DNA of 64,000 nucleotides, taken from contig OMRP01000006.1 in NCBI GenBank assembly GCA_900313615.1, positions 32,796-96,795 on the forward strand, read 5' to 3'. Within the stretch, counting starts at the first letter, position 1. Each line of letters begins with the position of its first letter. The stretch is from an uncultured Prevotellaceae bacterium (GTDB lineage: Bacteria > Bacteroidota > Bacteroidia > Bacteroidales > Bacteroidaceae). This document shows, in pieces, positions 1 through 64,000 of the stretch. The notes below the pieces were generated by a model that was not told the DNA's origin, searched no databases, and worked only from the letters and a program-made list of their open reading frames with translations. The translations under genes and the position numbers were made by a program.

Positions 1-1
1 T

Positions 2-901
2 CAAGGCGAGTTCTATGTGTATAGCGAAGATGGAGTGGCCGATGGCATCGACACCATCAAGGTGAATGGAGGGCGCTTTGCCTACGAGGTGCCTTGCTCA
101 AGGGCGGCCGTATTGATGCTCGTCTTTCCCAATTTCTCTGAACAGCCTATCTTCGCTGAACCGGGACAGAGCGTCACCATCAAGGCCGATGCCTCGCACA
201 TGAAGGAGATGGAGGTGTCGGGAACCGATGATAATGAGTTGATGACGGATTTCCGGTTGCAGATAGCCAATGCGTCGCCGCCTGAGGTGGTGCGGTTGGC
301 AGAGACGTTTATACGTAACCATACCGACTCGCCGGTGAGCGCCTATCTTGTGCGCCGCTATTTCGTGCTTGGCGATAAGCCCGATGTAACTAAGGCTAAA
401 TCGCTCATCGACCTAATGTTAAAAGAACAAGAGAAGAATGGCATGCTCATGCGTATGAAACAGCAGGTCGACACGTTGAGCATGACCGCTGTGGGTAGCC
501 GACTGCCATCGTTTGCCGTCACCGATACCAAGGGTGAGGCGGTGACGCAGGATGACCTCTCTACGGGTGTGGCGGTCATCAATGTATGGGCTTCTTGGCG
601 GTATGAAAGCAAGGATGCTCAACGTCAACTTAAATTGCTGGCGCGACAGTCGGATGGTCGTCTGCATCTGCTGAGCATTGCCGTTGATGCCAGCAAACTC
701 GATTGTGAGAATGCCATGAAGCAAGATACCATCACCTGGCACAACGTTTGCGACGAGCAGATGTTCGACGGTCGTCTCATTCGTCTGCTCGGCATCACCA
801 CCGTGCCTTACAATATTGTGATGAAGGATGGGCGTGTCGTGGCCCGTGGCCTGTCAAAAGCGGACCTGAAGCAAAAAGTGGAAGAACTGCTGCAGGAATA
901 A
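2..901 (+). CDS. TlpA-like thioredoxin-fold protein with DUF4369-like N-terminus, 5-prime partial, no CxxC
   Basis: The reading frame is open from the first full codon of the window, so the gene starts upstream; the GTG at 17 is probably internal. The visible N-terminal 90 residues look like the DUF4369 domain that precedes thioredoxin domains in Bacteroidota periplasmic TlpA/ResA proteins. The C-terminal 140 residues match a thioredoxin fold: the strand before the active site reads VAVINVWASWRYES and a cis-proline segment TTVPYNIVMKDGRV follows. The usual WCxxC is replaced by WRYES, so both redox cysteines are absent; disulfide exchange is therefore not expected and a binding or structural role is more likely. 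The call to the TlpA-like superfamily is firm, the function is unknown. Confidence 0.8.
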   Translation, partial: QGEFYVYSEDGVADGIDTIKVNGGRFAYEVPCSRAAVLMLVFPNFSEQPIFAEPGQSVTIKADASHMKEMEVSGTDDNELMTDFRLQIANASPPEVVRLAETFIRNHTDSPVSAYLVRRYFVLGDKPDVTKAKSLIDLMLKEQEKNGMLMRMKQQVDTLSMTAVGSRLPSFAVTDTKGEAVTQDDLSTGVAVINVWASWRYESKDAQRQLKLLARQSDGRLHLLSIAVDASKLDCENAMKQDTITWHNVCDEQMFDGRLIRLLGITTVPYNIVMKDGRVVARGLSKADLKQKVEELLQE

Positions 902-1036
902 ATCTCCAAAAACGATCTCTCCCCACCTAAATAATCTTTTAATTCTTTATTTTTCCAATTTTTTAATCTTCTAATCTTTTAATTTTATAATTTTATAATA
1001 TTTTAATTTTATAATAATTTAATCTCCCAATTTTCC
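902..1036. repeat. AT-rich low-complexity spacer
   Basis: The 135 bases between the TlpA-like gene and comM are built from repeated units such as TTTTAATTTTATAA and TCTTTTAATCT. No gene or hairpin is visible. Several other spacers in this window hold similar short-unit low-complexity runs. Confidence 0.6.
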
Positions 1037-2608
1037 ATGTTAGTAAAGACATATTGTGCCGCTGTCAATGGGTTGGAAGTGACCACGGTGACGATTGAAG
1101 TGTCACTTACGCGAGGGGTGATGTATCATCTCACTGGACTGGGCGACGAGGCTGTGCGCGAGAGTCGTGACCGCATTGCCGCCGCCCTCATGAACTGCGG
1201 CTATAAGTTTCCTGTGGCCGACATCACGGTGAACATGGCACCGGCGGATATCCGCAAGGAGGGAAGTGGCTATGATTTGCCTCTGGCCATCGGCATCATG
1301 GCAGCAAACGAGAATATCCGTGCCGACCGTTTGGCGGATTATATGCTCGTGGGCGAATTGGGACTTGATGGACGACTTCAACCTATTCGTGGTGCTCTTC
1401 CCATCTCCATCCGCGCCCGTGCCGAGAAATTCAAGGGACTCATCGTTCCCAAACAGAATATCCGTGAGGCGGCGGTGGTGAACAACCTTGATGTATATGG
1501 CATGGAGAGCATCACCGATGTCATCAATTTCCTGAACGGCGACGATAGTTATGAGCCGACACACATTGACACACGCCGCGAGTTCTATGAGCAACAAAGC
1601 CATTTCGACCTCGACTTTGCCGATGTGCGTGGACAGGAGAGCGTAAAGAGGGCATTGGAGGTGGCGGCTGCCGGTGGTCATAACTTGATTATGATAGGTC
1701 CTCCAGGCAGTGGCAAGTCGATGATGGCCAAGCGTTTGCCAGGTATTTTGCCTCCTTTGTCGCTCCACGAGAGTCTGGAGACCACTCAGATACATAGCGT
1801 GGCTGGAAAGTTGGGCCGCAACATGAGTCTTATTTCCCAGCGTCCATTCCGCTCACCACACCACACCATTTCGCAGGTCGCCCTGGTAGGCGGAGGCAAT
1901 AACCCGCAGCCGGGTGAAATCAGCTTGGCACACAACGGAGTGCTCTTCGCCGACGAATTGCCGGAGTTCAACAAATCGACACTCGAGGTGCTTCGCCAAC
2001 CCTTGGAAGACCGCAAAATCACTATCTCGCGCGCCAAATACACCACCGAATTTCCCTGCTCGTTTATGTTCGTCGCCTCGATGAATCCCTGCCCTTGCGG
2101 CTATTACGGCGACCCCACGCACACCTGCGTCTGCACGCCCGGGCAGATACAGCGCTACATGAACAAGATATCCGGTCCGCTGCTCGACCGCATCGACATC
2201 CAGTGCGAGATACAGGCCGTGCCCTTCGCACAACTGTCGCAGATGCAACAGGGCGAGTCCTCCGCCGTCATCCGCGAGCGTGTCATCGCCGCAAGGAAAA
2301 TCCAGGAGGAGCGCTTTGGCTCCCTCCCCTCGGGGAGGGCTGGGGAGGGGGCTCGCGTCCATTGCAATGCCCAGATGACCGAGCGCATGATACACCAATT
2401 TGCCGAGCCCGACGCTCAGGGTCTCAATCTCCTCCGTATGGGCATGGAGCGCCTCAAGCTCTCAGCCCGCGCCTACAACCGCATCCTCAAAGTAGCCCGC
2501 ACCATCGCCGACCTCGACCACTCCGACCGCGTGCTATCCCACCACATCGCCGAAGCCATCGGATACAGAAACCTGGACCGTGGTGACTGGGCAGAAAGGG
2601 GGATTTGA
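1037..2608 (+). CDS. comM: YifB/ComM family Mg-chelatase-like AAA+ ATPase
   Basis: The protein (523 aa) has the ComM/YifB layout: an N-terminal ChlI/Lon-protease-like beta-alpha domain (about 1-190), a Mg-chelatase AAA+ core with Walker A GPPGSGKS near residue 220 and Walker B-like GVLFADELPEF near 300, and a C-terminal Mg_chelatase_C helical domain (about 410-515) containing ARAYNRILKVARTIADL. In other bacteria ComM is a hexameric helicase that extends branch migration during natural transformation; that role here is inferred from family. Start ATG 1037 gives the normal N-terminus (LVKTYCAAVNGLEV). Odd: between residues QEERF and HCNAQM there is an insertion of about 8 residues, SLPSGRAGEGA, encoded by a G/C-rich palindromic repeat (see repeats). 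The end converges on the GH2 gene 47 bases away. Confidence 0.93.
   Translation: MLVKTYCAAVNGLEVTTVTIEVSLTRGVMYHLTGLGDEAVRESRDRIAAALMNCGYKFPVADITVNMAPADIRKEGSGYDLPLAIGIMAANENIRADRLADYMLVGELGLDGRLQPIRGALPISIRARAEKFKGLIVPKQNIREAAVVNNLDVYGMESITDVINFLNGDDSYEPTHIDTRREFYEQQSHFDLDFADVRGQESVKRALEVAAAGGHNLIMIGPPGSGKSMMAKRLPGILPPLSLHESLETTQIHSVAGKLGRNMSLISQRPFRSPHHTISQVALVGGGNNPQPGEISLAHNGVLFADELPEFNKSTLEVLRQPLEDRKITISRAKYTTEFPCSFMFVASMNPCPCGYYGDPTHTCVCTPGQIQRYMNKISGPLLDRIDIQCEIQAVPFAQLSQMQQGESSAVIRERVIAARKIQEERFGSLPSGRAGEGARVHCNAQMTERMIHQFAEPDAQGLNLLRMGMERLKLSARAYNRILKVARTIADLDHSDRVLSHHIAEAIGYRNLDRGDWAERGI
2320..2352. repeat. G/C-rich palindromic repeat, copy inside comM
   Basis: A CTCCCTCCCCTCGGGGAGGG-type unit followed by CTGGGGAGGGGG lies in frame inside comM. 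It belongs to the dispersed family also seen near 20357, 28917, 30404, 38180, 51704, 57594, 57709 and 60037. The encoded peptide is Pro/Ser/Gly-rich and falls between conserved blocks of the C-terminal domain. Confidence 0.8.
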
Positions 2609-2654
2609 ACTTATAGTATCATTCGTAAGCTATGCGAGGGCCGTCGGAAAAATC

Positions 2655-4475
2655 TCATTTCCCCGCATACCATTCTTTCAGCACGAAGAATGCCTTTTTC
2701 TTTTCACCGTTATCGCTTACCAAGCCTTTGCGGTTGTAGTAATCCTGAATGCCGTTCAGGACGCGGCGGGGTGAACGGAAATCTTTCAAAATCCATGGCG
2801 TGGTGCCGCTGAGCCCATCGATTTTATCGAGCATGGCAATGTTCTCTCGGTAAAGGTTCTCCTGAAACTCCTCCGTCCATCGCTGGTTCTTATCGCCGTG
2901 CATCCCGTATTTGGCGCCGCCGCCGAACTCGCTGACGATGACAGGTTTGTCATAAGGTATCTCCCATTCCATTTTTGGTGCGTCGTTCACATCGCGATAC
3001 CACCCGATATACTGGTTGAAAGAGATAATGTCTACCCACTGGTTCATATTATCCTGCAAGCGGTTCTTGTAGTTGGATGCCGATGTCACCTCCATGGCCA
3101 TCGAGATGAGACGTGTGTTGTCCATATTGCGTGCTTTTTGTGCTAGACGGCTCAGGAACATGTCGCGCTCGGTTGAATGAGGCGTCTCGTTGGCTATCGA
3201 CCAGATGATGACATTGGCGCGGTTTTGGTCGCGTCGTATCATGTCGGTCAACTGCTGTTCGGCATTGGCGTAGGTGTCGGGGTTAGTCCAGTCGATGGTC
3301 CAATAGACGGGTATCTCCGACCATACGAGGATGCCCATGCGCTCAGCCTCGCGCACGGCGTACTCATTATGGGGATAGTGGGCCAGACGCACAAAGTTGC
3401 ATCCTAGTTCCTTGGCCCATGTCAGTAGCGTCCGTGCGTCATCGGCAGAATTGGCGCGTCCGCCTCCATAGGCTTTTTCCTCGTGGATAGAGATGCCCCG
3501 TAGGAAAATGGGTTTGCCATTGAGTAGGATTTGTTTGCCTCGTGTGGCGATGGTGCGGAATCCTATCGCATCGCGGAGTGTGTCGCCCTCGAGAATCAGT
3601 TCCACGTCATAGCGTTTGGGCGTGTCGGGCGACCATAGTTGCATTTTCTTGATTTTCGGGCTATTGATGTCGACGTCAGCGATGGCTCCACTGGCATTGG
3701 TGGTGACGGTCTGGCTGATTTTCAGTTCGGGTATATTGAGGGTGATTTTCTTTCCCGCTTCTGCCTTGTTGAGTTGGGCGGAGAAGTGCAGCTTGGCCTT
3801 TTTCACGTCGCAGTCAGTGATGAATACCTTGTAGTTCTCGATATATGTCGGGGCTACCTCGACCAACATCACATCGCGTGTGATGCCACCGTAGTTCCAC
3901 CAGTCGAATATCTGCGTCGGAACGTCGCTTTTATGCCGTTTGTTATCCACTTTTACGATAACAGTATTCTCACCGTCGACCAGCAGTTCAGTCACGTCGA
4001 AATTGAAGGGGGTGAATCCGCCGACATGATAGCCCGCCGCCTTGCCGTTGACCCACACACGAGCCTCGTAATTGACAGCACTGAAATAGAGCAATGCACA
4101 TTTTCCGGTAGGGTGGTATTGGAAACTTCGTTTGAACCACACCGTTCCTTCGTAGAAGAACAGGCGGTCGTCCTGCGTGTTCCAGTCGCCCGGGATATTC
4201 ATCGTGGGAGCCTTGTCGAAGTCATACTCAATCAAGTCCTCGGGCCGTTGGGGCTTGGCATTGCGGAAGAATCCCCATGGTGTGGGGTTCATGCGATAGT
4301 CGTAATAACCCTCTTCCTGCACATCGACGATATAGTTCCACTCACCGCAGAGCGACATCGTCTGCCGTCCCATCACATTTGCCACCTGCGGTACTTTGCC
4401 GCCCTGTGCCATCACCGGCATTACTTGCGTCAGCATCACCAATGCCACAACAGCGTGAAAAATGGTTCTTCTCAT
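2655..4475 (-). CDS. Glycoside hydrolase family 2 (beta-galactosidase/beta-glucuronidase type)
   Basis: A secreted GH2 enzyme of 606 aa. The start at 4475 is chosen because it gives a signal peptide (MRRTIFHAVVALVMLTQVMP, cleavage near AQG); the frame extends to 4535 but the extra residues are not signal-like. Domains in order: sugar-binding jelly roll (about 30-200, with ARVWVNGKAAGYHVGGFTPF), immunoglobulin-like GH2 domain (200-300), TIM barrel (300-600). The catalytic acid/base is E430 in WSIANETPHS and the nucleophile E516 in VIVSEFGGG. At about 600 aa it lacks the C-terminal domains of LacZ, like many short Bacteroidota GH2 enzymes. Substrate cannot be told (beta-galactoside, glucuronide or mannoside). 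A TATCTTTG box on the minus strand (4533-4540) may be its -7 element. It is not next to a SusCD pair on its own strand. Confidence 0.92.
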   Translation of the reverse strand: MRRTIFHAVVALVMLTQVMPVMAQGGKVPQVANVMGRQTMSLCGEWNYIVDVQEEGYYDYRMNPTPWGFFRNAKPQRPEDLIEYDFDKAPTMNIPGDWNTQDDRLFFYEGTVWFKRSFQYHPTGKCALLYFSAVNYEARVWVNGKAAGYHVGGFTPFNFDVTELLVDGENTVIVKVDNKRHKSDVPTQIFDWWNYGGITRDVMLVEVAPTYIENYKVFITDCDVKKAKLHFSAQLNKAEAGKKITLNIPELKISQTVTTNASGAIADVDINSPKIKKMQLWSPDTPKRYDVELILEGDTLRDAIGFRTIATRGKQILLNGKPIFLRGISIHEEKAYGGGRANSADDARTLLTWAKELGCNFVRLAHYPHNEYAVREAERMGILVWSEIPVYWTIDWTNPDTYANAEQQLTDMIRRDQNRANVIIWSIANETPHSTERDMFLSRLAQKARNMDNTRLISMAMEVTSASNYKNRLQDNMNQWVDIISFNQYIGWYRDVNDAPKMEWEIPYDKPVIVSEFGGGAKYGMHGDKNQRWTEEFQENLYRENIAMLDKIDGLSGTTPWILKDFRSPRRVLNGIQDYYNRKGLVSDNGEKKKAFFVLKEWYAGK

Positions 4476-4722
4476 TGATGTTTTTTCGATTATAATTGCT
4501 CTCCTTACCAAGTGTTCTATTTTCTTGACATGCAAAGATACACATTTTTCTGCAAGTGGTGTTGCCCAAAGAAAAATAATACGTGAAACTTGCCGTTATC
4601 GGCAAAAATTGCTATTTCTGCCACGTAATAGGCTGTAAAACTAGTATTGATATGGTACATGACATTTGCTATGGTAATTATCGCGGTCTCACAGGCAATA
4701 TATTAATAATATTGTGGTAAAA

Positions 4723-4754
4723 TTGCGGAAATTCGTTCTTTTTCATTATTTTTG
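4723..4754 (+). promoter_or_regulatory. Candidate Bacteroidota promoter upstream of the DUF1893 gene
   Basis: TTG at 4723-4725, then 21 bases, then TATTTTTG at 4747-4754, matching TTTG-N19/21-TAnnTTTG. Transcription would begin near 4760. The 309-base gap between the GH2 start and this gene otherwise shows only AT-rich sequence. Confidence 0.5.
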
Positions 4755-4793
4755 CAAGCAGATGAATTTTCCCGCTCGTTCCGCATGGGCGTA

Positions 4794-5228
4794 ATGATGA
4801 CGATGCAACAGTTGATAGACATATTACACCAAAAGGAGTGCTCGCTTGTAGTCAAGGCGAATACAGGTGAGACGACGACCTATAACAAAAAAGGCGTGCG
4901 TGACTTGATATGGCTGTTGGACCATGAGCCACAACGGCTGAGCTGCGCGGTCATTGCCGACAAGGTGATAGGCAAGGCGGCGGCAGGACTGATTGTGAAA
5001 GGTGGTGTGGCCGAAGTGTATGCCAACGTGATGAGTCGGTTGGCCCTTCCGCTACTCGACGAAGCGGGAATTCCATACAGTTATGGCGAGTTGGTGGAAC
5101 GTATCGTGATACCCGAGGGTGATAATCGTTGTCCACTTGAACGTATCGTGGCCGATGCCAAGACTGCGGAAGGGGTGGAAACACTTCTTCGACAGCATTT
5201 CCAAGAAATGGAGAACAAACAAATATGA
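4794..5228 (+). CDS. DUF1893 domain protein
   Basis: About 144 aa; several in-frame ATGs (4752, 4785, 4794, 4797, 4803) exist and 4794 is chosen because the family begins close to MQQLIDILHQKECSLVV. The protein shows the DUF1893 hallmarks: CSLVVKANTGE, a GVRDL helix, CAVIADKVIGKAAAGLIVKGG, and a late CPLERIV cysteine. The family is small, cytosolic and of unknown biochemical role. It lies 11 bases upstream of an ECF S-component-like membrane protein, so the pair is probably one operon; from memory DUF1893 genes often sit beside such transporters, but this could not be checked here. Confidence 0.8.
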   Translation: MMTMQQLIDILHQKECSLVVKANTGETTTYNKKGVRDLIWLLDHEPQRLSCAVIADKVIGKAAAGLIVKGGVAEVYANVMSRLALPLLDEAGIPYSYGELVERIVIPEGDNRCPLERIVADAKTAEGVETLLRQHFQEMENKQI

Positions 5229-5239
5229 ACTAATACGAA

Positions 5240-5770
5240 ATGATTATGAATGCATCAACAGCTAATCTTTACACACTGAGTTGTCGCGAGAGCCGCAGTT
5301 ATCTCTTTGCGGCGTTGTTCATTATTGGCAACATCCTGTTGCCACAACTGTGCCACCTTGTGCCACAGGGTGGACTGACACTGCTACCCATTTATTTCTT
5401 CACGCTCGTCGGAGCTTATAAGTATGGATGGCAAGTGGGATTGATGACGGCAATACTTTCTCCATTGGCCAACTCGGTCCTTTTTGGTATGCCTGCAGCC
5501 GCCGTGCTCCCCGGCATCATGGTGAAGTCGGTGTTGTTGGCCTTGAGTGCCGCGTTCATCGCTCGCCGATACCAGTCCATCAGCATTCCTTTGATGGTGG
5601 CAGTGGTGTTGAGTTATCAAGTTGTCGGCTCCCTCATCGAGTCCGCCATGCTTGGCTCCCTCGCACTTGGTTTCCAGGATTTCCGGATCGGCATCCCTGG
5701 TATGTTGCTTCAAGTGGTGGGCGGCTATCTCGTCCTCAAGGGCATGAGTTGGAAGCGTTCGGCAAAGTGA
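5240..5770 (+). CDS. ECF transporter S-component-like membrane protein
   Basis: A 176-residue integral membrane protein with five to six hydrophobic segments (about 24-44, 48-75, 77-95, 100-122, 128-150, 150-172) and no ATPase or periplasmic domain. Size, topology and the LLPIYFFTLVGAYKYGWQVGL / SPLANSVLFGMPAAAVLPGI motifs are typical of the substrate-capturing S component of energy-coupling-factor vitamin transporters. The ligand cannot be read from the sequence. No EcfA or EcfT gene is in the window, so it would share a distant energising module. Start 5240 (MIMN) or 5246 (MN) are both possible. It follows the DUF1893 gene closely and precedes the GtrA/regulator gene by 85 bases. Confidence 0.7.
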   Translation: MIMNASTANLYTLSCRESRSYLFAALFIIGNILLPQLCHLVPQGGLTLLPIYFFTLVGAYKYGWQVGLMTAILSPLANSVLFGMPAAAVLPGIMVKSVLLALSAAFIARRYQSISIPLMVAVVLSYQVVGSLIESAMLGSLALGFQDFRIGIPGMLLQVVGGYLVLKGMSWKRSAK

Positions 5771-5855
5771 ACGTCCGCTCTTGTCTTTTTTGAAAGCATT
5801 TGGAAGACGAATAAATGCGTTAACTTCGCCCAAAAGATAGAGTGGCAACGGAAAC

Positions 5856-8800
5856 ATGATGGATAAGCGAATCAGTAAAGAGCGCATTTTCGAAATCCTT
5901 CGGTTTGGCATCGTGGGCACGGTGGCCATGGCGATACATTATGGCATATTCTATGTGCTTTTGCCAACGATGGACAAGAATATTGCTTATACCATAGGCT
6001 ATTTCATCGGTTTCGTATGCAATTTCTTCATGTCTTCCTATTTCACTTTCCAGGTGAAGCCAACGTGGAAGCGGCTTTTTAGATTTGGCTGCAGCCACGG
6101 CATCAATTTTTTCGTTTACATAGGGCTGTTCAATTTCTTCTGCTGGACGGGGGTGCCTCCCAAGTGGGCTCCCTTGCCCGTATATGCCATTGCCATCCCC
6201 GTGAGTTACCTCTTGGTGCGTTTTGCCTTGAAAAACAAGCAAAAGAAAACGCTCTTGTTGTTGCTGTCTTTTTGCTTAGTGAAAGGAGCGTCGGCACAAG
6301 GGATGCTGACTGACCATTACAATGTGGCATTGCTCGACCTCGCTGCCGGTCTGCCACATAACAACGTCAACCAGATATTTGCCGACAGTTATGGGTTCAT
6401 TTGGATATCAACCTATGGCGGTGGTGCTGTTCGTTACGATGGCTATTCGTTCATGAAACCCGTTTCCAGCCAGACCGAGGTGGCCAGCAATTCATGCAAG
6501 GGCATGGCGGAGGACAATTTCCATCGGCTGTGGGTGGCCTACGATGAAGGAACGGTAGTCATCGACCTGCATTCGATGAACTACGTGACACCAGTATATG
6601 GCAAAGGCGACATCAGCCGCCAGTTGATGCAGTCGTCGGTGAAGGTGTACCATGATTCCCGCGGTTGTATCTGGCAGGTCACGCGTGATAGCGTGTTCCG
6701 CTATTCCTTCAATAAGAACGGCAGTATCGAACACGTGAGTCGCTGCAAGTACCAGGGCAATACCCCCGACATCACCATTTCCGACATAGAACAGAATGGT
6801 ACGGTATGGATTAATATTGAGAATGGCCTTTACCGCCTTTCCGAGACCAATGAGAAGTTGGTGCGCCAAGACATCGCTCCTGCCATGCAGCAGTTGCAGG
6901 GAATCTATGTCACCGACCTACTTAAACGTGGAAGTGCGGTATGGATATCCACCAATCTTGGACTGTATGTCTACGACCAGTATGCCAGTACGATGACCGT
7001 CTACCGACATACTACCGCCCTAGGGTCCATCTCCCATGACTATACCACAGCGCTGGCTGTTACGCCCGATGGCCGTCTGGTCGTGGGGTCGCTGAGGGGT
7101 GTCAATATCTTTGATGAGCAGAAAGGGACTTTTGAACATTGGAACACTACCTCGGCAAAGCCCTTACCCAGTGATTTCGTCCACTGTATGCTGATTCGTG
7201 ACGGACAGATATGGATAGGTACGGAGACGGCAGGCATCGTCAAACTGTCGCCTCAACCGTTTATGCTGCGTTATTATGCCCATAACGATGCCAATGCCGC
7301 CTCGCTGTCGGCCAACCCGGTGAATGCCATGTATGTGGAGCCCAACGGCACCTTATGGGCCGGAACGGTGGAGGGAGGCCTGAACCGCAAGTCGGCTGAT
7401 GGCCTTTTCACGCATTGGACCACCCATAACTCACAGTTGCCGCATAACTCGGTGTCGGTGCTTGTGCCCGATGGGCAGGGGCGGCTGTGGATTGGTACGT
7501 GGGGCGGAGGTGTTTGCCATATCCCACTGTCTGGTATTGGTGGTGTGCAACGGCTGTCGGTGCCCTCCGAAATGGAGCCTATTACTAATTACATCGGTTC
7601 GCTGGCTTACGACAAATATAATGATGGACTGTGGATTGGCTCCAACGATGGCGTGTTCTTCTACGATTTCAAGACACAGACGCTCAGCGACCCGTTCAAG
7701 GGCAACCGCGAAGTACGTGGATGTATAGGTGCCCTAGTTGACAAAGATGGGCAACTATGGCTGGGTTGTCTGTCGGGCGTATGCATTGTCAACCTACGTC
7801 AACGCCAGGCGAACGGTGAGTTCAACTGTCGGCGGTTACGCAATAAACTCGACCACCCCGAATCATCGGTAGTCGACAAAATCAGTTGTTTCTGTGAGGC
7901 CAAGGATGGTACCCTGTGGTTGGGTTCGAGTGGTTACGGCCTTTACCGCCGTGTTGTCGATGCGAAGACCCATAAAGAGTCTTTCGAGGTGCTTACCACT
8001 GACCAGGGTTTGGTCAATAATTCGGTGAAGGGCATTGTCGAAGATGTGCAGGGCCGCTTATGGATTACCACTGACAATGGATTGTCGGTATATGACCCGC
8101 GCACACGTACCTTTAATAATTATAAAGAGAGTGACGGACTGTCTTGCCAACAATTCTACTGGAACTCGGCGGTAAAAGGTCCCGACGATGCCATCTACTT
8201 GGGCAGTATGAATGGATTGATGGAAATTCGTGGGGAGAACATGGGTGCGAGTTATCCTGTACATCTCACATTCACGCGGTTGTTGGTAGACAACCAACTG
8301 ATAACGGCAGCCAACAACGACATTATCGATGCGGACATCTCTCATGCCACAACCATCCACCTGCATGAGTCGAACAAGTCGATGGTTATCGATTTCTCTA
8401 CGCTAACTTATATGGGAGGCGCGCAGGAGCACTACTGTTATCGTTTGAAAGGCTTCGAGGATGAGTGGATTCCGCTGAATCCCGGCGAACACTCCGTGCG
8501 TTATACCAGTCTGAAATCCGGACATTATGTGTTCGAAGTGCGCAACATGGATGTGGCGGAGGCTGACCAACAGGTCATCTCCATACGTATTGATGTGACA
8601 CCCTACTTTTGGAAAACATGGTGGTTCATCTTGTTCATGGCATTTGCTGTGCTCGCTGCCATCCTGTGGCTTCAGCACCGACGCATGGAGGCATGGCGCC
8701 GCCAAGAGGCAGAGAAACTGCTTGTACCTATCCGCAAGGCCATCGATGAGAGTGACAACCCTGAACAACTGCAAACATATTTCCAAAACATACTCGGGTC

Positions 8801-9188
8801 CTTCGAGAGTGTAAAGAAGAGTCTGCACCGCTCTGTCGAGGTCGACAACGAGGCGACGGCACACAAACTGTCGTTCATGGAGCGTGCCACGCAGATCATG
8901 GAGGCGCATTACATGGATAGTGACTTTGGTATCGACCAGTTTGCAGAGGCCATCGGCATGAGCAGGAGTCAATTGTCTAAAAGACTTAATGCCGAGATGG
9001 GAATAAGCATCGGACAGTTCATACGCAGCTATCGACTCAACGTGGCCAAAAAGCTTCTTTTGGAGAATGTGGCCAAGCGAAATATTACCGAAATAGCCTA
9101 TAAGGTTGGCTTCAATGATCCCAAATACTTTACCAGATGTTTCACCAACCATTATGGTAGTAGCCCCAGCACTTACATTGAAAAATAA
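5856..9188 (+). CDS. GtrA-like domain in frame with a propeller/Y_Y_Y/AraC PUL regulator
   Basis: The open frame (1,110 aa) joins two parts normally in separate proteins. Residues 1-124 are a GtrA-like four-helix membrane domain (FGIVGTVAMAIHYGIFYVLL, ...GYFIGFVCNFFMSSYFTF). From residue 125 comes a signal-peptide-like stretch (KNKQKKTLLLLLSFCLVKGA, then SAQG), followed by repeated Reg_prop beta-propeller blades with GxxWIGT/GxLWLG motifs (150-800), a Y_Y_Y domain (about 825-905), one membrane helix (920-942), a short linker and a C-terminal AraC HTH (1015-1110). There is no histidine kinase or receiver, so signal would pass straight from periplasmic sensor to DNA-binding domain. A TTG codon at 6228-6230 could start the regulator separately as MKNKQKK. 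It immediately precedes susC and is the obvious regulator of the arabinan locus. Confidence 0.88.
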   Translation: MMDKRISKERIFEILRFGIVGTVAMAIHYGIFYVLLPTMDKNIAYTIGYFIGFVCNFFMSSYFTFQVKPTWKRLFRFGCSHGINFFVYIGLFNFFCWTGVPPKWAPLPVYAIAIPVSYLLVRFALKNKQKKTLLLLLSFCLVKGASAQGMLTDHYNVALLDLAAGLPHNNVNQIFADSYGFIWISTYGGGAVRYDGYSFMKPVSSQTEVASNSCKGMAEDNFHRLWVAYDEGTVVIDLHSMNYVTPVYGKGDISRQLMQSSVKVYHDSRGCIWQVTRDSVFRYSFNKNGSIEHVSRCKYQGNTPDITISDIEQNGTVWINIENGLYRLSETNEKLVRQDIAPAMQQLQGIYVTDLLKRGSAVWISTNLGLYVYDQYASTMTVYRHTTALGSISHDYTTALAVTPDGRLVVGSLRGVNIFDEQKGTFEHWNTTSAKPLPSDFVHCMLIRDGQIWIGTETAGIVKLSPQPFMLRYYAHNDANAASLSANPVNAMYVEPNGTLWAGTVEGGLNRKSADGLFTHWTTHNSQLPHNSVSVLVPDGQGRLWIGTWGGGVCHIPLSGIGGVQRLSVPSEMEPITNYIGSLAYDKYNDGLWIGSNDGVFFYDFKTQTLSDPFKGNREVRGCIGALVDKDGQLWLGCLSGVCIVNLRQRQANGEFNCRRLRNKLDHPESSVVDKISCFCEAKDGTLWLGSSGYGLYRRVVDAKTHKESFEVLTTDQGLVNNSVKGIVEDVQGRLWITTDNGLSVYDPRTRTFNNYKESDGLSCQQFYWNSAVKGPDDAIYLGSMNGLMEIRGENMGASYPVHLTFTRLLVDNQLITAANNDIIDADISHATTIHLHESNKSMVIDFSTLTYMGGAQEHYCYRLKGFEDEWIPLNPGEHSVRYTSLKSGHYVFEVRNMDVAEADQQVISIRIDVTPYFWKTWWFILFMAFAVLAAILWLQHRRMEAWRRQEAEKLLVPIRKAIDESDNPEQLQTYFQNILGSFESVKKSLHRSVEVDNEATAHKLSFMERATQIMEAHYMDSDFGIDQFAEAIGMSRSQLSKRLNAEMGISIGQFIRSYRLNVAKKLLLENVAKRNITEIAYKVGFNDPKYFTRCFTNHYGSSPSTYIEK

Positions 9189-9194
9189 TAGGCG

Positions 9195-9286
9195 GGTGGA
9201 CAAAAAATAGTATGAAAATTGAGAAATTATTAGTAAAAAAGGCCGAAAAACACATTTTGTCCACCTAATAGGTTCATTTGTCCACC
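9195..9286 (+). promoter_or_regulatory. TTTGTCCACC repeats, candidate operator of the SusCD operon
   Basis: TTTTGTCCACC (9255-9265) and TTTGTCCACC (9277-9286) form a direct repeat with a 21-bp period, two helical turns. A perfect inverted copy, GGTGGACAAAA, lies at 9195-9205. The sites sit just upstream of a TAATTTTG -7 box. This arrangement fits tandem half-sites for an AraC-type activator, most simply the one encoded immediately upstream. Confidence 0.6.
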
Positions 9287-9307
9287 ATACAAACTATGTA
9301 TTGCAAT

Positions 9308-9315
9308 TAATTTTG
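9308..9315 (+). promoter_or_regulatory. Candidate -7 element (TAATTTTG) for the susC operon
   Basis: TAATTTTG matches TAnnTTTG exactly. No good -33 TTTG at 19-20 bases upstream is seen, as expected for an activator-dependent promoter. The leader to the susC ATG would be about 93 bases. Confidence 0.5.
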
Positions 9316-9413
9316 CGGCATCATTACCTGGCGATTTGACATGTACAGTTGTCATTTTGCGTGGAATTATACAACTAATTACTAAAATATCTCTAACTTT
9401 TAAACAATTTACA

Positions 9414-12400
9414 ATGCTAAAACAAGTATTATTCTCTGTGGCGCTTTGTACATGCGTCGTAGGAGGTCTTGCTGTCAGTTCAGCTCCTGCTATGGCCTCG
9501 GAAGCGCCGAATCAGAACATCAAGGTTAGCGGTCAAGTTGTTGATACCGATGGGGAACCCCTTATAGGTGCTACCGTAAGGGTGAAAGGTTCCGATTTGG
9601 GTGTCATTACCGACCTCGATGGCAATTTCCAGGTGGATGCTCCTGCCAATTCCACCTTGGTTATTAGTTATGTGGGCTTCAAGGACAAGGAGATTGCCAT
9701 GGGCGGACGTGCCGACCTCGGCGTCATCCAGCTCGAATCCGACGCCAACATCCTCGACCAAGTGGTCGTGGTGGGTTACGGTGTGCAGAAGAAAGCCGAC
9801 CTCACCGGTTCGGTGGCCATCGTCAACGCCGAGGAAATGAAGCGTGTGTCCAACTCCAACATCTCCACCATGCTCGAAGGTAAGGTGGCAGGTGTGCAGA
9901 TCACTTCCGACGGTCAGCCCGGTGCCGACCCGGCAGTGCGTATCCGTGGTATCGGTTCGTTCGGTAGCACCGCTCCTCTCTACGTGGTCGACGGTGTGCC
10001 CATGGGTACCACCATCCGCGACTTCTCGCCCAACGACATCGAGACCATCCAGGTGCTCAAGGATGCTTCCGCCGGTGCTATCTACGGTTCGCGTGCCGCT
10101 AACGGTGTGGTCATCATCACCACCAAGAACGGTAAGAAAGACCAGCCTCTGAAGGTTGACTATAAGGGATATTTCGGTATCGACGTGATTCCCAGCAGCA
10201 CCTACGACGTGATGAACGCCGACCAGTACAGCCAGTACCTGGGACAGGCCTGCCTCAACAGCGGCACCCCGCTGGCCGCTGGCTATAGCCTCAACCCCGA
10301 GACGGGTCGTTACCAGTTCCAGGATGGCACCAACACCAATTGGTTCGACGAGGTGTTCAAGACGGGTATCCGCCAGAACCACAACATCAACCTCAGCGGT
10401 GGTAGTGCACACAGTACCTATAATATAGGTCTCGACTACTTCAGCCAGAAGGGAACGCTCGAGGGTGCCGGTCCCAACTACGACCGTTTCACCGCCCGCG
10501 TGAACAACACCATGGAGACGAAGTTCATCAACTTCCGCACCTCGCTGGTCTATTCGCACTCCAGTCAGGACGGTATGGGTCTGTCCAACGCCTCCGAGTA
10601 TGTGCAGGGCCTCTATGGCGACGTGACCAACGTGCTCCGCGGCACACTGCTCATGCAGCCCACCATCAAGGCTTACGATGAAAGCACATGGGTGCTCGAC
10701 AATGAGGTGGGTTCGGCCAGCAGCTATAACTACGATGCTTATGGCTACGGTGTGTACTACGACACCGTGCATGGCGACATCTCCGCCTCCAACCCCCTCC
10801 TGGTGAACAACCTGCTCACCCGCAACACCATCGTCGACCGTATCGTGGCCACTGGCTCCGCCGATGTCGACCTGCTCAAGATGATCGGTTTCGAGCAGAA
10901 GAACCACAAGCTCAACTACAAACTCAACCTCTCTTACAGCAAGACCTTCGCCCAGGACAAGACATGGGTGTCGGCATGGATCCAGAGCAACCGTGTGTAT
11001 CTCGACAAGACCAACGAACGATTGGATAAGAACCGCCGCACCTACTCCGACTTCCTCGTGGAGAACACTCTTACCTACGATGGCACCTTCGGGCTGCATC
11101 ACCTCAACCTCCTGGGTGGTATCACCTATGAGGAGGAGAATGCTGATATCCTGAATGCATGGGGTGTGAATTTCTCCGAGCCTTACTTCTTGCAGATCCA
11201 GAATGCAAAGAGTAGAGATGGTTCATCCACAGAAACCAAGCATGCCCTCGCTTCCTACATCGCCCGTCTTACCTACGACTACGATGGCAAGTACCTGCTC
11301 TCGGCCATCATCCGTCGCGATGGTAGCTCGCGCCTCTCCAAGGACATCCGCTGGGGCACCTTCCCCTCCGTCTCCGTGGGTTGGCGTTTCGACAAGGAGA
11401 GCTTCTTCCCCTTCGACCACAATCTCATCAATATGTTCAAGGTGCGCGGTAGCTACGGTGAGCTCGGTAACGAGAACATCGGTGAGTATCAGTTCCAGAC
11501 CACCATGGCTCGCAACAACATGACCTACAGCTTCGGCAACACCCCCATCACGGGTTCCGCCATCTCCACCTTCGTCAACGAGAAGATTGCCTGGGAGAAA
11601 AAGAAGACCATGAACGTGGGTATCGACCTCGCTCTCTGGAACAACCGCTTGGAGTTCACCGCAGAATGGTATAAGAACATCTCCACCGACCTGCTCTACA
11701 ATGTGCCCGTGCCTGCCAACGCCGGTGTGGCCAACACATCCGTCACCATGAACGCCGCAGAGATGGAGAACAGCGGTTTCGAGTTCTCGGCTACTTATCG
11801 CAACCACGACCATGCATTGAAATATGACATCAGCGCCAACCTGAGCACCCTGAAGAACAAGGTCACCTCGCTCGGCTTCGGCACCGATTCTTACATCACT
11901 GGTGCATACGCCACTTACGTGGGCGAGGAAGTGGGTCAGTTCTATGGATGGAAATACAAAGGTATCGCCCGCACACAGGCCGATCTCGACGACCATATCA
12001 ACGCCAAAGGCAACCATGTCGTCCAGCCTGGTGCCAACGTGGGTGACTGCCTCTACGAGGATGTCAACAACGATGGTATCATCAATGGTGACGACCAAGT
12101 GGTGCTCGGCAGCGGTCTGCCCAAGGTCAACTTCGGTCTGAGCGCACACCTCGAATACAAGAACTTCGACCTGAGCATCTCCACCTTCGGCGCACTCAAC
12201 TACCATGTGTCCGACGATATCTACAACAGCCTCAACTCCTGCTACGGCCCTGGCAACAAGGATGTGGCCATGCTCGATGCCAACCGCTGGTCCGAGGATG
12301 GGCTGACCTACCTCTCCGGCGTGCCCCGCACCTACTATAACACCGATCAAGGGTCAGGTGCCACCATGGCGTGGAACGACCTCTTCAGCGACCGTAAGAT

Positions 12401-12641
12401 CCAGAACGCAGCCTATTGGAAGATTGCCAACATCGAGTTGGGTTACAACATCCCCAACAGCGTGTTCAAGGGTGTCATCACCGGTGCTCGTATCTACGTG
12501 TCGGCACAGAACCTCTACACCTTCACCGGCTACAAGGGATACAACGTCGACTATGCCGGCGGCACCTTCACCCCGGGTTACAACTTCTGCTCGTACCCCA
12601 GCGCCCGCAGCTTCATGGCTGGTATCCTCTTCTCGTTCTAA
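9414..12641 (+). CDS. susC: SusC/RagA-family TonB-linked outer-membrane transporter
   Basis: A 1,075-residue outer-membrane beta-barrel importer. Start 9414 gives the signal peptide MLKQVLFSVALCTCVVGGLA. Residues 38-118 are the carboxypeptidase-regulatory-like domain (VSGQVVDTDGEPLIGATVRV), then the SusC signature region and the TonB plug (VVVVGYGVQKKADLTGSV, IYGSRAANGVVIITTK), then the barrel to a C-terminal aromatic residue (MAGILFSF). It pairs with the SusD 39 bases downstream to bind and import oligosaccharides in a pedal-bin complex. The enzymes that follow (GH43, GH51, GH43) point to arabino-oligosaccharides as cargo. Codon use is strikingly C/G-ending compared with the neighbouring regulator. 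Confidence 0.96.
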   Translation: MLKQVLFSVALCTCVVGGLAVSSAPAMASEAPNQNIKVSGQVVDTDGEPLIGATVRVKGSDLGVITDLDGNFQVDAPANSTLVISYVGFKDKEIAMGGRADLGVIQLESDANILDQVVVVGYGVQKKADLTGSVAIVNAEEMKRVSNSNISTMLEGKVAGVQITSDGQPGADPAVRIRGIGSFGSTAPLYVVDGVPMGTTIRDFSPNDIETIQVLKDASAGAIYGSRAANGVVIITTKNGKKDQPLKVDYKGYFGIDVIPSSTYDVMNADQYSQYLGQACLNSGTPLAAGYSLNPETGRYQFQDGTNTNWFDEVFKTGIRQNHNINLSGGSAHSTYNIGLDYFSQKGTLEGAGPNYDRFTARVNNTMETKFINFRTSLVYSHSSQDGMGLSNASEYVQGLYGDVTNVLRGTLLMQPTIKAYDESTWVLDNEVGSASSYNYDAYGYGVYYDTVHGDISASNPLLVNNLLTRNTIVDRIVATGSADVDLLKMIGFEQKNHKLNYKLNLSYSKTFAQDKTWVSAWIQSNRVYLDKTNERLDKNRRTYSDFLVENTLTYDGTFGLHHLNLLGGITYEEENADILNAWGVNFSEPYFLQIQNAKSRDGSSTETKHALASYIARLTYDYDGKYLLSAIIRRDGSSRLSKDIRWGTFPSVSVGWRFDKESFFPFDHNLINMFKVRGSYGELGNENIGEYQFQTTMARNNMTYSFGNTPITGSAISTFVNEKIAWEKKKTMNVGIDLALWNNRLEFTAEWYKNISTDLLYNVPVPANAGVANTSVTMNAAEMENSGFEFSATYRNHDHALKYDISANLSTLKNKVTSLGFGTDSYITGAYATYVGEEVGQFYGWKYKGIARTQADLDDHINAKGNHVVQPGANVGDCLYEDVNNDGIINGDDQVVLGSGLPKVNFGLSAHLEYKNFDLSISTFGALNYHVSDDIYNSLNSCYGPGNKDVAMLDANRWSEDGLTYLSGVPRTYYNTDQGSGATMAWNDLFSDRKIQNAAYWKIANIELGYNIPNSVFKGVITGARIYVSAQNLYTFTGYKGYNVDYAGGTFTPGYNFCSYPSARSFMAGILFSF

Positions 12642-12680
12642 TGGTATCGAATAATGACAAATCAGAAGAAATCAATCAAT

Positions 12681-14468
12681 ATGAAACTACATAAAATCTT
12701 TCTTGCCCTGATCCTGGGCCTCGGCATGATGACCTCATGCGAAGATAAGTTGGATATCACCAACCCCAACCAGCAGACATCAGGGACCTTCGGCTATACA
12801 GCCAATGATCTGGAGGAGAGCGTGATAGCCTGCTACAACCACATCCGTATGGAGGGAACCTACGCCCGCGTGGGTTACAATATCGACGTGATGCGCGGTG
12901 ATGAGGCTTGGAACGCCTCACAGGTTTGGTACAGGCCCTTCGACGACCTCAACGAACCCATCACCGATGAAATCGGCCAGTGGTCGTGGCGCGACTGGTA
13001 CTATACCATCAATGTGTGCAACTTCGTGCTCTCACGCTGCGAAGGCGACAACGCCTCGCTCTCACAGCAGATGCAACGCATCAAGGGACAGGCCCTCTTC
13101 ATCCGTGGCCTGGCCTACTACAACCTCTCCAATTATTACCAGAATCCCGCACTCATCACCGACTACGGACAGTACTCCTCACTCGACGGACTTTACATTT
13201 CCAACCATGAGGAGGGCGAAGAGAATGGCTTCGCACAGTACGACCGCGTGCTCGACCAGGTGGAGGCCGACTTCGCCGAGGCTATGACCCTGCTTCCCTC
13301 GCGTGATGAGGGTGGCCAGTGGGCCAAGGGACGTGCCACCTGTGGCGCCGCCGCCGGCTTCTATGCCCGTGCACTCATGCAGCGTCATAAGTACAGCGAG
13401 GCACTCACCGTGCTCAAGGACATCATCAACAAGCGCTATGGCTCTTATAAGCTGATGGCCAACTATGGCGACAACTTCCGTGAGGGGCCTGCTTACGAGA
13501 ACAACGACGAGAGCCTCTTCGAGGTGCAGTTCCTCGACCTCGCCTCACAAGGCACCGACGATGAGTGGACACCCGTGAACACCAGTGCCAACGCCACACA
13601 GGGACATGCCATCGAGAGCAACTTCGGTCCGGGTAACTATGGCGGTTGGGCCGATATCTCGGCTTCGCCCTGGCTCTACAACCTGTTCAAGGCCGAGCGC
13701 ACCACCAGCAATGGCCTCGACCCGCGTCTCTATTGGACCATCGGTACCTACGAAGCCGAATGGGAAGGATTCGAGTATGGCAACAAGTGCTATACGGAGA
13801 ATATGACTCCCACCGAATATGTGGTGACCAACAACAGCTACGGTGGTCTGCCCATCGCCAAGAACACCAACCTGCGCACGGGTATGTACGACAAGGTGGT
13901 GACCGGTCTGCACTGCGGTATCAACCTGCGACTGATGCGCTACTCCGACGTGCTGCTGCGCGCCGCAGAGTGCGAGAACGAGGTGAACGGACCCACCCAG
14001 CAGGCCATCGACTGGATCAACCAGGTGCGCAACCGTGCCGGTCTGGCCAACCTGAAACTCTCCGACTTCACCTCCAAGGACAAGCTGTTCGAACAGATCG
14101 CCAACGTGGAGCGTCCGAAAGAGTTCGGTTGTGAGTACGGACGTGGCTTCGACCTCCTCCGCTGGGGTTTCTTCTACAGCGCCGACCGCCTGCAGCAACT
14201 CAAGGAGCACGGAGCGTTCAATTTCTGGACTAAAGCAGACTATGAAAGCGGTGTTTACACCTACACCCCGAAAGATGCTGTCGATTATGCCACATGCAGC
14301 AAGAGTTCCTACGACTCCTTCCTGCCCGGTCATGAGTACCTGCCTATCTTCCAGAACACACTCAACGACAACCCCAACCTGACGGGTAACTCGGCCAACT
14401 ATGATACCGACAACTCGTCTTACTTCTCACAGAAAGGGTGGACTGTTCATCCTGTGGTGAACCTGTAA
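12681..14468 (+). CDS. susD: SusD/RagB-family surface glycan-binding lipoprotein
   Basis: 595 aa. The start at 12681 is preferred over the ATG at 12654 because it gives a compact lipoprotein signal (MKLHKIFLALILGLGMMTSC) with the acylated cysteine at about residue 20. The protein shows the SusD N-terminal helices (TSGTFGYTANDLEESVIACY), TPR-like helical scaffold (GQALFIRGLAYYNLSNYYQN), and the C-terminal half with LRYSDVLLRAAECENEVN-type and DWINQVRNRAGL motifs found across the family. SusD caps the SusC barrel and selects the glycan. It lies between SusC and a repeat-containing lipoprotein in one operon. Confidence 0.96.
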   Translation: MKLHKIFLALILGLGMMTSCEDKLDITNPNQQTSGTFGYTANDLEESVIACYNHIRMEGTYARVGYNIDVMRGDEAWNASQVWYRPFDDLNEPITDEIGQWSWRDWYYTINVCNFVLSRCEGDNASLSQQMQRIKGQALFIRGLAYYNLSNYYQNPALITDYGQYSSLDGLYISNHEEGEENGFAQYDRVLDQVEADFAEAMTLLPSRDEGGQWAKGRATCGAAAGFYARALMQRHKYSEALTVLKDIINKRYGSYKLMANYGDNFREGPAYENNDESLFEVQFLDLASQGTDDEWTPVNTSANATQGHAIESNFGPGNYGGWADISASPWLYNLFKAERTTSNGLDPRLYWTIGTYEAEWEGFEYGNKCYTENMTPTEYVVTNNSYGGLPIAKNTNLRTGMYDKVVTGLHCGINLRLMRYSDVLLRAAECENEVNGPTQQAIDWINQVRNRAGLANLKLSDFTSKDKLFEQIANVERPKEFGCEYGRGFDLLRWGFFYSADRLQQLKEHGAFNFWTKADYESGVYTYTPKDAVDYATCSKSSYDSFLPGHEYLPIFQNTLNDNPNLTGNSANYDTDNSSYFSQKGWTVHPVVNL

Positions 14469-14499
14469 TACAAAGAACAAACATTAAAGAAATAAGACT

Positions 14500-16428
14500 A
14501 TGAGACATCTCAATAAATTGGCATCCGTATTCTGCGGCGCGGCTCTTGGCCTGATGTCGCTGACGGGTTGCGAGGGAGGCGACCTTTACAACGTAGGTTC
14601 TCCCGACTGGCTGGCCGATGCCATCGCCGAGGCGAACGCCAACAAGGGCGAAGAAGTGCTCGAAGGCATGATGGAAGATGTGTACACCATCGGCAATACC
14701 GACTATTCCTCTGGATGGTGGCAGGCTTTCTCCAAATACTATGTGGTGCCCGACGGGCAGAAGTGGAACGCACAGTTCCTGCTCAACATCAAACCCGACG
14801 ACCAGGTGTATTACCATAATTTTGCCATGATTATCTGTAATGATGCCGATCGTGGTTCTGCAGAATATAAGGAGTATGGAGCCATCCGCTTCGACCTCAC
14901 GGGCGACTCCGTGGTCTATAACTCGCAGTGGGGCAGCGACTTCTATAAGCTCCCCTTCAAATTCGCGATGAGTACCTCGATGCAGGATCCTAACGCCGAT
15001 GAAACAGGCTTGCAGAAATTGGCGGGCGCTGTCACTATCACCGTCGACCGTTCCGACGCTTCCAAGTTCTACGTCAAGTACACCAATGGCACGGTGACCA
15101 GGACCTATGAGCAACCCTACCCATTGGGCAACCTCAATGCCGATGTGTCAAACACCAATATCCGTTGCTTCATCGTGCCCGAGGGTTCGTTCATCAACTT
15201 CCTCTCCACCAATATCGAACCCATTGGTGGCCTGACCTCTGCCGAGGATAAGCAGCCTATCTCGATGACCATTAAGGGCGCTCCCAAGAAGGTGCTCCTC
15301 GGTACTGACCTTGCTACGGCCATGGCCAACGTTACCGCTGAGGTGCAGTTCGAACAAGAGGTGACGAAGACGGTAACTGCCGCCGATGTGATTATCCAGG
15401 CCGTCCCCGACATGAACACTCTCGGAAAGAAGACCCTCGTGGTGGTCTACAACAAGACCTATAAGGGTGAGAACTGTGCCACACCTATCGTTGCGACGAT
15501 AGAGTTCGAGGTGGTCGACAAGATGTACACCTGCATCGGTGCTGCAGACAACTCCGACCCATTCTGGGGTGCTCATTCCGACAATATCAAGGTTGGCCCG
15601 AACGAGACCTTTGTCACTACCTTCACCAACTACACCAACGGCGGCTCCAATTGGAACAACTTCTTGGTGGTGCTCTGCAAGGCCGACAATTCCGAATATG
15701 CTGTGCTCCGTGCCGACAACTACGGATGGGGGGATGGCTATGGAACTTGTACTCCGAGTGGTGGACAGAGTGACTGGGCTGCATGGCTCGCTGCCATGGA
15801 TGGCGCCAAGGTGACCACCTACGTGACTAACAATGGTAATGGTACAGCCGACGTGAAGGCTGTGATGGAAGGCACCGATGGAAATACCTATGTGCAGGAA
15901 TACAATGGTGTCTCTGTCAGCGATCCCAATGACTTCTACTTCCGCTTCACTGTCGATGGTTGTCACCTCGAGTTCGACAATGTGATAGGTGCAGAAGACA
16001 ACAGCACTGCTTTCTGGAATGCTCATTCGCAGATGTTCAAAGTGCCTGCTGGTCAGACCTATACCACGCGCATCAAGAACTTCACCAGTGGTGCCTCCAA
16101 CTGGAACAACTTCGTGGTGGTACTCACCAGAGCCGACAATTCCGAATATGCTGTGGTTCGTGCCGACAACTACGGATGGGGCGATTGCTATGGAGCATGT
16201 ACTCCGAGTGGAGGTCAAGCTGACTGGGCTGCGTGGCTCGCTGCCATGGACGAGGCTATGGTTACCGTTTCTGTCACCAACAACGGAGGTAGCACAGATG
16301 TGCATTGTGTGATGGTGGGCAATGATGGCAACACCTATGTGCAAGACTACATGGGTATCGGTCCCATCGACGGTTCCGACCTCTTCTTCCGCTTCACCGT
16401 TGACAATAGCCACTTGGTATTTGAATAA
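14500..16428 (+). CDS. SusE-like surface lipoprotein with three related binding-type domains
   Basis: 642 aa with a lipoprotein signal (cysteine in LMSLTGCEGG at about residue 24). Directly downstream of SusD, the position of SusE/F-type surface glycan-binding proteins. Domain A lies at about 45-200, a beta-sandwich linker with the YNKTYKGEN strand at about 255-340, domain B at about 343-490 and domain C at about 492-642. B and C are a recent tandem duplication: both contain SNWNNF, ADNSEYAV, RADNYGWGD, TPSGGQ and DWAAWLAAMD, and they also match at the nucleotide level (15650-15800 against 16100-16250). Domain A is a distant copy (SSGWWQAFSKYYVVPDGQ). The exposed Trp/Tyr residues suggest carbohydrate binding, which is inferred. 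No catalytic residues are recognised. A terminator follows. Confidence 0.75.
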   Translation: MRHLNKLASVFCGAALGLMSLTGCEGGDLYNVGSPDWLADAIAEANANKGEEVLEGMMEDVYTIGNTDYSSGWWQAFSKYYVVPDGQKWNAQFLLNIKPDDQVYYHNFAMIICNDADRGSAEYKEYGAIRFDLTGDSVVYNSQWGSDFYKLPFKFAMSTSMQDPNADETGLQKLAGAVTITVDRSDASKFYVKYTNGTVTRTYEQPYPLGNLNADVSNTNIRCFIVPEGSFINFLSTNIEPIGGLTSAEDKQPISMTIKGAPKKVLLGTDLATAMANVTAEVQFEQEVTKTVTAADVIIQAVPDMNTLGKKTLVVVYNKTYKGENCATPIVATIEFEVVDKMYTCIGAADNSDPFWGAHSDNIKVGPNETFVTTFTNYTNGGSNWNNFLVVLCKADNSEYAVLRADNYGWGDGYGTCTPSGGQSDWAAWLAAMDGAKVTTYVTNNGNGTADVKAVMEGTDGNTYVQEYNGVSVSDPNDFYFRFTVDGCHLEFDNVIGAEDNSTAFWNAHSQMFKVPAGQTYTTRIKNFTSGASNWNNFVVVLTRADNSEYAVVRADNYGWGDCYGACTPSGGQADWAAWLAAMDEAMVTVSVTNNGGSTDVHCVMVGNDGNTYVQDYMGIGPIDGSDLFFRFTVDNSHLVFE

Positions 16429-16471
16429 GACTCTTTAGATATTCTTTAATTGAAATTCATCATTCATCGAG

Positions 16472-16505
16472 CGGGGGAGCCGCCTTGTGCGACTTCCCCG
16501 TTTTT
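16472..16505 (+). terminator. Terminator after the SusE-like gene
   Basis: Stem CGGGGGAG (16472-16479) pairs with CTTCCCCG (16493-16500) with one G-T, followed by five T. It could reduce read-through from susCDE into the enzyme genes. Confidence 0.75.
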
Positions 16506-16555
16506 CCAAAAACAAACTATTTCTGACCAAAGTGTCTTCTTTATATATAATCAAT

Positions 16556-18547
16556 ATGAAATACTTATCTAAACTGTTCTTTATACTGAGCCTAGGCGTT
16601 CTTGTTGTGGCCTGTGGTGACGACGATGACGATATGGGCGGTGGCGGAGGCGGTTCTTCCACTTCTCTTTCGGTGTCTACGCCATCGGTGTCGAACATCA
16701 CCGACAATTCGGCCATTGTCTCGCTGTCTGCCTCGGGCTCGGGCATTATCAGCCGTGGTGTGTGTTACAGCACCTCGCCCAATCCCACTATCAACGACAA
16801 CAAGGTGGCGGGTTCTGGAAAGGATATGACCATTACCATCTCTGGGCTCTCTGCCGGTACCACCTATCATGTGCGCGGATATGCTCAGACCAATTCCAAT
16901 GTGCAATATTCCAGTGATGTGACATTCACCACAACGAAAGGTGGCGACGACGTGGATGAAGATAGGGTATGGTGGCCCAAGGACCTCAAGCGTGTCAGTG
17001 TGCACGACCCCAGCGTGGTGTGGGACCCTTCCAGCAGTTCGTACTATATCTTCGGCTCCCACAGGGGCGTGGCCAAATCGTCCAATCTGATGTCGTGGAA
17101 CGCCGTCACCGTCAATTGGGCCACAGCCAGTAGTGCGAATGCCGCCAACAATGTGGCGTTCACCACACCAGCCGTGAAGAAGGTGAAGAAAGGTGGCGAG
17201 TATGTCGACTTCCCGGCCTTCGACGCCATGGCATGGTCGAAGCGTGGCAATGCCAGTTACAACATCGACGGAAACCTCTGGGCACCGGATGTCATCTACA
17301 ACAAGTCGATGGGCAAATGGTGTATGTATATGAGTATCAACGGCGACAACTGGTACTCCAGCATCGTGCTGCTCACCTCCGACAATATTGCTGGTCCTTA
17401 TCGTTACCAAGGTCCTGTGGTTATCAGCGGTTTCCATACGGGCAATGCCTATAAGGATACCGACCTCGAACTGGTGCTGGGCACTCAGGCCTCGTTGCCA
17501 TCACGTTATATGGCTCCTTGGGCTTCCACCGGCAAACCGAGCTATCCCAACTGTATCGACCCCTGCGTGTTCTACGACGAACAAGGCAACCTGTGGATGT
17601 CGTATGGCTCGTGGAGTGGTGGCATCTTCATGCTCGAACTGGATGAGGACACGGGTCTCCGTGACTACGATGTGACCTATGACACGAACCAGGCTAGCGA
17701 TGCCTATTTCGGCAAGAAGATTGCTGGAGGTTATTATGTGTCGGGCGAAGCGAGTTACATCGAGTATATCGGTGGCTACTACTTTCTGTTCATGACCTAT
17801 GGCGGTCTGGCAGCCGGTGGCAATCCCTCCGACTATAACAATGGTGGCTATCAGATACGTGTGTTCCGTTCGCAAAACCCAGATGGACCCTATGTGGATA
17901 GCAAGAATGGTTCTGCATTGTTCAATGGATACTATTTAAACTTCGGCCCAAAGGAAAACGACAATTTCCGCGGTGTGAACATTTTTGGTGCCTATGGTGA
18001 ATGGGGCAACCAGACGAAAGGCAACTATTCAGAGCGCTCGCAAGGACACAATTCTATCATTGCTGCTGAAGACGGACGTACCTATTTGGTCTATCATACC
18101 CGTTTCCAGAACTTGGGCGAGGGACATGAGGTGCGTGTGCACCAAGTGTTCCAGAACGAGGAAGGATGGCTGGTTGCCGCACCGTTTGAATATACCGGCG
18201 AGACGGCTAAGAGCGCACAGATAGGTAAGAAACAACTGGTGGCTACGAGCAAGATTCCTGGCAAGTACAAGTTGCTGGTACATAACTACAAACTTGACCA
18301 TACCGCCAAGGCTCTGTCTACTCCTGTGGAGATTGAGCTCGAATCCAATGGCAACATCTCCGGGGCATACAGTGGTAAGTGGTCGGTCAAGGAGGGTACG
18401 TCTTACGTCACCATCAACATCGGCGATGAGTACAAAGGCGTGATGATTGAACAGACCTTGGAACCCAAGAACGATGTTGTGCCCTGCTTCACGGCACTGC
18501 GAAGCCTGTCAGGTGTCACCATCTGGGGATACCGTTACGCCGACTGA
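16556..18547 (+). CDS. Glycoside hydrolase family 43 lipoprotein with C-terminal lipocalin-like domain (endo-arabinanase type)
   Basis: 663 aa; start 16556 gives a lipoprotein signal (MKYLSKLFFILSLGVLVVAC) followed by an acidic and glycine-rich linker (GDDDDDMGGGGGG), typical of surface-exposed lipoproteins. A fibronectin-like domain (about 35-130) precedes a five-bladed GH43 propeller (about 140-520) with the three acidic residues: base D151 in HDPSVVW, D335 in NCIDPCVFY, acid E398 in SGEASYIEY. The last 130 residues (KYKLLVHNYKLDHTAKAL to VTIWGYRYAD) match the lipocalin-like C-terminal domain of extracellular alpha-1,5-L-arabinanases. Expected role: cutting arabinan at the cell surface into oligosaccharides for SusCD. 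A weak promoter (TATTTCTG, 16518) may lie after the preceding terminator. Confidence 0.88.
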   Translation: MKYLSKLFFILSLGVLVVACGDDDDDMGGGGGGSSTSLSVSTPSVSNITDNSAIVSLSASGSGIISRGVCYSTSPNPTINDNKVAGSGKDMTITISGLSAGTTYHVRGYAQTNSNVQYSSDVTFTTTKGGDDVDEDRVWWPKDLKRVSVHDPSVVWDPSSSSYYIFGSHRGVAKSSNLMSWNAVTVNWATASSANAANNVAFTTPAVKKVKKGGEYVDFPAFDAMAWSKRGNASYNIDGNLWAPDVIYNKSMGKWCMYMSINGDNWYSSIVLLTSDNIAGPYRYQGPVVISGFHTGNAYKDTDLELVLGTQASLPSRYMAPWASTGKPSYPNCIDPCVFYDEQGNLWMSYGSWSGGIFMLELDEDTGLRDYDVTYDTNQASDAYFGKKIAGGYYVSGEASYIEYIGGYYFLFMTYGGLAAGGNPSDYNNGGYQIRVFRSQNPDGPYVDSKNGSALFNGYYLNFGPKENDNFRGVNIFGAYGEWGNQTKGNYSERSQGHNSIIAAEDGRTYLVYHTRFQNLGEGHEVRVHQVFQNEEGWLVAAPFEYTGETAKSAQIGKKQLVATSKIPGKYKLLVHNYKLDHTAKALSTPVEIELESNGNISGAYSGKWSVKEGTSYVTINIGDEYKGVMIEQTLEPKNDVVPCFTALRSLSGVTIWGYRYAD

Positions 18548-18558
18548 TGGCAATTTAG

Positions 18559-18607
18559 TCCGGCTGGACTGACAATAGGTTGTCTAGCCGGATTTCCTTT
18601 TTTTCCC
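18559..18607 (+). terminator. Rho-independent terminator after the first GH43
   Basis: TCCGGCTGGAC (18559-18569) pairs with GTCTAGCCGGA (18582-18592), 11 bp with one G-T, followed by a T-rich run to 18607. Confidence 0.85.
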
Positions 18608-18658
18608 GATCGGATGTCCATCGGGTTGTAATCCTTTTTTTGTATCAACTATGTCATT

Positions 18659-18690
18659 CCCCTTCTTCACGATAGAGGGGGTAAGGGGGT
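18659..18690. repeat. Degenerate G/C-rich repeat upstream of the GH51 gene
   Basis: CCCCTTCTTCACGATAGAGG followed by GGGTAAGGGGGT resembles a diverged copy of the dispersed palindromic repeat and ends 20 bases before the GH51 start. Confidence 0.45.
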
Positions 18691-18709
18691 GACATGTAAA
18701 ATGAACCTC

Positions 18710-21172
18710 ATGAAAAAAGCACTTCTACTGATTATATACACGCTGACGGCGGTGGTCGCCAGCGCACAGATCACCATCGACGTTGATGCCAATGACCGCG
18801 GACCACAAATCAGTCCCACGCATTATGGTATCTTCTTCGAGGATATCAATCACGCCGCCGATGGAGGTATCTATGCCGAGTTGATTCGTAATCGCTCCTT
18901 TGAAGATGGTGAGGGTTACGGCAAACCGGCAACCATGGAAGCCTGGTCGACGTTTGCAGCCAGTCCTTCGCAATTAAATGCCCGACTCATACAGTCTGGC
19001 AAAAAAGTGAAATTGCTCAATTCGGCGCAAGGCAACGCATTGGAGTTGGATGTCAAGGCATCGGCTGAGATGCCCGTCTGTCTTGTCAACGAAGGCTTTT
19101 GGGGAATTAACGTGGTACAAGGACGCACCTATCGACTGAGCTTCTTCGCCAAGGGTTCCTATCAAGGGGGTGTCAAAGCCACCCTCTGCAACAAGGACGG
19201 CTCTACAGTCTATGCATCGACAGATGTCAAGGCTTCTTTCGGCAAGGAATGGACCAAATACACGGCCACACTGACCGCTACGGGCAATGACCCCAAGGCG
19301 CAGTTTGCGCTCGTCTTTGACGGCAAGGGAACCATTGACCTCGATGTGGTGTCGCTCTTCCCGCCAACGTTCCGTAATCGCGAGAACGGTTTGCGTCCCG
19401 ACCTCATGCAGATGCTCTATGAGATGCATCCGAAATTCATGCGTTTCCCTGGTGGCTGTTTCGTCGAAGGTCAGATATCTCCCGACAACGCCTTCCGCTG
19501 GGAACGTACCATTGGCCCCATCGAGCAACGACCGGGCCACTGGAATGTGAACTGGGGCTACCGTACCACCGATGGTATCGGCTTCCATGAGTATTTGCAG
19601 ATGGCAGAAGACCTCGGAGCCAAACCCCTCTATGTGGTCAATGTGGGATTGTGGCACGGCGGCCTGACACCCGTCGATGAGATACAGCCGTGGATTGACG
19701 AGTGCCTGGCGGCCCTTGAATATGCCAATGGCGACGTGACAACGAAATATGGTGCCATGCGTGCCGCCAACGGCCATCCTGCACCGTTCAATATCGAGTA
19801 TCTGGAGATAGGCAACGAGAACAACCAGCCTAATCCCGAACAGCAGAGCGATCATTATTACGACCGCTACGACCAGTTCCGCAAGGCCATCCTGGCGAAA
19901 TATCCCAATATGAAGCTCATCGGCAACGTGGTGGCGTGGGGCGACGACGATCCCAAGTGGGAGAGCCAGCTGCCCGTAGACCTCCTCGACGAGCATTACT
20001 ACCGCAACCCGGCATGGTTCGCCGACGCTTTCCGCAAGTACGACAGCTACGACCGTCGCGGTCCGAAAATCTACGTGGGCGAGTATGCCGTGACCAGTGG
20101 CTTCGGCGACCTCGGCAATATGAACGCCGCCCTGGGCGAGGCGGTCTATATGATGGGTATGGAGAACAACAGCGACATCGTGCCGCTCAACTCCTACGCT
20201 CCCATCTTCGTCAACGAGAACGATGCCAAATGGCGGCCCGACATGATTCGCTTCAATTCGCACCGCGTTATGGGCACACCTTCTTATTATGTGCAGGCGC
20301 TCATGCCACAGCATATCGGTACGCAGGTGGTCAAAGTGAAACAGACGCAGTCGGTGTCCCCCTCCTTGGGAGGGGCGACGGGGGAGGCTCCCCTCGTCAC
20401 ACCACAGCAGAGCCGTATCGGCTTCGCCACTTGGGCCACTCAGGCTTCCTTCACCCATCCTGAGCCGCTGCCCATGACGGGACAGCCCGAATACCTGTCG
20501 GGACAATGGCAGAAGAACACCGATGGCACGGTGAGTCAGACCGGTGGGAGCGAGCAGTGCGTGGCGATGTGCCATGCCATGGTGGGCGACCATTACAAGG
20601 TGAAGTTCCGTGCCCGTAAGGATGGTGGTGCCGAAGGCTTCATGGTGGTGTTCAACTACACCGACCCGCAGCATTACAGCTGGGTGAACTTCGGTGGTTG
20701 GGGCAACACCCAGCATGGCATAGAAATCATCAGTGGCGGCGGCAAGAGCCAGGTGGCCACCAAACCGGGCAAGATTGAGACGGGACGCTGGTATGATGTC
20801 ACACTCCAGATGGAGGGCGACAGCCTGAAGTGTTGGCTTGACAACGACCTCGTGTTCGACACCGTCTTGCAAGGCGACGTGAAACCGGGTGTCTTCTCCT
20901 CGGCGACCATCGACGACAACACCGATGAGCTGATCGTCAAGGTGGTGAGCACGCAGGACGAGGCCACCACGGCACGTCTGAACATCGCCAACTTCGCCGT
21001 TGGCAGTGCCCAGCTCGTGCGTCTCATGGCCAATGACGGTCTGGACGAGAACACGCTGCAACAACCTACCAACATCTATCCCACCCACCACGAGCTTTCG
21101 CCCAATGGCAATACGGTGGAGCTAGAGATTCCCGCTTATTCGCTCAACATCATCAGAATCAAGAAGAAATAA
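18710..21172 (+). CDS. GH51 alpha-L-arabinofuranosidase
   Basis: 820 aa; of the starts GTG 18689, ATG 18701 and ATG 18710, the last gives the best signal peptide (MKKALLLIIYTLTAVVASAQ). An N-terminal GH51 sandwich with a carbohydrate-binding-like insert (about 60-200, SFFAKGSYQGGVKATLCNKD) leads into the TIM barrel (about 230-520). The catalytic acid/base is E370 in EIGNENNQ and the nucleophile E458 in YVGEYAVTSG; RFPGGCFVEG is the usual arabinofuranosidase motif. Residues 590-780 form a concanavalin-like domain common in Bacteroidota GH51. A palindromic repeat encodes the insertion VSPSLGGATGEAPLVT at about residue 550. Predicted periplasmic removal of arabinofuranosyl side chains or ends. 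The stop overlaps the next start by one base. Confidence 0.95.
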   Translation: MKKALLLIIYTLTAVVASAQITIDVDANDRGPQISPTHYGIFFEDINHAADGGIYAELIRNRSFEDGEGYGKPATMEAWSTFAASPSQLNARLIQSGKKVKLLNSAQGNALELDVKASAEMPVCLVNEGFWGINVVQGRTYRLSFFAKGSYQGGVKATLCNKDGSTVYASTDVKASFGKEWTKYTATLTATGNDPKAQFALVFDGKGTIDLDVVSLFPPTFRNRENGLRPDLMQMLYEMHPKFMRFPGGCFVEGQISPDNAFRWERTIGPIEQRPGHWNVNWGYRTTDGIGFHEYLQMAEDLGAKPLYVVNVGLWHGGLTPVDEIQPWIDECLAALEYANGDVTTKYGAMRAANGHPAPFNIEYLEIGNENNQPNPEQQSDHYYDRYDQFRKAILAKYPNMKLIGNVVAWGDDDPKWESQLPVDLLDEHYYRNPAWFADAFRKYDSYDRRGPKIYVGEYAVTSGFGDLGNMNAALGEAVYMMGMENNSDIVPLNSYAPIFVNENDAKWRPDMIRFNSHRVMGTPSYYVQALMPQHIGTQVVKVKQTQSVSPSLGGATGEAPLVTPQQSRIGFATWATQASFTHPEPLPMTGQPEYLSGQWQKNTDGTVSQTGGSEQCVAMCHAMVGDHYKVKFRARKDGGAEGFMVVFNYTDPQHYSWVNFGGWGNTQHGIEIISGGGKSQVATKPGKIETGRWYDVTLQMEGDSLKCWLDNDLVFDTVLQGDVKPGVFSSATIDDNTDELIVKVVSTQDEATTARLNIANFAVGSAQLVRLMANDGLDENTLQQPTNIYPTHHELSPNGNTVELEIPAYSLNIIRIKKK
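20357..20391. repeat. Palindromic repeat copy inside the GH51 gene
   Basis: CCCCCTCCTTGGGAGGGG, then a GACGGGGGAGG arm, translated in frame into a Pro/Ser/Gly-rich peptide between the barrel/sandwich and the C-terminal domain. Confidence 0.75.
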
Positions 21173-22194
21173 TGCGAGCACTTGTTTTAGCAGGGACGCT
21201 GTTTGTCTCCTGTGTCGCTTCGGTGGCGCAGGGACAACAGCGTTTTCGTTTGCACGAACCTTTCGTGACCGACACGCCGATGGTCCACGACCCCGTCATG
21301 GCCTATGAGGATAGTACCTACCATATCTTCTCCACGGGCATGGGCATACAGCATATGACCTCTCACGACTGCACGTCCTGGACGGTGCTCCCCGAACCGG
21401 TGATGACGGTCATACCACAGTGGGCACGCGACTCGGTGCCGGGCTTCTCACACCATGTGTGGGCTCCCGACATCATCCGGTGGCACGACCGTTGGTGGAT
21501 GGCCTACAGCTGCTCCACCTTCGGCAAGAACGGCTCGGCCATAGGATTGCTGAGCAGTCGCTCGCTCTCCTTCCCCATCTGGAACGATGAGGGGTGTATC
21601 GTCACCTCGCGGGAGAATCGCGACAACTGGAACGCCATCGACCCCAACTTCGTCATCGACGACGACGATACGCCGTGGCTCGTCTGGGGCTCGTTCTGGG
21701 ATGGCATACAGCTGGCACGCCTCGACACCACGATGCATATCGCACAGGGCGAACGGCCCAGGACCATAGCGCGTCGCTACGACCCGGCTTTCAAGAACCC
21801 GCCAGCCAACCCCACCTCTGAATATGCGGGCACCAATGCCATCGAGGCTCCGTTTGTCATAAAGCATGGGGGTTATTATTACCTCTTCGTGTCGTGGGAC
21901 TACTGTTGCCAAGGCAGCAAAAGCACTTACCGCGTGGCAGTGGGGCGCAGCAAAAAAGTTGACGGTCCCTATCTTGACCATGAGGGAAAGGATATGCTCT
22001 ATGGTGGCGGAAAGTTGGTGCTGGAGGGTGACAAACGTATTTTTGAGGCGGCAGGACATTGTGCTGCTTACCACGTCAATGGCGACGATCTTTTCATTTG
22101 TCATGGCTACAGTGCCCAACAGAATGGCGCTTCGCTGCTTATCCAGCGAACCATTGGTTGGACGACTGATGGTTGGCCTATGCTGATGGAGTGA
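21172..22194 (+). CDS. GH43 arabinan endo-1,5-alpha-L-arabinosidase-type enzyme
   Basis: 340 aa, starting at the ATG that overlaps the GH51 stop by one base (TAATG), so the two are translationally coupled. A signal peptide (LAGTLFVSCVASVAQG) leads into a single five-bladed propeller filling the whole protein. Catalytic trio: D40 in MVHDPVM, D157 in NAIDPNFV and E225 in AIEAPFV. HHVWAPDIIRW is the conserved second-blade motif. Length and motifs fit compact arabinanases or exo-arabinosidases. It probably works in the periplasm on oligosaccharides imported by SusCD. It is the last gene of the arabinan locus. Confidence 0.92.
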   Translation: MRALVLAGTLFVSCVASVAQGQQRFRLHEPFVTDTPMVHDPVMAYEDSTYHIFSTGMGIQHMTSHDCTSWTVLPEPVMTVIPQWARDSVPGFSHHVWAPDIIRWHDRWWMAYSCSTFGKNGSAIGLLSSRSLSFPIWNDEGCIVTSRENRDNWNAIDPNFVIDDDDTPWLVWGSFWDGIQLARLDTTMHIAQGERPRTIARRYDPAFKNPPANPTSEYAGTNAIEAPFVIKHGGYYYLFVSWDYCCQGSKSTYRVAVGRSKKVDGPYLDHEGKDMLYGGGKLVLEGDKRIFEAAGHCAAYHVNGDDLFICHGYSAQQNGASLLIQRTIGWTTDGWPMLME

Positions 22195-22242
22195 AAACGA
22201 AAATAAATACCCTTTTGTTTGGCAATTAAATAAATAATTACG

Positions 22243-22278
22243 AAATTTGCGCTCTATCCACAGGATGAGCGCAAATTT
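22243..22278 (+). promoter_or_regulatory. Long dyad ending five bases before the GT39 start codon
   Basis: AAATTTGCGCTC (22243-22254) and its exact inverse GAGCGCAAATTT (22267-22278) are separated by TATCCACAGGAT, which itself pairs ATCC/GGAT. The dyad could be an operator overlapping a GAAATTTG -7-like box (22242-22249; TTTG at 22218-22221 is 20 bases upstream) or an RNA hairpin masking the start codon at 22284. Confidence 0.6.
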
Positions 22279-22283
22279 ATTTT

Positions 22284-23960
22284 ATGAAAAAGAATAAGAC
22301 ATTTTGGTTTCTGCTTTTGGTATGCATCTTGATGGTCATACCATTCTTGGGAATATATGACTACAACACCAAAGGTGAGCCGCGAGAAAGCATCGTCAGT
22401 TACACGATGCTGGAATCGGGCAACTGGATTTTGCCGCGCAACAGTGTGGGCGAAATGGCCTACAAGCCCCCCATGTTCTATTGGGCGGTGGCTGCTGTGA
22501 GCAAGGTTTGTGGTGAGGTGAATGAATTCTCGTCGCGCTTGCCGTCGGCTATCGCTTATATCGCCATTATCGGTGGCATCTTCCTTTTCTACCAACGAAG
22601 GCGCAATGGGATGCTTGCTTTCGTCACAGCCTTGGTGGCTTTCACCTCCTGGGAGTTGCACCGACAGGGGTTCAACTGCAGGGTCGACATGTTGCTCACA
22701 GCAGGCATCGTGGGTGCCTTGCTCCTGTTCTACCGATGGTATGAGCGGGGGATGCATGGTGTGCCGATTTGGGCTATCCTCCTCATGAGTATGGCGGTGC
22801 TGACCAAAGGACCTATCGGTGCGTTGTTGCCGTGCCTGACTATGGGCGTGTTCATGCTCTTCCGTCGCGTCAATTTCTTCCGTGTCTTCTTCTCGATGTT
22901 GCTCTTTGGCCTCCTCTCGCTTGTCATACCTGCATTTTGGTATTATGCTGCTTGGCAACAAGGCGGACAGGAGTTTCTCGACTTGATGCTTGAGGAGAAC
23001 GTGGGACGTATGACGAGCACCATGAGCTACGAGTCGTGCGTGGAACCCTGGTATTATAATTTCATCACGCTTATCATAGGTTATCTGCCGTGGGTGTTGC
23101 TCGCGCTGATGGCTCTTTTTGTGGCAAAATGGAAAGGTATGCTTTCGCAAATCAGTGCCTCATGCCGCAAGATGGACGATGTAGACGTTTTTTCGTTGGT
23201 AACCATCGTTGTCATCTTCGTTTTCTATTGCATACCCCAGAGTAAGCGCAGCGCGTACCTCATGCCTATCTATCCATTCATCGCCTATTTCGTGGCGCGT
23301 ATGTTGTTCTGGCTACATAGTGAACACCACCGCCTTCTCAATGCCTTTGGCGCGTTTTTGTCGGTGGTGGGATTGCTGCTAGTGGTGGTGTTTGTGGTAC
23401 TTAAATTCATACCTATTAATCCCGATTGGTTCCATGGTCGTCATGGGTTCCAGAACTATTCCATGGTGTTGCAACTCCAACAGACAGGAAGTTGGTGGCA
23501 GTGGCTCATCCTCGCCTTTGGGTCGTTCATCCTTATTGCCTGGTGGCGTGGCAAACGCAACGTGCTGGGGTTGGTGATGCTCATTCTGGCCTTTTATCTC
23601 CAATTCAATGCCGTTTACAAACCGCCCGTGCTCAATGCCAAGTCGGTGCGCAATGTGGCAGCGGTGGTTGATCAACTGGTGCCTGCCGATAAGGGAAAAT
23701 TGTATGAATTTATCGAGGAAGGCGTGTTGGCAAAAGGCGACCCCGTGCATTATTTCGAAATGAATTTCTACCTGCACGACCGCGTGGGAAATTTCTATAA
23801 ATCACGGCCCGACGAAGGTTATCTGATGATTGGTGTCGACGATGCTGAGCGGTGGATACCCAAATTTCAGCAGGAGGGTTATCAGTTCAGCAAAGTTTAT
23901 GACTCGGGCAAGCAGCGCGTGGCAGGACAACCCATGCAACTGTTGAAGTTTAGTAAATAA
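22284..23960 (+). CDS. GT39 / ArnT-like membrane glycosyltransferase
   Basis: 558 aa with about a dozen membrane helices. The first periplasmic loop carries the family acidic motif DYNTKGEPRESIVSY, followed by SGNWILPRNSVGEMAYKPPM, the ArnT/PMT pattern in which the acidic residue and the KPP segment bind the lipid-linked donor. The enzyme class moves a sugar from undecaprenyl phosphate to lipid A or to a protein on the periplasmic side. The C-terminal 120 residues are soluble. It converges (13-base gap) on a GT2 and a deacetylase gene resembling ArnC and ArnD. Acceptor and sugar are unknown. Confidence 0.88.
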   Translation: MKKNKTFWFLLLVCILMVIPFLGIYDYNTKGEPRESIVSYTMLESGNWILPRNSVGEMAYKPPMFYWAVAAVSKVCGEVNEFSSRLPSAIAYIAIIGGIFLFYQRRRNGMLAFVTALVAFTSWELHRQGFNCRVDMLLTAGIVGALLLFYRWYERGMHGVPIWAILLMSMAVLTKGPIGALLPCLTMGVFMLFRRVNFFRVFFSMLLFGLLSLVIPAFWYYAAWQQGGQEFLDLMLEENVGRMTSTMSYESCVEPWYYNFITLIIGYLPWVLLALMALFVAKWKGMLSQISASCRKMDDVDVFSLVTIVVIFVFYCIPQSKRSAYLMPIYPFIAYFVARMLFWLHSEHHRLLNAFGAFLSVVGLLLVVVFVVLKFIPINPDWFHGRHGFQNYSMVLQLQQTGSWWQWLILAFGSFILIAWWRGKRNVLGLVMLILAFYLQFNAVYKPPVLNAKSVRNVAAVVDQLVPADKGKLYEFIEEGVLAKGDPVHYFEMNFYLHDRVGNFYKSRPDEGYLMIGVDDAERWIPKFQQEGYQFSKVYDSGKQRVAGQPMQLLKFSK

Positions 23961-23973
23961 TCGCAAGATTACC

Positions 23974-24915
23974 CTACTCCAACACTTCCTTCACATGGTA
24001 TAGTGGACGATGCTTCACCTCAACATATAACTTGCCGATATAGAGGCCTATGCCGCCGATGCTCAGCAGCAAGATGCCGCCTACGAACCAAATACTAAGC
24101 ATGAGAGAAGCCCATCCATGGGCGGCTGTGCCGGCGATAAGCGAATAGAGCACATAGATGCCGATGAGAAGGCTGATAAAGAGGAAGGCAACGCCAGTGT
24201 ACATGATGTAATAGATGGGTTTCACCGAAAAAGAGGTGATGCCGTCGATAGCCAGGTTGAACATCTTGCCGATGGTGTATTTTGACTTCCCTGCCTGTCG
24301 TTCAGATATGGTGTCGTCGACCGTTGTGGACTCGTAGCCTATCAGGGGGATGAGCCCGCGCAAATATAGGTTACGCTCGCCATATTCCGACAGGGCTTGT
24401 AAGACACGACGACTAAGGAAACGGAAATCGGCATGGTTGAACACGCTCTCAACGCCCATCTTCTTCTGCAATTTATAGAAAGTGATAGCTGTCATCCTCT
24501 TGAGCAGAGGATCGGCCTGGCGCGCCACCTTTACACCATAAACGATGTCATAGCCATTGGCATAGGCATCTACCATCTGTTCGATGCAGCCCAAGTCGTC
24601 TTGTAGGTCGGCATCAATGGTTACCGTGGCATCGGCATGGTCTTTGGCATACATCATCCCTGCCATGATGGCCGTCTGGTGGCCACAGTTATGGGCTAAA
24701 TTTAGGCCTTTGATGCGAGGGCTTGACTGATGCAGTTTCGCGATGGTTGACCATGTGGCATCTTTGCTGCCGTCGTTGACAAAGAGCACAAAACTGTCGT
24801 CAGATATTTTTTCTTTCGCGATAAGGTCGTCGATAAGATGGTTGAGACGCTGGGCGGAACTGTCCAACACCTCTTCTTCGTTATAACAGGGTGAGACGAT
24901 GGCTAATTGAATCAT
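23974..24915 (-). CDS. GT2 polyprenyl-phosphate glycosyltransferase (GtrB/ArnC/DPM1-like)
   Basis: 313 aa. The N-terminal GT2 domain (1-225) shows SPCYNEEEVL, FVNDGSKDAT, the metal-binding TIDADLQDD and the SERQAGKSKYT loop. Two membrane helices follow (about 232-260 and 268-295), ending in IGKLYVEVKHRPLYHV, a tail typical of GtrB/YfdH and ArnC. The predicted reaction loads a sugar onto undecaprenyl phosphate on the cytoplasmic face. The start overlaps the deacetylase stop by four bases (ATGA), so the two are coupled. Confidence 0.92.
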   Translation of the reverse strand: MIQLAIVSPCYNEEEVLDSSAQRLNHLIDDLIAKEKISDDSFVLFVNDGSKDATWSTIAKLHQSSPRIKGLNLAHNCGHQTAIMAGMMYAKDHADATVTIDADLQDDLGCIEQMVDAYANGYDIVYGVKVARQADPLLKRMTAITFYKLQKKMGVESVFNHADFRFLSRRVLQALSEYGERNLYLRGLIPLIGYESTTVDDTISERQAGKSKYTIGKMFNLAIDGITSFSVKPIYYIMYTGVAFLFISLLIGIYVLYSLIAGTAAHGWASLMLSIWFVGGILLLSIGGIGLYIGKLYVEVKHRPLYHVKEVLE

Positions 24916-25721
24916 GATGGTGAGGGGTTAGTATGGGTGAGCCTTTTCTTTTGTTGTTTGGCGAAGACCGCATATGTGGTGAATTGATGGCCGTGTCCTT
25001 TGAGCATCTTAATCAGCCGGTCGAGGCGTTGCACCATCTGTTGGCCGCTGTGGTTACGTATGATGAAGGGCATCTTGAATTCAGGGTGCTCTTTCAGGTC
25101 GTAAAATTCCCAAGGGTGAAAATAGGTGACGAAATAACCATCGTGGCGTATGACCCTGCGTACCATCCAGTGGTAGAGCCATTGTGGCAGATTGTGTAGC
25201 GACAGCCAGAAAAGTGGGAAGCGTAGCCATGGTGTCACTGAGGCGGGAATCTGCAGTACCTCGTCTTTCATGAAACAGGTGCGTGGGTCACGAAGGTGCA
25301 TGTAACGTCCTGGGATAAAAGCCGGGTTCAGCGAAGAATTGTATAGATAGCCAGCTTGCGCTATCGCTTCGTCGCTGACGGGGAACATTCTGGGTTGGCG
25401 GTATCCTTTGGCTTCAATGCCTGTGGCTTGTTCGAGGATACGTTTCGATTCGCTCACGTCGCTCTCCTTAGGTTGCCAATGGTCTACGCCGTGACAGGCC
25501 AACTCATGTCCTTCGTTCATGATGCGTCGAATGGTTTCCGGAGCCTGTTCCACGAAGTTTCCCGTGCAGAAGAAGGTGGCTTGCACCGCATTCTCCTTCA
25601 GCACATCGAGTATTCTTTCGGTGCCGACTACCGACACGTCCATACCCTGTCGGAGCGTGAAGTCGACTCCATGCTCACGGGGCACGTCAAACTCCTCGGT
25701 GTCAAAACTAAGTAGAATCAT
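24912..25721 (-). CDS. Polysaccharide deacetylase (NodB/ArnD-like)
   Basis: 269 aa, no signal peptide, so probably cytoplasmic. NodB motifs are visible: motif 1 SFDTEEFD (catalytic and metal aspartates), motif 2 HELACHGVDHWQP (metal histidines), motif 3 GYRQPRMFPV, motif 4 YFVTYFHPWEF. Together with the overlapping GT2 gene it could remove a formyl or acetyl group from an undecaprenyl-linked amino sugar, as ArnD does. It is first in the minus-strand operon; TACTTTTG on the minus strand (25744-25751) is a possible -7 box. Confidence 0.88.
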   Translation of the reverse strand: MILLSFDTEEFDVPREHGVDFTLRQGMDVSVVGTERILDVLKENAVQATFFCTGNFVEQAPETIRRIMNEGHELACHGVDHWQPKESDVSESKRILEQATGIEAKGYRQPRMFPVSDEAIAQAGYLYNSSLNPAFIPGRYMHLRDPRTCFMKDEVLQIPASVTPWLRFPLFWLSLHNLPQWLYHWMVRRVIRHDGYFVTYFHPWEFYDLKEHPEFKMPFIIRNHSGQQMVQRLDRLIKMLKGHGHQFTTYAVFAKQQKKRLTHTNPSPS

Positions 25722-25912
25722 ATTCCTATGTTGTTAGACGTTGCAAAAGTACTATTTTTTTTCCAAATGTCATATCTTTTTGGGGGTAAAAGGAAAAAGG
25801 ATGCCATGGCCCTCCATTCATAGCGATATTTTTAAAAGTAACATTTTCTTTGTTTTTTCACCTTGTTGCGGAAAATGAGCAAAAAGAAAAGGTGCTTTCA
25901 CTGCTATTTTCG

Positions 25913-25920
25913 TATTTTTG
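25913..25920 (+). promoter_or_regulatory. Candidate -7 element upstream of the GH3 gene
   Basis: TATTTTTG matches TAnnTTTG, 41 bases before the GH3 ATG. The 239-base divergent region holds no gene. Confidence 0.4.
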
Positions 25921-25960
25921 TAGCAAATAAACAAATAGTTAAACCTATAACCTTTCCTAA

Positions 25961-28915
25961 ATGATGAAAAGATTTGCAGTTTTTTGTCTTTGTTCGCTGT
26001 TTGCCATCACGGCACCACATGCTGCGGTGAAAGGCAGCCCCGTTGTCTTTGATGCCTACGAGTGGAACTTTGGTGCTGTCAATATGGCTGAAGGCGCCAT
26101 TTGCCATACGTTTACGCTGACCAACACATCCGCCTCGGAGGTGCGCATCGCACGAGCCATTCCCAGTTGCAACTGCATCACGGCGCATTATGATGGTAAT
26201 GCCATAGCACCGGGTGCTTCCGTTCCTGTGTTGGTGTCCTTTTCGCCTGTAGGCAACAAGGGGAAGACACATCGCAGCGTCGAATTGGTTGACAACAACG
26301 GTCGCACACTGGGGGCCTTGTCAGTCCAGGCGATGGTCGACAGCGCTACCGTCACCAAATATCCATTCCAAGACCCATCACTGTCATACGAGGAACGTGT
26401 GGAGAATTTGATCTCTCTGCTCACGCCCGAGGAGAAAGTGGGACTGATGATGAACAAATCGGTGTCCATCGACCGTCTCGGCATACCCTCTTACAACTGG
26501 TGGAGCGAGGCTTGTCATGGTGTGCGACAGGGTGGTTATACCGTCTACCCACAACCCATCGGCATGGCTGCTGCGTTCAATCCGCAACAGATGTACGACG
26601 TTTTTTCCACTGTCTCCGATGAGGCGCGTGCCAACTGGAACCGTTCCGACCACAATGTGTTCAATGTACCTATGGGTGTGACTTATTACCCAGGCAATCC
26701 CGAACTGACGTTCTGGTGCCCGAATGTGAATATCTTCCGTGACCCACGATGGGGCAGGGGACAGGAGACCTGTGGCGAAGACCCTTACCTGAATGCGGTA
26801 TTGGGCGTGCAGACGGTGTTGGGCATGCAGCAGCCACAGACTTCAACATCTCCATCCAATCCTCAAACCATATACAAGACCCATGCTTGCGCCAAACATT
26901 ATGCCGTCCATAGTGGTCCCGAACCCTTGCGTCATAGTTATAATGCCTCGGTGTCGATGCGTGACTTGTGGGAGACTTACCTCCCCGCTTTCAAGGCATT
27001 GGTGAAGAAAGGCAATGTGCGCGAGGTGATGTGTGCCTATAACCGCTACGAGGGCGTTCCCTGTTGCACCAGCGACCGACTGCTTGTGGATATCCTTCGC
27101 CGTAAATGGGGCTATGAGGCTATTGTGCTGACTGACTGCGACGCGATCAATAATTTCTACAACAAAGGACAGCATGAGACTCACCCAGACCCGCTTTCGG
27201 CATCAGTGGACGCCGTGCTCAATGGCACCGACCTCGAATGTGGCAAGGTGTTCATGGTGCTCACCGAAGCGTTGAAGAAAGGACTGATTCAGGAGTCGGT
27301 CTTGGATGGTCATCTTAGGAAAACCTTGATGGGACGTTTCGAACTGGGCATGTTCGACCCTGCCGAGATGTCGCCCTGGGTTAACCTGGGACCGGAGGTT
27401 ATAAGCAGTGAGAAAAACGATGCGTTGGCCATCCAGGCGGCTCGTGAATCAATGGTATTGTTGGAGAACGATGGTATACTGCCGCTATCAAAGAGTGTTA
27501 GGACCATCGCTGTTGTAGGTCCCAATGCCGACGATGCGGCGTTGCTGAATGGCAATTATGGCGGAACGCCTACGGCAGAACACACCCGCACCCTTTTGCA
27601 GGGTATCAAGGCGGCTGTTCCCGGAGCGAATGTGATTTACCAAAAGGCATGTGAACTGAACGATGACTATACTACCGTTCACCATTTGCAGGATTTCAAC
27701 GACGGCAAAGGTGTATTTGTGGAGTTCTTCAACAACCGCGAGTTGAAAGGCGCACCCGACAATACCGGTTATTACAACGAACTGCGTTTCTCCACTTTTG
27801 GAGCATGGGGCTTTGCCGAGGGCATCAGCACCGACTCTGTCTCTGTGCGCGTGTCTGGTCGGTATAAAGCTGACTTTACTGGCGAGATGAAATACACCTT
27901 CAGTAGTGACAATGGCTACGTGCTGAAAGTGAATGGCGAGGTGGTGGAAGAGGCCCAGCCAGGAGGTGGCCGTAGAGGTTTCGGCTTCCGTCGCCAGCCC
28001 GAATACAAGTCGTTCGAGGTGAAGGAAGGACAGACTTACGACGTGGTGATTGAGTACAAACGTGGCAACGGCAACTTCGCCATGTTCCAAGGTGATATCT
28101 GCGAGCGTCGTTTGGTTGATTTCTCCGACCTCCAGAATGAGGTGCGTTCTGCCGATGCCATCATTGTCATCGGCGGTATATCGGCGCAGATGGAAGGTGA
28201 AGGTGGTGACAAAGAGACCATCGAGTTGCCTACCGTGCAACAGCGCTTGATCAAGGCCATGCACGATACAGGACGGCCCGTGATCGTTGTCAACTGCTCG
28301 GGTTCGGCCATTGCCTTCGGAAGTGTCGAAGGTCAGTACAATGCGCTCCTTCAGGCATGGTATGCTGGACAGGGTGGCGCACGGGCCTTGGCAGATGTGC
28401 TCTTCGGTGATTTTAACCCAGGTGGAAAATTACCTGTCACATTCTATCGTTCCAATGCCGACCTGCCAGATTTCCTCGACTATAGCATGGATAATCGTAC
28501 CTATCGCTATTTCCGTGGCACACCACAATTTGCCTTTGGCTATGGATTGTCGTACACCACGTTCGCTTGTGGCAAGGGCAAACTATCGAAGAAATCGATG
28601 AAACAAGATGGCAAGGTGACGGTCACCGTGCCAGTCACCAATACGGGCAACCGTTATGGGTCGGAGACGGTGCAGGTGTATGTCAAGGCGCTCGACTATC
28701 CTGATGCCCCTATCAAATCGCTTCGTGGTTTCCAAAAGGTATGGTTGGAGCCGGGACAGACCACCAAGGCTGTCATCACCCTTGATGGCGAGGCTTTTGA
28801 GTATTACGATGCCTCGATTGACGAACTGTCAACTCGCAAAGGACGCTACCAAATTCTTTATGGCACCTCGTCACGTGAAAGCGACCTAAAGACCCTCGAC
28901 TTTGTTGTGAAATAA
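25961..28915 (+). CDS. GH3 beta-glycosidase with N-terminal DUF1573 domain and PA14 insert
   Basis: 984 aa, secreted (FAVFCLCSLFAITAPHAA). Residues 27-130 are a DUF1573/ASH-like beta-sandwich (WNFGAVNMAEGAICHTFTLT, PSCNCITAHY), normally a separate protein. The GH3 barrel follows (about 140-430) with the nucleophile D392 in VLTDCDAINN; the CD after the aspartate resembles beta-xylosidases more than the SDW of beta-glucosidases. The GH3 C-terminal domain is split by a PA14-like insert (about 575-710), and a fibronectin III-like domain closes the protein (about 870-984). Probable roles: beta-xylosidase, alpha-arabinofuranosidase or beta-glucosidase. A palindromic repeat forming a CCCCCC/GGGGGG hairpin with T-run follows the stop. 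Confidence 0.92.
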   Translation: MMKRFAVFCLCSLFAITAPHAAVKGSPVVFDAYEWNFGAVNMAEGAICHTFTLTNTSASEVRIARAIPSCNCITAHYDGNAIAPGASVPVLVSFSPVGNKGKTHRSVELVDNNGRTLGALSVQAMVDSATVTKYPFQDPSLSYEERVENLISLLTPEEKVGLMMNKSVSIDRLGIPSYNWWSEACHGVRQGGYTVYPQPIGMAAAFNPQQMYDVFSTVSDEARANWNRSDHNVFNVPMGVTYYPGNPELTFWCPNVNIFRDPRWGRGQETCGEDPYLNAVLGVQTVLGMQQPQTSTSPSNPQTIYKTHACAKHYAVHSGPEPLRHSYNASVSMRDLWETYLPAFKALVKKGNVREVMCAYNRYEGVPCCTSDRLLVDILRRKWGYEAIVLTDCDAINNFYNKGQHETHPDPLSASVDAVLNGTDLECGKVFMVLTEALKKGLIQESVLDGHLRKTLMGRFELGMFDPAEMSPWVNLGPEVISSEKNDALAIQAARESMVLLENDGILPLSKSVRTIAVVGPNADDAALLNGNYGGTPTAEHTRTLLQGIKAAVPGANVIYQKACELNDDYTTVHHLQDFNDGKGVFVEFFNNRELKGAPDNTGYYNELRFSTFGAWGFAEGISTDSVSVRVSGRYKADFTGEMKYTFSSDNGYVLKVNGEVVEEAQPGGGRRGFGFRRQPEYKSFEVKEGQTYDVVIEYKRGNGNFAMFQGDICERRLVDFSDLQNEVRSADAIIVIGGISAQMEGEGGDKETIELPTVQQRLIKAMHDTGRPVIVVNCSGSAIAFGSVEGQYNALLQAWYAGQGGARALADVLFGDFNPGGKLPVTFYRSNADLPDFLDYSMDNRTYRYFRGTPQFAFGYGLSYTTFACGKGKLSKKSMKQDGKVTVTVPVTNTGNRYGSETVQVYVKALDYPDAPIKSLRGFQKVWLEPGQTTKAVITLDGEAFEYYDASIDELSTRKGRYQILYGTSSRESDLKTLDFVVK

Positions 28916-28916
28916 T

Positions 28917-28980
28917 GCCTCCCCCTAGCCCCCCCCTCCCAGGGGGGTGTTTTTCCTCCTTTTCCAAAGGAAGGGGTGGC
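28917..28980. repeat. Palindromic repeat pair, possible terminator of the GH3 gene
   Basis: CCCCCCTCCCAGGGGGGTGT followed by TTTT, then TCCTTTTCCAAAGGAAGGGG. Two family copies in tandem; the first with its T-run would work as a terminator. Confidence 0.65.
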
Positions 28981-29085
28981 TTGTATAGTATCGTCACAAC
29001 CAAATTTTCATCTTTTCATCTTTTAATTCTTTTATTATTCAATTATTCTTGCTATTTTTGCGGTGTCGTATCAACCACTAATGAA

Positions 29086-30063
29086 ATGGCCACAAAAGTT
29101 CAATACTACCTCCAAACGGTGGGGATATGCTCGTTAATGCATTTCCTTGTCGATGGGTTGTGCGTTTGCTGCCTCTATCTACTGACGGCGACAACAGACA
29201 TGACCTATATCGTGGGGGTGTTCATGACCTATAATATACTGGCTTTTCTCACTCAACCGCTTACGGGATGGTATGTCGACAAGGCCAAGCGCAAGCATTG
29301 GGTGCTGCTGGCCAGCATCCTCCTGTTGACTATGGCCGTGACGGTCGCTTCGCTGACAATATCCTTTCCTTCTTTCCGTTCGTCTGTCGTGGGCCTTTAT
29401 GTCATAGCCACGCTTTTAGGCATGGGCAACTCGCTCTTTCATGTGTGGGGTGGCAAACAGACGGTGCTCAAGACCGATAACGACATACGTGCCGTGGGTA
29501 CTTTCGTATCGACAGGGGCTTTTGGCCTCTCCGTAGGCATCGTATTCTATTCTTGGTCCTTGCTTTATGCCTTTCTGCTGGTCATCTGTCTGCTGGCGGT
29601 GACTTATGTGCGTATCGACAACATGGCGGTGGCGGCCGTTGATGCCGAGACAAAGAATCCATCGTATGCGCAGGTGGCCGTGTGGATAGCCATGGCGGCC
29701 TTGGTGGCTTTCGTATTGTTCCGTTCCTATTTAGGGCAGTCGTTCTCTGTGGGTTCCGATCATGGCGCTTTGATGGTTTTGGCGTTGGGTGCCATCTCGA
29801 TGTTGGGTAAGATGTTGGGTGGCTGGCTCTCAAAATGCTGTGGCATCATAGGTGCCATGGTGCTGATATTGGTGTCTGTTCTGCTCTGTATGGTGCTGCG
29901 TAGCTCCCACATGGCCTTTCCCTTGGTGGGGCTGTTCATGATTAACTGCACGATGCCCATCACGCTCTATCTGGCCAATGTAGTGATGAAAGGCAGGGAA
30001 GGCCTTGCTTTCGGTCTGTTGGCGGCGGCGTTGATGCCAGGCTATCTGCTGGCGTTCGTATAG
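29086..30063 (+). CDS. MFS transporter, possibly lacking the last helix
   Basis: 325 aa. The frame is open from 28915 but the first 57 codons translate a G/C repeat and low-complexity DNA, so the ATG at 29086 is chosen; a TATTTTTG box lies at 29053. About eleven membrane helices are countable, with the MFS loop 2-3 motif GWYVDKAKRKH and a LGMGNSLFHVWGGKQT helix 4 that recalls fosmidomycin-resistance (Fsr) type carriers. The protein stops straight after the eleventh helix (MPGYLLAFV), while MFS proteins normally have twelve. A small four-helix protein starts 13 bases on. Substrate unknown. Confidence 0.75.
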   Translation: MATKVQYYLQTVGICSLMHFLVDGLCVCCLYLLTATTDMTYIVGVFMTYNILAFLTQPLTGWYVDKAKRKHWVLLASILLLTMAVTVASLTISFPSFRSSVVGLYVIATLLGMGNSLFHVWGGKQTVLKTDNDIRAVGTFVSTGAFGLSVGIVFYSWSLLYAFLLVICLLAVTYVRIDNMAVAAVDAETKNPSYAQVAVWIAMAALVAFVLFRSYLGQSFSVGSDHGALMVLALGAISMLGKMLGGWLSKCCGIIGAMVLILVSVLLCMVLRSSHMAFPLVGLFMINCTMPITLYLANVVMKGREGLAFGLLAAALMPGYLLAFV

Positions 30064-30075
30064 GAGAGGAATGGT

Positions 30076-30402
30076 ATGGATGTAGCTTTGACGTTGTCGA
30101 TAGCCCTTGTGGCAACTATCCTCATCGAATATGGGGTGTTGCTCTTGTTGGGTGAGCAACGGCGGCGCGTGCTCCTTTCGTCAGTGGTTGTCAATATTCT
30201 GACCAATGTTCCACTGAACCTCTATCTACTCTTCGTGGGCAACAGCTGGACAGCAATAGCTGTAGGTGAGGTGTTGGTGGTCGTGGTTGAGGCATTGTGG
30301 TACTATTGGTTCGTGCGTGAGTGGCAGCGTGCTTGGGTGTACAGTTTGCTGTGCAATGCCATTAGTTTCTTGTTGGGAGTGCTCTTTCAGTTGATATTCT
30401 GA
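30076..30402 (+). CDS. Small four-helix membrane protein of unknown function
   Basis: 108 aa, almost entirely hydrophobic: helices at about 3-25, 33-53, 57-75 and 85-107, with a basic loop GEQRRRV. It starts 13 bases after the MFS gene and is probably co-transcribed and functionally linked to it. I do not recognise a family. A palindromic repeat lies immediately after the stop. Confidence 0.6.
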   Translation: MDVALTLSIALVATILIEYGVLLLLGEQRRRVLLSSVVVNILTNVPLNLYLLFVGNSWTAIAVGEVLVVVVEALWYYWFVREWQRAWVYSLLCNAISFLLGVLFQLIF

Positions 30403-30403
30403 T

Positions 30404-30434
30404 ACCCACCCTTGCCCTCCCGAGGGAGGGAGCA
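30404..30434. repeat. Palindromic repeat copy
   Basis: ACCCACCCTTGCCCTCCCGA then GGGAGGGA: the reverse orientation of the GGGAGGGTTGGGGTGGGT unit. Confidence 0.7.
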
Positions 30435-30544
30435 GAAAGGAGCAAAATAATAAAATAAGAAAGCCTAGGATGACCTAGAAAAACCAAGTATAAAATAAGA
30501 GCCCTATAATAAACCTAATATTAACCTCAAAAATTTAAAAAATA

Positions 30545-30859
30545 ATGATTTTCAGATTATTAGACATTCCTCCCATACCACGGGAAGATGAATTTCTGAG
30601 ATACCAACGATGGCTTCGCAGACATTCTCAGGATGTGGTGGATACCGTGAGTAATAGTGGGGCGACCGATAGCGTAGGCTCAGGTTCCCAAGTGACAGAC
30701 ACCCTCAATGCCGGTCAGGCCTATATAGGGAACGTTGGCTCGGGTGGTGATGATGCGTCGACCATGCTTTGGGCTATCTTTGCTGTGTTGTTCGCCCTCT
30801 CCCTATGTCTGTGGTTCGTATGGTCTTACCGTAAGCGTTCTCTTGCGCCAGGCGTATGA
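30545..30859 (+). CDS. Small single-helix membrane protein, unknown
   Basis: 104 aa. A hydrophilic N-terminus (IPPIPREDEFLRYQRWLRRH), a Ser/Gly/Thr-rich spacer (about 35-72) and one C-terminal helix (about 74-94, MLWAIFAVLFALSLCLWFVW) with a positive tail (SYRKRS). No family is recognised. The A-rich region upstream and the strong terminator at 30891 support a real gene. Topology would be tail-anchored. Confidence 0.55.
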   Translation: MIFRLLDIPPIPREDEFLRYQRWLRRHSQDVVDTVSNSGATDSVGSGSQVTDTLNAGQAYIGNVGSGGDDASTMLWAIFAVLFALSLCLWFVWSYRKRSLAPGV

Positions 30860-30890
30860 GAAGGTAATAGCTGAAAGAGAAAAGTAAATA

Positions 30891-30937
30891 ATTACCCCGC
30901 CAAGGTTTTTATCCTTGGCGGGGTAATTCTATTTTTT
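30891..30937. terminator. Strong terminator hairpin (bidirectional)
   Basis: ATTACCCCGCCAAGG (30891-30905) and its perfect inverse (30913-30927) form a 15-bp stem with a 7-base loop, followed on the plus strand by ATTCTATTTTTT-like sequence and on the minus strand by ATTTACTTTTC. It lies between the converging small gene and the C10 protease gene. Confidence 0.9.
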
Positions 30938-30960
30938 CCTCCTTGGAAGGATTAGGGGTA

Positions 30961-33168
30961 TTACTTCACTACCTTCTTGCCGTTGATGATGTAGACACCC
31001 TTTTGGGGTTGTCCCTTCACTTGGCGACCATCAATCGTATACACTTTCTGCTGTTTCTCTGTGGAAACGGTTACGTCAGTGATACCTGTTGTTGCCGGTG
31101 TGACGGTCAATGTGCCAGCGATGAAGGTGAATTTATATCCAGCTGCTTTGGCGCTTTCCACGATGATGGGATATTCACCTTCGGGTGAGTCCTCGTCGGC
31201 GGTAGTGGTGATGACGGGTTCTTCTACCCAAACGGGTTCTGTCTCGTCCAACACTAATCCTTCGTAACTCTCAATCTCAAACTCGGGATTGGGCTGTCCC
31301 GCCTCACGAGTGTAATTACCCACGGTGGCCGTGGCGTCGACGCGTTGCACAACAAGGTAACCATCGAAGAAATCAACATCTTCGCTTGATATGGTACCCG
31401 GTGTGATAGTGATGGGATAACGTCCGGCCGGTGAGGATGGTGTGGCCTCACAGGTCATCTCTGGCTTTCCGTGGACTGGGTCACCATTGACGATATACAA
31501 GAACTCGGGGTTCTCTTCGCCATAATAACGTATGGTGTTGCGTACTTTAACGCTAGTGCCAAATTCGGTAATGTTCTGTGTGCCAAACTCGCTCCATTGA
31601 GCCGCTTGCGCATATTTGGTCTTCAAACCACTACGTACGTAAAGATGGGCAGCCCCGAAAGGTACTCCTTGGAACACTTTTGTACCATTTAAAGTAGGTA
31701 TCTGCTTGCTGGGCACTCGTAGACTGGCAAGGCTCGTGCAGCCACTGAATGCTTCTTGGCCGATGCTTTCGATGGATTTGGGTAGCATCACGCGACGGAG
31801 CGAGGCGCAGTCCTTAAAGATGGCTTCAGATAGACCATTGTCGGGCAGCGTGGCATCGGTCAGGTCTAGGGTGCGCAGGCTGCCTTCTGTCTCCTGTCCT
31901 TCGCTGTCGCGACCGGCCAGATAGCGCAGGTAAAGCATATCATTGTCGTCGAGCGGACCATTAACGGCCAATTTGCCTATTGGGCCTTCGCCCTCAAGGG
32001 CTTCCACCTCTTGTTGCAGCGTGCCCATGGAGGCTACTGTCACTTCCTCGCTGCGCAACTGAAGGGCATTGTCGCTCGTAATGCCGATAATCATGTCTTG
32101 TTGATATTTGAACTGATAATACGACGGGTTGAGTAGGGCGATGTCGTATTCACCGTCGTCGTCGCCGCTCCAGCCCCAGTTCACAACCACTTTGCCCTCA
32201 GGAGTATAGCCATGGATGACGAAGGCGTGACCACCGGCCCATGAGTCACCACCAGCATAGTACACGGGACCATGTTCGCTGAGTTCACGATACACGATGT
32301 CCATCCAATCACTTTCGCTGTAGTTGTCACGTTCCAGACATTCGGCATCTTCAATGCCAAAATAATCGCGTAGTCCCTGTGCGGCATCCTGTGAATAGGC
32401 ACCACTACCCTCGCTAGGACCACCATATTGCATATCGGCGGCGACACCACAGTCGCGCATGAGCAAAGCCACGGCATTGGCCTCCTCCGGGGTGTATTGC
32501 CCTTCCACATAGGTGTCGCGCATATTCTCCCAGTCGTAGTAGTCATCTTCGAAGTTGGCTGTCACGGCTTGTCCAGAATAGGAGTTGTAGGGATAGTAGA
32601 TAGTACGCTGCCCCTGACCGTGGGGTGGGGTCTTGTGGTAGTTCAGCACCTGGGCCATGGCTGTTGCCACACAACCTGTCAGGCACTTGGTCGAACCACT
32701 GAAAGTGGGACACATATTATTATAAGGAGTTTCCTGATCCCAGAATGTGGTCACCATCGGCTCTACTTCAGTGGGGTATTTGTTGGGATCGGGTTTGGTT
32801 GTCTTCAAGGGGATGTTGTGGGCTACGGCATACTGTACCACTTCATCCATGGCGTTTAGCCACCACTGGAAATTGAGGTTCCTGCCTTCACTGTAGTTCG
32901 ACAGTGATACGCCCAGCACTTCGGGTACCAGGTCATCGGCGGAGATAACGGCGAAGCCCCCTTTATCATAACCAATGATTTCATAACTAGCGGTTGATTT
33001 AAGGACTTTCAAGGCGTCGGTACGGGGAGCCATGAGTTTGCCCGCCCGATGTTGATTGATGGCTGTGGCCGCTGCTTGTTGCATACGGGCTTTTGTACGC
33101 GGGGCTGCCGTTGCCGTAAGGGCAAGGAGGGAGAGCACCGCGATGAGGTGAATTGTTTTCTTTGCCAT
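30961..33168 (-). CDS. Secreted C10 cysteine protease (streptopain/interpain-like) with Por sorting tail
   Basis: 735 aa from the ATG at 33168, which gives a signal peptide (MAKKTIHLIAVLSLLALTAT); upstream in-frame ATGs at 33177 and 33216 look like leader. An N-terminal Spi-type prodomain (about 25-125) precedes the C10 domain with the catalytic cysteine C166 in TKCLTGCVATAMAQV and histidine H314 in WAGGHAFVIHGY; VVNWGWSG is the conserved Trp loop. After about residue 385 come leucine-rich BspA-like repeats (400-520), MBG-like beta domains (about 530-670) and the tail YTIDGRQVKGQPQKGVYIIN then GKKVVK, a type IX secretion/sorting signal. Likely an exported protein-degrading virulence or nutrition factor. 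The end carries the same repeat-plus-hairpin cassette as the nuclease gene. Confidence 0.92.
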   Translation of the reverse strand: MAKKTIHLIAVLSLLALTATAAPRTKARMQQAAATAINQHRAGKLMAPRTDALKVLKSTASYEIIGYDKGGFAVISADDLVPEVLGVSLSNYSEGRNLNFQWWLNAMDEVVQYAVAHNIPLKTTKPDPNKYPTEVEPMVTTFWDQETPYNNMCPTFSGSTKCLTGCVATAMAQVLNYHKTPPHGQGQRTIYYPYNSYSGQAVTANFEDDYYDWENMRDTYVEGQYTPEEANAVALLMRDCGVAADMQYGGPSEGSGAYSQDAAQGLRDYFGIEDAECLERDNYSESDWMDIVYRELSEHGPVYYAGGDSWAGGHAFVIHGYTPEGKVVVNWGWSGDDDGEYDIALLNPSYYQFKYQQDMIIGITSDNALQLRSEEVTVASMGTLQQEVEALEGEGPIGKLAVNGPLDDNDMLYLRYLAGRDSEGQETEGSLRTLDLTDATLPDNGLSEAIFKDCASLRRVMLPKSIESIGQEAFSGCTSLASLRVPSKQIPTLNGTKVFQGVPFGAAHLYVRSGLKTKYAQAAQWSEFGTQNITEFGTSVKVRNTIRYYGEENPEFLYIVNGDPVHGKPEMTCEATPSSPAGRYPITITPGTISSEDVDFFDGYLVVQRVDATATVGNYTREAGQPNPEFEIESYEGLVLDETEPVWVEEPVITTTADEDSPEGEYPIIVESAKAAGYKFTFIAGTLTVTPATTGITDVTVSTEKQQKVYTIDGRQVKGQPQKGVYIINGKKVVK

Positions 33169-33241
33169 ATTGTGCATGTTGTTATTAGGAAAGAATAGGC
33201 TTTTTTCCTTCCTCATTTTGTATTATTATTGATTTTCGTTG

Positions 33242-33272
33242 CAAAATTACTACATGGATGGCGAAGTGCAAA
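33242..33272 (-). promoter_or_regulatory. Promoter of the C10 protease gene
   Basis: On the minus strand TTTG (33272-33269), 19 bases, then TAATTTTG (33249-33242): exact match to the Bacteroidota consensus. Leader about 65 bases. Confidence 0.75.
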
Positions 33273-33338
33273 ACGAAATTACGATTTTTTTTAATTTTCC
33301 CCTAAAAAGATTCAATTATCAAAAAAAACGGCAAAAAT

Positions 33339-33369
33339 TTTGCAAATTCGTATAAATCTTGTAAATTTG
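33339..33369 (+). promoter_or_regulatory. Promoter of the adhesin gene
   Basis: TTTG (33339-33342), 19 bases, TAAATTTG (33362-33369). The leader to the ATG at 33572 would be near 195 bases, unusually long. The 403-base divergent region holds this, the opposing promoter and AT-rich sequence only. Confidence 0.75.
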
Positions 33370-33571
33370 CTGAATATTTGCAACAATAACCCATAACTGA
33401 TAATATATAATGTGTCGCATAATGGTTGATTTTTAGTTAGTTAGACGTTTTTATTGGTTTTTTACCATAACATCTTTCTCTCTATTAATGTATTAGACCA
33501 ATTATATTCCCACATTCATTAAACCCTATAGAGTTTTGTCTTTTTTTTATTTCTAACATAAATTATTTTAT

Positions 33572-36500
33572 ATGAGAAAAACATTTACGAACCTTTTGGT
33601 ATTGGCGGCCTTAGTGCTCGCTGTACCGGTTCAGGCGCAGACGCTTCAGAAAAAAGCGGCTAAAAAACAGAGGATTGAAGTTCCTCAACGCCTGACCATC
33701 ACTTCGGCTGAAGCCGCGAAATTGGCTCAGCAGAAGGCTGAAGACAGACTGGAAGGTATCGCCTTCCGTGCTCCGTCGCAGTTGCAACAGACTCCGGCCC
33801 CTGTGGCAGCACAGACTGAGGCCCGTAAGGAGAATGCTCCTACTGGCAAGGCTGTATCGCTCAAGGGACAGAGTATGCGTAATGTGAATGTCACTTCTAC
33901 AGGTAGGACACCGCGCAAGGCTGGTGCCGCTGAGGGTGAGGTGGTTGATGAACATGGTATCATTACCACTCCCGCTGCTGGAGAGTCGAAGACCTATACC
34001 CGTTCAGGTCAAGGTTTTTATATTTCCGGTCAAAGTGTTTACATTGGCGCACAGTCTGGCTCCGTGGAGATGGTGGAGTGCAGTGATGGCACTGTTTACA
34101 TCAAGGACATTGTTTCATACATCGCGGCTGATGCTTGGGTGAAAGGTACCAAGGAAGGGAATACGATCACCATTCCCACCAACCAGCCCATTTATTATGA
34201 TGGTACATCGTACTTTACTACGTGGAGCATTCGTTGGGGTGTGATTGATACAGAAGGAAATGTATCATATGATGATTCCCACGCCGATGCATTCACCTTC
34301 ACCATCGATGGCAATACGATTTCCTTGGAGGGAACGTCCAATTACACGGAAGGTGTTCAGTCCTATTTCCTGGGCGTGTTCTGGGATGACGATAATTCAT
34401 GGACTGGTTATGGCGATAACGAGACCGTCTGGACTGCTATCTCTGTAGTCACCGAGGCTGAGGTGCCCTATAGCAATGGCTTCGATGATGCTGGCGAGCA
34501 GGCTGCATTCTCAATCATCGATGCAAATGCTGATGGCAAGACTTGGGGTTTCACTTCTGAAGGCTACGCTGCCAATCCTTATAATAGTAGTATGCCTGCT
34601 GACGACTGGCTCATCTCTCCTGCCATCAAACTCGAGAGTGGTAAAACCTATCGCGTTGCAATTGACGCTCGTTGCCAGTCAACCAGCTACCCCGAACGTT
34701 TGGAAATGAAGATGGGTGCCAGCGCTACGGTTGAGGGCATGACCACCGGAGTTATCGCTTCGACAGATATCACGTCGAAAGATTTCCAGACATTGGAAAA
34801 TATTGCTGTGTCAGTTAGCGAGACGGGTTACTACTATTTCGGTATACACGCCATCTCCGATGCTGATCAATACAACTTGATTGTGGATAATTTCACTATT
34901 GTGGAATCCAATCCGGATATTCCTGCTGCAGTTACCGACTTGGTGGTTACTCCCGCTGGTGATAAGGCTGAAGCAACTATCACCTTTACCGCTCCTTCCA
35001 CAACAGCCGGTGGCGATGCCATTACAGGCAACCTCTCCATCGACATCCTGCGCGATGGCACTGTCATCAAGACTTTGACGGATGTGGCTCCTGGTTCTGA
35101 GCAGACATTTGTTGACAACAGCGAACTGGGTCTGACCCTTGGTAGCCACACCTATCAGGTGGTTGCTACTAGCGAAGCTGGTGTTGGTGCTTCCAGCGAA
35201 GAAGTGACCGTACAAATTACAGGTATTATCGAGGTTCCCTATACTGCAGACCTCACCAAGGAAGGCTGTCTCGATGTCTTCAGCGTAATCGACGCTAACG
35301 GCGACAACAGCACTTGGTCATTCAGTAACGGAACCCGTTATGCATATAACGCCAGCAACGCCGCCGATGATTATTTGGTCACATCGCCTATCCATCTCTA
35401 TGCTGGTAAGAACTACGCATTGATTGTCAATGCCAATGCTAATTCAACCAGTTATCCCGAGCGCTTCGAGGTGAAACTGGGTACTGAGGCTACTGCCGCT
35501 GGACTGAGCACCACAATTCTCAATCCTACCGACGTAACTTCCACCACAGCCGAAGATTTCGAAAGCTCATTCTCTGTTCCTGAGGAAGGCATCTATTATA
35601 TTGCCATCCATGCCATCTCTGATGCGAACATGTGGAACTTGTATGTGAACAGTCTGACGATTGAAGCCGGTGCTGAACCTACAGCTCCAGCCATCGCCGT
35701 GTTCGAGGTTACTCCCGATGCTACAGGTGCGTTGACGGCAGATGTAACGATAACAGCTCCCACAAAGGCTGTCGATGGCTCTGCTTTGACCGACAACCTG
35801 ACACAGATTGAGGTTTACCGCAACGGCGAGGTGGTTTACACCGCTACCGACGTGGCTCCGGGTGCTACTGTGAATTTCGTTGACAATGTTCCTGCCGCTG
35901 GTAACTATACCTATCAGACCATTCCTTACAACGCTTCTGGCGCTGGCGAGAAGAGTGAAAAGGTGACGGTGTTCGTAGGACAGGATATTCCTGTTGCTCC
36001 TGAGAATTTCGCCGCTGCCGACAACGTGACCAAGGTGGCCCTTACCTGGGACAAAGTGGGCAACGTAGGTGTCAATGGTGGTTATGTGAACCCCGCCGAA
36101 GTTGACTACAAAGTGTGGAGTACCAAGATTGAGGAAGGTTTCTTCGGTCCGCAACTTGTGCTCGATGAGGTGATTGGAACCGTACGCGATGGCAACAACT
36201 TCGATGTAGACTACAACACCGACGAAGGTGATCAGGATTATGTGTACTGGGGCTTGCAGACTGCCAATGCCACAGGTGAAAGCGAAGATATCTTGGCTGC
36301 TGCTTTGTTGGCAGGTGCTCCTTATGAGTTGCCAGTAGAGGAAGGTTTTGCAGGCGAATCTATGCATTACTTCTGGACAGCCACAGGCAATTTTGAATAC
36401 GATTGGTCTGAAGACGCTACAGACGATGATGGCGTGGCCCTCATGATGTTTGTTGAGGAAGCAGGCTTGGCAAGCTTCGATTCTGGAAAACTGAATCTCA

Positions 36501-38050
36501 TGTCGGCTGGTAACCCCACACTGCTCTTTGACGTGAAGGGTACTGGCATCACCTCGTTGAATGTTTTGGGTTCTGTTGACGGTGCTGAAATGACTGTTTT
36601 GCAGACTGTGCCTGTCACTAGTGAATATGCCACTGTCAAGGTGCCGCTCACATCACTCAGGGATGGACGTTATGCTCAGTTTGCTATTAGCGCTAACTTC
36701 GTGAACGAGACCGTTGTTGATCTTGACCCGAGTACCTATAAGTATATTTTCAATTATGGAGATCTCTTGTATATCGACAATATCCGCGTTGCTGACCTCT
36801 ATGAGTACAACCTCTCTGCTGCTGTCAGCGCTCCGAAGACAGTGACCGCTGGTAAGACGGCTGCTATCAAGGCCACTGTGAAGAACGAAGGTGAATTTAC
36901 CGCAATGGGTTATACTGTAACCATCACTGCTGGTGAAAAAGAACTGTTCAACCAGACTGTTAATGATGCTCTTGAGTCGTTCAAGTCGACTGAATTCACA
37001 ACCGAGTTGCCTACCACCATCTTCGATGAGGCCGCTGACGTGACCATCAAGGTTGAGGTAGACTATGAGAACGACCTGGTTCCCGATGATAACGTGGCTG
37101 AGACTGTCATCAGCATTGTTGAAGCTGCTAATTCAGGACTGACCGATGTCGCTGCCGTGGATAATGGAACAGGTGGTATCGATGTTAGTTGGACAGCTCC
37201 TGCTGGTGGTGCTACCACGGAAGTGACCGAAGACTTCGAAGAAGGTATGGGTGGCTGGACTGCCATCGATGCTGACGGCGATGGTTACAACTGGACACAT
37301 AAGATCAATGGCGAGACACAGAGACTCTCTACTCACAGTGGTGACGGATGTGTCTTCTCAGAGAGCTATCACAACAATGAAAGTGGTCAGGGCGGCTCTG
37401 TTTTGACTCCCGACAACTGGCTCGTTTCTCCGCAAGCAGTTCTCGATGGAACCTTCAAGTTCTGGGCATGCGGTCAGGATGCTAGTTATGTGGCTGAACA
37501 CTTCGCAGTATTCGTGTCGACAGAAGGTGCTGACGATCCTTCGAAGTTCACTCAGGTGTCTGAAGAATTTGTCGCAGAACCCGCAGAGGAGAGCACCATC
37601 GTTAAAGAGTACTCTATTGACTTGAGCAGCTATGCTGGTGCTAATGGTTACATCGCCATCCGTCACTTCAACGTGACCGACATGTTCGAACTCGTTGTTG
37701 ACGACATCACCTATATGGTTGGCGGCGGATCCGTTGACTCCTACAACATCTATCTCGATGGCGAACTCATCGGCACTGTCGATGGCGACGTTACGAACTA
37801 CACCATTGATTCCGACGCAGTGGAAGCTGGCGATCACACCGTGTCTGTGACTGCTGTCACTGGCGGTACTGAATCGAAGCCGGAAACTACCACTGTCACC
37901 GTGGCTACTTCTATCGATCAGATTACTGTTAACGGCCAGCCCGTTGACATCTACTCCATCGATGGTAAGTTGGTACGCAGTCAGGCCAAGACTCTGGATG
38001 GTCTGAAGGGTATCTACGTGGTCAATGGCAAGAAAGTGTTGGTGAAGTAA
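33572..38050 (+). CDS. Large secreted repeat protein with choice-of-anchor-J (gingipain-adhesin-like) and FN3 domains, Por sorting tail
   Basis: 1,492 aa with a signal peptide (FTNLLVLAALVLAVPVQAQ). An N-terminal basic region (25-130) and a beta domain (about 150-295) precede alternating modules: choice-of-anchor-J jelly rolls at about 298-446, 554-698, 918-1080 and 1220-1388, fibronectin III-like modules at about 450-548, 703-800, 808-910 and 1390-1440, and a CARDB-like module at 1082-1185. The last jelly roll (WTAIDADGDGYNW) is closest to the cleaved-adhesin domains of Porphyromonas gingipains/HagA and is nested inside an FN3 module. The C-terminus (YSIDGKLVRS...GIYVVNGKKVLVK) is the type IX sorting tail shared with two neighbours. 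Predicted surface adhesin or haem/matrix-binding protein; no protease domain is present. Confidence 0.88.
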   Translation: MRKTFTNLLVLAALVLAVPVQAQTLQKKAAKKQRIEVPQRLTITSAEAAKLAQQKAEDRLEGIAFRAPSQLQQTPAPVAAQTEARKENAPTGKAVSLKGQSMRNVNVTSTGRTPRKAGAAEGEVVDEHGIITTPAAGESKTYTRSGQGFYISGQSVYIGAQSGSVEMVECSDGTVYIKDIVSYIAADAWVKGTKEGNTITIPTNQPIYYDGTSYFTTWSIRWGVIDTEGNVSYDDSHADAFTFTIDGNTISLEGTSNYTEGVQSYFLGVFWDDDNSWTGYGDNETVWTAISVVTEAEVPYSNGFDDAGEQAAFSIIDANADGKTWGFTSEGYAANPYNSSMPADDWLISPAIKLESGKTYRVAIDARCQSTSYPERLEMKMGASATVEGMTTGVIASTDITSKDFQTLENIAVSVSETGYYYFGIHAISDADQYNLIVDNFTIVESNPDIPAAVTDLVVTPAGDKAEATITFTAPSTTAGGDAITGNLSIDILRDGTVIKTLTDVAPGSEQTFVDNSELGLTLGSHTYQVVATSEAGVGASSEEVTVQITGIIEVPYTADLTKEGCLDVFSVIDANGDNSTWSFSNGTRYAYNASNAADDYLVTSPIHLYAGKNYALIVNANANSTSYPERFEVKLGTEATAAGLSTTILNPTDVTSTTAEDFESSFSVPEEGIYYIAIHAISDANMWNLYVNSLTIEAGAEPTAPAIAVFEVTPDATGALTADVTITAPTKAVDGSALTDNLTQIEVYRNGEVVYTATDVAPGATVNFVDNVPAAGNYTYQTIPYNASGAGEKSEKVTVFVGQDIPVAPENFAAADNVTKVALTWDKVGNVGVNGGYVNPAEVDYKVWSTKIEEGFFGPQLVLDEVIGTVRDGNNFDVDYNTDEGDQDYVYWGLQTANATGESEDILAAALLAGAPYELPVEEGFAGESMHYFWTATGNFEYDWSEDATDDDGVALMMFVEEAGLASFDSGKLNLMSAGNPTLLFDVKGTGITSLNVLGSVDGAEMTVLQTVPVTSEYATVKVPLTSLRDGRYAQFAISANFVNETVVDLDPSTYKYIFNYGDLLYIDNIRVADLYEYNLSAAVSAPKTVTAGKTAAIKATVKNEGEFTAMGYTVTITAGEKELFNQTVNDALESFKSTEFTTELPTTIFDEAADVTIKVEVDYENDLVPDDNVAETVISIVEAANSGLTDVAAVDNGTGGIDVSWTAPAGGATTEVTEDFEEGMGGWTAIDADGDGYNWTHKINGETQRLSTHSGDGCVFSESYHNNESGQGGSVLTPDNWLVSPQAVLDGTFKFWACGQDASYVAEHFAVFVSTEGADDPSKFTQVSEEFVAEPAEESTIVKEYSIDLSSYAGANGYIAIRHFNVTDMFELVVDDITYMVGGGSVDSYNIYLDGELIGTVDGDVTNYTIDSDAVEAGDHTVSVTAVTGGTESKPETTTVTVATSIDQITVNGQPVDIYSIDGKLVRSQAKTLDGLKGIYVVNGKKVLVK

Positions 38051-38072
38051 TCATCACTTAGTCCTATAATAA

Positions 38073-38107
38073 ACGGGGGATGCATTTCGATTGCATCCCC
38101 CGTTTTT
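38073..38107 (+). terminator. Terminator of the adhesin gene
   Basis: ACGGGGGATGCA (38073-38084) and TGCATCCCCCGT (38092-38103) form a perfect 12-bp stem followed by a T-run. Confidence 0.92.
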
Positions 38108-38141
38108 CGATTAGGAAGGTATTTCCTAAATTCAAAACAAA

Positions 38142-38170
38142 CCCCGCCAAAGAGAAAATCTTTGGCGGGG
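38142..38170. terminator. Second hairpin, terminator of the nuclease gene on the minus strand
   Basis: CCCCGCCAAAGA (38142-38153) pairs with TCTTTGGCGGGG (38159-38170). On the minus strand it is followed by TTTGTTTTG. The stem core CCCCGCCAA is the same as in the hairpin at 30891. Confidence 0.85.
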
Positions 38171-38179
38171 CTTTTCTAT

Positions 38180-38209
38180 CTCCCCTTCCTTGGGATGGGG
38201 TAGGGGCTC
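38180..38209. repeat. Palindromic repeat between nuclease stop and hairpin
   Basis: CCCCTTCCTTGGGATGGGGT then AGGGGC: family copy, placed 10 bases after the nuclease stop on the minus strand. Confidence 0.7.
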
Positions 38210-38219
38210 TAAGGTGTTC

Positions 38220-41126
38220 TTACTTCACCACCTTCCTGCCGTTCACAATATAAATACCTTTCTGTGTCGGCTTGCCATTCAGTTTCCTGCCGTCAAGCGT
38301 AAACCAAATGTCAGCGGATTTTTCACTGTTCACGATTACCTCTTCACTGATTCCTGTTGTCTCTTTATCCTCAAACTCCAGGGTGATACCATTGGCCAGG
38401 TTCTGCACAGCATTGGTGGGCAGCGTCAGGTAAGCCTTGCCGGCACTGATGGTTCCCTCCTTCGAGAGTGTATAGAAACCGATGCCATGTGAGCCATTGG
38501 CCAAAATGAAATTGGTGTTGTTGCCGGTAGTAGGAGCCACAGAGGTGTCAACAGTAACACCCACAAGTAGATTACGGTAGAACATCATCGTCTCTTGCAC
38601 GGGAACGGTGTATTCACCCGCTGTACCCTTGATGTAGAGACCTTCTCCCGCTGGCGCCTCGTCTACCTGTGTAAGAACCAACTTTCCCGTAGATGGGTTG
38701 AAACCACTGGCGATATATGCCTTGAAGCCCGTGAGACCAGCGAAGTTCAAATCGTAGTTGCAGGCGAAGGTGCTTACACCTGCATTGCCGATAGTCAACG
38801 TCACGGCATCTATTTCCTGTTCCTTGTAGAGGGCAGGATCTTTCAGTGTGCCAGTGTAGCAACGGAATTTATTGTAGCTGCTGCCATCATTGAACTGCAG
38901 GTAATAATTGCTGTGCTCCACATTGTTGATGATGGCGGCTCCGTTCGAGAAGGTAATGGTCCACTCTGTCCCTGCTGCCGTGGCAGAAGTCTGTGTGGTG
39001 ATGGTGTTCTTGTTGGAAGTGAGAGCAAGATAGAGGCTACCGTCTTTGATGAGCCAGTTGCCATTGCTCGATTGCTGGAGAACGAGCACATGGGCATCGG
39101 TGTTGGCCTCATCACTCATGTCGATAGTGCCGTCGTTGCCGATGGTCACGCTGGTGGCCAGTCCCCAGTTGTTGTTAAAACCGGCATAGACCATAGGAGT
39201 GGCTTCATATACCAATAGATAGTTTTTGCCGGCCTCCAAATCATCGGTGCTGCTGATTTTTGCGTATATATTTTCGCCTGTGATGGGTGTTGTCTGTCCA
39301 CTGGTCACAATAAGCAGGTAGGCGGCATCCTCGGCCTCCATATAGGTATCGTCACCATCGAATGAGGCGATGATGTTGGCGGCTCCCTCACCCACCAGCG
39401 TCACTTCTCCTGTCGTGGGGTTGACGGTGGCCACATCTGTGTTGTCGCTGCTGTAGGTGACGGTGATGTTGGCATCGCTCGGTGTGATGGTCAGCGTGGG
39501 TTCGGTGAAGTCAGCGCCAAGTGTAGCGGTGGTCTCAGTGCTACTGAATGCCAATTCAACAGGTATCAGTTCCTGTCCCACAGGTGCCACCAAAAGGAAG
39601 TTGTCCGCTCGGCAGTTGTCGGTCGTCGTGGTGGCAAACTTCAGCGTCATCGTGCTGACACCAGCAGCCACGGTGATGGGGAAGGTATATTCCTTGCCGG
39701 TAGTGTCATAGGTGAAAGAGCCAATGGTAACACCCTCAGTGGTCGATGTCAGGCTGATGTTTTTCTTGTTGGTCTTGAATGTCAGAGTAAGGTTTCCACT
39801 GGCACCGCCGAGGTTGACTACGGCCTGGAAATAGGATTGGCGACGGGTTCCTGGAATAAGGAGTTCGGGAGCCTCGCCACCGGCATTGGTGTCACCATAC
39901 AGTTTAGTATATTCACCATTATCGCCTGAAGAATACGTTGCGGCGACATTTGTCACTTCGGCCACATTGGTGCCGTCAGCGTAACCCGTAAAGTCTTCCG
40001 ACCAGATGGTGCCTTCTGCAATCTCGCTGCCGCCATCCTTGATGGTGATGACTACGGAGGCGATGCGGCTACAATCGTCGCCGAGGATGGCAATGGCTTT
40101 GACGATGGTGCTTTCGCTCACAGTAAATGGCGCGTTATACACGGTGCTTTCGGCTGTTGGCACCGTACCGTCAGTGGTATAGTAAATGGTGGCTCCTTCA
40201 GTTCTGCAGGTGATGGTGACGGTCTGCTCGCCAATATACGTGCCTGAAGTGGGCAGGATGACAGGTGTGGCCACTGTCTCCGTGGCGGAACCGCTGTAGT
40301 TGTCGCTGTAAAATGCCACATCAGTCTTGTCGCCCCACACCAACTGCTCCAGACCGGGGAAGTCGACGTAGGGGTTGCGGTTGCCCTGTACCTGGTAGAC
40401 GGCATTGTTGCGGTCAATCTCTTTTTGACTCACAGGATCTTCCTGAGCCCAGCGCAGCAACATTTGAAGTGCCCAGTCCTGGAAAGCGGGGTAGGTTCCA
40501 CTTTGGAACATGCCACCGCTCCATGAACTCGACTTAATCTTGTTCTCGTAGCAAGTTACCATGTAGAAATAGATACGTGCGAAATCGCCCTTATATTCGT
40601 CGTTGGGCTCAAAAACGGTGCCGCTGTAGCCGATGCCGCTGTCACAGGGACCCAGTTTGCTAAAATGGTTGTTCGACCATTTGGTGGGGTTACTTGTCTC
40701 TCCAAAGGGGTAATTGCTCCGCATGGAGTTCACCCAACTGTCCACAGGCACTATATGCATGATGTCGGAATACATGGGAGAATCACTGTTGAACCAACTT
40801 TTGGGAAGGGAGTGCTCCTTGTTATAGCCGGCACCCTCGGTGCCCGAACCGGCATCGTCGACGGTATAGTTGGTTTTGTCCGAATACATGTCCCAGATCT
40901 TGCCGTCGCTTCGCAGATCGGTCTGGTCGTAGTAGTCGTTTAAGCTACCATAACTGAGGGTGGTGTGGTTTTTGATGATGTTTCCCAAAGCAGTCTTCAA
41001 CTCGCGCTCTGTCTTGCCGTTGGCGCTCCCATAATAGGCGTCGCGGTTGTACGCCTTCTGCTGCGCCCAAACGTTTGTGAATGCCACAATGAGCATCACA
41101 AAAAGGATATTCATTCTGTTTTTCAT
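38220..41126 (-). CDS. Secreted endonuclease I-family nuclease with Por sorting tail
   Basis: 968 aa; start 41126 gives the signal peptide MKNRMNILFVMLIVAFTNVW. Residues 22-270 are the endonuclease I (EndA/NucM-type, beta-beta-alpha metal) domain with YNKEHSLPKSWF, DIMHIVPVDSWVNSMRSNYP and a late EPNDEYKGDFARIYFYM. After it come a chitobiase-like C-terminal domain (about 290-370, TDGTVPTAEST), a beta-sandwich (380-510), a bacterial Ig-like 2 domain (about 515-600, TLTITPSDANITVTYSSDN), a further beta domain and the tail WFTLDGRKLNGKPTQKGIYI then VNGRKVVK. Likely degrades extracellular DNA for phosphate or nucleosides, or frees the cell from DNA traps (inferred). TACTTTTG (minus strand, 41160-41153) is the likely -7 box. 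Confidence 0.9.
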   Translation of the reverse strand: MKNRMNILFVMLIVAFTNVWAQQKAYNRDAYYGSANGKTERELKTALGNIIKNHTTLSYGSLNDYYDQTDLRSDGKIWDMYSDKTNYTVDDAGSGTEGAGYNKEHSLPKSWFNSDSPMYSDIMHIVPVDSWVNSMRSNYPFGETSNPTKWSNNHFSKLGPCDSGIGYSGTVFEPNDEYKGDFARIYFYMVTCYENKIKSSSWSGGMFQSGTYPAFQDWALQMLLRWAQEDPVSQKEIDRNNAVYQVQGNRNPYVDFPGLEQLVWGDKTDVAFYSDNYSGSATETVATPVILPTSGTYIGEQTVTITCRTEGATIYYTTDGTVPTAESTVYNAPFTVSESTIVKAIAILGDDCSRIASVVITIKDGGSEIAEGTIWSEDFTGYADGTNVAEVTNVAATYSSGDNGEYTKLYGDTNAGGEAPELLIPGTRRQSYFQAVVNLGGASGNLTLTFKTNKKNISLTSTTEGVTIGSFTYDTTGKEYTFPITVAAGVSTMTLKFATTTTDNCRADNFLLVAPVGQELIPVELAFSSTETTATLGADFTEPTLTITPSDANITVTYSSDNTDVATVNPTTGEVTLVGEGAANIIASFDGDDTYMEAEDAAYLLIVTSGQTTPITGENIYAKISSTDDLEAGKNYLLVYEATPMVYAGFNNNWGLATSVTIGNDGTIDMSDEANTDAHVLVLQQSSNGNWLIKDGSLYLALTSNKNTITTQTSATAAGTEWTITFSNGAAIINNVEHSNYYLQFNDGSSYNKFRCYTGTLKDPALYKEQEIDAVTLTIGNAGVSTFACNYDLNFAGLTGFKAYIASGFNPSTGKLVLTQVDEAPAGEGLYIKGTAGEYTVPVQETMMFYRNLLVGVTVDTSVAPTTGNNTNFILANGSHGIGFYTLSKEGTISAGKAYLTLPTNAVQNLANGITLEFEDKETTGISEEVIVNSEKSADIWFTLDGRKLNGKPTQKGIYIVNGRKVVK

Positions 41127-41242
41127 ATCGTAAATAGTGTTATATTCTGCCACAAAAGTACGTGTTTTTTCTGAAAGGAGCCACATCTTAAATAAAAATA
41201 TGAACTTCTTTCCTAAAGGAACCAATCATGGGCGAAAATGGA

Positions 41243-41647
41243 TTAGTTGCCCTCATTTTCAGTATTCAACGCTTTTACTATTCGGTCTATTTTCTGTACG
41301 CGGTCGAAGGAAAACGTCTTGCCATGTTGATCGATGAAACGGAAAAGCGCGAGAGCCCTCCGTAGTAATTCGCTGCGTGTGGGCTCTGACTTCATGTCGG
41401 CTTCCACGTAATACAGTTCAGCGAGCATCTCCATTCGGTGGATGCGTTGTTCCACGGGGAACTGCTCGAACGACTGCATCGTCTCGTCCATCGTCGTGAT
41501 ATGATACAGTTCGTAGTTACCAAGGTATTGGCGGTATAGGTCTCTGAGGGCTTCCTGTTTGTCCTCACCCTCTTTTTTCTGGAGGAACCGTTGTAGGGCT
41601 GCCATGAATTCGCGGATAAGCCGCATGATATAGTCTTGTTGTAACAT
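41243..41647 (-). CDS. Conserved small helical protein (possibly DUF6483)
   Basis: 134 aa, predicted almost fully alpha-helical and cytosolic, with conserved-looking blocks QDYIMRLIREFMAALQRFL and AELYYVEADMKSEPTRSELL. Its opening resembles the DUF6483 family, an assignment from memory and not certain. It lies downstream of the helicase on the same strand, 95 bases away, the gap being filled with GTAAAAAG-type and CTCACC-type repeats, so co-transcription is possible. Confidence 0.6.
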   Translation of the reverse strand: MLQQDYIMRLIREFMAALQRFLQKKEGEDKQEALRDLYRQYLGNYELYHITTMDETMQSFEQFPVEQRIHRMEMLAELYYVEADMKSEPTRSELLRRALALFRFIDQHGKTFSFDRVQKIDRIVKALNTENEGN

Positions 41648-41654
41648 TGCTGAA

Positions 41655-41800
41655 AGGTAAAAAAGTAAAAAGGTAAAAAGCGGATGATTTCCAGATTATT
41701 TTATAGTTACAATGAAAGGTTTATGGGCTATTCTCTCACCTCTCACCTCTCACCCCTCACTCCTTGCTCCTTGCCCCTTGCCCCCTGCCCCTTAACATAC
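41655..41800. repeat. Short-unit repeats, partly coding for the helicase C-terminus
   Basis: GGTAAAAAAGTAAAAAGGTA (41655-41678) and, further on, CTCTCACCTCTCACCTCTCA plus CTTGCTCCTTGCCCCTTGCC (about 41738-41790). The second run encodes the helicase tail KGQGARGKEQGVRGER. A similar CTTGCCCCTTGCTCCTTG run is at 51681. Confidence 0.75.
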
Positions 41801-43653
41801 TCATACAACCTTCGGTAGAATGGGTGGCGGGTCATCGTGGCGGCATCGCCCAGGATGATGAGTTTCATACGGGCGCGCGTGATGGCCACATTCATACGTC
41901 GCAGATCGCGGAGGAACCCTATCTGTCCCTCGTCGTTGGCTCTCACGAGTGAGATGAGGATGATGTCGCGCTCTTGCCCTTGAAAACCGTCAACGGTGTT
42001 TACGGCGATGAGGTGTCGGAAGGGCTTGAAAAACTCTTTCTTTCGTATTTGCCTGCGTAGGTACTGCACTTGGGCGCGATAAGGTGAGATAATGCCCACA
42101 TCGATGCGTTCGTCGAGAATGCGTTGTTTGCCGATGCGGGAATAGTACTGTTCCAACGTGTCGAGGGTTAGTTCGGCCTCCTCTTTGTTGATGCGTCCAA
42201 ATGTCTCTCCAACGAAGGTTTCATGGAAGTCGCGCCCAGAGGTGTCTATCCATGTGATGGGCTCGTCGTAGTCGAGTATACTGCGGTGACTCACATGCGG
42301 GGCAGTGGATACCTTGCCATCATAAAACTCCTGCGACGAAAAACGCATAATCTCTTCGCGCATGCGGTATTGTACTTGTAGCAGTGTCACTACCTCGGGC
42401 TTGTTTTCCACGATGCGCTCCATGAGCGTCTTTCCCAATCCACCTTTTAGGGCGGCAATGCTCTTCACCGTAGGAGGGAGTTGACAATGGTCGCCGGCAA
42501 AAACCACACGCGACACACGGCGGATGGGTATCCAGCAAGCGGCCTCCAAGGCCTGTGCGGCCTCGTCGATGAACAGCGTACCGAAGCGTTGACCGTCGAG
42601 CAGACGGTTGGCGGCTCCCACGAGGGTGCTGGCTATGACGCGCGCGCTGTCCATTAGTTCATGGTGGATGCGTAATTCTATTTCCGTAGCCCTCGCTTTC
42701 AGCCGGTCGAGACGTTGGTGGTAACTCTCGCCACTCTTGCGACGCTGACTGCGCATCTCGCGTATCGTCTTGCGGATGCTCCATAACTGTGGGTAGTCGG
42801 CATGGGCCTCAAAACGACGTTCATAGGTAAAGCTGAGCATTTTGTCATTGACGCGGGTCGGATTGCCGATGCGCAACACGTTGATGCCTCGGTCCACCAG
42901 TTGTTCCGATATCCAGTCAACGGCCATGTTGCTTTGTGCGCATACCAACACCTGACTCTCGCGGCGTAGCGTCTCGTCGATGGCCTCGACGAGCGTCGTC
43001 GTCTTTCCTGTGCCCGGTGGACCATGTACCACCAATACATCCTTAGCACGTAACACCTCATTCACAGCACGTTCCTGGGTGGCATTGAGCCAAGGAAAAC
43101 GAAGGGCGTCGAAATGAAGATGCTGTGCCGGCTGGTGTGAGTAAAACAGGTCGCGCAAGTAGGCCAAACGATTACCATTGGCCTGTTTCACACGGTCCAA
43201 GGCCTCGAACATCACTCGATAGGAGGTCTCGTCGAAGAATAGTTGTATGCCTACATGGTCACGTCCCTGCCAGTCGACCACATTGGCCTCGTCGGGCAGC
43301 GTGATGACCATACGGTCGCCGTCGGCGAAACTCACCACGCCGGGATGCCGCGCATAACGTATCTCCGTCTTTCCTTGGTGCTCTTCCAAACGAAACAGGC
43401 ATACAGGCCGTCCATACTCGAAATTGTGGGTAATCTCCTCGTCGTCGGTGCGAAACAGTTCGAGGGCCAGTTGGTTGAGTGAATTGTAATAGCTCCTGCC
43501 CACGCGGATGGGATACCAGGCGTCGCCACGTTTCACCTGACGTTGCAAGCCCATCGTCTCCGACTGGCGACGATAGGCTTCTTTCTCGCAGTTGTACTCT
43601 ATCTCGAGCAACAACCGTTGGCGTTGCAGTTCCAATATGGCGTTCTGGGGCAT
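41743..43653 (-). CDS. Superfamily 1 (UPF1/SMUBP2/Dna2-like) DNA/RNA helicase
   Basis: 636 aa. An N-terminal beta domain (about 30-150) precedes two RecA folds: Walker A VHGPPGTGKTTTL near residue 210, Walker B TLFIDEAAQALEAA near 365, motif III AGDHCQLPPTVKS, motif IV/V LQVQYRMREEI and NTVDGFQGQERDIILISLVR, motif VI VAITRARMKLIILGD. These are the SF1B 5-prime to 3-prime helicase motifs. Stand-alone helicases of this type are common in Bacteroidota; the cellular role is unproven. The last 16 residues are encoded by a CTCACC/CTTGCC simple repeat and are probably a neutral extension. Confidence 0.92.
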   Translation of the reverse strand: MPQNAILELQRQRLLLEIEYNCEKEAYRRQSETMGLQRQVKRGDAWYPIRVGRSYYNSLNQLALELFRTDDEEITHNFEYGRPVCLFRLEEHQGKTEIRYARHPGVVSFADGDRMVITLPDEANVVDWQGRDHVGIQLFFDETSYRVMFEALDRVKQANGNRLAYLRDLFYSHQPAQHLHFDALRFPWLNATQERAVNEVLRAKDVLVVHGPPGTGKTTTLVEAIDETLRRESQVLVCAQSNMAVDWISEQLVDRGINVLRIGNPTRVNDKMLSFTYERRFEAHADYPQLWSIRKTIREMRSQRRKSGESYHQRLDRLKARATEIELRIHHELMDSARVIASTLVGAANRLLDGQRFGTLFIDEAAQALEAACWIPIRRVSRVVFAGDHCQLPPTVKSIAALKGGLGKTLMERIVENKPEVVTLLQVQYRMREEIMRFSSQEFYDGKVSTAPHVSHRSILDYDEPITWIDTSGRDFHETFVGETFGRINKEEAELTLDTLEQYYSRIGKQRILDERIDVGIISPYRAQVQYLRRQIRKKEFFKPFRHLIAVNTVDGFQGQERDIILISLVRANDEGQIGFLRDLRRMNVAITRARMKLIILGDAATMTRHPFYRRLYEYVKGQGARGKEQGVRGER

Positions 43654-43674
43654 GGGAGCTTTTTCCTTGGGAAG

Positions 43675-43706
43675 AAAAAATCAGGCTTGACCTATTTGGC
43701 CAAGCC
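43675..43706 (-). terminator. Terminator of the YiiX-DUF4878 operon
   Basis: On the minus strand GGCTTGGCC (43706-43698) pairs with GGTCAAGCC (43692-43684), followed by TGATTTTTTC. Confidence 0.85.
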
Positions 43707-43731
43707 CGATAAGCAAGATGTGAGAAAATAA

Positions 43732-44148
43732 TTACTTGTTGTTCTTCAGTTTCCAGCTGCCGTCCTTGGCTTTCACACACTGTACATCCTGTACGGCGGT
43801 GCTGTCGTTGCCATAGGTGACGTTCATCTTCACGGTAGCTGTAGTGTCGGTCACGTTCTCTTCGCTAGCTGCTTTGAACTCCTTGATGCCGCCGGCTTTC
43901 TCCACCGACTCTTTCATCTTGTTCTCCATCATGTTCACATACATCTCTTTCTGGGTCTTCACCTCTTCAGGTTTCATGGTCTCGGGGAAGTTCATCAGGT
44001 CAACATAGCCTTTGTAGTCCTTTGCCTGGATGCACTTCATGGACTGTTCTGCCAGTTCGGTCGGTGTAGCGGCACCTTTAGCACCACCACTGCAACTCAT
44101 GAAAGCAATAGCTGCTACAGCAGCGAAAAAGCCTAAAAATTTTTTCAT
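43732..44148 (-). CDS. DUF4878-like lipoprotein
   Basis: 138 aa. A lipoprotein signal (MKKFLGFFAAVAAIAFMSCS) with the cysteine at about residue 19, then one small alpha-plus-beta domain of the NTF2-like DUF4878 type (ATPTELAEQSMKCIQAKDYK, ending VKAKDGSWKLKNNK). Such proteins are periplasm-facing or surface lipoproteins of unknown function. It follows the YiiX-like gene by 20 bases and precedes a terminator, so the two form a small operon. Confidence 0.82.
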   Translation of the reverse strand: MKKFLGFFAAVAAIAFMSCSGGAKGAATPTELAEQSMKCIQAKDYKGYVDLMNFPETMKPEEVKTQKEMYVNMMENKMKESVEKAGGIKEFKAASEENVTDTTATVKMNVTYGNDSTAVQDVQCVKAKDGSWKLKNNK

Positions 44149-44168
44149 TGTAGTAAGTGTTTATAAAG

Positions 44169-44792
44169 TTAAAAAAATATGGTCGTCTCTAAGTATGACG
44201 AGTTTCTCAAATCGGAGGGCAGCCAACAGATGGTGTTCACTGCGGGCAAGTGGAACTCGTGGGTGGGTTCTCCCGTAAGCCGTATCCCTGCCGCTTCGTA
44301 TGCCCTGACCACCAACTCGGTGCAGTAGAGTTTCGTGGTGTCTGCACTGTCGTAATCGTGGTCGAAGAGCGTATGTCTGCGATAGGCTCGTAACGCATAG
44401 TCGGCTGCTTGTCGTGCCACCAATGAGTCTTTGGGCCGGCATATCTCGCCAGCATTGGCAAACTGGTTGGAGAAAAACCACTCGGGACGGTCCATCTTCA
44501 CACGGTCTTCATCACCCTCGAAATCGGGCTCGCCAGGAACGGAATGGATAATCATCTTTACCCCTGCGGAGTCGACAACGATGCCACAGTGGGAATAATG
44601 ACCATGGCGGTCAGCCAACAACACGGCATGGCTTGTGAAACCGCCACCACGACGAAAAACTACGTCGCCTGTCTGCAGAGTGGTGCCCGCTGGCATAATA
44701 CATCGTTCGCCGTCAATACCCCCACAACCTATGACGATAGGCAATAATGCCAAGAGGAAGAGGAGAATATTGATACTTTTTTTGGTGGTCAT
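44169..44792 (-). CDS. YiiX/YebB-like NlpC/P60-superfamily cysteine hydrolase, lipoprotein
   Basis: 207 aa with a lipoprotein signal (LLFLLALLPIVIGCGG). The circularly permuted NlpC/P60 (YiiX/YebB, DUF830) pattern is seen: TGDVVFRRGG, the histidine motif YSHCGIVVD and the cysteine motif KLYCTELVVRAYEAAG. Family members are thought to act on peptides or lipid/amide bonds at the envelope; the substrate here is unknown. TATATTTG on the minus strand (44835-44828) is a possible -7 box. Confidence 0.85.
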   Translation of the reverse strand: MTTKKSINILLFLLALLPIVIGCGGIDGERCIMPAGTTLQTGDVVFRRGGGFTSHAVLLADRHGHYSHCGIVVDSAGVKMIIHSVPGEPDFEGDEDRVKMDRPEWFFSNQFANAGEICRPKDSLVARQAADYALRAYRRHTLFDHDYDSADTTKLYCTELVVRAYEAAGIRLTGEPTHEFHLPAVNTICWLPSDLRNSSYLETTIFF

Positions 44793-44880
44793 TTATGCTT
44801 TCTTCTATAACGCTCGTTTCTTAACTGCAAATATAATGGTGTTTTTTGGGTTTGTAGGTGGTTGCATCTATTTATTTAAT

Positions 44881-45088
44881 TTAATTTAACAGTTGAAAAC
44901 CTGCCGTCCAACCATTTGGCGAGACTCCTTTTTATTTTTGCCATTTGTGCAATGCCATTTCGTGTTTTTTTTGTAATTTCGCAGCCGAAAAAGGAATGGT
45001 CAATTCACAACTGGCAATTCACAATTCATCATTTATAATTCACAATTGATAATTCAATTTTTATTTTGTCAACTAAATATCAATTATC
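44881..45088. repeat. Intergenic region with AATTCACAATT-type repeats
   Basis: Between YiiX and gpmI (296 bases in all). 45001-45060 consists of repeats of CAATTCACAATT with variations. No gene is seen. Confidence 0.6.
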
Positions 45089-46609
45089 ATGGCAAAGAAA
45101 GCACTCTTGATGATACTCGACGGATGGGGTATCGGCAAACATGGTGAGGGCGACGTGATTTTCAACACCCCCACTCCTTATCTGGATTACCTGAACGCGG
45201 TGAGCGCTCATGCACAGTTGCAGGCCTCGGGCGAAGACGTGGGTCTGCCTGATGGACAAATGGGCAACTCGGAGGTGGGACACCTCAACATTGGTGCCGG
45301 ACGTGTGGTATATCAGGACTTGGTGAAGATTAACCGTGCATGCCGCGATGGCTCGATACTGAAAAACAAAGAGATAGTCAACGCCTACACCTATGCCAAG
45401 GAGAACGGCAAACGCCTGCATCTCATGGGACTGACGTCTGACGGTGGTGTGCACTCTTCGCTTGACCATCTGTTCCGACTGGTGGAGATTGGCAAGGAAT
45501 ATGGACTGACGCAGACTTTCGTGCACTGTTTCATGGATGGTCGCGACACTGATCCAAAGAGCGGTGTGGGATTCATCAGCCAGTTGGAGAAGGTGTGCCA
45601 AGCCAACGATGCCCATATTGCCAGCATCGTGGGACGTTTCTATGCCATGGACCGCGACAAACGGTGGGAGAGGGTGAAAGAGGCTTATGACCTGCTCGTT
45701 GAGGGCAAGGGAAAGCAGAGTGACAACATGGTGCGTGCCATGGAAGAGAGCTATGCCGAGGGCGTGACCGACGAGTTCATCAAGCCCATCAACAATAGCA
45801 CCGTCGATGGAACCATCCAGGAAGGCGATGTGGTCATCTTCATCAATTTCCGCAATGACCGTGCTAAGGAACTTACCCATGTGCTTACGCAACAGGATAT
45901 GCCGGAGGCGGGCATGCACACCATCGCCAACCTGCAATATTACTGCATGACTCCCTATGACGCCAATTTCAAGGGCGTACATATCCTCTTTCCCAAAGAG
46001 AATGTGGAAGACACACTGGGCGAATATCTCAGCAAACTGGGCAAGAAACAGTTGCATACCGCAGAAACGGAGAAATATGCTCACGTGACGTTCTTCTTTA
46101 ACGGTGGACGCGAGGCTCCCTTCGAGGGAGAGGATCGTATCCTCGTTCCTTCGCCCAAGGTGGCTACCTACGACCTCAAACCGGAGATGAGCGCCTATGA
46201 GGTGAAGGACAAATTGGTGGAAGCCATCAAGACGGAGAAATACGACTTCATCGTCGTCAACTTCGCCAATGGCGACATGGTGGGGCATACGGGTGTATAC
46301 CATGCCATCGCCAAGGCGGTGTGGGCTGTCGACCACTGTGTGCACGACGTGATAGAGGCGGCCAAGGCTGCAGACTATGAGGCCATCATCATAGCTGACC
46401 ATGGAAATGCCGACAATGCCATCAATGAAGACGGCACCCCCAACACGGCACACTCGCTCAACCCCGTACCATTCATCTACGTCACCGACAACAACAGCGC
46501 CAAGGTGAAAGACGGCCGTTTGGCCGATGTGGCTCCTTCCATCCTGCATATCATGGGACTGGAACAACCAGCTGACATGACGGGTGAAAACCTTATCAGC
46601 GACAATTAG
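45089..46609 (+). CDS. gpmI: 2,3-bisphosphoglycerate-independent phosphoglycerate mutase
   Basis: 506 aa, the usual length. It interconverts 3- and 2-phosphoglycerate in glycolysis using two metal ions and a phosphoserine. The active-site serine lies in [16 protein letters not shown]; metal ligands are in [30 protein letters not shown] and [10 protein letters not shown]. Complete, no sign of damage. A typical alkaline-phosphatase-fold enzyme with the inserted transferase domain (about 80-300). Confidence 0.97.
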
Positions 46610-46710
46610 TAATTTAGTAGTAAGTAGTTAAAGTGTCTGAACTCCTGTAACTTCTGAACTCCAGAACTCCCAAGCTATTGTTCAGACTCCTATACTCCAA
46701 ATAAACAACC

Positions 46711-47376
46711 ATGGATGTGCGGATAGATTCCTCGTGGAAGGCACGGCTACAAGGCGAATTTGACAAGCCTTATTTCGTGTCGCTCACCCAGGCGGTGCGC
46801 GAGGAATACCGTACACATGAGTGTTTCCCTCCTGGTCGACTGATATTCAATGCTTTCGACCGTTGTCCTTTCGACAAGGTGAAAGTGGTGATTATCGGTC
46901 AAGACCCTTACCATGAGCCGGGACAGGCACATGGACTCAGTTTCTCTGTATGCGACGGGGTGCCTTTTCCTCCGTCGCTGCAGAATATTTTCAAGGAGAT
47001 ACACGACGACGTGGGCTCACCTATACCCGCTACGGGCAACCTCACACGTTGGGCTGACCAAGGTGTACTCTTGTTGAATGCCACACTCACCGTGCGGGCT
47101 CATGCGGCCAATAGCCATGCGCAATTGGGCTGGCGCTCGTTTACCGATGCGGCCATCAAGGCGTTGGCCAGTGAACGACAGCATATCGTTTATATGCTCT
47201 GGGGCGGCTATGCGAGAGGAAAAGGCTATATGATTGACAAGACGAAGAATTTGGTGCTCGAGTCGGTACACCCGTCACCTCTGTCGGCCAATAGGGGAGG
47301 GTGGTTCGGCAACCACCATTTTTCACAGGCCAACCGTTATTTGGTGGAACAGGGCATGTCGCCCATTGAATGGTGA
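46711..47376 (+). CDS. ung: Uracil-DNA glycosylase
   Basis: 221 aa. Family 1 UDG motifs: the water-activating D65 in IIGQDPYHEPGQAHGLSFSV and the leucine loop HPSPLSANRGGWFGNHHFSQ. Removes uracil from DNA at the start of base excision repair. The spacer from gpmI carries AACTCC-type short repeats. The DUF3109 gene starts three bases after its stop, so these two are an operon. Confidence 0.97.
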   Translation: MDVRIDSSWKARLQGEFDKPYFVSLTQAVREEYRTHECFPPGRLIFNAFDRCPFDKVKVVIIGQDPYHEPGQAHGLSFSVCDGVPFPPSLQNIFKEIHDDVGSPIPATGNLTRWADQGVLLLNATLTVRAHAANSHAQLGWRSFTDAAIKALASERQHIVYMLWGGYARGKGYMIDKTKNLVLESVHPSPLSANRGGWFGNHHFSQANRYLVEQGMSPIEW

Positions 47377-47379
47377 GAG

Positions 47380-47976
47380 ATGGACAAACAACGTATTCTT
47401 CCGATTCTGCAGGTGGATGATGTGCTCTTGTCATCAGACATCCTGACTGAATATTTCTGCTGCGACCTCGACAGATGCCATGGCGTATGTTGTGTGGAGG
47501 GCGACGCAGGGGCGCCAGTGTCACTTGACGAGGTGGGCGAACTTGAGAATGCGCTTGATGTGGTGTGGCCTGACTTATCGGCGGCGGCACAGGCGGTTAT
47601 CGACAAACAAGGTGTGGTATATACCGACCGCGATGGCGACCTTGTGACCAGTATTGTGGGGGGTAAAGACTGTGTGTTCACTTGTTATGAACAGGGCTGT
47701 TGCCTCTGTGCCTTGGAGAAGGTGTACCGTGCAGGCAAGACAGGGTGGTGCAAACCCATCAGTTGTTCGCTCTATCCCATCCGTGAGAGACGGTTTTCCA
47801 ATGGGATGGTGGGCTTGAACTATCACTGTTGGGCCATCTGCCGAGACGCCGTGGCGCTCGGTAAAAAGAATAATGTTCGCGTGTACCAATTTCTCAAGGA
47901 ACCCCTTACCCGTCGCTTTGGTGCTGCATGGTATGAAAAATTGCAGCAGTTGGCGAAAGCGATGAATGTTGAATGA
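47380..47976 (+). CDS. DUF3109 family cysteine-rich protein
   Basis: 198 aa. The family pattern is clear: FCCDLDRCHGVCCVEGDAGA, CVFTCYEQGCCLCALE, WCKPISCSLYPIR and NYHCWAICRDA. The many paired cysteines suggest a bound Fe-S cluster or zinc, similar to YkgJ-type proteins; this is inferred. It begins three bases after ung and is probably translated with it. Confidence 0.9.
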   Translation: MDKQRILPILQVDDVLLSSDILTEYFCCDLDRCHGVCCVEGDAGAPVSLDEVGELENALDVVWPDLSAAAQAVIDKQGVVYTDRDGDLVTSIVGGKDCVFTCYEQGCCLCALEKVYRAGKTGWCKPISCSLYPIRERRFSNGMVGLNYHCWAICRDAVALGKKNNVRVYQFLKEPLTRRFGAAWYEKLQQLAKAMNVE

Positions 47977-48006
47977 CAAATTGTTTCATTCTACATTCTA
48001 AGCCTC

Positions 48007-48891
48007 TCACCCTTCTTTCCTGTATTTCATCGGCGACATGCCCACATGTTCCTTGAAGTATTTTCCCATGAACGATTGGTTGGGGAAATGCAGCCTGTCG
48101 GCTATCTCCTTAATGCTAAGTGTGGAATTTTTCAACAACACTCGCATCTCCATGGTCACGAAACGGTCTATCCAATCGTTGGGCGGACGCTTGCTTACTT
48201 GTTTCACCGACTCACTCAGGTATTTGGGTGTGATGTTCATCTGGTTGGCATACCAATTCACTCGACGTTCAAATTTGAAATGTGTCTGCAGCAGCAAGAT
48301 GAAATCGTTGAAAATCTTTTCCGCACGGGTCTGCTTTTTCGAGGTGTCCAACTGCAACTGATAAATCTCGTTGCCGATGTCGTAGAGCATGGCCTTGAGG
48401 AGCACACCGACCAACTCGCGGCGGAAGCGGTGGCAGGTGTCTTTCACCTTCTGTTGTATGAGGTAGAAATATTCGAGGAAGGTCTGTGCTGTCTGGTCTT
48501 TGATGTGAAACATGGGATGCGACTGGGCAAACAGAAAGAGTGTTGACACCTCGTGTATCTCTTTGATGATCTCTTGGAAAAAACTGTTGGAGCACATGAT
48601 GGCTATGCCGCGACAATCATCGCTGAGATAGTAGTTGTTGGTGACATGGCCGGCATTGATAATGATGACATCGTTCTTCTTGGCTTGATACTCTATGGTA
48701 TCAACCATGTAGCGGGCGTTACCCTCCAAACAAAGGGCAACGAACAGGCAGTTGATGCGTCGTGGTTCCTTTGGCAACGGTACGTCTTCAAAGCGCTCGA
48801 AGAGCAATAGGTCGTCGTCGACGAAATTGACACCATCGAGTTCTTGCTTGGCCAAAGCCACTGTGGCGCTTGTCAGTTTGTTGTCGTTCAT
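48007..48891 (-). CDS. AraC-family transcriptional regulator
   Basis: 294 aa. An N-terminal cupin-like sensing domain (about 30-140, with YMVDTIEYQAKKNDVIIIN) and a C-terminal double HTH (about 195-292, NQMNITPKYLSESVKQVS, SIKEIADRLHFPNQSFMGKY). The start overlaps the GH95 stop by four bases (ATGA), so the regulator is translated with the fucosidase and may respond to its product or control this operon. The ligand is unknown. Confidence 0.92.
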   Translation of the reverse strand: MNDNKLTSATVALAKQELDGVNFVDDDLLLFERFEDVPLPKEPRRINCLFVALCLEGNARYMVDTIEYQAKKNDVIIINAGHVTNNYYLSDDCRGIAIMCSNSFFQEIIKEIHEVSTLFLFAQSHPMFHIKDQTAQTFLEYFYLIQQKVKDTCHRFRRELVGVLLKAMLYDIGNEIYQLQLDTSKKQTRAEKIFNDFILLLQTHFKFERRVNWYANQMNITPKYLSESVKQVSKRPPNDWIDRFVTMEMRVLLKNSTLSIKEIADRLHFPNQSFMGKYFKEHVGMSPMKYRKEG

Positions 48892-51284
48892 CGTTCAGGG
48901 TATATGGTGAATGTTTTTTTTGTGTTTTGTTTGTTGAAATGGATGGTCTTGCTGGCGTCGTTGCCCATGACTTTGACTTTACCGCGTTGGCTGTTGCGGA
49001 TGGTGACTTCGGTCACATAGCCCTTTTCCCATGTCATGTCCACCTCATAACCACCACGGGCACGCAACCCTTTCACGCTGCCTGATGACCATGACGGGGG
49101 CAGGGCGGGCAACAGTTCTATCATCCCTGGTCTACTCTGGATAAGCATCTCGCACACACCGGCAGTGCCACCGAAGTTGCCGTCAATCTGGAAGGGGGGA
49201 TGGGCATCAAACAGGTTGGGATAGGTACCACCGGAACGGCGTTTGTCAGACCCCTCGTAACCATCGGGCGATACGTAGGTGAGCAGTTTTCTAAAGATGC
49301 GGTAGGCGTGTTCGCCATCATGTAGTCGCGCCCAAAGGTTGATGCGCCAACCTGTGCTCCACCCCGTGCTCTCGTCGCCTTTGATTTCCAATGTGCGACG
49401 ACAAGCGGCAGCCAACTTGTTGTCTTGCTTGGTGATGTGACTGCCGGGATAGAGACCGATGAGGTGTGACTGGTGGCGGTGGTGCTCGTCAAAGTCGCGC
49501 CAATCGTGATACCACTCTTGTAGGTTGCCACGCTGGCCAATGGTGTAAGGATGTAGCCGTGGCAGGACTTGCGACAGTTCTTTGCGCAGGGGGGCATCGG
49601 TCTTTAGAATCTCGGCGGCTGCCAGGGTGTTGGTCAGCAACTCGCGGATGATGGCCATATCAGCTGTGCCACCATAGCAGGTCATGCCATGGTAGCCTTC
49701 TGTTGTGACATATTCGTTTTCGGGCGACGTGCTTGGTGCGGTAATTAGTTCATTGGGGTTCTTGGGGTTGGGAATGAGCCATGCCAGACAGAACTCGGCG
49801 GCTCCTTTCATCAGCGGATAGGCGGTTTGTCGGAGGTAGTCCTTGTTGGCGCTGAACAGGTAATGTTCCCAAAGGGTATTGACAAGCCATGCACCGCCCA
49901 TGTTCCAGTTGGCCCATTCGGGCTTCTCGTTCTTTTCACCCACGGGGTTGGTCATCGCCCAGATGTCGGAGTTGTGCGACGAGCACCATCCCCGGTCGAT
50001 GCCATAGTAGTTTTTGGCGGTATGCTGACCGTTTTCCGCCAGTGCTGCTACGAAAGCGTTCAGTGGCATGGTCATCTCACCGAGGTTGGCCACTTCGGCG
50101 AGCCAATAGTTCTCTTCAAGGTTGATGTTCACGGTATAGTTGCCGCGCCAGGGTGACCAGAGATGTGGCGTCCACAGTCCCTGAAGGTTAGCGGGAACTC
50201 CTTCGGTGCGTGAGGAAGAGATGAGCAGGTATCTGCCGAACTGCATATAGAGCGTTTCCAAGTATGGGTTGTCTTCGGTTCCGTCGGTATAGGCTTTCAG
50301 TTGTTCAGCCGTGGTACGTGTAGTGTCTTCGTGGGCTCCTTCAAGGGTCAGGCTCATACGGGAGTAGAACTGCCGGTAGTCGTCTATATGACGTTGGCGT
50401 AGCTCATCCCATGTGTAGTTGACAAGGTGCCAGGCTTCGTCGATAGCACGTTCCAAATAGGGCGCTCCTTCTGTCACTGGATGTTGGCGTGGTCCGTTGA
50501 ACGAGGTCTCGTTCACGAAATAAAGGGTTATGTCTGTGGCTCCTGCCACGTGGATGATGGAGTCGGTGGCATTTATTTGGCCGTCGCTGCTCTTGGCGGT
50601 GAGGATGCCGCAGAAATGGATGCTCTCGTTGGGGTCGCCCATGGCATGTCCCATGATGGTGAGCTGTGAGCCGCGCCCTCGTGTGTTATGTGGCACCAAC
50701 GAGGTGAGGGTAATGTCGCAGTTAAGGGCTTGCTTTTGGTCGCTTTTCAGGCGTATGGCGATGCAGCGGTCGGGGTATGAGGCGAAATATTCGCGGTGGA
50801 TGGTGTTGCTGCCCTGTGTATAATGGTCGTGGCATAATGCGCTGTCGAGGTCGAGCGTGCGACGGTAGCCACTCACCGCACCGTTGTTTTTGTCGGTGAT
50901 GAGCAACGTGGCGAGTGGTTGGTAAAACTGCGAATTATGTCCTTGCACATGTAACTGTAACGAGTCGGCTTTGGCGTAGTCCTCGGCGAATAGGGCTTCA
51001 CGAATGGGCGCTATCCAACGCGATGCTCCTTTGTCTTCCTCTTGGTTCACGGGTTTTCCGGTCCACAGTGTGATGTCGTTGAGTTGGATGGTATTCACGT
51101 TGGTGCCTCCATATACCAACGCACCCAGTTTGCCATTGCCCAGAGGCATTGACTCTTCGAAATAGGTGGCTGGCGCTTTGTCCCAGATGCGCATGGGGGC
51201 TTGCTGGGCGGCGGATGTAATAGCCATGAGCAACGTTATAGTAACTGTTATTAGTCTGGCTGCAGCATGATCATTGGTCCCCAT
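48888..51284 (-). CDS. GH95 alpha-L-fucosidase (or alpha-L-galactosidase)
   Basis: 798 aa from ATG 51284; other in-frame starts (51311, 51341, 51425) are possible, but 51284 gives the clearest signal peptide (ARLITVTITLLMAITSAAQQ). An N-terminal beta-sandwich (about 30-270, MPLGNGKLGALVYGG) leads into the (alpha/alpha)6 barrel. Family active-site segments are present: YTVNINLEENYWLAEVAN with the two catalytic-region asparagines, and FQIDGNFGGTAGVCEM with the aspartate. GH95 enzymes cut terminal alpha-1,2-fucose by inversion; some prefer galactose. Context: a TPR hybrid sensor upstream and an overlapping AraC gene downstream, without SusCD. Confidence 0.93.
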   Translation of the reverse strand: MGTNDHAAARLITVTITLLMAITSAAQQAPMRIWDKAPATYFEESMPLGNGKLGALVYGGTNVNTIQLNDITLWTGKPVNQEEDKGASRWIAPIREALFAEDYAKADSLQLHVQGHNSQFYQPLATLLITDKNNGAVSGYRRTLDLDSALCHDHYTQGSNTIHREYFASYPDRCIAIRLKSDQKQALNCDITLTSLVPHNTRGRGSQLTIMGHAMGDPNESIHFCGILTAKSSDGQINATDSIIHVAGATDITLYFVNETSFNGPRQHPVTEGAPYLERAIDEAWHLVNYTWDELRQRHIDDYRQFYSRMSLTLEGAHEDTTRTTAEQLKAYTDGTEDNPYLETLYMQFGRYLLISSSRTEGVPANLQGLWTPHLWSPWRGNYTVNINLEENYWLAEVANLGEMTMPLNAFVAALAENGQHTAKNYYGIDRGWCSSHNSDIWAMTNPVGEKNEKPEWANWNMGGAWLVNTLWEHYLFSANKDYLRQTAYPLMKGAAEFCLAWLIPNPKNPNELITAPSTSPENEYVTTEGYHGMTCYGGTADMAIIRELLTNTLAAAEILKTDAPLRKELSQVLPRLHPYTIGQRGNLQEWYHDWRDFDEHHRHQSHLIGLYPGSHITKQDNKLAAACRRTLEIKGDESTGWSTGWRINLWARLHDGEHAYRIFRKLLTYVSPDGYEGSDKRRSGGTYPNLFDAHPPFQIDGNFGGTAGVCEMLIQSRPGMIELLPALPPSWSSGSVKGLRARGGYEVDMTWEKGYVTEVTIRNSQRGKVKVMGNDASKTIHFNKQNTKKTFTIYPER

Positions 51285-51425
51285 CTTATAGGTGGGGTTA
51301 ATGGAGGTCATGGATGGACTTTGTGGAAACGGGTGAACCATGGTGGAATGATTTGTAATAGTAATGGCAATGCAAAAATAGCAAAAAAAATAAAGGTAAA
51401 AAAGCAAAAGGGTAAAAAACAACAT

Positions 51426-51444
51426 GGTTGCCTCGCGGCAACCA
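51426..51444 (-). terminator. Hairpin in the GH95 leader or terminator
   Basis: TGGTTGCC/GGCAACCA with a four-base loop; on the minus strand TGTTGTTTTTT follows. It could end transcripts from the sensor gene or act within the GH95 leader. Confidence 0.4.
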
Positions 51445-51571
51445 CGTGTGAAGATAACAAAACTTTACGCTTAATACATTTGCTTAGTGTCTTTAACTAA
51501 GAAGAATCTAATATATGATAAAAGTTTCAGCAAGTATTACAACACCTTTACTTGGTTGTTGTTTTCTGCTG

Positions 51572-51639
51572 CAAAGGTATGCCAATTCTAGCCATAACGA
51601 TTGACAAAAATGGACAAAAAATTGTATTTTTCGGACAAA
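51572..51639 (-). promoter_or_regulatory. Candidate promoter and TTTGTCC direct repeats upstream of GH95
   Basis: On the minus strand TTTGTCC occurs at 51639-51633 and 51618-51612 (21-bp period), followed 32 bases on by TACCTTTG (51579-51572), a -7-like box. The half-site and spacing match those upstream of susC. The rest of the 436-base gap between the GH95 start and the sensor gene holds AT-rich DNA and a CTTGCCCCTTGCTCC repeat. Confidence 0.5.
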
Positions 51640-51680
51640 GAGAGTTTCCACTTTTAGTTTTTACCTTCCAAGGCATATCT

Positions 51681-51731
51681 CTTGCCCCTTGCTCCTTGCT
51701 CCTTGCCCCTTGGGAGGGGGTTAGGGGGAGG
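51681..51731. repeat. CTTGCTCC simple repeat and palindromic repeat at the end of the sensor gene
   Basis: CTTGCCCCTTGCTCCTTGCT repeats run into CCCCTTGGGAGGGGGTTAGG then GGGAGG. The stop codon and last residues (ASP) of the hybrid sensor lie within the palindromic copy. Confidence 0.7.
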
Positions 51732-54540
51732 CCTTCTTCCTGTATTGCGTCGGGGTAAGTCCGAAATATTGTTTGAAGGCTCGGGCAAAATGGGCGTTGT
51801 CTTCAAATCCGCAGCGCAGGGCGATGTCGCCAATGTTCAGTTCGGGTGAATGGTCGAGCAGGTGTTTTGCGTGGTTCAGGCGCAGGTGCATGATATAGGA
51901 GGCTGTCGTCTCGCCGGTGATGGCAAATAGTTTGCGGCGAAGTTGTTTGCTGCTCATGCACATGGCTGAGGCTATCGTTTCCACATCGACACTCCCTTCC
52001 TCCAGTCCTTTCATCACCGTGTCGTTCAGTTTGTCGAGGAGCTGCTGGTCGATGGCGTTCAGCTGTTCCTTGGGCTCCTCCTCATGTTCCTGGATGGCTT
52101 GGCTGAACCGTTCGCGCAACTGGCGGCGTGAGAGCAACAACTGTTCCACGCGCACCAACAGCTCGTTGGCGATGAACGGCTTGACAAGATAAGCATCGGC
52201 ACCGGCCTTCAGACCAAGGATACGGTCGTTGTCTTCGTTTCTTGCCGTCACCACAATTACGGGGATATGGCTCAGCAGCGGGTCGTTCTTCACTTGCTGA
52301 CATAGTTGCAGTCCGTCGATGCCAGGCATCATCAGGTCGGTGACAATGATGTCGGGAATGATGTTGCGGGCCTTTTCCAGTCCTTCATTGCCATTGCTGG
52401 CCATAAATAGGGCGTAGTCGCTGTGGAGCAATGAACGGAGGTAACCCATCACATCATCGTTGTCCTCGATGATGAGCACCCGTTCGCGCTGGTCTGTCGA
52501 CAGGGCGTCTTCCTGGTCCTTCTCGTCTTCCTTGAATGGGGTATAAGCTTTTTCCATCTTCTCCTCGCCAGAGAATGATGGCCATTGCTGGGTGCCGTGT
52601 TTTAGGGGCAGCTTGATGTGGAACGTGGTGCCTTCACCTTCCTTGCTGGTTACCCAGATGGTGCCTTCCACCACGGTGACAATCTGTTTCACCAAGGCCA
52701 GCCCCACACCGGTGCCGATACTTGAACTTTCTTTTTCCGACGTGTAGAACTCTTCGAACACGTGCGGTATGTCTTTCTCTGCGATGCCCACACCAGTGTC
52801 CTTTACGTCAATCATCGCGAAACCGTTGTTTTCGCTGAGGCTAAGGGTGATGGTACCTCCGGGGGGCGTGAATTTGACGGCGTTGGAAAGAAGGTTATAC
52901 AACATCGTGTGGTACAGGTCGGGCACGAAATCGGCCATCAGCGGGTTTTCCTTATGGCTGTATTCAAGGTTTAGTTGGTTTTGATGTGCCAGTTCGTAGA
53001 ATGTCTCCACAATCATGGCGGTATAGGGCACTAGGTCACCATGTTGCCATTCGGGTTTCACATGGTTGGAACGCAGTCGCGAGATGTTGAGCAGCTGGTT
53101 GGTGAGTTTCTGCATATGGTAACCATTGCGGAGGATAATTCTTCCAGCCTTGCGGATATCGTTCTCGTCGGTGGTCCGTCCTTCGGCGATATTGTCACTC
53201 ATACCCATGATTACGGTGAGAGGCGTTCGGAACTCATGGGTAATCTTCGTGAAGAAATCTTGGCGCATCTCTTCCACCTTTTTCATCATCATGTTGGCCT
53301 TGGTACGCATTCGCAGGGCATAAAAGAGGATGGCCAGGAGCACGACAAGTGCCAATATGGCAACGATGGCGGCGATGTTCAGGCGGCGCTGCATCTCGTT
53401 CTGCTGGCTCAGGTCGTTGTTCTTCTCCTTCAGTTCGTCGGCGTGGTAACGTGAGTGGAATTGGCTAAGCAGCTGGGCCGTCTCAGAATGGTAGATGGAG
53501 TCGCTCAGTATACTGTAGGTCTCCAACTGTTGAAGGGCTCGTTGCGGGTCGCTCTCGCGCAGGGATTCGTACAGTCCGTAACGGGCGGTGCGTTCCAAGT
53601 AACGGTTGCCTAAGGACTGTACTTTCGCCAATGCCTGTTCGAAATGGTAGGCGGCCTGGTCTTTCTTTCCTTGCAGCAGGAGGAGTCGCCCCATCTGGTT
53701 GTGGCAGATGACCGTGGAATTGGTATTCTTTGCCGCCTCAAGGACGGGAAGGGCCTCGTCCATTGCTTTCCGCGCCTCATCATAGCGATGCAGCTCGATG
53801 AAGGTGTTGGCCATCATCGTCTGGCGTATGGCGGCTTTGTCGGCACGTCCCTCGGAGTGGTCTATTTCATAGGCTTCCTGCGCCAGCTCGAGGGCTTTCT
53901 CCGGCTGATGCAGCTGCAGGTAAATCTCCGAGGCAACGCCCAGACGGATGGCCAAGCGGTCTTTCCGTCCCAATTCGCGTTCCAGGGCGATGGCTTTGTT
54001 GGCGAAGTCGAGGGCTTCGGCGGGCTGTTTGGCCGATAGGTAGAGCGTAGCCAGGTTGTTCAATGATGAACTGATGTCTTCCTTGTTGCCCGAAGAAAGG
54101 TCGAGCTTGTAGCACATCTCTTGGTATTTGATGGCTTCGTAGGGGTTGCCCATCCGTTGGTAGATGGCGCTCAAATTGAACAGAAACGTCGCGTAACTCT
54201 CGTTGTCTATGCTGGAAACATAGTTTTTCAGAGCCTGCTTGCCACAATCTGCCGCCTTGCCATATTGGTTGATGTCGGAATAATATGCAGCCATGCCGCT
54301 GTAGACGTGAAAGGGCATGGAGCTGATGTTGGAAGTGCTGAAATGAAGGAGTGTGTCGATATGCTCTTCTTGGTGCAACAGTTTGATTAGTTCGTTGGCT
54401 GTTGCTATTTGGCTGGAGCCATTCTGTTGCCTATATTTTTGGAAGATACTATCGACAACTGCCTCGTTGGTCTGGGCCATGGTGGCCAGGTCAACGAGAC
54501 AGGTGATAAGAATGAGGACTATTTTCCGCAAATTGGTCAT
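51721..54540 (-). CDS. Hybrid two-component regulator: TPR sensor, histidine kinase, receiver, AraC
   Basis: 939 aa. Signal-like N-terminus (IVLILITCLVDLATMAQ), periplasmic TPR repeats (about 40-350), one membrane helix (387-410), HisKA with phospho-acceptor H435 in THEFRTPLTVIMG, HATPase (N-box LSNAVKFTPPGG, G1 DTGVGIAEKD, G2 GTGVGLALVK), receiver with phospho-acceptor D735 in VTDLMMPGIDG and a C-terminal AraC HTH (about 830-935). TPR rather than propeller sensing sets it apart from classical PUL hybrid sensors. Placed upstream of GH95 on the same strand with a 436-base gap. The C-terminus runs into a palindromic repeat. Confidence 0.95.
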   Translation of the reverse strand: MTNLRKIVLILITCLVDLATMAQTNEAVVDSIFQKYRQQNGSSQIATANELIKLLHQEEHIDTLLHFSTSNISSMPFHVYSGMAAYYSDINQYGKAADCGKQALKNYVSSIDNESYATFLFNLSAIYQRMGNPYEAIKYQEMCYKLDLSSGNKEDISSSLNNLATLYLSAKQPAEALDFANKAIALERELGRKDRLAIRLGVASEIYLQLHQPEKALELAQEAYEIDHSEGRADKAAIRQTMMANTFIELHRYDEARKAMDEALPVLEAAKNTNSTVICHNQMGRLLLLQGKKDQAAYHFEQALAKVQSLGNRYLERTARYGLYESLRESDPQRALQQLETYSILSDSIYHSETAQLLSQFHSRYHADELKEKNNDLSQQNEMQRRLNIAAIVAILALVVLLAILFYALRMRTKANMMMKKVEEMRQDFFTKITHEFRTPLTVIMGMSDNIAEGRTTDENDIRKAGRIILRNGYHMQKLTNQLLNISRLRSNHVKPEWQHGDLVPYTAMIVETFYELAHQNQLNLEYSHKENPLMADFVPDLYHTMLYNLLSNAVKFTPPGGTITLSLSENNGFAMIDVKDTGVGIAEKDIPHVFEEFYTSEKESSSIGTGVGLALVKQIVTVVEGTIWVTSKEGEGTTFHIKLPLKHGTQQWPSFSGEEKMEKAYTPFKEDEKDQEDALSTDQRERVLIIEDNDDVMGYLRSLLHSDYALFMASNGNEGLEKARNIIPDIIVTDLMMPGIDGLQLCQQVKNDPLLSHIPVIVVTARNEDNDRILGLKAGADAYLVKPFIANELLVRVEQLLLSRRQLRERFSQAIQEHEEEPKEQLNAIDQQLLDKLNDTVMKGLEEGSVDVETIASAMCMSSKQLRRKLFAITGETTASYIMHLRLNHAKHLLDHSPELNIGDIALRCGFEDNAHFARAFKQYFGLTPTQYRKKASP

Positions 54541-54577
54541 TCCTCAATAAGGATATGAAGTATTTTGGCGTGTTTTA

Positions 54578-56554
54578 TTACGCGTCGATATTGGCGTAGG
54601 TAGCGTTTTTCTCAATGAATTCGCGGCGTGGCTCCACGTCGTCGCCCATGAGCATCGAGAATATCTCGTCGGCCTCGGCTGCGTTCTCGATGGTCACCTG
54701 TTTCAGCAGGCGGGTCTTCGGGTCCATGGTCGTCTCCCATAACTGCTCGGGATTCATCTCACCCAAACCTTTGTAGCGCTGGATGGTGATACCGCTCTTG
54801 GTGTCTTCGGAACCATTGCCGTATTTGTCGAGGAAGGCCTGTCGCTGCCGCTCATCGTAACAATACTCCTTCACCTTGTTCTTGTAGGTGCAGAGATAGA
54901 GTGGTGGAGTGGCGATATACAGGTGTCCCTCCTGAATCACCTTGGGCATGAAACGGTAGAAGAGAGTCATGATGAGTGTGTCGATGTGAGAACCATCGAC
55001 GTCGGCGTCGGTCATAATGATGATCTTGTCGTAACGCAATTTCTCGATGTTGGCCTCTTTGTCGCCCTCGCCTTCAACGCCGAAGCGTACGCCAATGCTC
55101 TGGATGATGTTCATCACCGACTCGGCTTCGAACACACGGTGCCACTGTACCTTCTCCACGTTCAGAATCTTACCACGCAAAGGAAGGATGGCCTGGGTGT
55201 AGCGGTCGCGTCCTTGCTTGGCGGAGCCACCGGCGGAGTCACCCTCGACGAGGAAAATCTCACATTCTTTCGGGTCTTTGTTCGAACAGTCGGCCAACTT
55301 ACCGGGCAGTCCACCGCCCGACATCACGTTTTTCCTTTGCACACTCTCGCGCGCCTTGCGGGCGGCGATACGGGCTGTGGCGGCAAGTACCACCTTGTCG
55401 CATATCTGGTGCGCCTCTTTCGGGTGCTCCTCCAGATAGTTGGCCAGCGCCTCGCCCACGGCCTGTTGTACAGCACCACTTACCTCGCTGTTGCCCAACT
55501 TGGTTTTCGTCTGGCCTTCAAACTGAGGCTCTGCCACCTTGATGGAGATGACGGCGGTGAGTCCCTCGCGGAAGTCTTCGCTGGCAATCTCTATCTTTGC
55601 CTTCTCTATCTGCTTGGCAATGGCAGCGTCGTTGTCGGCATATTTCTTCAGCGTGCGCGTGAGGGCTATGCGGAAGCCCATCAGGTGTGTGCCACCTTCT
55701 ATGGTGTTGATGTTGTTGACATAGGAATGGATGTTTTCCGAATAGTCGGTGTTGTACATCACAGCCACCTCAATGGGGATGCCCTGCTTCTCGGTCTTCA
55801 AGTAGATGACATCATCGAACAGGTGTGTGCGGTGGCGGTCGATGTAACGCACAAACTCCTTCAAGCCTTCCTTGGCATGGTATACGGCTTCCTTGGTCTT
55901 TCCTTCTTCGTCGGGACGCAAATCACGCAGCGTGATGGTGATGCCCGCGTTCAGGTAGGCCAATTCGCGCATACGACGGGCGATGATGTCCCATTGATAG
56001 GTCGTTGTGGTGAAGATGGTGGGGTCGGGCCAAAACTGTTGGCGTGTACCCCGTTGGTCGGTCTCGCCCACTACCTTGACGGGATAAAGGGGCTTGCCCT
56101 GCTCATATTCCTGTTGATAGATCTTGCCGTCGCGATAAACCTGAGAGAGCATGTGTGCTGATAGGGCGTTCACGCAACTCACGCCCACACCATGCAAGCC
56201 ACCGCTCACCTTATAGGAGCCTTTGTCGAACTTGCCACCGGCATGGAGCACGGTCATTACCACCTCCAAGGCCGACTTATGCAGTTTCTTGTGCTCATCC
56301 ACGGGGATGCCGCGTCCGTTGTCGAGCACGGTGATGGAGTTGTCCTCGTTGATAGTCACTTCGATGTGGGTACAGAAACCCGCCATCGCCTCGTCGATGG
56401 AGTTGTCCACGGTCTCGTTCACCAGATGGTGCAGACCTTTCTCACTGATGTCACCGATGTACATGGCCGGGCGTTTGCGCACGGCCTCCAAGCCTTCCAA
56501 CACTTGAATGTTGCTGGCTGAATAGTTCGTTCCGTTGTTTTGTATTTCTGCCAT
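54578..56554 (-). CDS. gyrB: DNA gyrase subunit B
   Basis: 658 aa from ATG 56554 (the open frame to 56677 crosses the promoter). GHKL ATPase domain (VRKRPAMYIGDISEKGLHHL, VLDNGRGIPVDEHKK, GGLHGVGVSCVNAL), transducer, and Toprim domain (FLVEGDSAGGSAKQGRDR, MTDADVDGSHIDTL) to the C-terminal PRREFIEKNA. The motifs fit GyrB rather than ParE. It forms the ATP-driven half of gyrase; no gyrA is in the window. Confidence 0.96.
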   Translation of the reverse strand: MAEIQNNGTNYSASNIQVLEGLEAVRKRPAMYIGDISEKGLHHLVNETVDNSIDEAMAGFCTHIEVTINEDNSITVLDNGRGIPVDEHKKLHKSALEVVMTVLHAGGKFDKGSYKVSGGLHGVGVSCVNALSAHMLSQVYRDGKIYQQEYEQGKPLYPVKVVGETDQRGTRQQFWPDPTIFTTTTYQWDIIARRMRELAYLNAGITITLRDLRPDEEGKTKEAVYHAKEGLKEFVRYIDRHRTHLFDDVIYLKTEKQGIPIEVAVMYNTDYSENIHSYVNNINTIEGGTHLMGFRIALTRTLKKYADNDAAIAKQIEKAKIEIASEDFREGLTAVISIKVAEPQFEGQTKTKLGNSEVSGAVQQAVGEALANYLEEHPKEAHQICDKVVLAATARIAARKARESVQRKNVMSGGGLPGKLADCSNKDPKECEIFLVEGDSAGGSAKQGRDRYTQAILPLRGKILNVEKVQWHRVFEAESVMNIIQSIGVRFGVEGEGDKEANIEKLRYDKIIIMTDADVDGSHIDTLIMTLFYRFMPKVIQEGHLYIATPPLYLCTYKNKVKEYCYDERQRQAFLDKYGNGSEDTKSGITIQRYKGLGEMNPEQLWETTMDPKTRLLKQVTIENAAEADEIFSMLMGDDVEPRREFIEKNATYANIDA

Positions 56555-56632
56555 TTTGGTTTTTCGTTCTTTGCATTGCAGGATAGGTGTAAACCTTTTT
56601 CCCAAGGGAAAAATATCCCGAAAACACAGGTG

Positions 56633-56663
56633 CAAAGTTACGAAAAAACGAGCGAAGAACAAA
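56633..56663 (-). promoter_or_regulatory. Promoter of gyrB
   Basis: Minus strand TTTG (56663-56660), 19 bases, TAACTTTG (56640-56633). Leader about 70 bases. Confidence 0.75.
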
Positions 56664-56833
56664 ATGAATTCATTCATTTTTTATTCCGAGTTGGAGTAAC
56701 TTATTTAAAGAATCATAAAAAGAGGGAAAAGCGAATGAAAACCTTGCTTTTCTTTCGCTTTTCCGAGTAAAAGTATCTTCAATAAAGTAAATAAATCGAA
56801 AAATTGGTGGGCTATGGGGGCGGGGGTGGTTTT

Positions 56834-59800
56834 TCAGTCCAGCAACACAAAAGCGGCCCAGAACTCAGGATGGTCGAAGCGGCCATTGTCGATGGAGCGA
56901 AGATAGCGCTGTGCCCCTCGGAAAGCCTCGCGCTTAGACTGTCCTTCAAGCAGGTGGTTGTAAAATGTGGTCATAAGAATTTGTGTGGCTTCATCAGCCA
57001 CTTCCCACAGGCTCATCACGATGGTCTGCACGCCGGCTTTCTTGAAGCCGCGCTGTAGGCCGAAGACGCCTTCTCCCTGACGGATGTCGCCCCGTCCCGT
57101 CTTGCAGGCGGAGAGCACAACAAGGTCTATTCCGCGCAGGTCGAGTCGAGATATTTCTTGGGCCGTGAGAATGCCGTCATCGGCATCCATGGGCATGTCC
57201 TGTCCTTGTAGAGCCTTGTTGGCGCCGGCAAAGAGCAGTCCGCTTCGTGCCAATGCTTTGTCTTCACCGCTGCTCCGCTGTCGCTCGTCGTGTGCGAGGA
57301 ACCATAGTTGTTGCTGCTGAGCCGCCTGTTGGGGAGTAAAGTAGAAACCGTGTGTAGCCATGTGGAGGATGTGGGGCACATGGCCGCTCATCGCCTTGAC
57401 GGATGTTTCTGTGGCGTCGCTGCCGGTATGCAGTATTGAAGAGAGATGTCTTCCGTCGAACGACCGCTTGATTTCTTCCACTTCTGTCAGCGTGGCGGGC
57501 AGGTATTTCGAGGTGAGGCCGCGCACAGCCATGCTGTCTATCAAACTACGGTGGAGGTCAATGGATACCTCGAGAGCCTCCTCGGAAGTCTCCCCCATCC
57601 CCTCCGAAGGAGGGGTGCCGCTGCTGACAGGAGATGCGTTGTAATCCACGCCACCATACAATACAGCCCCTTTTTCCCTCCCTTGTAAGGAGCCAGAGAA
57701 AGTCTTTTGCTCCCTCCCCTTGGGAGGGTTGGGGTGGGTGTCGTGGTCGCCCATTATCTCCCTCGTTGATGAGAGCCTATACATCTCATATTCCTCCATG
57801 CCCTCCGCATATTCGATGCCGATGTTGTGCAGCGCCCCGGCTGGCGAGAAATAGATTTTCCGGATGCCTTTCAGCTCCTGTTGCAAAGGTTGCCACACCA
57901 GTTGGGTGAGTTCGGGACAGTGGTAATACACGGGGTCGCTCACCCTTTGCAGTTGTCGTTGCTCGAACAATGGGATGAATTTCGGTTCCTTGTCGTCGCG
58001 ACGCAGGGTGAGTGCCGCTATCATGGTGCTGTCGGTGCCGTAGACTTGGAACGCGAGAAATTCCACGGCTATCTCATCGTTCTTCAGCATTTGTTGCACA
58101 TCTTTCCACGTGGTGCGTAGTTTGCCCGTGAAGTCGCCATAGGCTTTCGACCGTTTCGTTAACTCTCGTTCCTGACGTGCGGTAACGCGAGCCAACGAGT
58201 CGGCGTTCATGGGGCGGTTGGCGATGGGCATAGCATAGAGTTGTTGCAGTTGCATGCGGTTGGCTTGCAACTCTTCGAACATACGCAGTGCCTCTTGGTC
58301 GCCGCTCTCGCGTATCAGTCGATTCATTTCTATCTCGGTGCTTAGGAGCAGCCCCTTGGCAAAGAGACACGACTTGTCGTAGAGGTCAGGACTGGTGGTG
58401 GCGTGTGAGCGCAACACATAGGTGGGGAAGACATTGGTGAAGTCGTTGGACATTTGGTTCCAGAACGTGGCACGTTGTTTGGCGGTCAGTCCGGTGAATT
58501 GTTGAAGCACGTTGTCATAACTGATGCTGATGCTCTGCCTGAAGAAGTCCAGGCTCTCGTCGTAATGGCCCAGTATGGCATGATAGCCTGCTAGGTTGCT
58601 CAGGGCAGTGGCGTAGTTGGGATGGTGCTCTCCCAAACTTGTGCGACTGGTCATCATGGCTCGTGTTCCAGTCTCCTTGGCTCGTTCGTATTCGCCATGA
58701 CGGAAGAGGAGCGAGGCGAGGTTGTTTAGCGAGAGGGCATAGTCGGGGTGTGTGGCACCGAGCACTGCCTTGCGTATCTCAGCGGCCTTCACACAGTGTT
58801 CCACAGCTTTGTCGGTATTGCCGAGAGCCGAATAATAGTTAGACAGGTTGCTCAGGCATGCAGCATAGTCAGTATTCATGCCATTGGCATCCCGCTGCCA
58901 GATGGCGAGGGCTTGTTCACCATATTCCGCGGCTTTGGCATTGTCGCCAAGGGCGGAGTAATAATGTGATAGGTTGTTCAACGACTGGGCACATAACGGG
59001 TGGTTCTGTCCCAAAGCCGTCTGTCGAATAGTCAGGGCGCGTGTGCCCAGGTCGATGGCGCGTCGTTGATTACCCAACTGCGAGGAGTTGTTGGCTAGGT
59101 CGCTTAGTACGGTGGCGTAGTCGGGATGGGCGGTGCCCACAGTGTTGCGTAGGATTTTCATCGACTGCATGCACAGATCCACGGCCTTGCTGTAGTCACC
59201 GAGTGATGAATAATAGTTGGCTAGGTGGTCGAGGGTCATGGCATAACTGGCATCGTCGGCCTGTCCTGTCGAGAGCAACTGCTCTTGGGCCATCATCCCA
59301 TATTCCAATGCTTTCGTGGCGTCGCCGAGTTGCGAGCAATAGACGGCCAGGTTGTTCAGCGATGTGACATACGCCTCGCCGTTATCTCCTTGTGTGGTCT
59401 TGAACACCTGCATGGCTGTGGTCTCCATCCTCACCGCCTCGCTGTAGTTGCCTTTTTCCGACAGATACCGTGCCAGGTTGCTCAGCGATTGTGCATATTT
59501 GGGGTGTTGCTCTCCCACAGCCGCTTTATAAGCATCCGTGGCGGCACGGCCACAGTCCAGCGCTTTGGTGATGTCGCCGAGGTGAGAATAATACACTGAT
59601 AGGTTCTGCATCGAGGTGGCAAACTCCTCGTCGGCCTTACCATATAGGGACAGTGTGACGGCAGCCTCTTTCTCGCCCCATTCCACGGCCTTGAGATAGT
59701 TGCCAGTGTTGTAATAGCAGCGGGCCAACTTGAAGAGGACAAGGGCGTAAGTGTCGTCGTTCTCAGAATAGTTTTTCGCGTAGCCTTCACGGTATTGTTC

Positions 59801-59950
59801 ATAGTAGGTGATGGCCTCACTATATTGCTTGTTGTCTTCAGCCTCTTGTGCCCGCTGGCTCCATTCGTTCATCTGGGCCACAGTCTGGGCTGTCGCCACC
59901 ATCATGGAGGCAACCGTAAATAAGATGAGGAGAACGTACCGTCTTTTCAT
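56834..59950 (-). CDS. Secreted TPR-CHAT protein (caspase-fold peptidase-like)
   Basis: 1,038 aa. Start 59950 gives the signal peptide RRYVLLILFTVASMMVATAQ; the frame reaches 60013 but the extra residues cross the promoter. About fifteen TPR units of 42 residues (pattern YATALSNLAGYHAILGHYDE) fill residues 25-540, then a helical linker, then a CHAT domain (about 690-1038) with the caspase-like dyad H867 in HMATHGFYF and C949 in VVLSACKTGRG. CHAT domains cleave protein partners in several systems; a secreted TPR-CHAT is common in Bacteroidota but its target is unknown. Residues about 737-800 carry Pro/Gly-rich stretches (THPNPPKGREQ, SGTPPSEGMGET) encoded by palindromic repeats. Confidence 0.88.
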   Translation of the reverse strand: MKRRYVLLILFTVASMMVATAQTVAQMNEWSQRAQEAEDNKQYSEAITYYEQYREGYAKNYSENDDTYALVLFKLARCYYNTGNYLKAVEWGEKEAAVTLSLYGKADEEFATSMQNLSVYYSHLGDITKALDCGRAATDAYKAAVGEQHPKYAQSLSNLARYLSEKGNYSEAVRMETTAMQVFKTTQGDNGEAYVTSLNNLAVYCSQLGDATKALEYGMMAQEQLLSTGQADDASYAMTLDHLANYYSSLGDYSKAVDLCMQSMKILRNTVGTAHPDYATVLSDLANNSSQLGNQRRAIDLGTRALTIRQTALGQNHPLCAQSLNNLSHYYSALGDNAKAAEYGEQALAIWQRDANGMNTDYAACLSNLSNYYSALGNTDKAVEHCVKAAEIRKAVLGATHPDYALSLNNLASLLFRHGEYERAKETGTRAMMTSRTSLGEHHPNYATALSNLAGYHAILGHYDESLDFFRQSISISYDNVLQQFTGLTAKQRATFWNQMSNDFTNVFPTYVLRSHATTSPDLYDKSCLFAKGLLLSTEIEMNRLIRESGDQEALRMFEELQANRMQLQQLYAMPIANRPMNADSLARVTARQERELTKRSKAYGDFTGKLRTTWKDVQQMLKNDEIAVEFLAFQVYGTDSTMIAALTLRRDDKEPKFIPLFEQRQLQRVSDPVYYHCPELTQLVWQPLQQELKGIRKIYFSPAGALHNIGIEYAEGMEEYEMYRLSSTREIMGDHDTHPNPPKGREQKTFSGSLQGREKGAVLYGGVDYNASPVSSGTPPSEGMGETSEEALEVSIDLHRSLIDSMAVRGLTSKYLPATLTEVEEIKRSFDGRHLSSILHTGSDATETSVKAMSGHVPHILHMATHGFYFTPQQAAQQQQLWFLAHDERQRSSGEDKALARSGLLFAGANKALQGQDMPMDADDGILTAQEISRLDLRGIDLVVLSACKTGRGDIRQGEGVFGLQRGFKKAGVQTIVMSLWEVADEATQILMTTFYNHLLEGQSKREAFRGAQRYLRSIDNGRFDHPEFWAAFVLLD
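57594..57742. repeat. Three palindromic repeat copies inside the CHAT gene
   Basis: Copies at 57594-57618 (CCCCTCCGAAGGAGGGG), 57670-57695 (CCCTCCCTTGTAAGGAG) and 57709-57742 (CTCCCTCCCCTTGGGAGGGT then TGGGGTGGGT). All are in frame and lie between the linker and the catalytic part of the CHAT domain. Confidence 0.8.
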
Positions 59951-59970
59951 GGCGCGAAGGGTTGGTTTTG

Positions 59971-60001
59971 CAAATATATCATTTTTATTGACATTCACCA
60001 A
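59971..60001 (-). promoter_or_regulatory. Candidate promoter of the CHAT gene
   Basis: Minus strand TTG (60001-59999), 20 bases, TATATTTG (59978-59971), 21 bases before the chosen start. Confidence 0.55.
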
Positions 60002-60036
60002 GCATTTTGCCATTTTTCATTCACCTAATGCCCTTA

Positions 60037-60101
60037 CATCCCCTCCCTTTGGGAGGGTTGGGGTGGGTCTTCTCCCCTTTGGGGGGGGGACGGGGTGGGT
60101 A
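60037..60101. repeat. Double palindromic repeat between rpsT and the CHAT gene
   Basis: CCCCTCCCTTTGGGAGGGTT then GGGGTGGGT, directly followed by CTCCCCTTTGGGGGGGGGAC then GGGGTGGGT. The first is nearly identical to the copy at 57709. It may also terminate rpsT transcripts. Confidence 0.8.
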
Positions 60102-60159
60102 ACAAAAATGCCGCAACTGCACGAAGCAATTGCGGCACTAATATCGTGTCGTATACCTA

Positions 60160-60414
60160 TTAAGCCATCTTGTTAATCTGGCGCGTCAGACTCGACTTCA
60201 GGTTAGCGGCCTTGTTCTTGTGGATAATGTTGGTCTTTGCCAACTTGTCCAACATCTTCTGGACGCTGGGATAAAGCTTCAAAGCTTCTTCCTTATCGGT
60301 AATAGCGCGCAGTTTACGCACGGCGTTACGCATGGTCTTGGCGTAATACCTATTGTGCAGGTTCTTTTTCTTGTCCTGACGGATTCTCTTGAGTGCTGAT
60401 TTATGGTTTGCCAT
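60160..60414 (-). CDS. rpsT: Small ribosomal subunit protein S20 (bS20)
   Basis: 84 aa, basic, all-helical: [20 protein letters not shown], then [13 protein letters not shown] and the C-terminal [20 protein letters not shown]. Binds 16S rRNA early in 30S assembly. Located 33 bases after tRNA-Glu on the same strand and probably transcribed with it. Confidence 0.97.
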
Positions 60415-60447
60415 CTCTGTTGTTAGTTGTTTTTGTTCTTAATTTTG

Positions 60448-60519
60448 TAGTCCCTAGCAGAGTCGAACTGCTCTTTAGAGAATGAAAATCTCTCGTCCTA
60501 ACCGATAGACGAAGGGACC
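60448..60519 (-). tRNA. tRNA-Glu (anticodon TTC)
   Basis: The minus strand folds as a cloverleaf: acceptor GGTCCCT/AGGGACT (G1 pairs T), D arm GTCTATCGGTTAGGAC, anticodon stem AGAGA/TCTCT with loop TTTTCAT (anticodon TTC), T arm GCAGTTCGACTCTGC, discriminator A. CCA is not encoded. Confidence 0.95.
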
Positions 60520-60540
60520 ATCGACTTAATTTTGCGGGTG

Positions 60541-60572
60541 CAAAGTTACACCATTTTTCATTTCCCACCAAA
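60541..60572 (-). promoter_or_regulatory. Promoter of the tRNA-Glu/rpsT unit
   Basis: Minus strand TTTG (60572-60569), 20 bases, TAACTTTG (60548-60541). Transcription would start about 15 bases before the tRNA. Confidence 0.75.
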
Positions 60573-60657
60573 TTTTTTCAAGAATTTTTCTTCAGAAAAC
60601 ATTTTTTTTCGTGTTACAATGGGTCTTACTGTTCGTTTTTCGCTATTTTTGCAACAG

Positions 60658-61386
60658 ATGTTGCGCAAAACGAAAGCCATCGTGCTCAGAACCATCAAGT
60701 ATGGTGAACAAAAAATCATCGTTGATATGTTCACCGAAACCGACGGGCGACTGTCGGTGGTGGCGCGTCTGCCCAAATCGCAAAAGGGGAAGTTCCGCAA
60801 GCCGCTTTTCCAACCGCTCACCATACTCGACATCGAATACGACCAACGAGCCAACACATCGCTTTACCAACTGCGTGACGCCTCGTTATGGATACCCTAT
60901 ACCCTTCTGCGTATGGATCCCGTAAAAAATGCCCTCGCACTCTTTCTCGCGGAGTTTCTCTACCATGCCACACGGGGCGAACAGCAAAATGTGGCGCTCT
61001 TCCATTATGTGGCACAGAGTATGGAGTGGCTTGACGCGGCGCAGGGCAGTCTTGCCAATTTCCATTTGGTGATGATGATGCGGTTGACGCGCTTTGTGGG
61101 CTTCTTTCCCAACACCGAGGACTACCGACCGGGCTGTTTCTTCGACCTGCAAAATGGTTGTTATAGCGTGGAGATGCCTGGTCATCGCGATGTCATACCT
61201 CCCGACGAGGCGGCGCATATCGGCACGCTCATGCGCCTGAACTATGAAACGATGCACCTCTTCCGCATGACCCGTGCAGAGCGCAACCGCTGTATCGATG
61301 TCATCATCCAATATTACCGTCTCCACGTACCGGGTTTCCCCGAACTCAACAGCACCTCTGTGATGCGGGAAATGTTTGAAAGGTAA
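60658..61386 (+). CDS. recO: DNA repair protein RecO
   Basis: 242 aa from ATG 60658; the frame extends to 60532 but the added residues are not RecO-like. The N-terminal OB fold begins MLRKTKAIVLRTIKYGEQKI and includes TETDGRLSVVARLPKSQKGK; the C-terminal helical domain follows. RecO loads RecA at gaps with RecR. The cysteine pairs of the zinc site found in many RecO proteins are not evident, as in other Bacteroidota. A TATTTTTG box (60645-60652) ends five bases before the ATG. Confidence 0.93.
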   Translation: MLRKTKAIVLRTIKYGEQKIIVDMFTETDGRLSVVARLPKSQKGKFRKPLFQPLTILDIEYDQRANTSLYQLRDASLWIPYTLLRMDPVKNALALFLAEFLYHATRGEQQNVALFHYVAQSMEWLDAAQGSLANFHLVMMMRLTRFVGFFPNTEDYRPGCFFDLQNGCYSVEMPGHRDVIPPDEAAHIGTLMRLNYETMHLFRMTRAERNRCIDVIIQYYRLHVPGFPELNSTSVMREMFER

Positions 61387-61447
61387 AAAGGTAAAGAAGT
61401 AAAGAAGTAAAAAGGTAAAAGGGTAAAAGAGTAAAAAGGTAAATAAC
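61380..61447. repeat. GTAAAAAG-type short tandem repeat
   Basis: About eight units of 7-9 bases (AGGTAAAA, GAAGTAAA, GGGTAAAA) fill the gap between recO and the RHS fragment. Similar arrays lie at 41655 and 51395. Confidence 0.8.
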
Positions 61448-61462
61448 GTGAGTTCGACGAAT

Positions 61463-61690
61463 TCAGAATAACGAAAGCTGTGTGTCTAATGTTCTTTGAA
61501 CATTGATGCACGTCTTTTTTGGGAAACAACAATATGCGGCCAACGCTCCGAGCATGTTAACGACGAAGTTCTCAAAGCATCTGTGCCTGGAGTGCTCCAC
61601 CTGCGCGATGTTCTTCAGCTCGTCATTGACGGTCTCGATGATGGCCCTCTTCCTGAGCAGCAGTTTGTCAGAGACGCTCCCACTCATATC
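61463..61690 (-). mobile_element. IS982-family transposase 3-prime remnant
   Basis: The last 75 residues ([55 protein letters not shown]) match the C-terminus of IS982-type DDE transposases, including the conserved E of the catalytic triad in IIETVND. No start or inverted-repeat pair is present, so it is an inactive fragment fused in frame to the RHS tip. Confidence 0.85.
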
Positions 61691-61879
61691 ACATCCAAAT
61701 AATGAAGAGCCATCTATATAATTTGAATTATTAATAGAAGACCAATCATGGAAGAAATTTTGTGCAGCCACATCAAAACCTGTTCCCCAATAGCTTTTGC
61801 CGGATTGACTACTTCCTATTAGACGTCCAATAAGTCCGCTTGCCCAATACCCATTTACGAACAATATCTTCTTTCCATC

Positions 61880-62130
61880 TGGATCTACCGCATTCACTGG
61901 ATCTCCTCCACAGTACGCATACGGACTCACGCTGTAGTACTTCTCGCAGAGCGGATCCATCCTGTCCCAACGTGCGGTGACGGGGTTGTACTGCCTCGCG
62001 CCGTAGTCGTAGGTGTTCAGACCGTGCATCTTGTCCAGCTCCTTTCCGTTGTACCTTCGCGACTGTTTGTCGCTGTCCGTCCTGCCGTCACAGAACTGCG
62101 TGCCGGAGGGATAGTAGTTCATCTTCTGCG
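61880..62130 (-). repeat. RHS core direct repeat, copy 1
   Basis: Nearly identical in DNA and protein to 63750-63995 (for example GGGTTGTACTGCCTCGCGCC and GTAGTCGTAGGTGTTCAGAC occur in both). Such repeats allow recombinational swapping of RHS tips. Confidence 0.9.
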
Positions 62131-62524
62131 CGACGGTTCCCTTGTCGGTGCCGTTGGCAATGATGACCTGACGTACGCTGCCGAGATGGTCACGGTCGTA
62201 GTAGTAGAAGACGAACCTGTCCTTGGCGGGGTTGGAGGGAACCTCTAATGCCTGGCAGTAGCCCTCGTCGAACTGGTACTTGTCAATGCGTCCGTTCTTC
62301 ATCGTGAGCGTGCCGCCGAGCAGGTAGTCCGTGGAATCCGCGGCCAGGATCTCCGACGGTGCCAGTTCCCTCGTGCTGCCTATGGGGACGGTGATGTTCG
62401 ACACCGCCGTCAGGTAGGTATGTATCTTATTCACAATCATTTCTTTCTGTAGATATAACTCTTGCTGGAGACGACGTTCCCGTCATGGTCGATATTTCAA
62501 CTATCATGCTCCCCTAATACAAAT

Positions 62525-63058
62525 CTAAAAAACAAAGATATCAGTATTCATATATAAATAAGAAAGGTTTTTTCTTATTTTTTTACGGATTTTTCTCTCA
62601 TGTCTCATAGATTTAGTTGAGGAACTCCATTCAAATACGACCTCATTGTTCTTGTCAAAAATAGCAAAATAAGAACAGAATGGACCATAAACACGGTCAT
62701 CCCATCTTTTATTATCACTCATATCTAAATCTAATATAGAATAAATACGGTTTAGTTTTTCTATTATTTTGTTGAAATGATATGATTTATATCTTGTTAA
62801 GTCGCTACTTCGGTAATATATTACTGTCTCATGTCGTTTTTCTACAACAATTGCCCAATAAAATCCAAACATATATGCATAGTAAGAACATCCTTGAAGA
62901 CTATCGGACAAATTCTCCTCGTCAATAATATTCATTAAACTTATATGACAACTCTGATATTCTCTTAACAACAGAGAGTCAATTTCTTCAGCCTTTAAAC
63001 TTAAAAGGCTAACTTGGAATAATAAAATCAATACCACATATATTCTTTTCATAGTCAT
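62525..63058 (-). CDS. Candidate immunity protein for the RHS tip
   Basis: 177 aa, no family recognised. It begins with a signal-like segment (IYVVLILLFQVSLLSLKAEE) and continues as a mixed alpha/beta protein rich in Tyr, Lys and Ser. Its ATG overlaps the RHS stop (ATGA; alternative start MKR at 63052), the arrangement of toxin-immunity pairs. The DNA is clearly richer in A+T than the RHS core on either side, which suggests acquisition with the tip. If the signal is real it would protect in the periplasm, so the toxin would act there or on entry. Confidence 0.6.
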   Translation of the reverse strand: MTMKRIYVVLILLFQVSLLSLKAEEIDSLLLREYQSCHISLMNIIDEENLSDSLQGCSYYAYMFGFYWAIVVEKRHETVIYYRSSDLTRYKSYHFNKIIEKLNRIYSILDLDMSDNKRWDDRVYGPFCSYFAIFDKNNEVVFEWSSSTKSMRHERKIRKKIRKNLSYLYMNTDIFVF

Positions 63059-63999
63059 CTAAAGTCTGGTAACATAGAAGGGTCTTTAATCACAGTGCCA
63101 GGACCATGATTGCTTCCATCATTAATGTAATTTATACCCATTACTCGTAGTATTAAATTTTCAGTTCGAACAGCATCGACATGTTGCCTTTCCTTTCCTC
63201 TCCCAGAAGCAAGAGAGCGACCATGTCCTATAATTTCATGACCTGTGGTGACGGCTATTCCGTTTGGGTGTAGACGTGTTTCATTAACAATAACAGAATG
63301 AGTCCCTTTTTCTGTTTGTACAGTTAACCCGCCACCCCCAAAAGCGGATATTATTTTTGTCGGAATTCCACCATTTTTTTTAACAATTGTGCTAACAGGT
63401 AGTCCTGCTTTTGCCAATTCTGAGGAGAAAGCCTCTTTTCCCACATTTGAAATTACTTTATTATTATCAGCATACTCAATCATATGTATGTCAGACGAAT
63501 TGATAGTATTAACAACCATATCTACCAGTGCTTTCTGGTCTTCTGATAAATTAATTCCATCAAAGGCAATATTTAATGCCTCTTTACTGATATGCGCCAA
63601 TGTCTCTTTGTCGTGATTCTTTCCTGACTGTTGGATTAATTCCCTAAAATTATCAAAAACATCACCTACAAACATTTCACGGATATTCTTCACAGCCATT
63701 GAAGCATCTTTTTGAGTAACCCCTTGTATTACGCATCCGTCAGGATCAACGGCATTCATCGGATTCCCCCCACAGTACGCATACGGACTGATACCGTAGT
63801 ATTTCTCGCACAGCGGGTCCATCTTGTCCCAGCGTGCGGTGACGGGGTTGTACTGCCTCGCGCCGTAGTCGTAGGTGTTCAGACCGTGCATCTTGTCGTA
63901 CTCCTTGCCGTTGTACCTTTGCGGCTGCACGTCGCTGTCCGTGACGTTGTTGCAGAACTGCAGGCCGGAGGGATAGTAGTTCATCTTCTGCACAATGGT
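63055..63999 (-). CDS. RHS/YD-repeat protein, 3-prime end, with putative metallopeptidase-like toxin tip (5-prime partial)
   Basis: The frame is open to the window edge, so the body of the RHS protein lies outside. Residues numbered from the codon at 63993: core to the hallmark NPMNAVDPDG at 77-86, then a 226-residue variable tip that is A+T-rich. The tip contains TTGHEIIGHGRSLASG (H252, E253, H257) followed by VRTENLILR (E278). The HE...H pattern with a later glutamate resembles zinc metallopeptidase toxins, but the spacing is HExxxH, not the classical HExxH, so catalytic activity is a hypothesis. The stop overlaps the next gene. RHS proteins deliver such tips to competing cells, often by type VI or other secretion; no secretion genes are in the window. 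Confidence 0.8.
   Translation of the reverse strand, partial: TIVQKMNYYPSGLQFCNNVTDSDVQPQRYNGKEYDKMHGLNTYDYGARQYNPVTARWDKMDPLCEKYYGISPYAYCGGNPMNAVDPDGCVIQGVTQKDASMAVKNIREMFVGDVFDNFRELIQQSGKNHDKETLAHISKEALNIAFDGINLSEDQKALVDMVVNTINSSDIHMIEYADNNKVISNVGKEAFSSELAKAGLPVSTIVKKNGGIPTKIISAFGGGGLTVQTEKGTHSVIVNETRLHPNGIAVTTGHEIIGHGRSLASGRGKERQHVDAVRTENLILRVMGINYINDGSNHGPGTVIKDPSMLPDFR
63750..63995 (-). repeat. RHS core direct repeat, copy 2
   Basis: Matches 61880-62130. The two copies flank the tip and immunity gene at 62525-63740. Confidence 0.9.
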
Positions 64000-64000
64000 T

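Follow-up and report, generated by a model that had tools for sequence, protein, structure and literature searches.

The window analysed here, 64,000 nucleotides from an uncultured Prevotellaceae bacterium, ends in an RHS locus with a variable tip and an overlapping small gene, and it raises the question of whether these two genes form a toxin-immunity pair. An earlier note on this DNA had proposed a metallopeptidase-type toxin and a periplasmic immunity protein. We put the probability at about 0.6 that the locus carries an RHS-end cassette encoding a zincin toxin that would act in the envelope of prey cells, together with an exported immunity protein, in the manner of VgrG2b and PA0261.

Anatomy of the locus

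All features of the locus are on the minus strand. The tip ORF (63055-63999) runs off the window edge, which is also the end of the contig (C21:96795) and lies inside an RHS core. We identified the core end (63736-63999, continuing past the contig end) with TIGR03696 at residues 21-88 of the ORF (E 1.5e-16), directly before the variable tip. The tip domain (63055-63744), taken from the ORF list and matched by eight relatives, comprises 229 amino acids and the stop codon. The stop overlaps by 4 nt (ATGA) the gene for a 177-aa putative exported immunity protein (62525-63058), and behind this gene is a second RHS core end (61874-62440; TIGR03696, E 1.3e-16). The two core ends share 85% identity over 265 nt; they are indeed matching copies, although "near-identical", as they were first called, is slightly too strong. 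Identity between the copies drops to chance level at ~63740, the boundary between core and tip. The proposal of a tip-swapping locus is supported. The GC content of the tip is 37.6% and that of the 177-aa gene 28.5%, versus 56.2 and 57.3% in the two cores, and we count this contrast between AT-rich module and GC-rich cores in favor of a cassette.

The downstream ORF (61463-62440) consists of the second core end, a short tip remnant of ~65 aa (61680-61873; GC 37.1%) and, in frame with these, the end of an IS982 transposase (61463-61680). The transposase was recognized above cut-off by PF13612 (E 7.9e-12) and below cut-off by NF033520 (E 9.5e-12; 45 bits, cut-off of 130). The short tip matches no family in Pfam or NCBIfam, and no candidate partner gene was seen behind it in the ORF list. 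This displaced module is a wreck, in keeping with its earlier description as an older copy. An RHS end with tip swapping and a wrecked module behind it is a well-known kind of locus. The likeness extends to the conserved core end, the AT-rich variable tip, the adjacent partner and the displaced module; the locus differs solely in that the families of its tip and partner are unnamed. A 1059-aa ORF near the RHS locus, on the same strand (56834-60013), looks by eye to contain tetratricopeptide-like repeats and to end in a CHAT-like peptidase.

Relatives and distribution of the tip domain

The tip and partner families lack names in the libraries searched, as had been supposed from their letters. 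Neither Pfam nor NCBIfam matched the window tip above cut-off. A search of PDB sequences with the tip returned nothing at E up to 1, and the tip profile gave two irrelevant matches there (E 0.97 and 3.6). Weak library matches of the tip or partner (Band_7_1, 0.014; Ribosomal_S15, 0.12; phrog_10173, 0.079; Avs4, 0.044; and others) were dropped as being under cut-off or near chance. An AlphaFold model of the tip, built from the window and L007 sequences, reached a pLDDT of 33.4 and gave no confident structure.

The tip family comprises nine sequences: that of the window and those at loci L007, L016, L017, L018, L019, L020, L021 and L024 (the last first met as L023). Identities of the eight relatives to the window tip are 61.5% (L007), 58.6% (L017), 43.1, 34.9, 30.7, 28.9, 27.0 and 25.3%. 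The L021 match is limited to model positions 1-82 (E 3.9e-5). The L007 locus, one of 30 matched stretches, was found by exact peptide patterns in genome contigs.

The tip domain is rare. It was found in 1 of 299 genomes of the same genus (the genome of the window itself), in 2 of 395 of the class, 6 of 393 of the order and 2 of 247 of the phylum (own genome included in each), and in 1 of 60 relatives of G410 (the center, G410, itself). Because these samples overlap and the query profile was enlarged from search to search, the rates are not comparable with one another. There were no relatives in phages, plasmids or viral contigs.

The HExxGH motif

The window tip contains H252-E253-I-I-G-H257 (63223-63240), followed by E278. 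The HExxxH spacing that had been noted is real, and is specifically HExxGH. In the alignment of nine sequences, H252, E253 and G256 are kept throughout and H257 in eight; the exception, L021, has HEVVGE and no second histidine. Retention of HExxGH in eight of nine homologues, across identities of 61.5% to 25.3%, indicates conservation beyond chance. N279, L280 and H296 are invariant. The residue at position 278 is E in five sequences, D in one, S in two and T in one. Thus, all of the residues originally pointed out are present, but E278 was rejected as the third metal ligand on grounds of conservation. Judged from the alignment, N279 and H296 (63106-63159) would fit this role better, and are the candidate third ligands.

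An extra residue between the two histidines of the motif is unusual, yet precedents in M49 peptidases and in polyvalent proteins show that it is not unique. The usual M12B motif is HExxHxxGxxH. In a survey of type VI secretion systems, HExxGHxxGxxH is given for the M12B motif in candidate effectors (PMC10469887); this may be a misprint. HEXXGH has been called unique to M49, in which HEXXH has also been shown to replace it, and HEXXXH zincins are reported in polyvalent proteins of phages (PMC5805324; PMC5512222). We found no example of an RHS-borne HEXXGH or HEXXXH peptidase or toxin in the portions of the open-access literature covered.

The window hexapeptide, HEIIGH, is like the HEXXGH zinc hexapeptide of M49 (dipeptidyl peptidase III), but the tip has 229 aa compared with ~550 or more, lacks a motif of the EECKAD type and stands in a secreted-toxin context (PMC5805324). 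The nine tips share no conserved Glu pair after the motif. PF03571, the M49 model, scored 11.3 bits against L024 (cut-off 21), a mere hint. Membership in M49 was rejected on size and the second motif. The HEXXXH zincins of phage polyvalent proteins are similar in having an extra residue between the histidines and in belonging to conflict proteins, but their carriers are phages and conjugative elements, and the likeness is one of description only (PMC5512222).

Comparison with the M91 peptidases

The strongest competing explanation places the tip in a known toxin family, M91/HopH1 (Tox-HopH1), as a diverged peptidase whose motif is one residue longer. We consider this a serious contender, at somewhat below even odds. 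RHS-borne zincins, Tox-HopH1 among them, are listed in a survey of polymorphic toxins, in which this family is described by "HExxH, [DE]N" (PMC3482391). Both groups have zincin or putative zincin tips carried by RHS proteins, with an HE motif. At the place of [DE]N, the window tip has EN, and N is present in all nine tips, preceded by E or D in six. Five M91 matches were identified in 149 genomes of the class. Four have HExxH, and the fifth, L031, a Pfam M91 match over cut-off, has HExxGH like the window: HELLGHG...VDAVNIEN, as compared with HEIIGHG...VDAVRTEN. An hhalign comparison of the tip with M91 gave 72% over 51 columns, and L016 matched PF14891 weakly (E 0.048; 14.4 bits against a cut-off of 25, the best score of any tip relative).

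Several results argue for a greater distance. PF14891 did not detect the window tip even with E allowed up to 1. The five-sequence M91 profile scored the window tip at 2.0 bits, below its best shuffle (9.5 bits), and the tip profile scored L031 at 15.2 bits, where the best of 2100 shuffles reached 12.8; similarity between the profiles is therefore close to shuffle level. The HExxH pentapeptide occurs in none of the tips, and in three of the nine the acidic first residue of [DE]N is missing. At L031, a minus-strand frame of 342 aa was seen to read without a stop from the HELLGHG M91 tip into an apparent lipoprotein partner.

We also propose, very tentatively, that the nine tips form a separate clade of zincin toxins. 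Its members would be distinguished by HExxGH, by N279 or H296 as third ligand in place of the usual Glu, by RHS and type VI TssD carriers, and by several unrelated families of envelope immunity proteins.

Carriers of the tip

In the window and in seven of the eight relatives, the domain comes directly after an Rhs core end, although among those seven only that of L018 passes the model cut-off. In the remaining relative, L019, a TssD (Hcp) protein (PF17642, E 7.6e-15) has the domain at its C-terminus, and its gene has a further TssD gene and a TssC gene as neighbors. In G1147 the domain ends an RHS protein of 2587 aa. The module in G1047 is placed directly behind a 2139-aa RHS protein that has a different tip and its own adjacent gene, which is the kind of arrangement the earlier note had envisaged.

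It is possible, though we think it the less probable case, that the window module is an orphan lacking a complete RHS gene, in which case it would be silent or expressed only after recombination. The contig ends within the core, and the assembly, which is 81.6% complete, yielded no RHS_repeat match, so the carrier upstream of the window core is absent from the data. Moreover, related modules at L017/L025 and at L030 are placed behind other RHS modules. The frame of the window core is, however, open up to the contig end. Four Rhs cores were identified in this assembly (G000): the two in the window and one each at the starts of contigs C13 and C22. The end of C21 and the start of C13 agree in every one of the first 80 bases compared, as expected if the assembly broke inside a longer shared core. 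The window tip, called the current one in the earlier note, is presumably still joined to a full RHS body.

Other tips were observed at these and related loci. At the C13 start (L013, 1-1184), an RHS core end carries a tip of another kind and is followed by a gene for a small hydrophobic protein. A further core end, at the C22 start (L014, 2-619), is truncated by the start of the contig and bears a tip that differs again. Before the L017 module is a full-length RHS protein (L025, 1585-8004) whose tip includes a HELTEAY stretch and is perhaps another metal-peptidase-like toxin. By eye, six RHS core-end modules follow one another at L030 (250-11116); their tips differ, most have their own small gene, and together they appear to be an array of orphan tip modules. 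One of these (4690-5607) matches cell-wall hydrolase models. Related genes that look transglutaminase-like by eye (L007, 146-1234; L026, 5743-7149 and 3086-4135; L034) have no Pfam match where scanned and are located just upstream of short RHS-end tips, and at L034 a similar stretch is seemingly fused to the tip. Such a gene and its short RHS-end tip are possibly a compact type of carrier.

The partner gene

Homologues of the 177-aa protein adjoin the tip in two other genomes (L007 and L017), in the same place, directly after the tip, as expected from the proposed pairing. The window and L007 partners match with a pairwise E of 1e-7, and a profile of the L007 and L017 partners matched the window protein at 4.4e-9 (best of 2000 shuffles, 0.12). 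We refer to these three partners as family A. The partners at L016 and L024 share a second family, B, and those at L018, L019, L020 and L021 have no convincing match to any other partner. The genes adjacent to the tip in six of the eight relatives are thus not detectable homologues of the 177-aa protein. An attempt to link families A and B failed. The neighbor at L020, a 575-aa protein 67 nt away, is the poorest immunity candidate.

The 177-aa gene was not seen to be widespread apart from the tip in the genomes searched. It was found in only its own genome among 299 of the genus. In the order, the partner profile matched 2 of 144 genomes, the own genome and, weakly, G791 (8.4e-4); the G791 match was rejected, as that gene is ExbD-type by eye. 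When nine genomes with such a tip or with the M91 tip of L031 (the genome of L007 left out) were searched with the family-A profile, matches were convincing in G000 and G1047, and we discounted two others, in G000:C18 (E 0.26) and G410:C66 (E 0.33). No name for the window partner came from Pfam, NCBIfam, PHROGs or PADLOC, and Pfam gave none to the six other partners scanned. Two weak matches to PDB sequences were obtained for the window partner (best 0.074), and its AlphaFold model, with a pLDDT of 47.1, gave no confident structure.

The signal-like start first seen in the 177-aa protein is reflected in its hydrophobic N-terminus, and at all nine loci the tip has a neighboring gene on the same strand whose product is hydrophobic near its N-terminus. 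The best 10-residue mean hydrophobicity in the first ~40 residues is 2.16 to 3.25, a proxy for export that was scored without a control set and for which some starts are the longest possible. By this measure the partners may be exported. At L007, a small ORF with a signal-like start (1249-1545) overlaps the tip ORF (1499-2287) in another frame, and at L018 a similar start is in the same frame as the tip.

Envelope-type partners would equally suit a target in the cell wall. The tip could be a metal enzyme other than a protease, for example a cell-wall hydrolase neutralized in the envelope, and the type VI survey assigned a putative activity of this type to its HExxGHxxGxxH effectors (PMC10469887). 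We regard this as unlikely, given that HE...H with later conserved residues is a peptidase-like pattern and that VgrG2b, the nearest functional precedent, is described in a heading as lacking peptidoglycan hydrolase activity (PMC6899460). It is similarly improbable that the 177-aa protein is a chaperone or unrelated cargo: partners do vary among the tip relatives, but the L007 and L017 homologues keep the same place behind the tip, with identities to the window protein (26.1 and 23.5%) far under those of their tips (61.5 and 58.6%), and low identity among immunity orthologues has been noted (PMC6899460).

Proposed function and significance

The preferred reading, a zincin toxin with an exported immunity protein, has its closest functional parallel in the Tpe-Tpi pairs (VgrG2b C-terminal domain/PA0261 and ACIAD0053/0054). 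VgrG2b is a periplasmic metallopeptidase toxin and PA0261 its periplasmic immunity protein (PMC6899460). In these pairs, as is proposed for the window, the toxin is a metallopeptidase on a delivery protein, and the immunity proteins are located in the envelope, there by a signal peptide, lipoprotein or membrane anchor (PMC6899460). The Tpe-Tpi motif is HExxH, in contrast to HExxGH, and the carrier is VgrG instead of RHS or TssD. Searches of PDB sequences revealed no sequence link between Tpe-Tpi and the tip. The zincin reading itself is weakened by the absence of any significant profile match of the tip to known peptidase families.

The RHS carrier would deliver the tip to a competitor. There, the tip would be active in the periplasm as a zincin-like metallopeptidase, with the HExxGH hexapeptide as its probable zinc motif. 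In the periplasm of the producer, the exported 177-aa protein would bind and block the tip. Recombination in the conserved core end may swap such cassettes and leave older modules downstream, one of which was presumably ruined by an IS982 element.

If this is correct, the competition arsenal of the Bacteroidia would gain an unnamed metallopeptidase toxin that acts in the envelope, together with its immunity protein, and a single toxin domain would be common to RHS and type VI carriers. The family would also make a natural test case for whether small zincins can function when their two histidines are one residue further apart.
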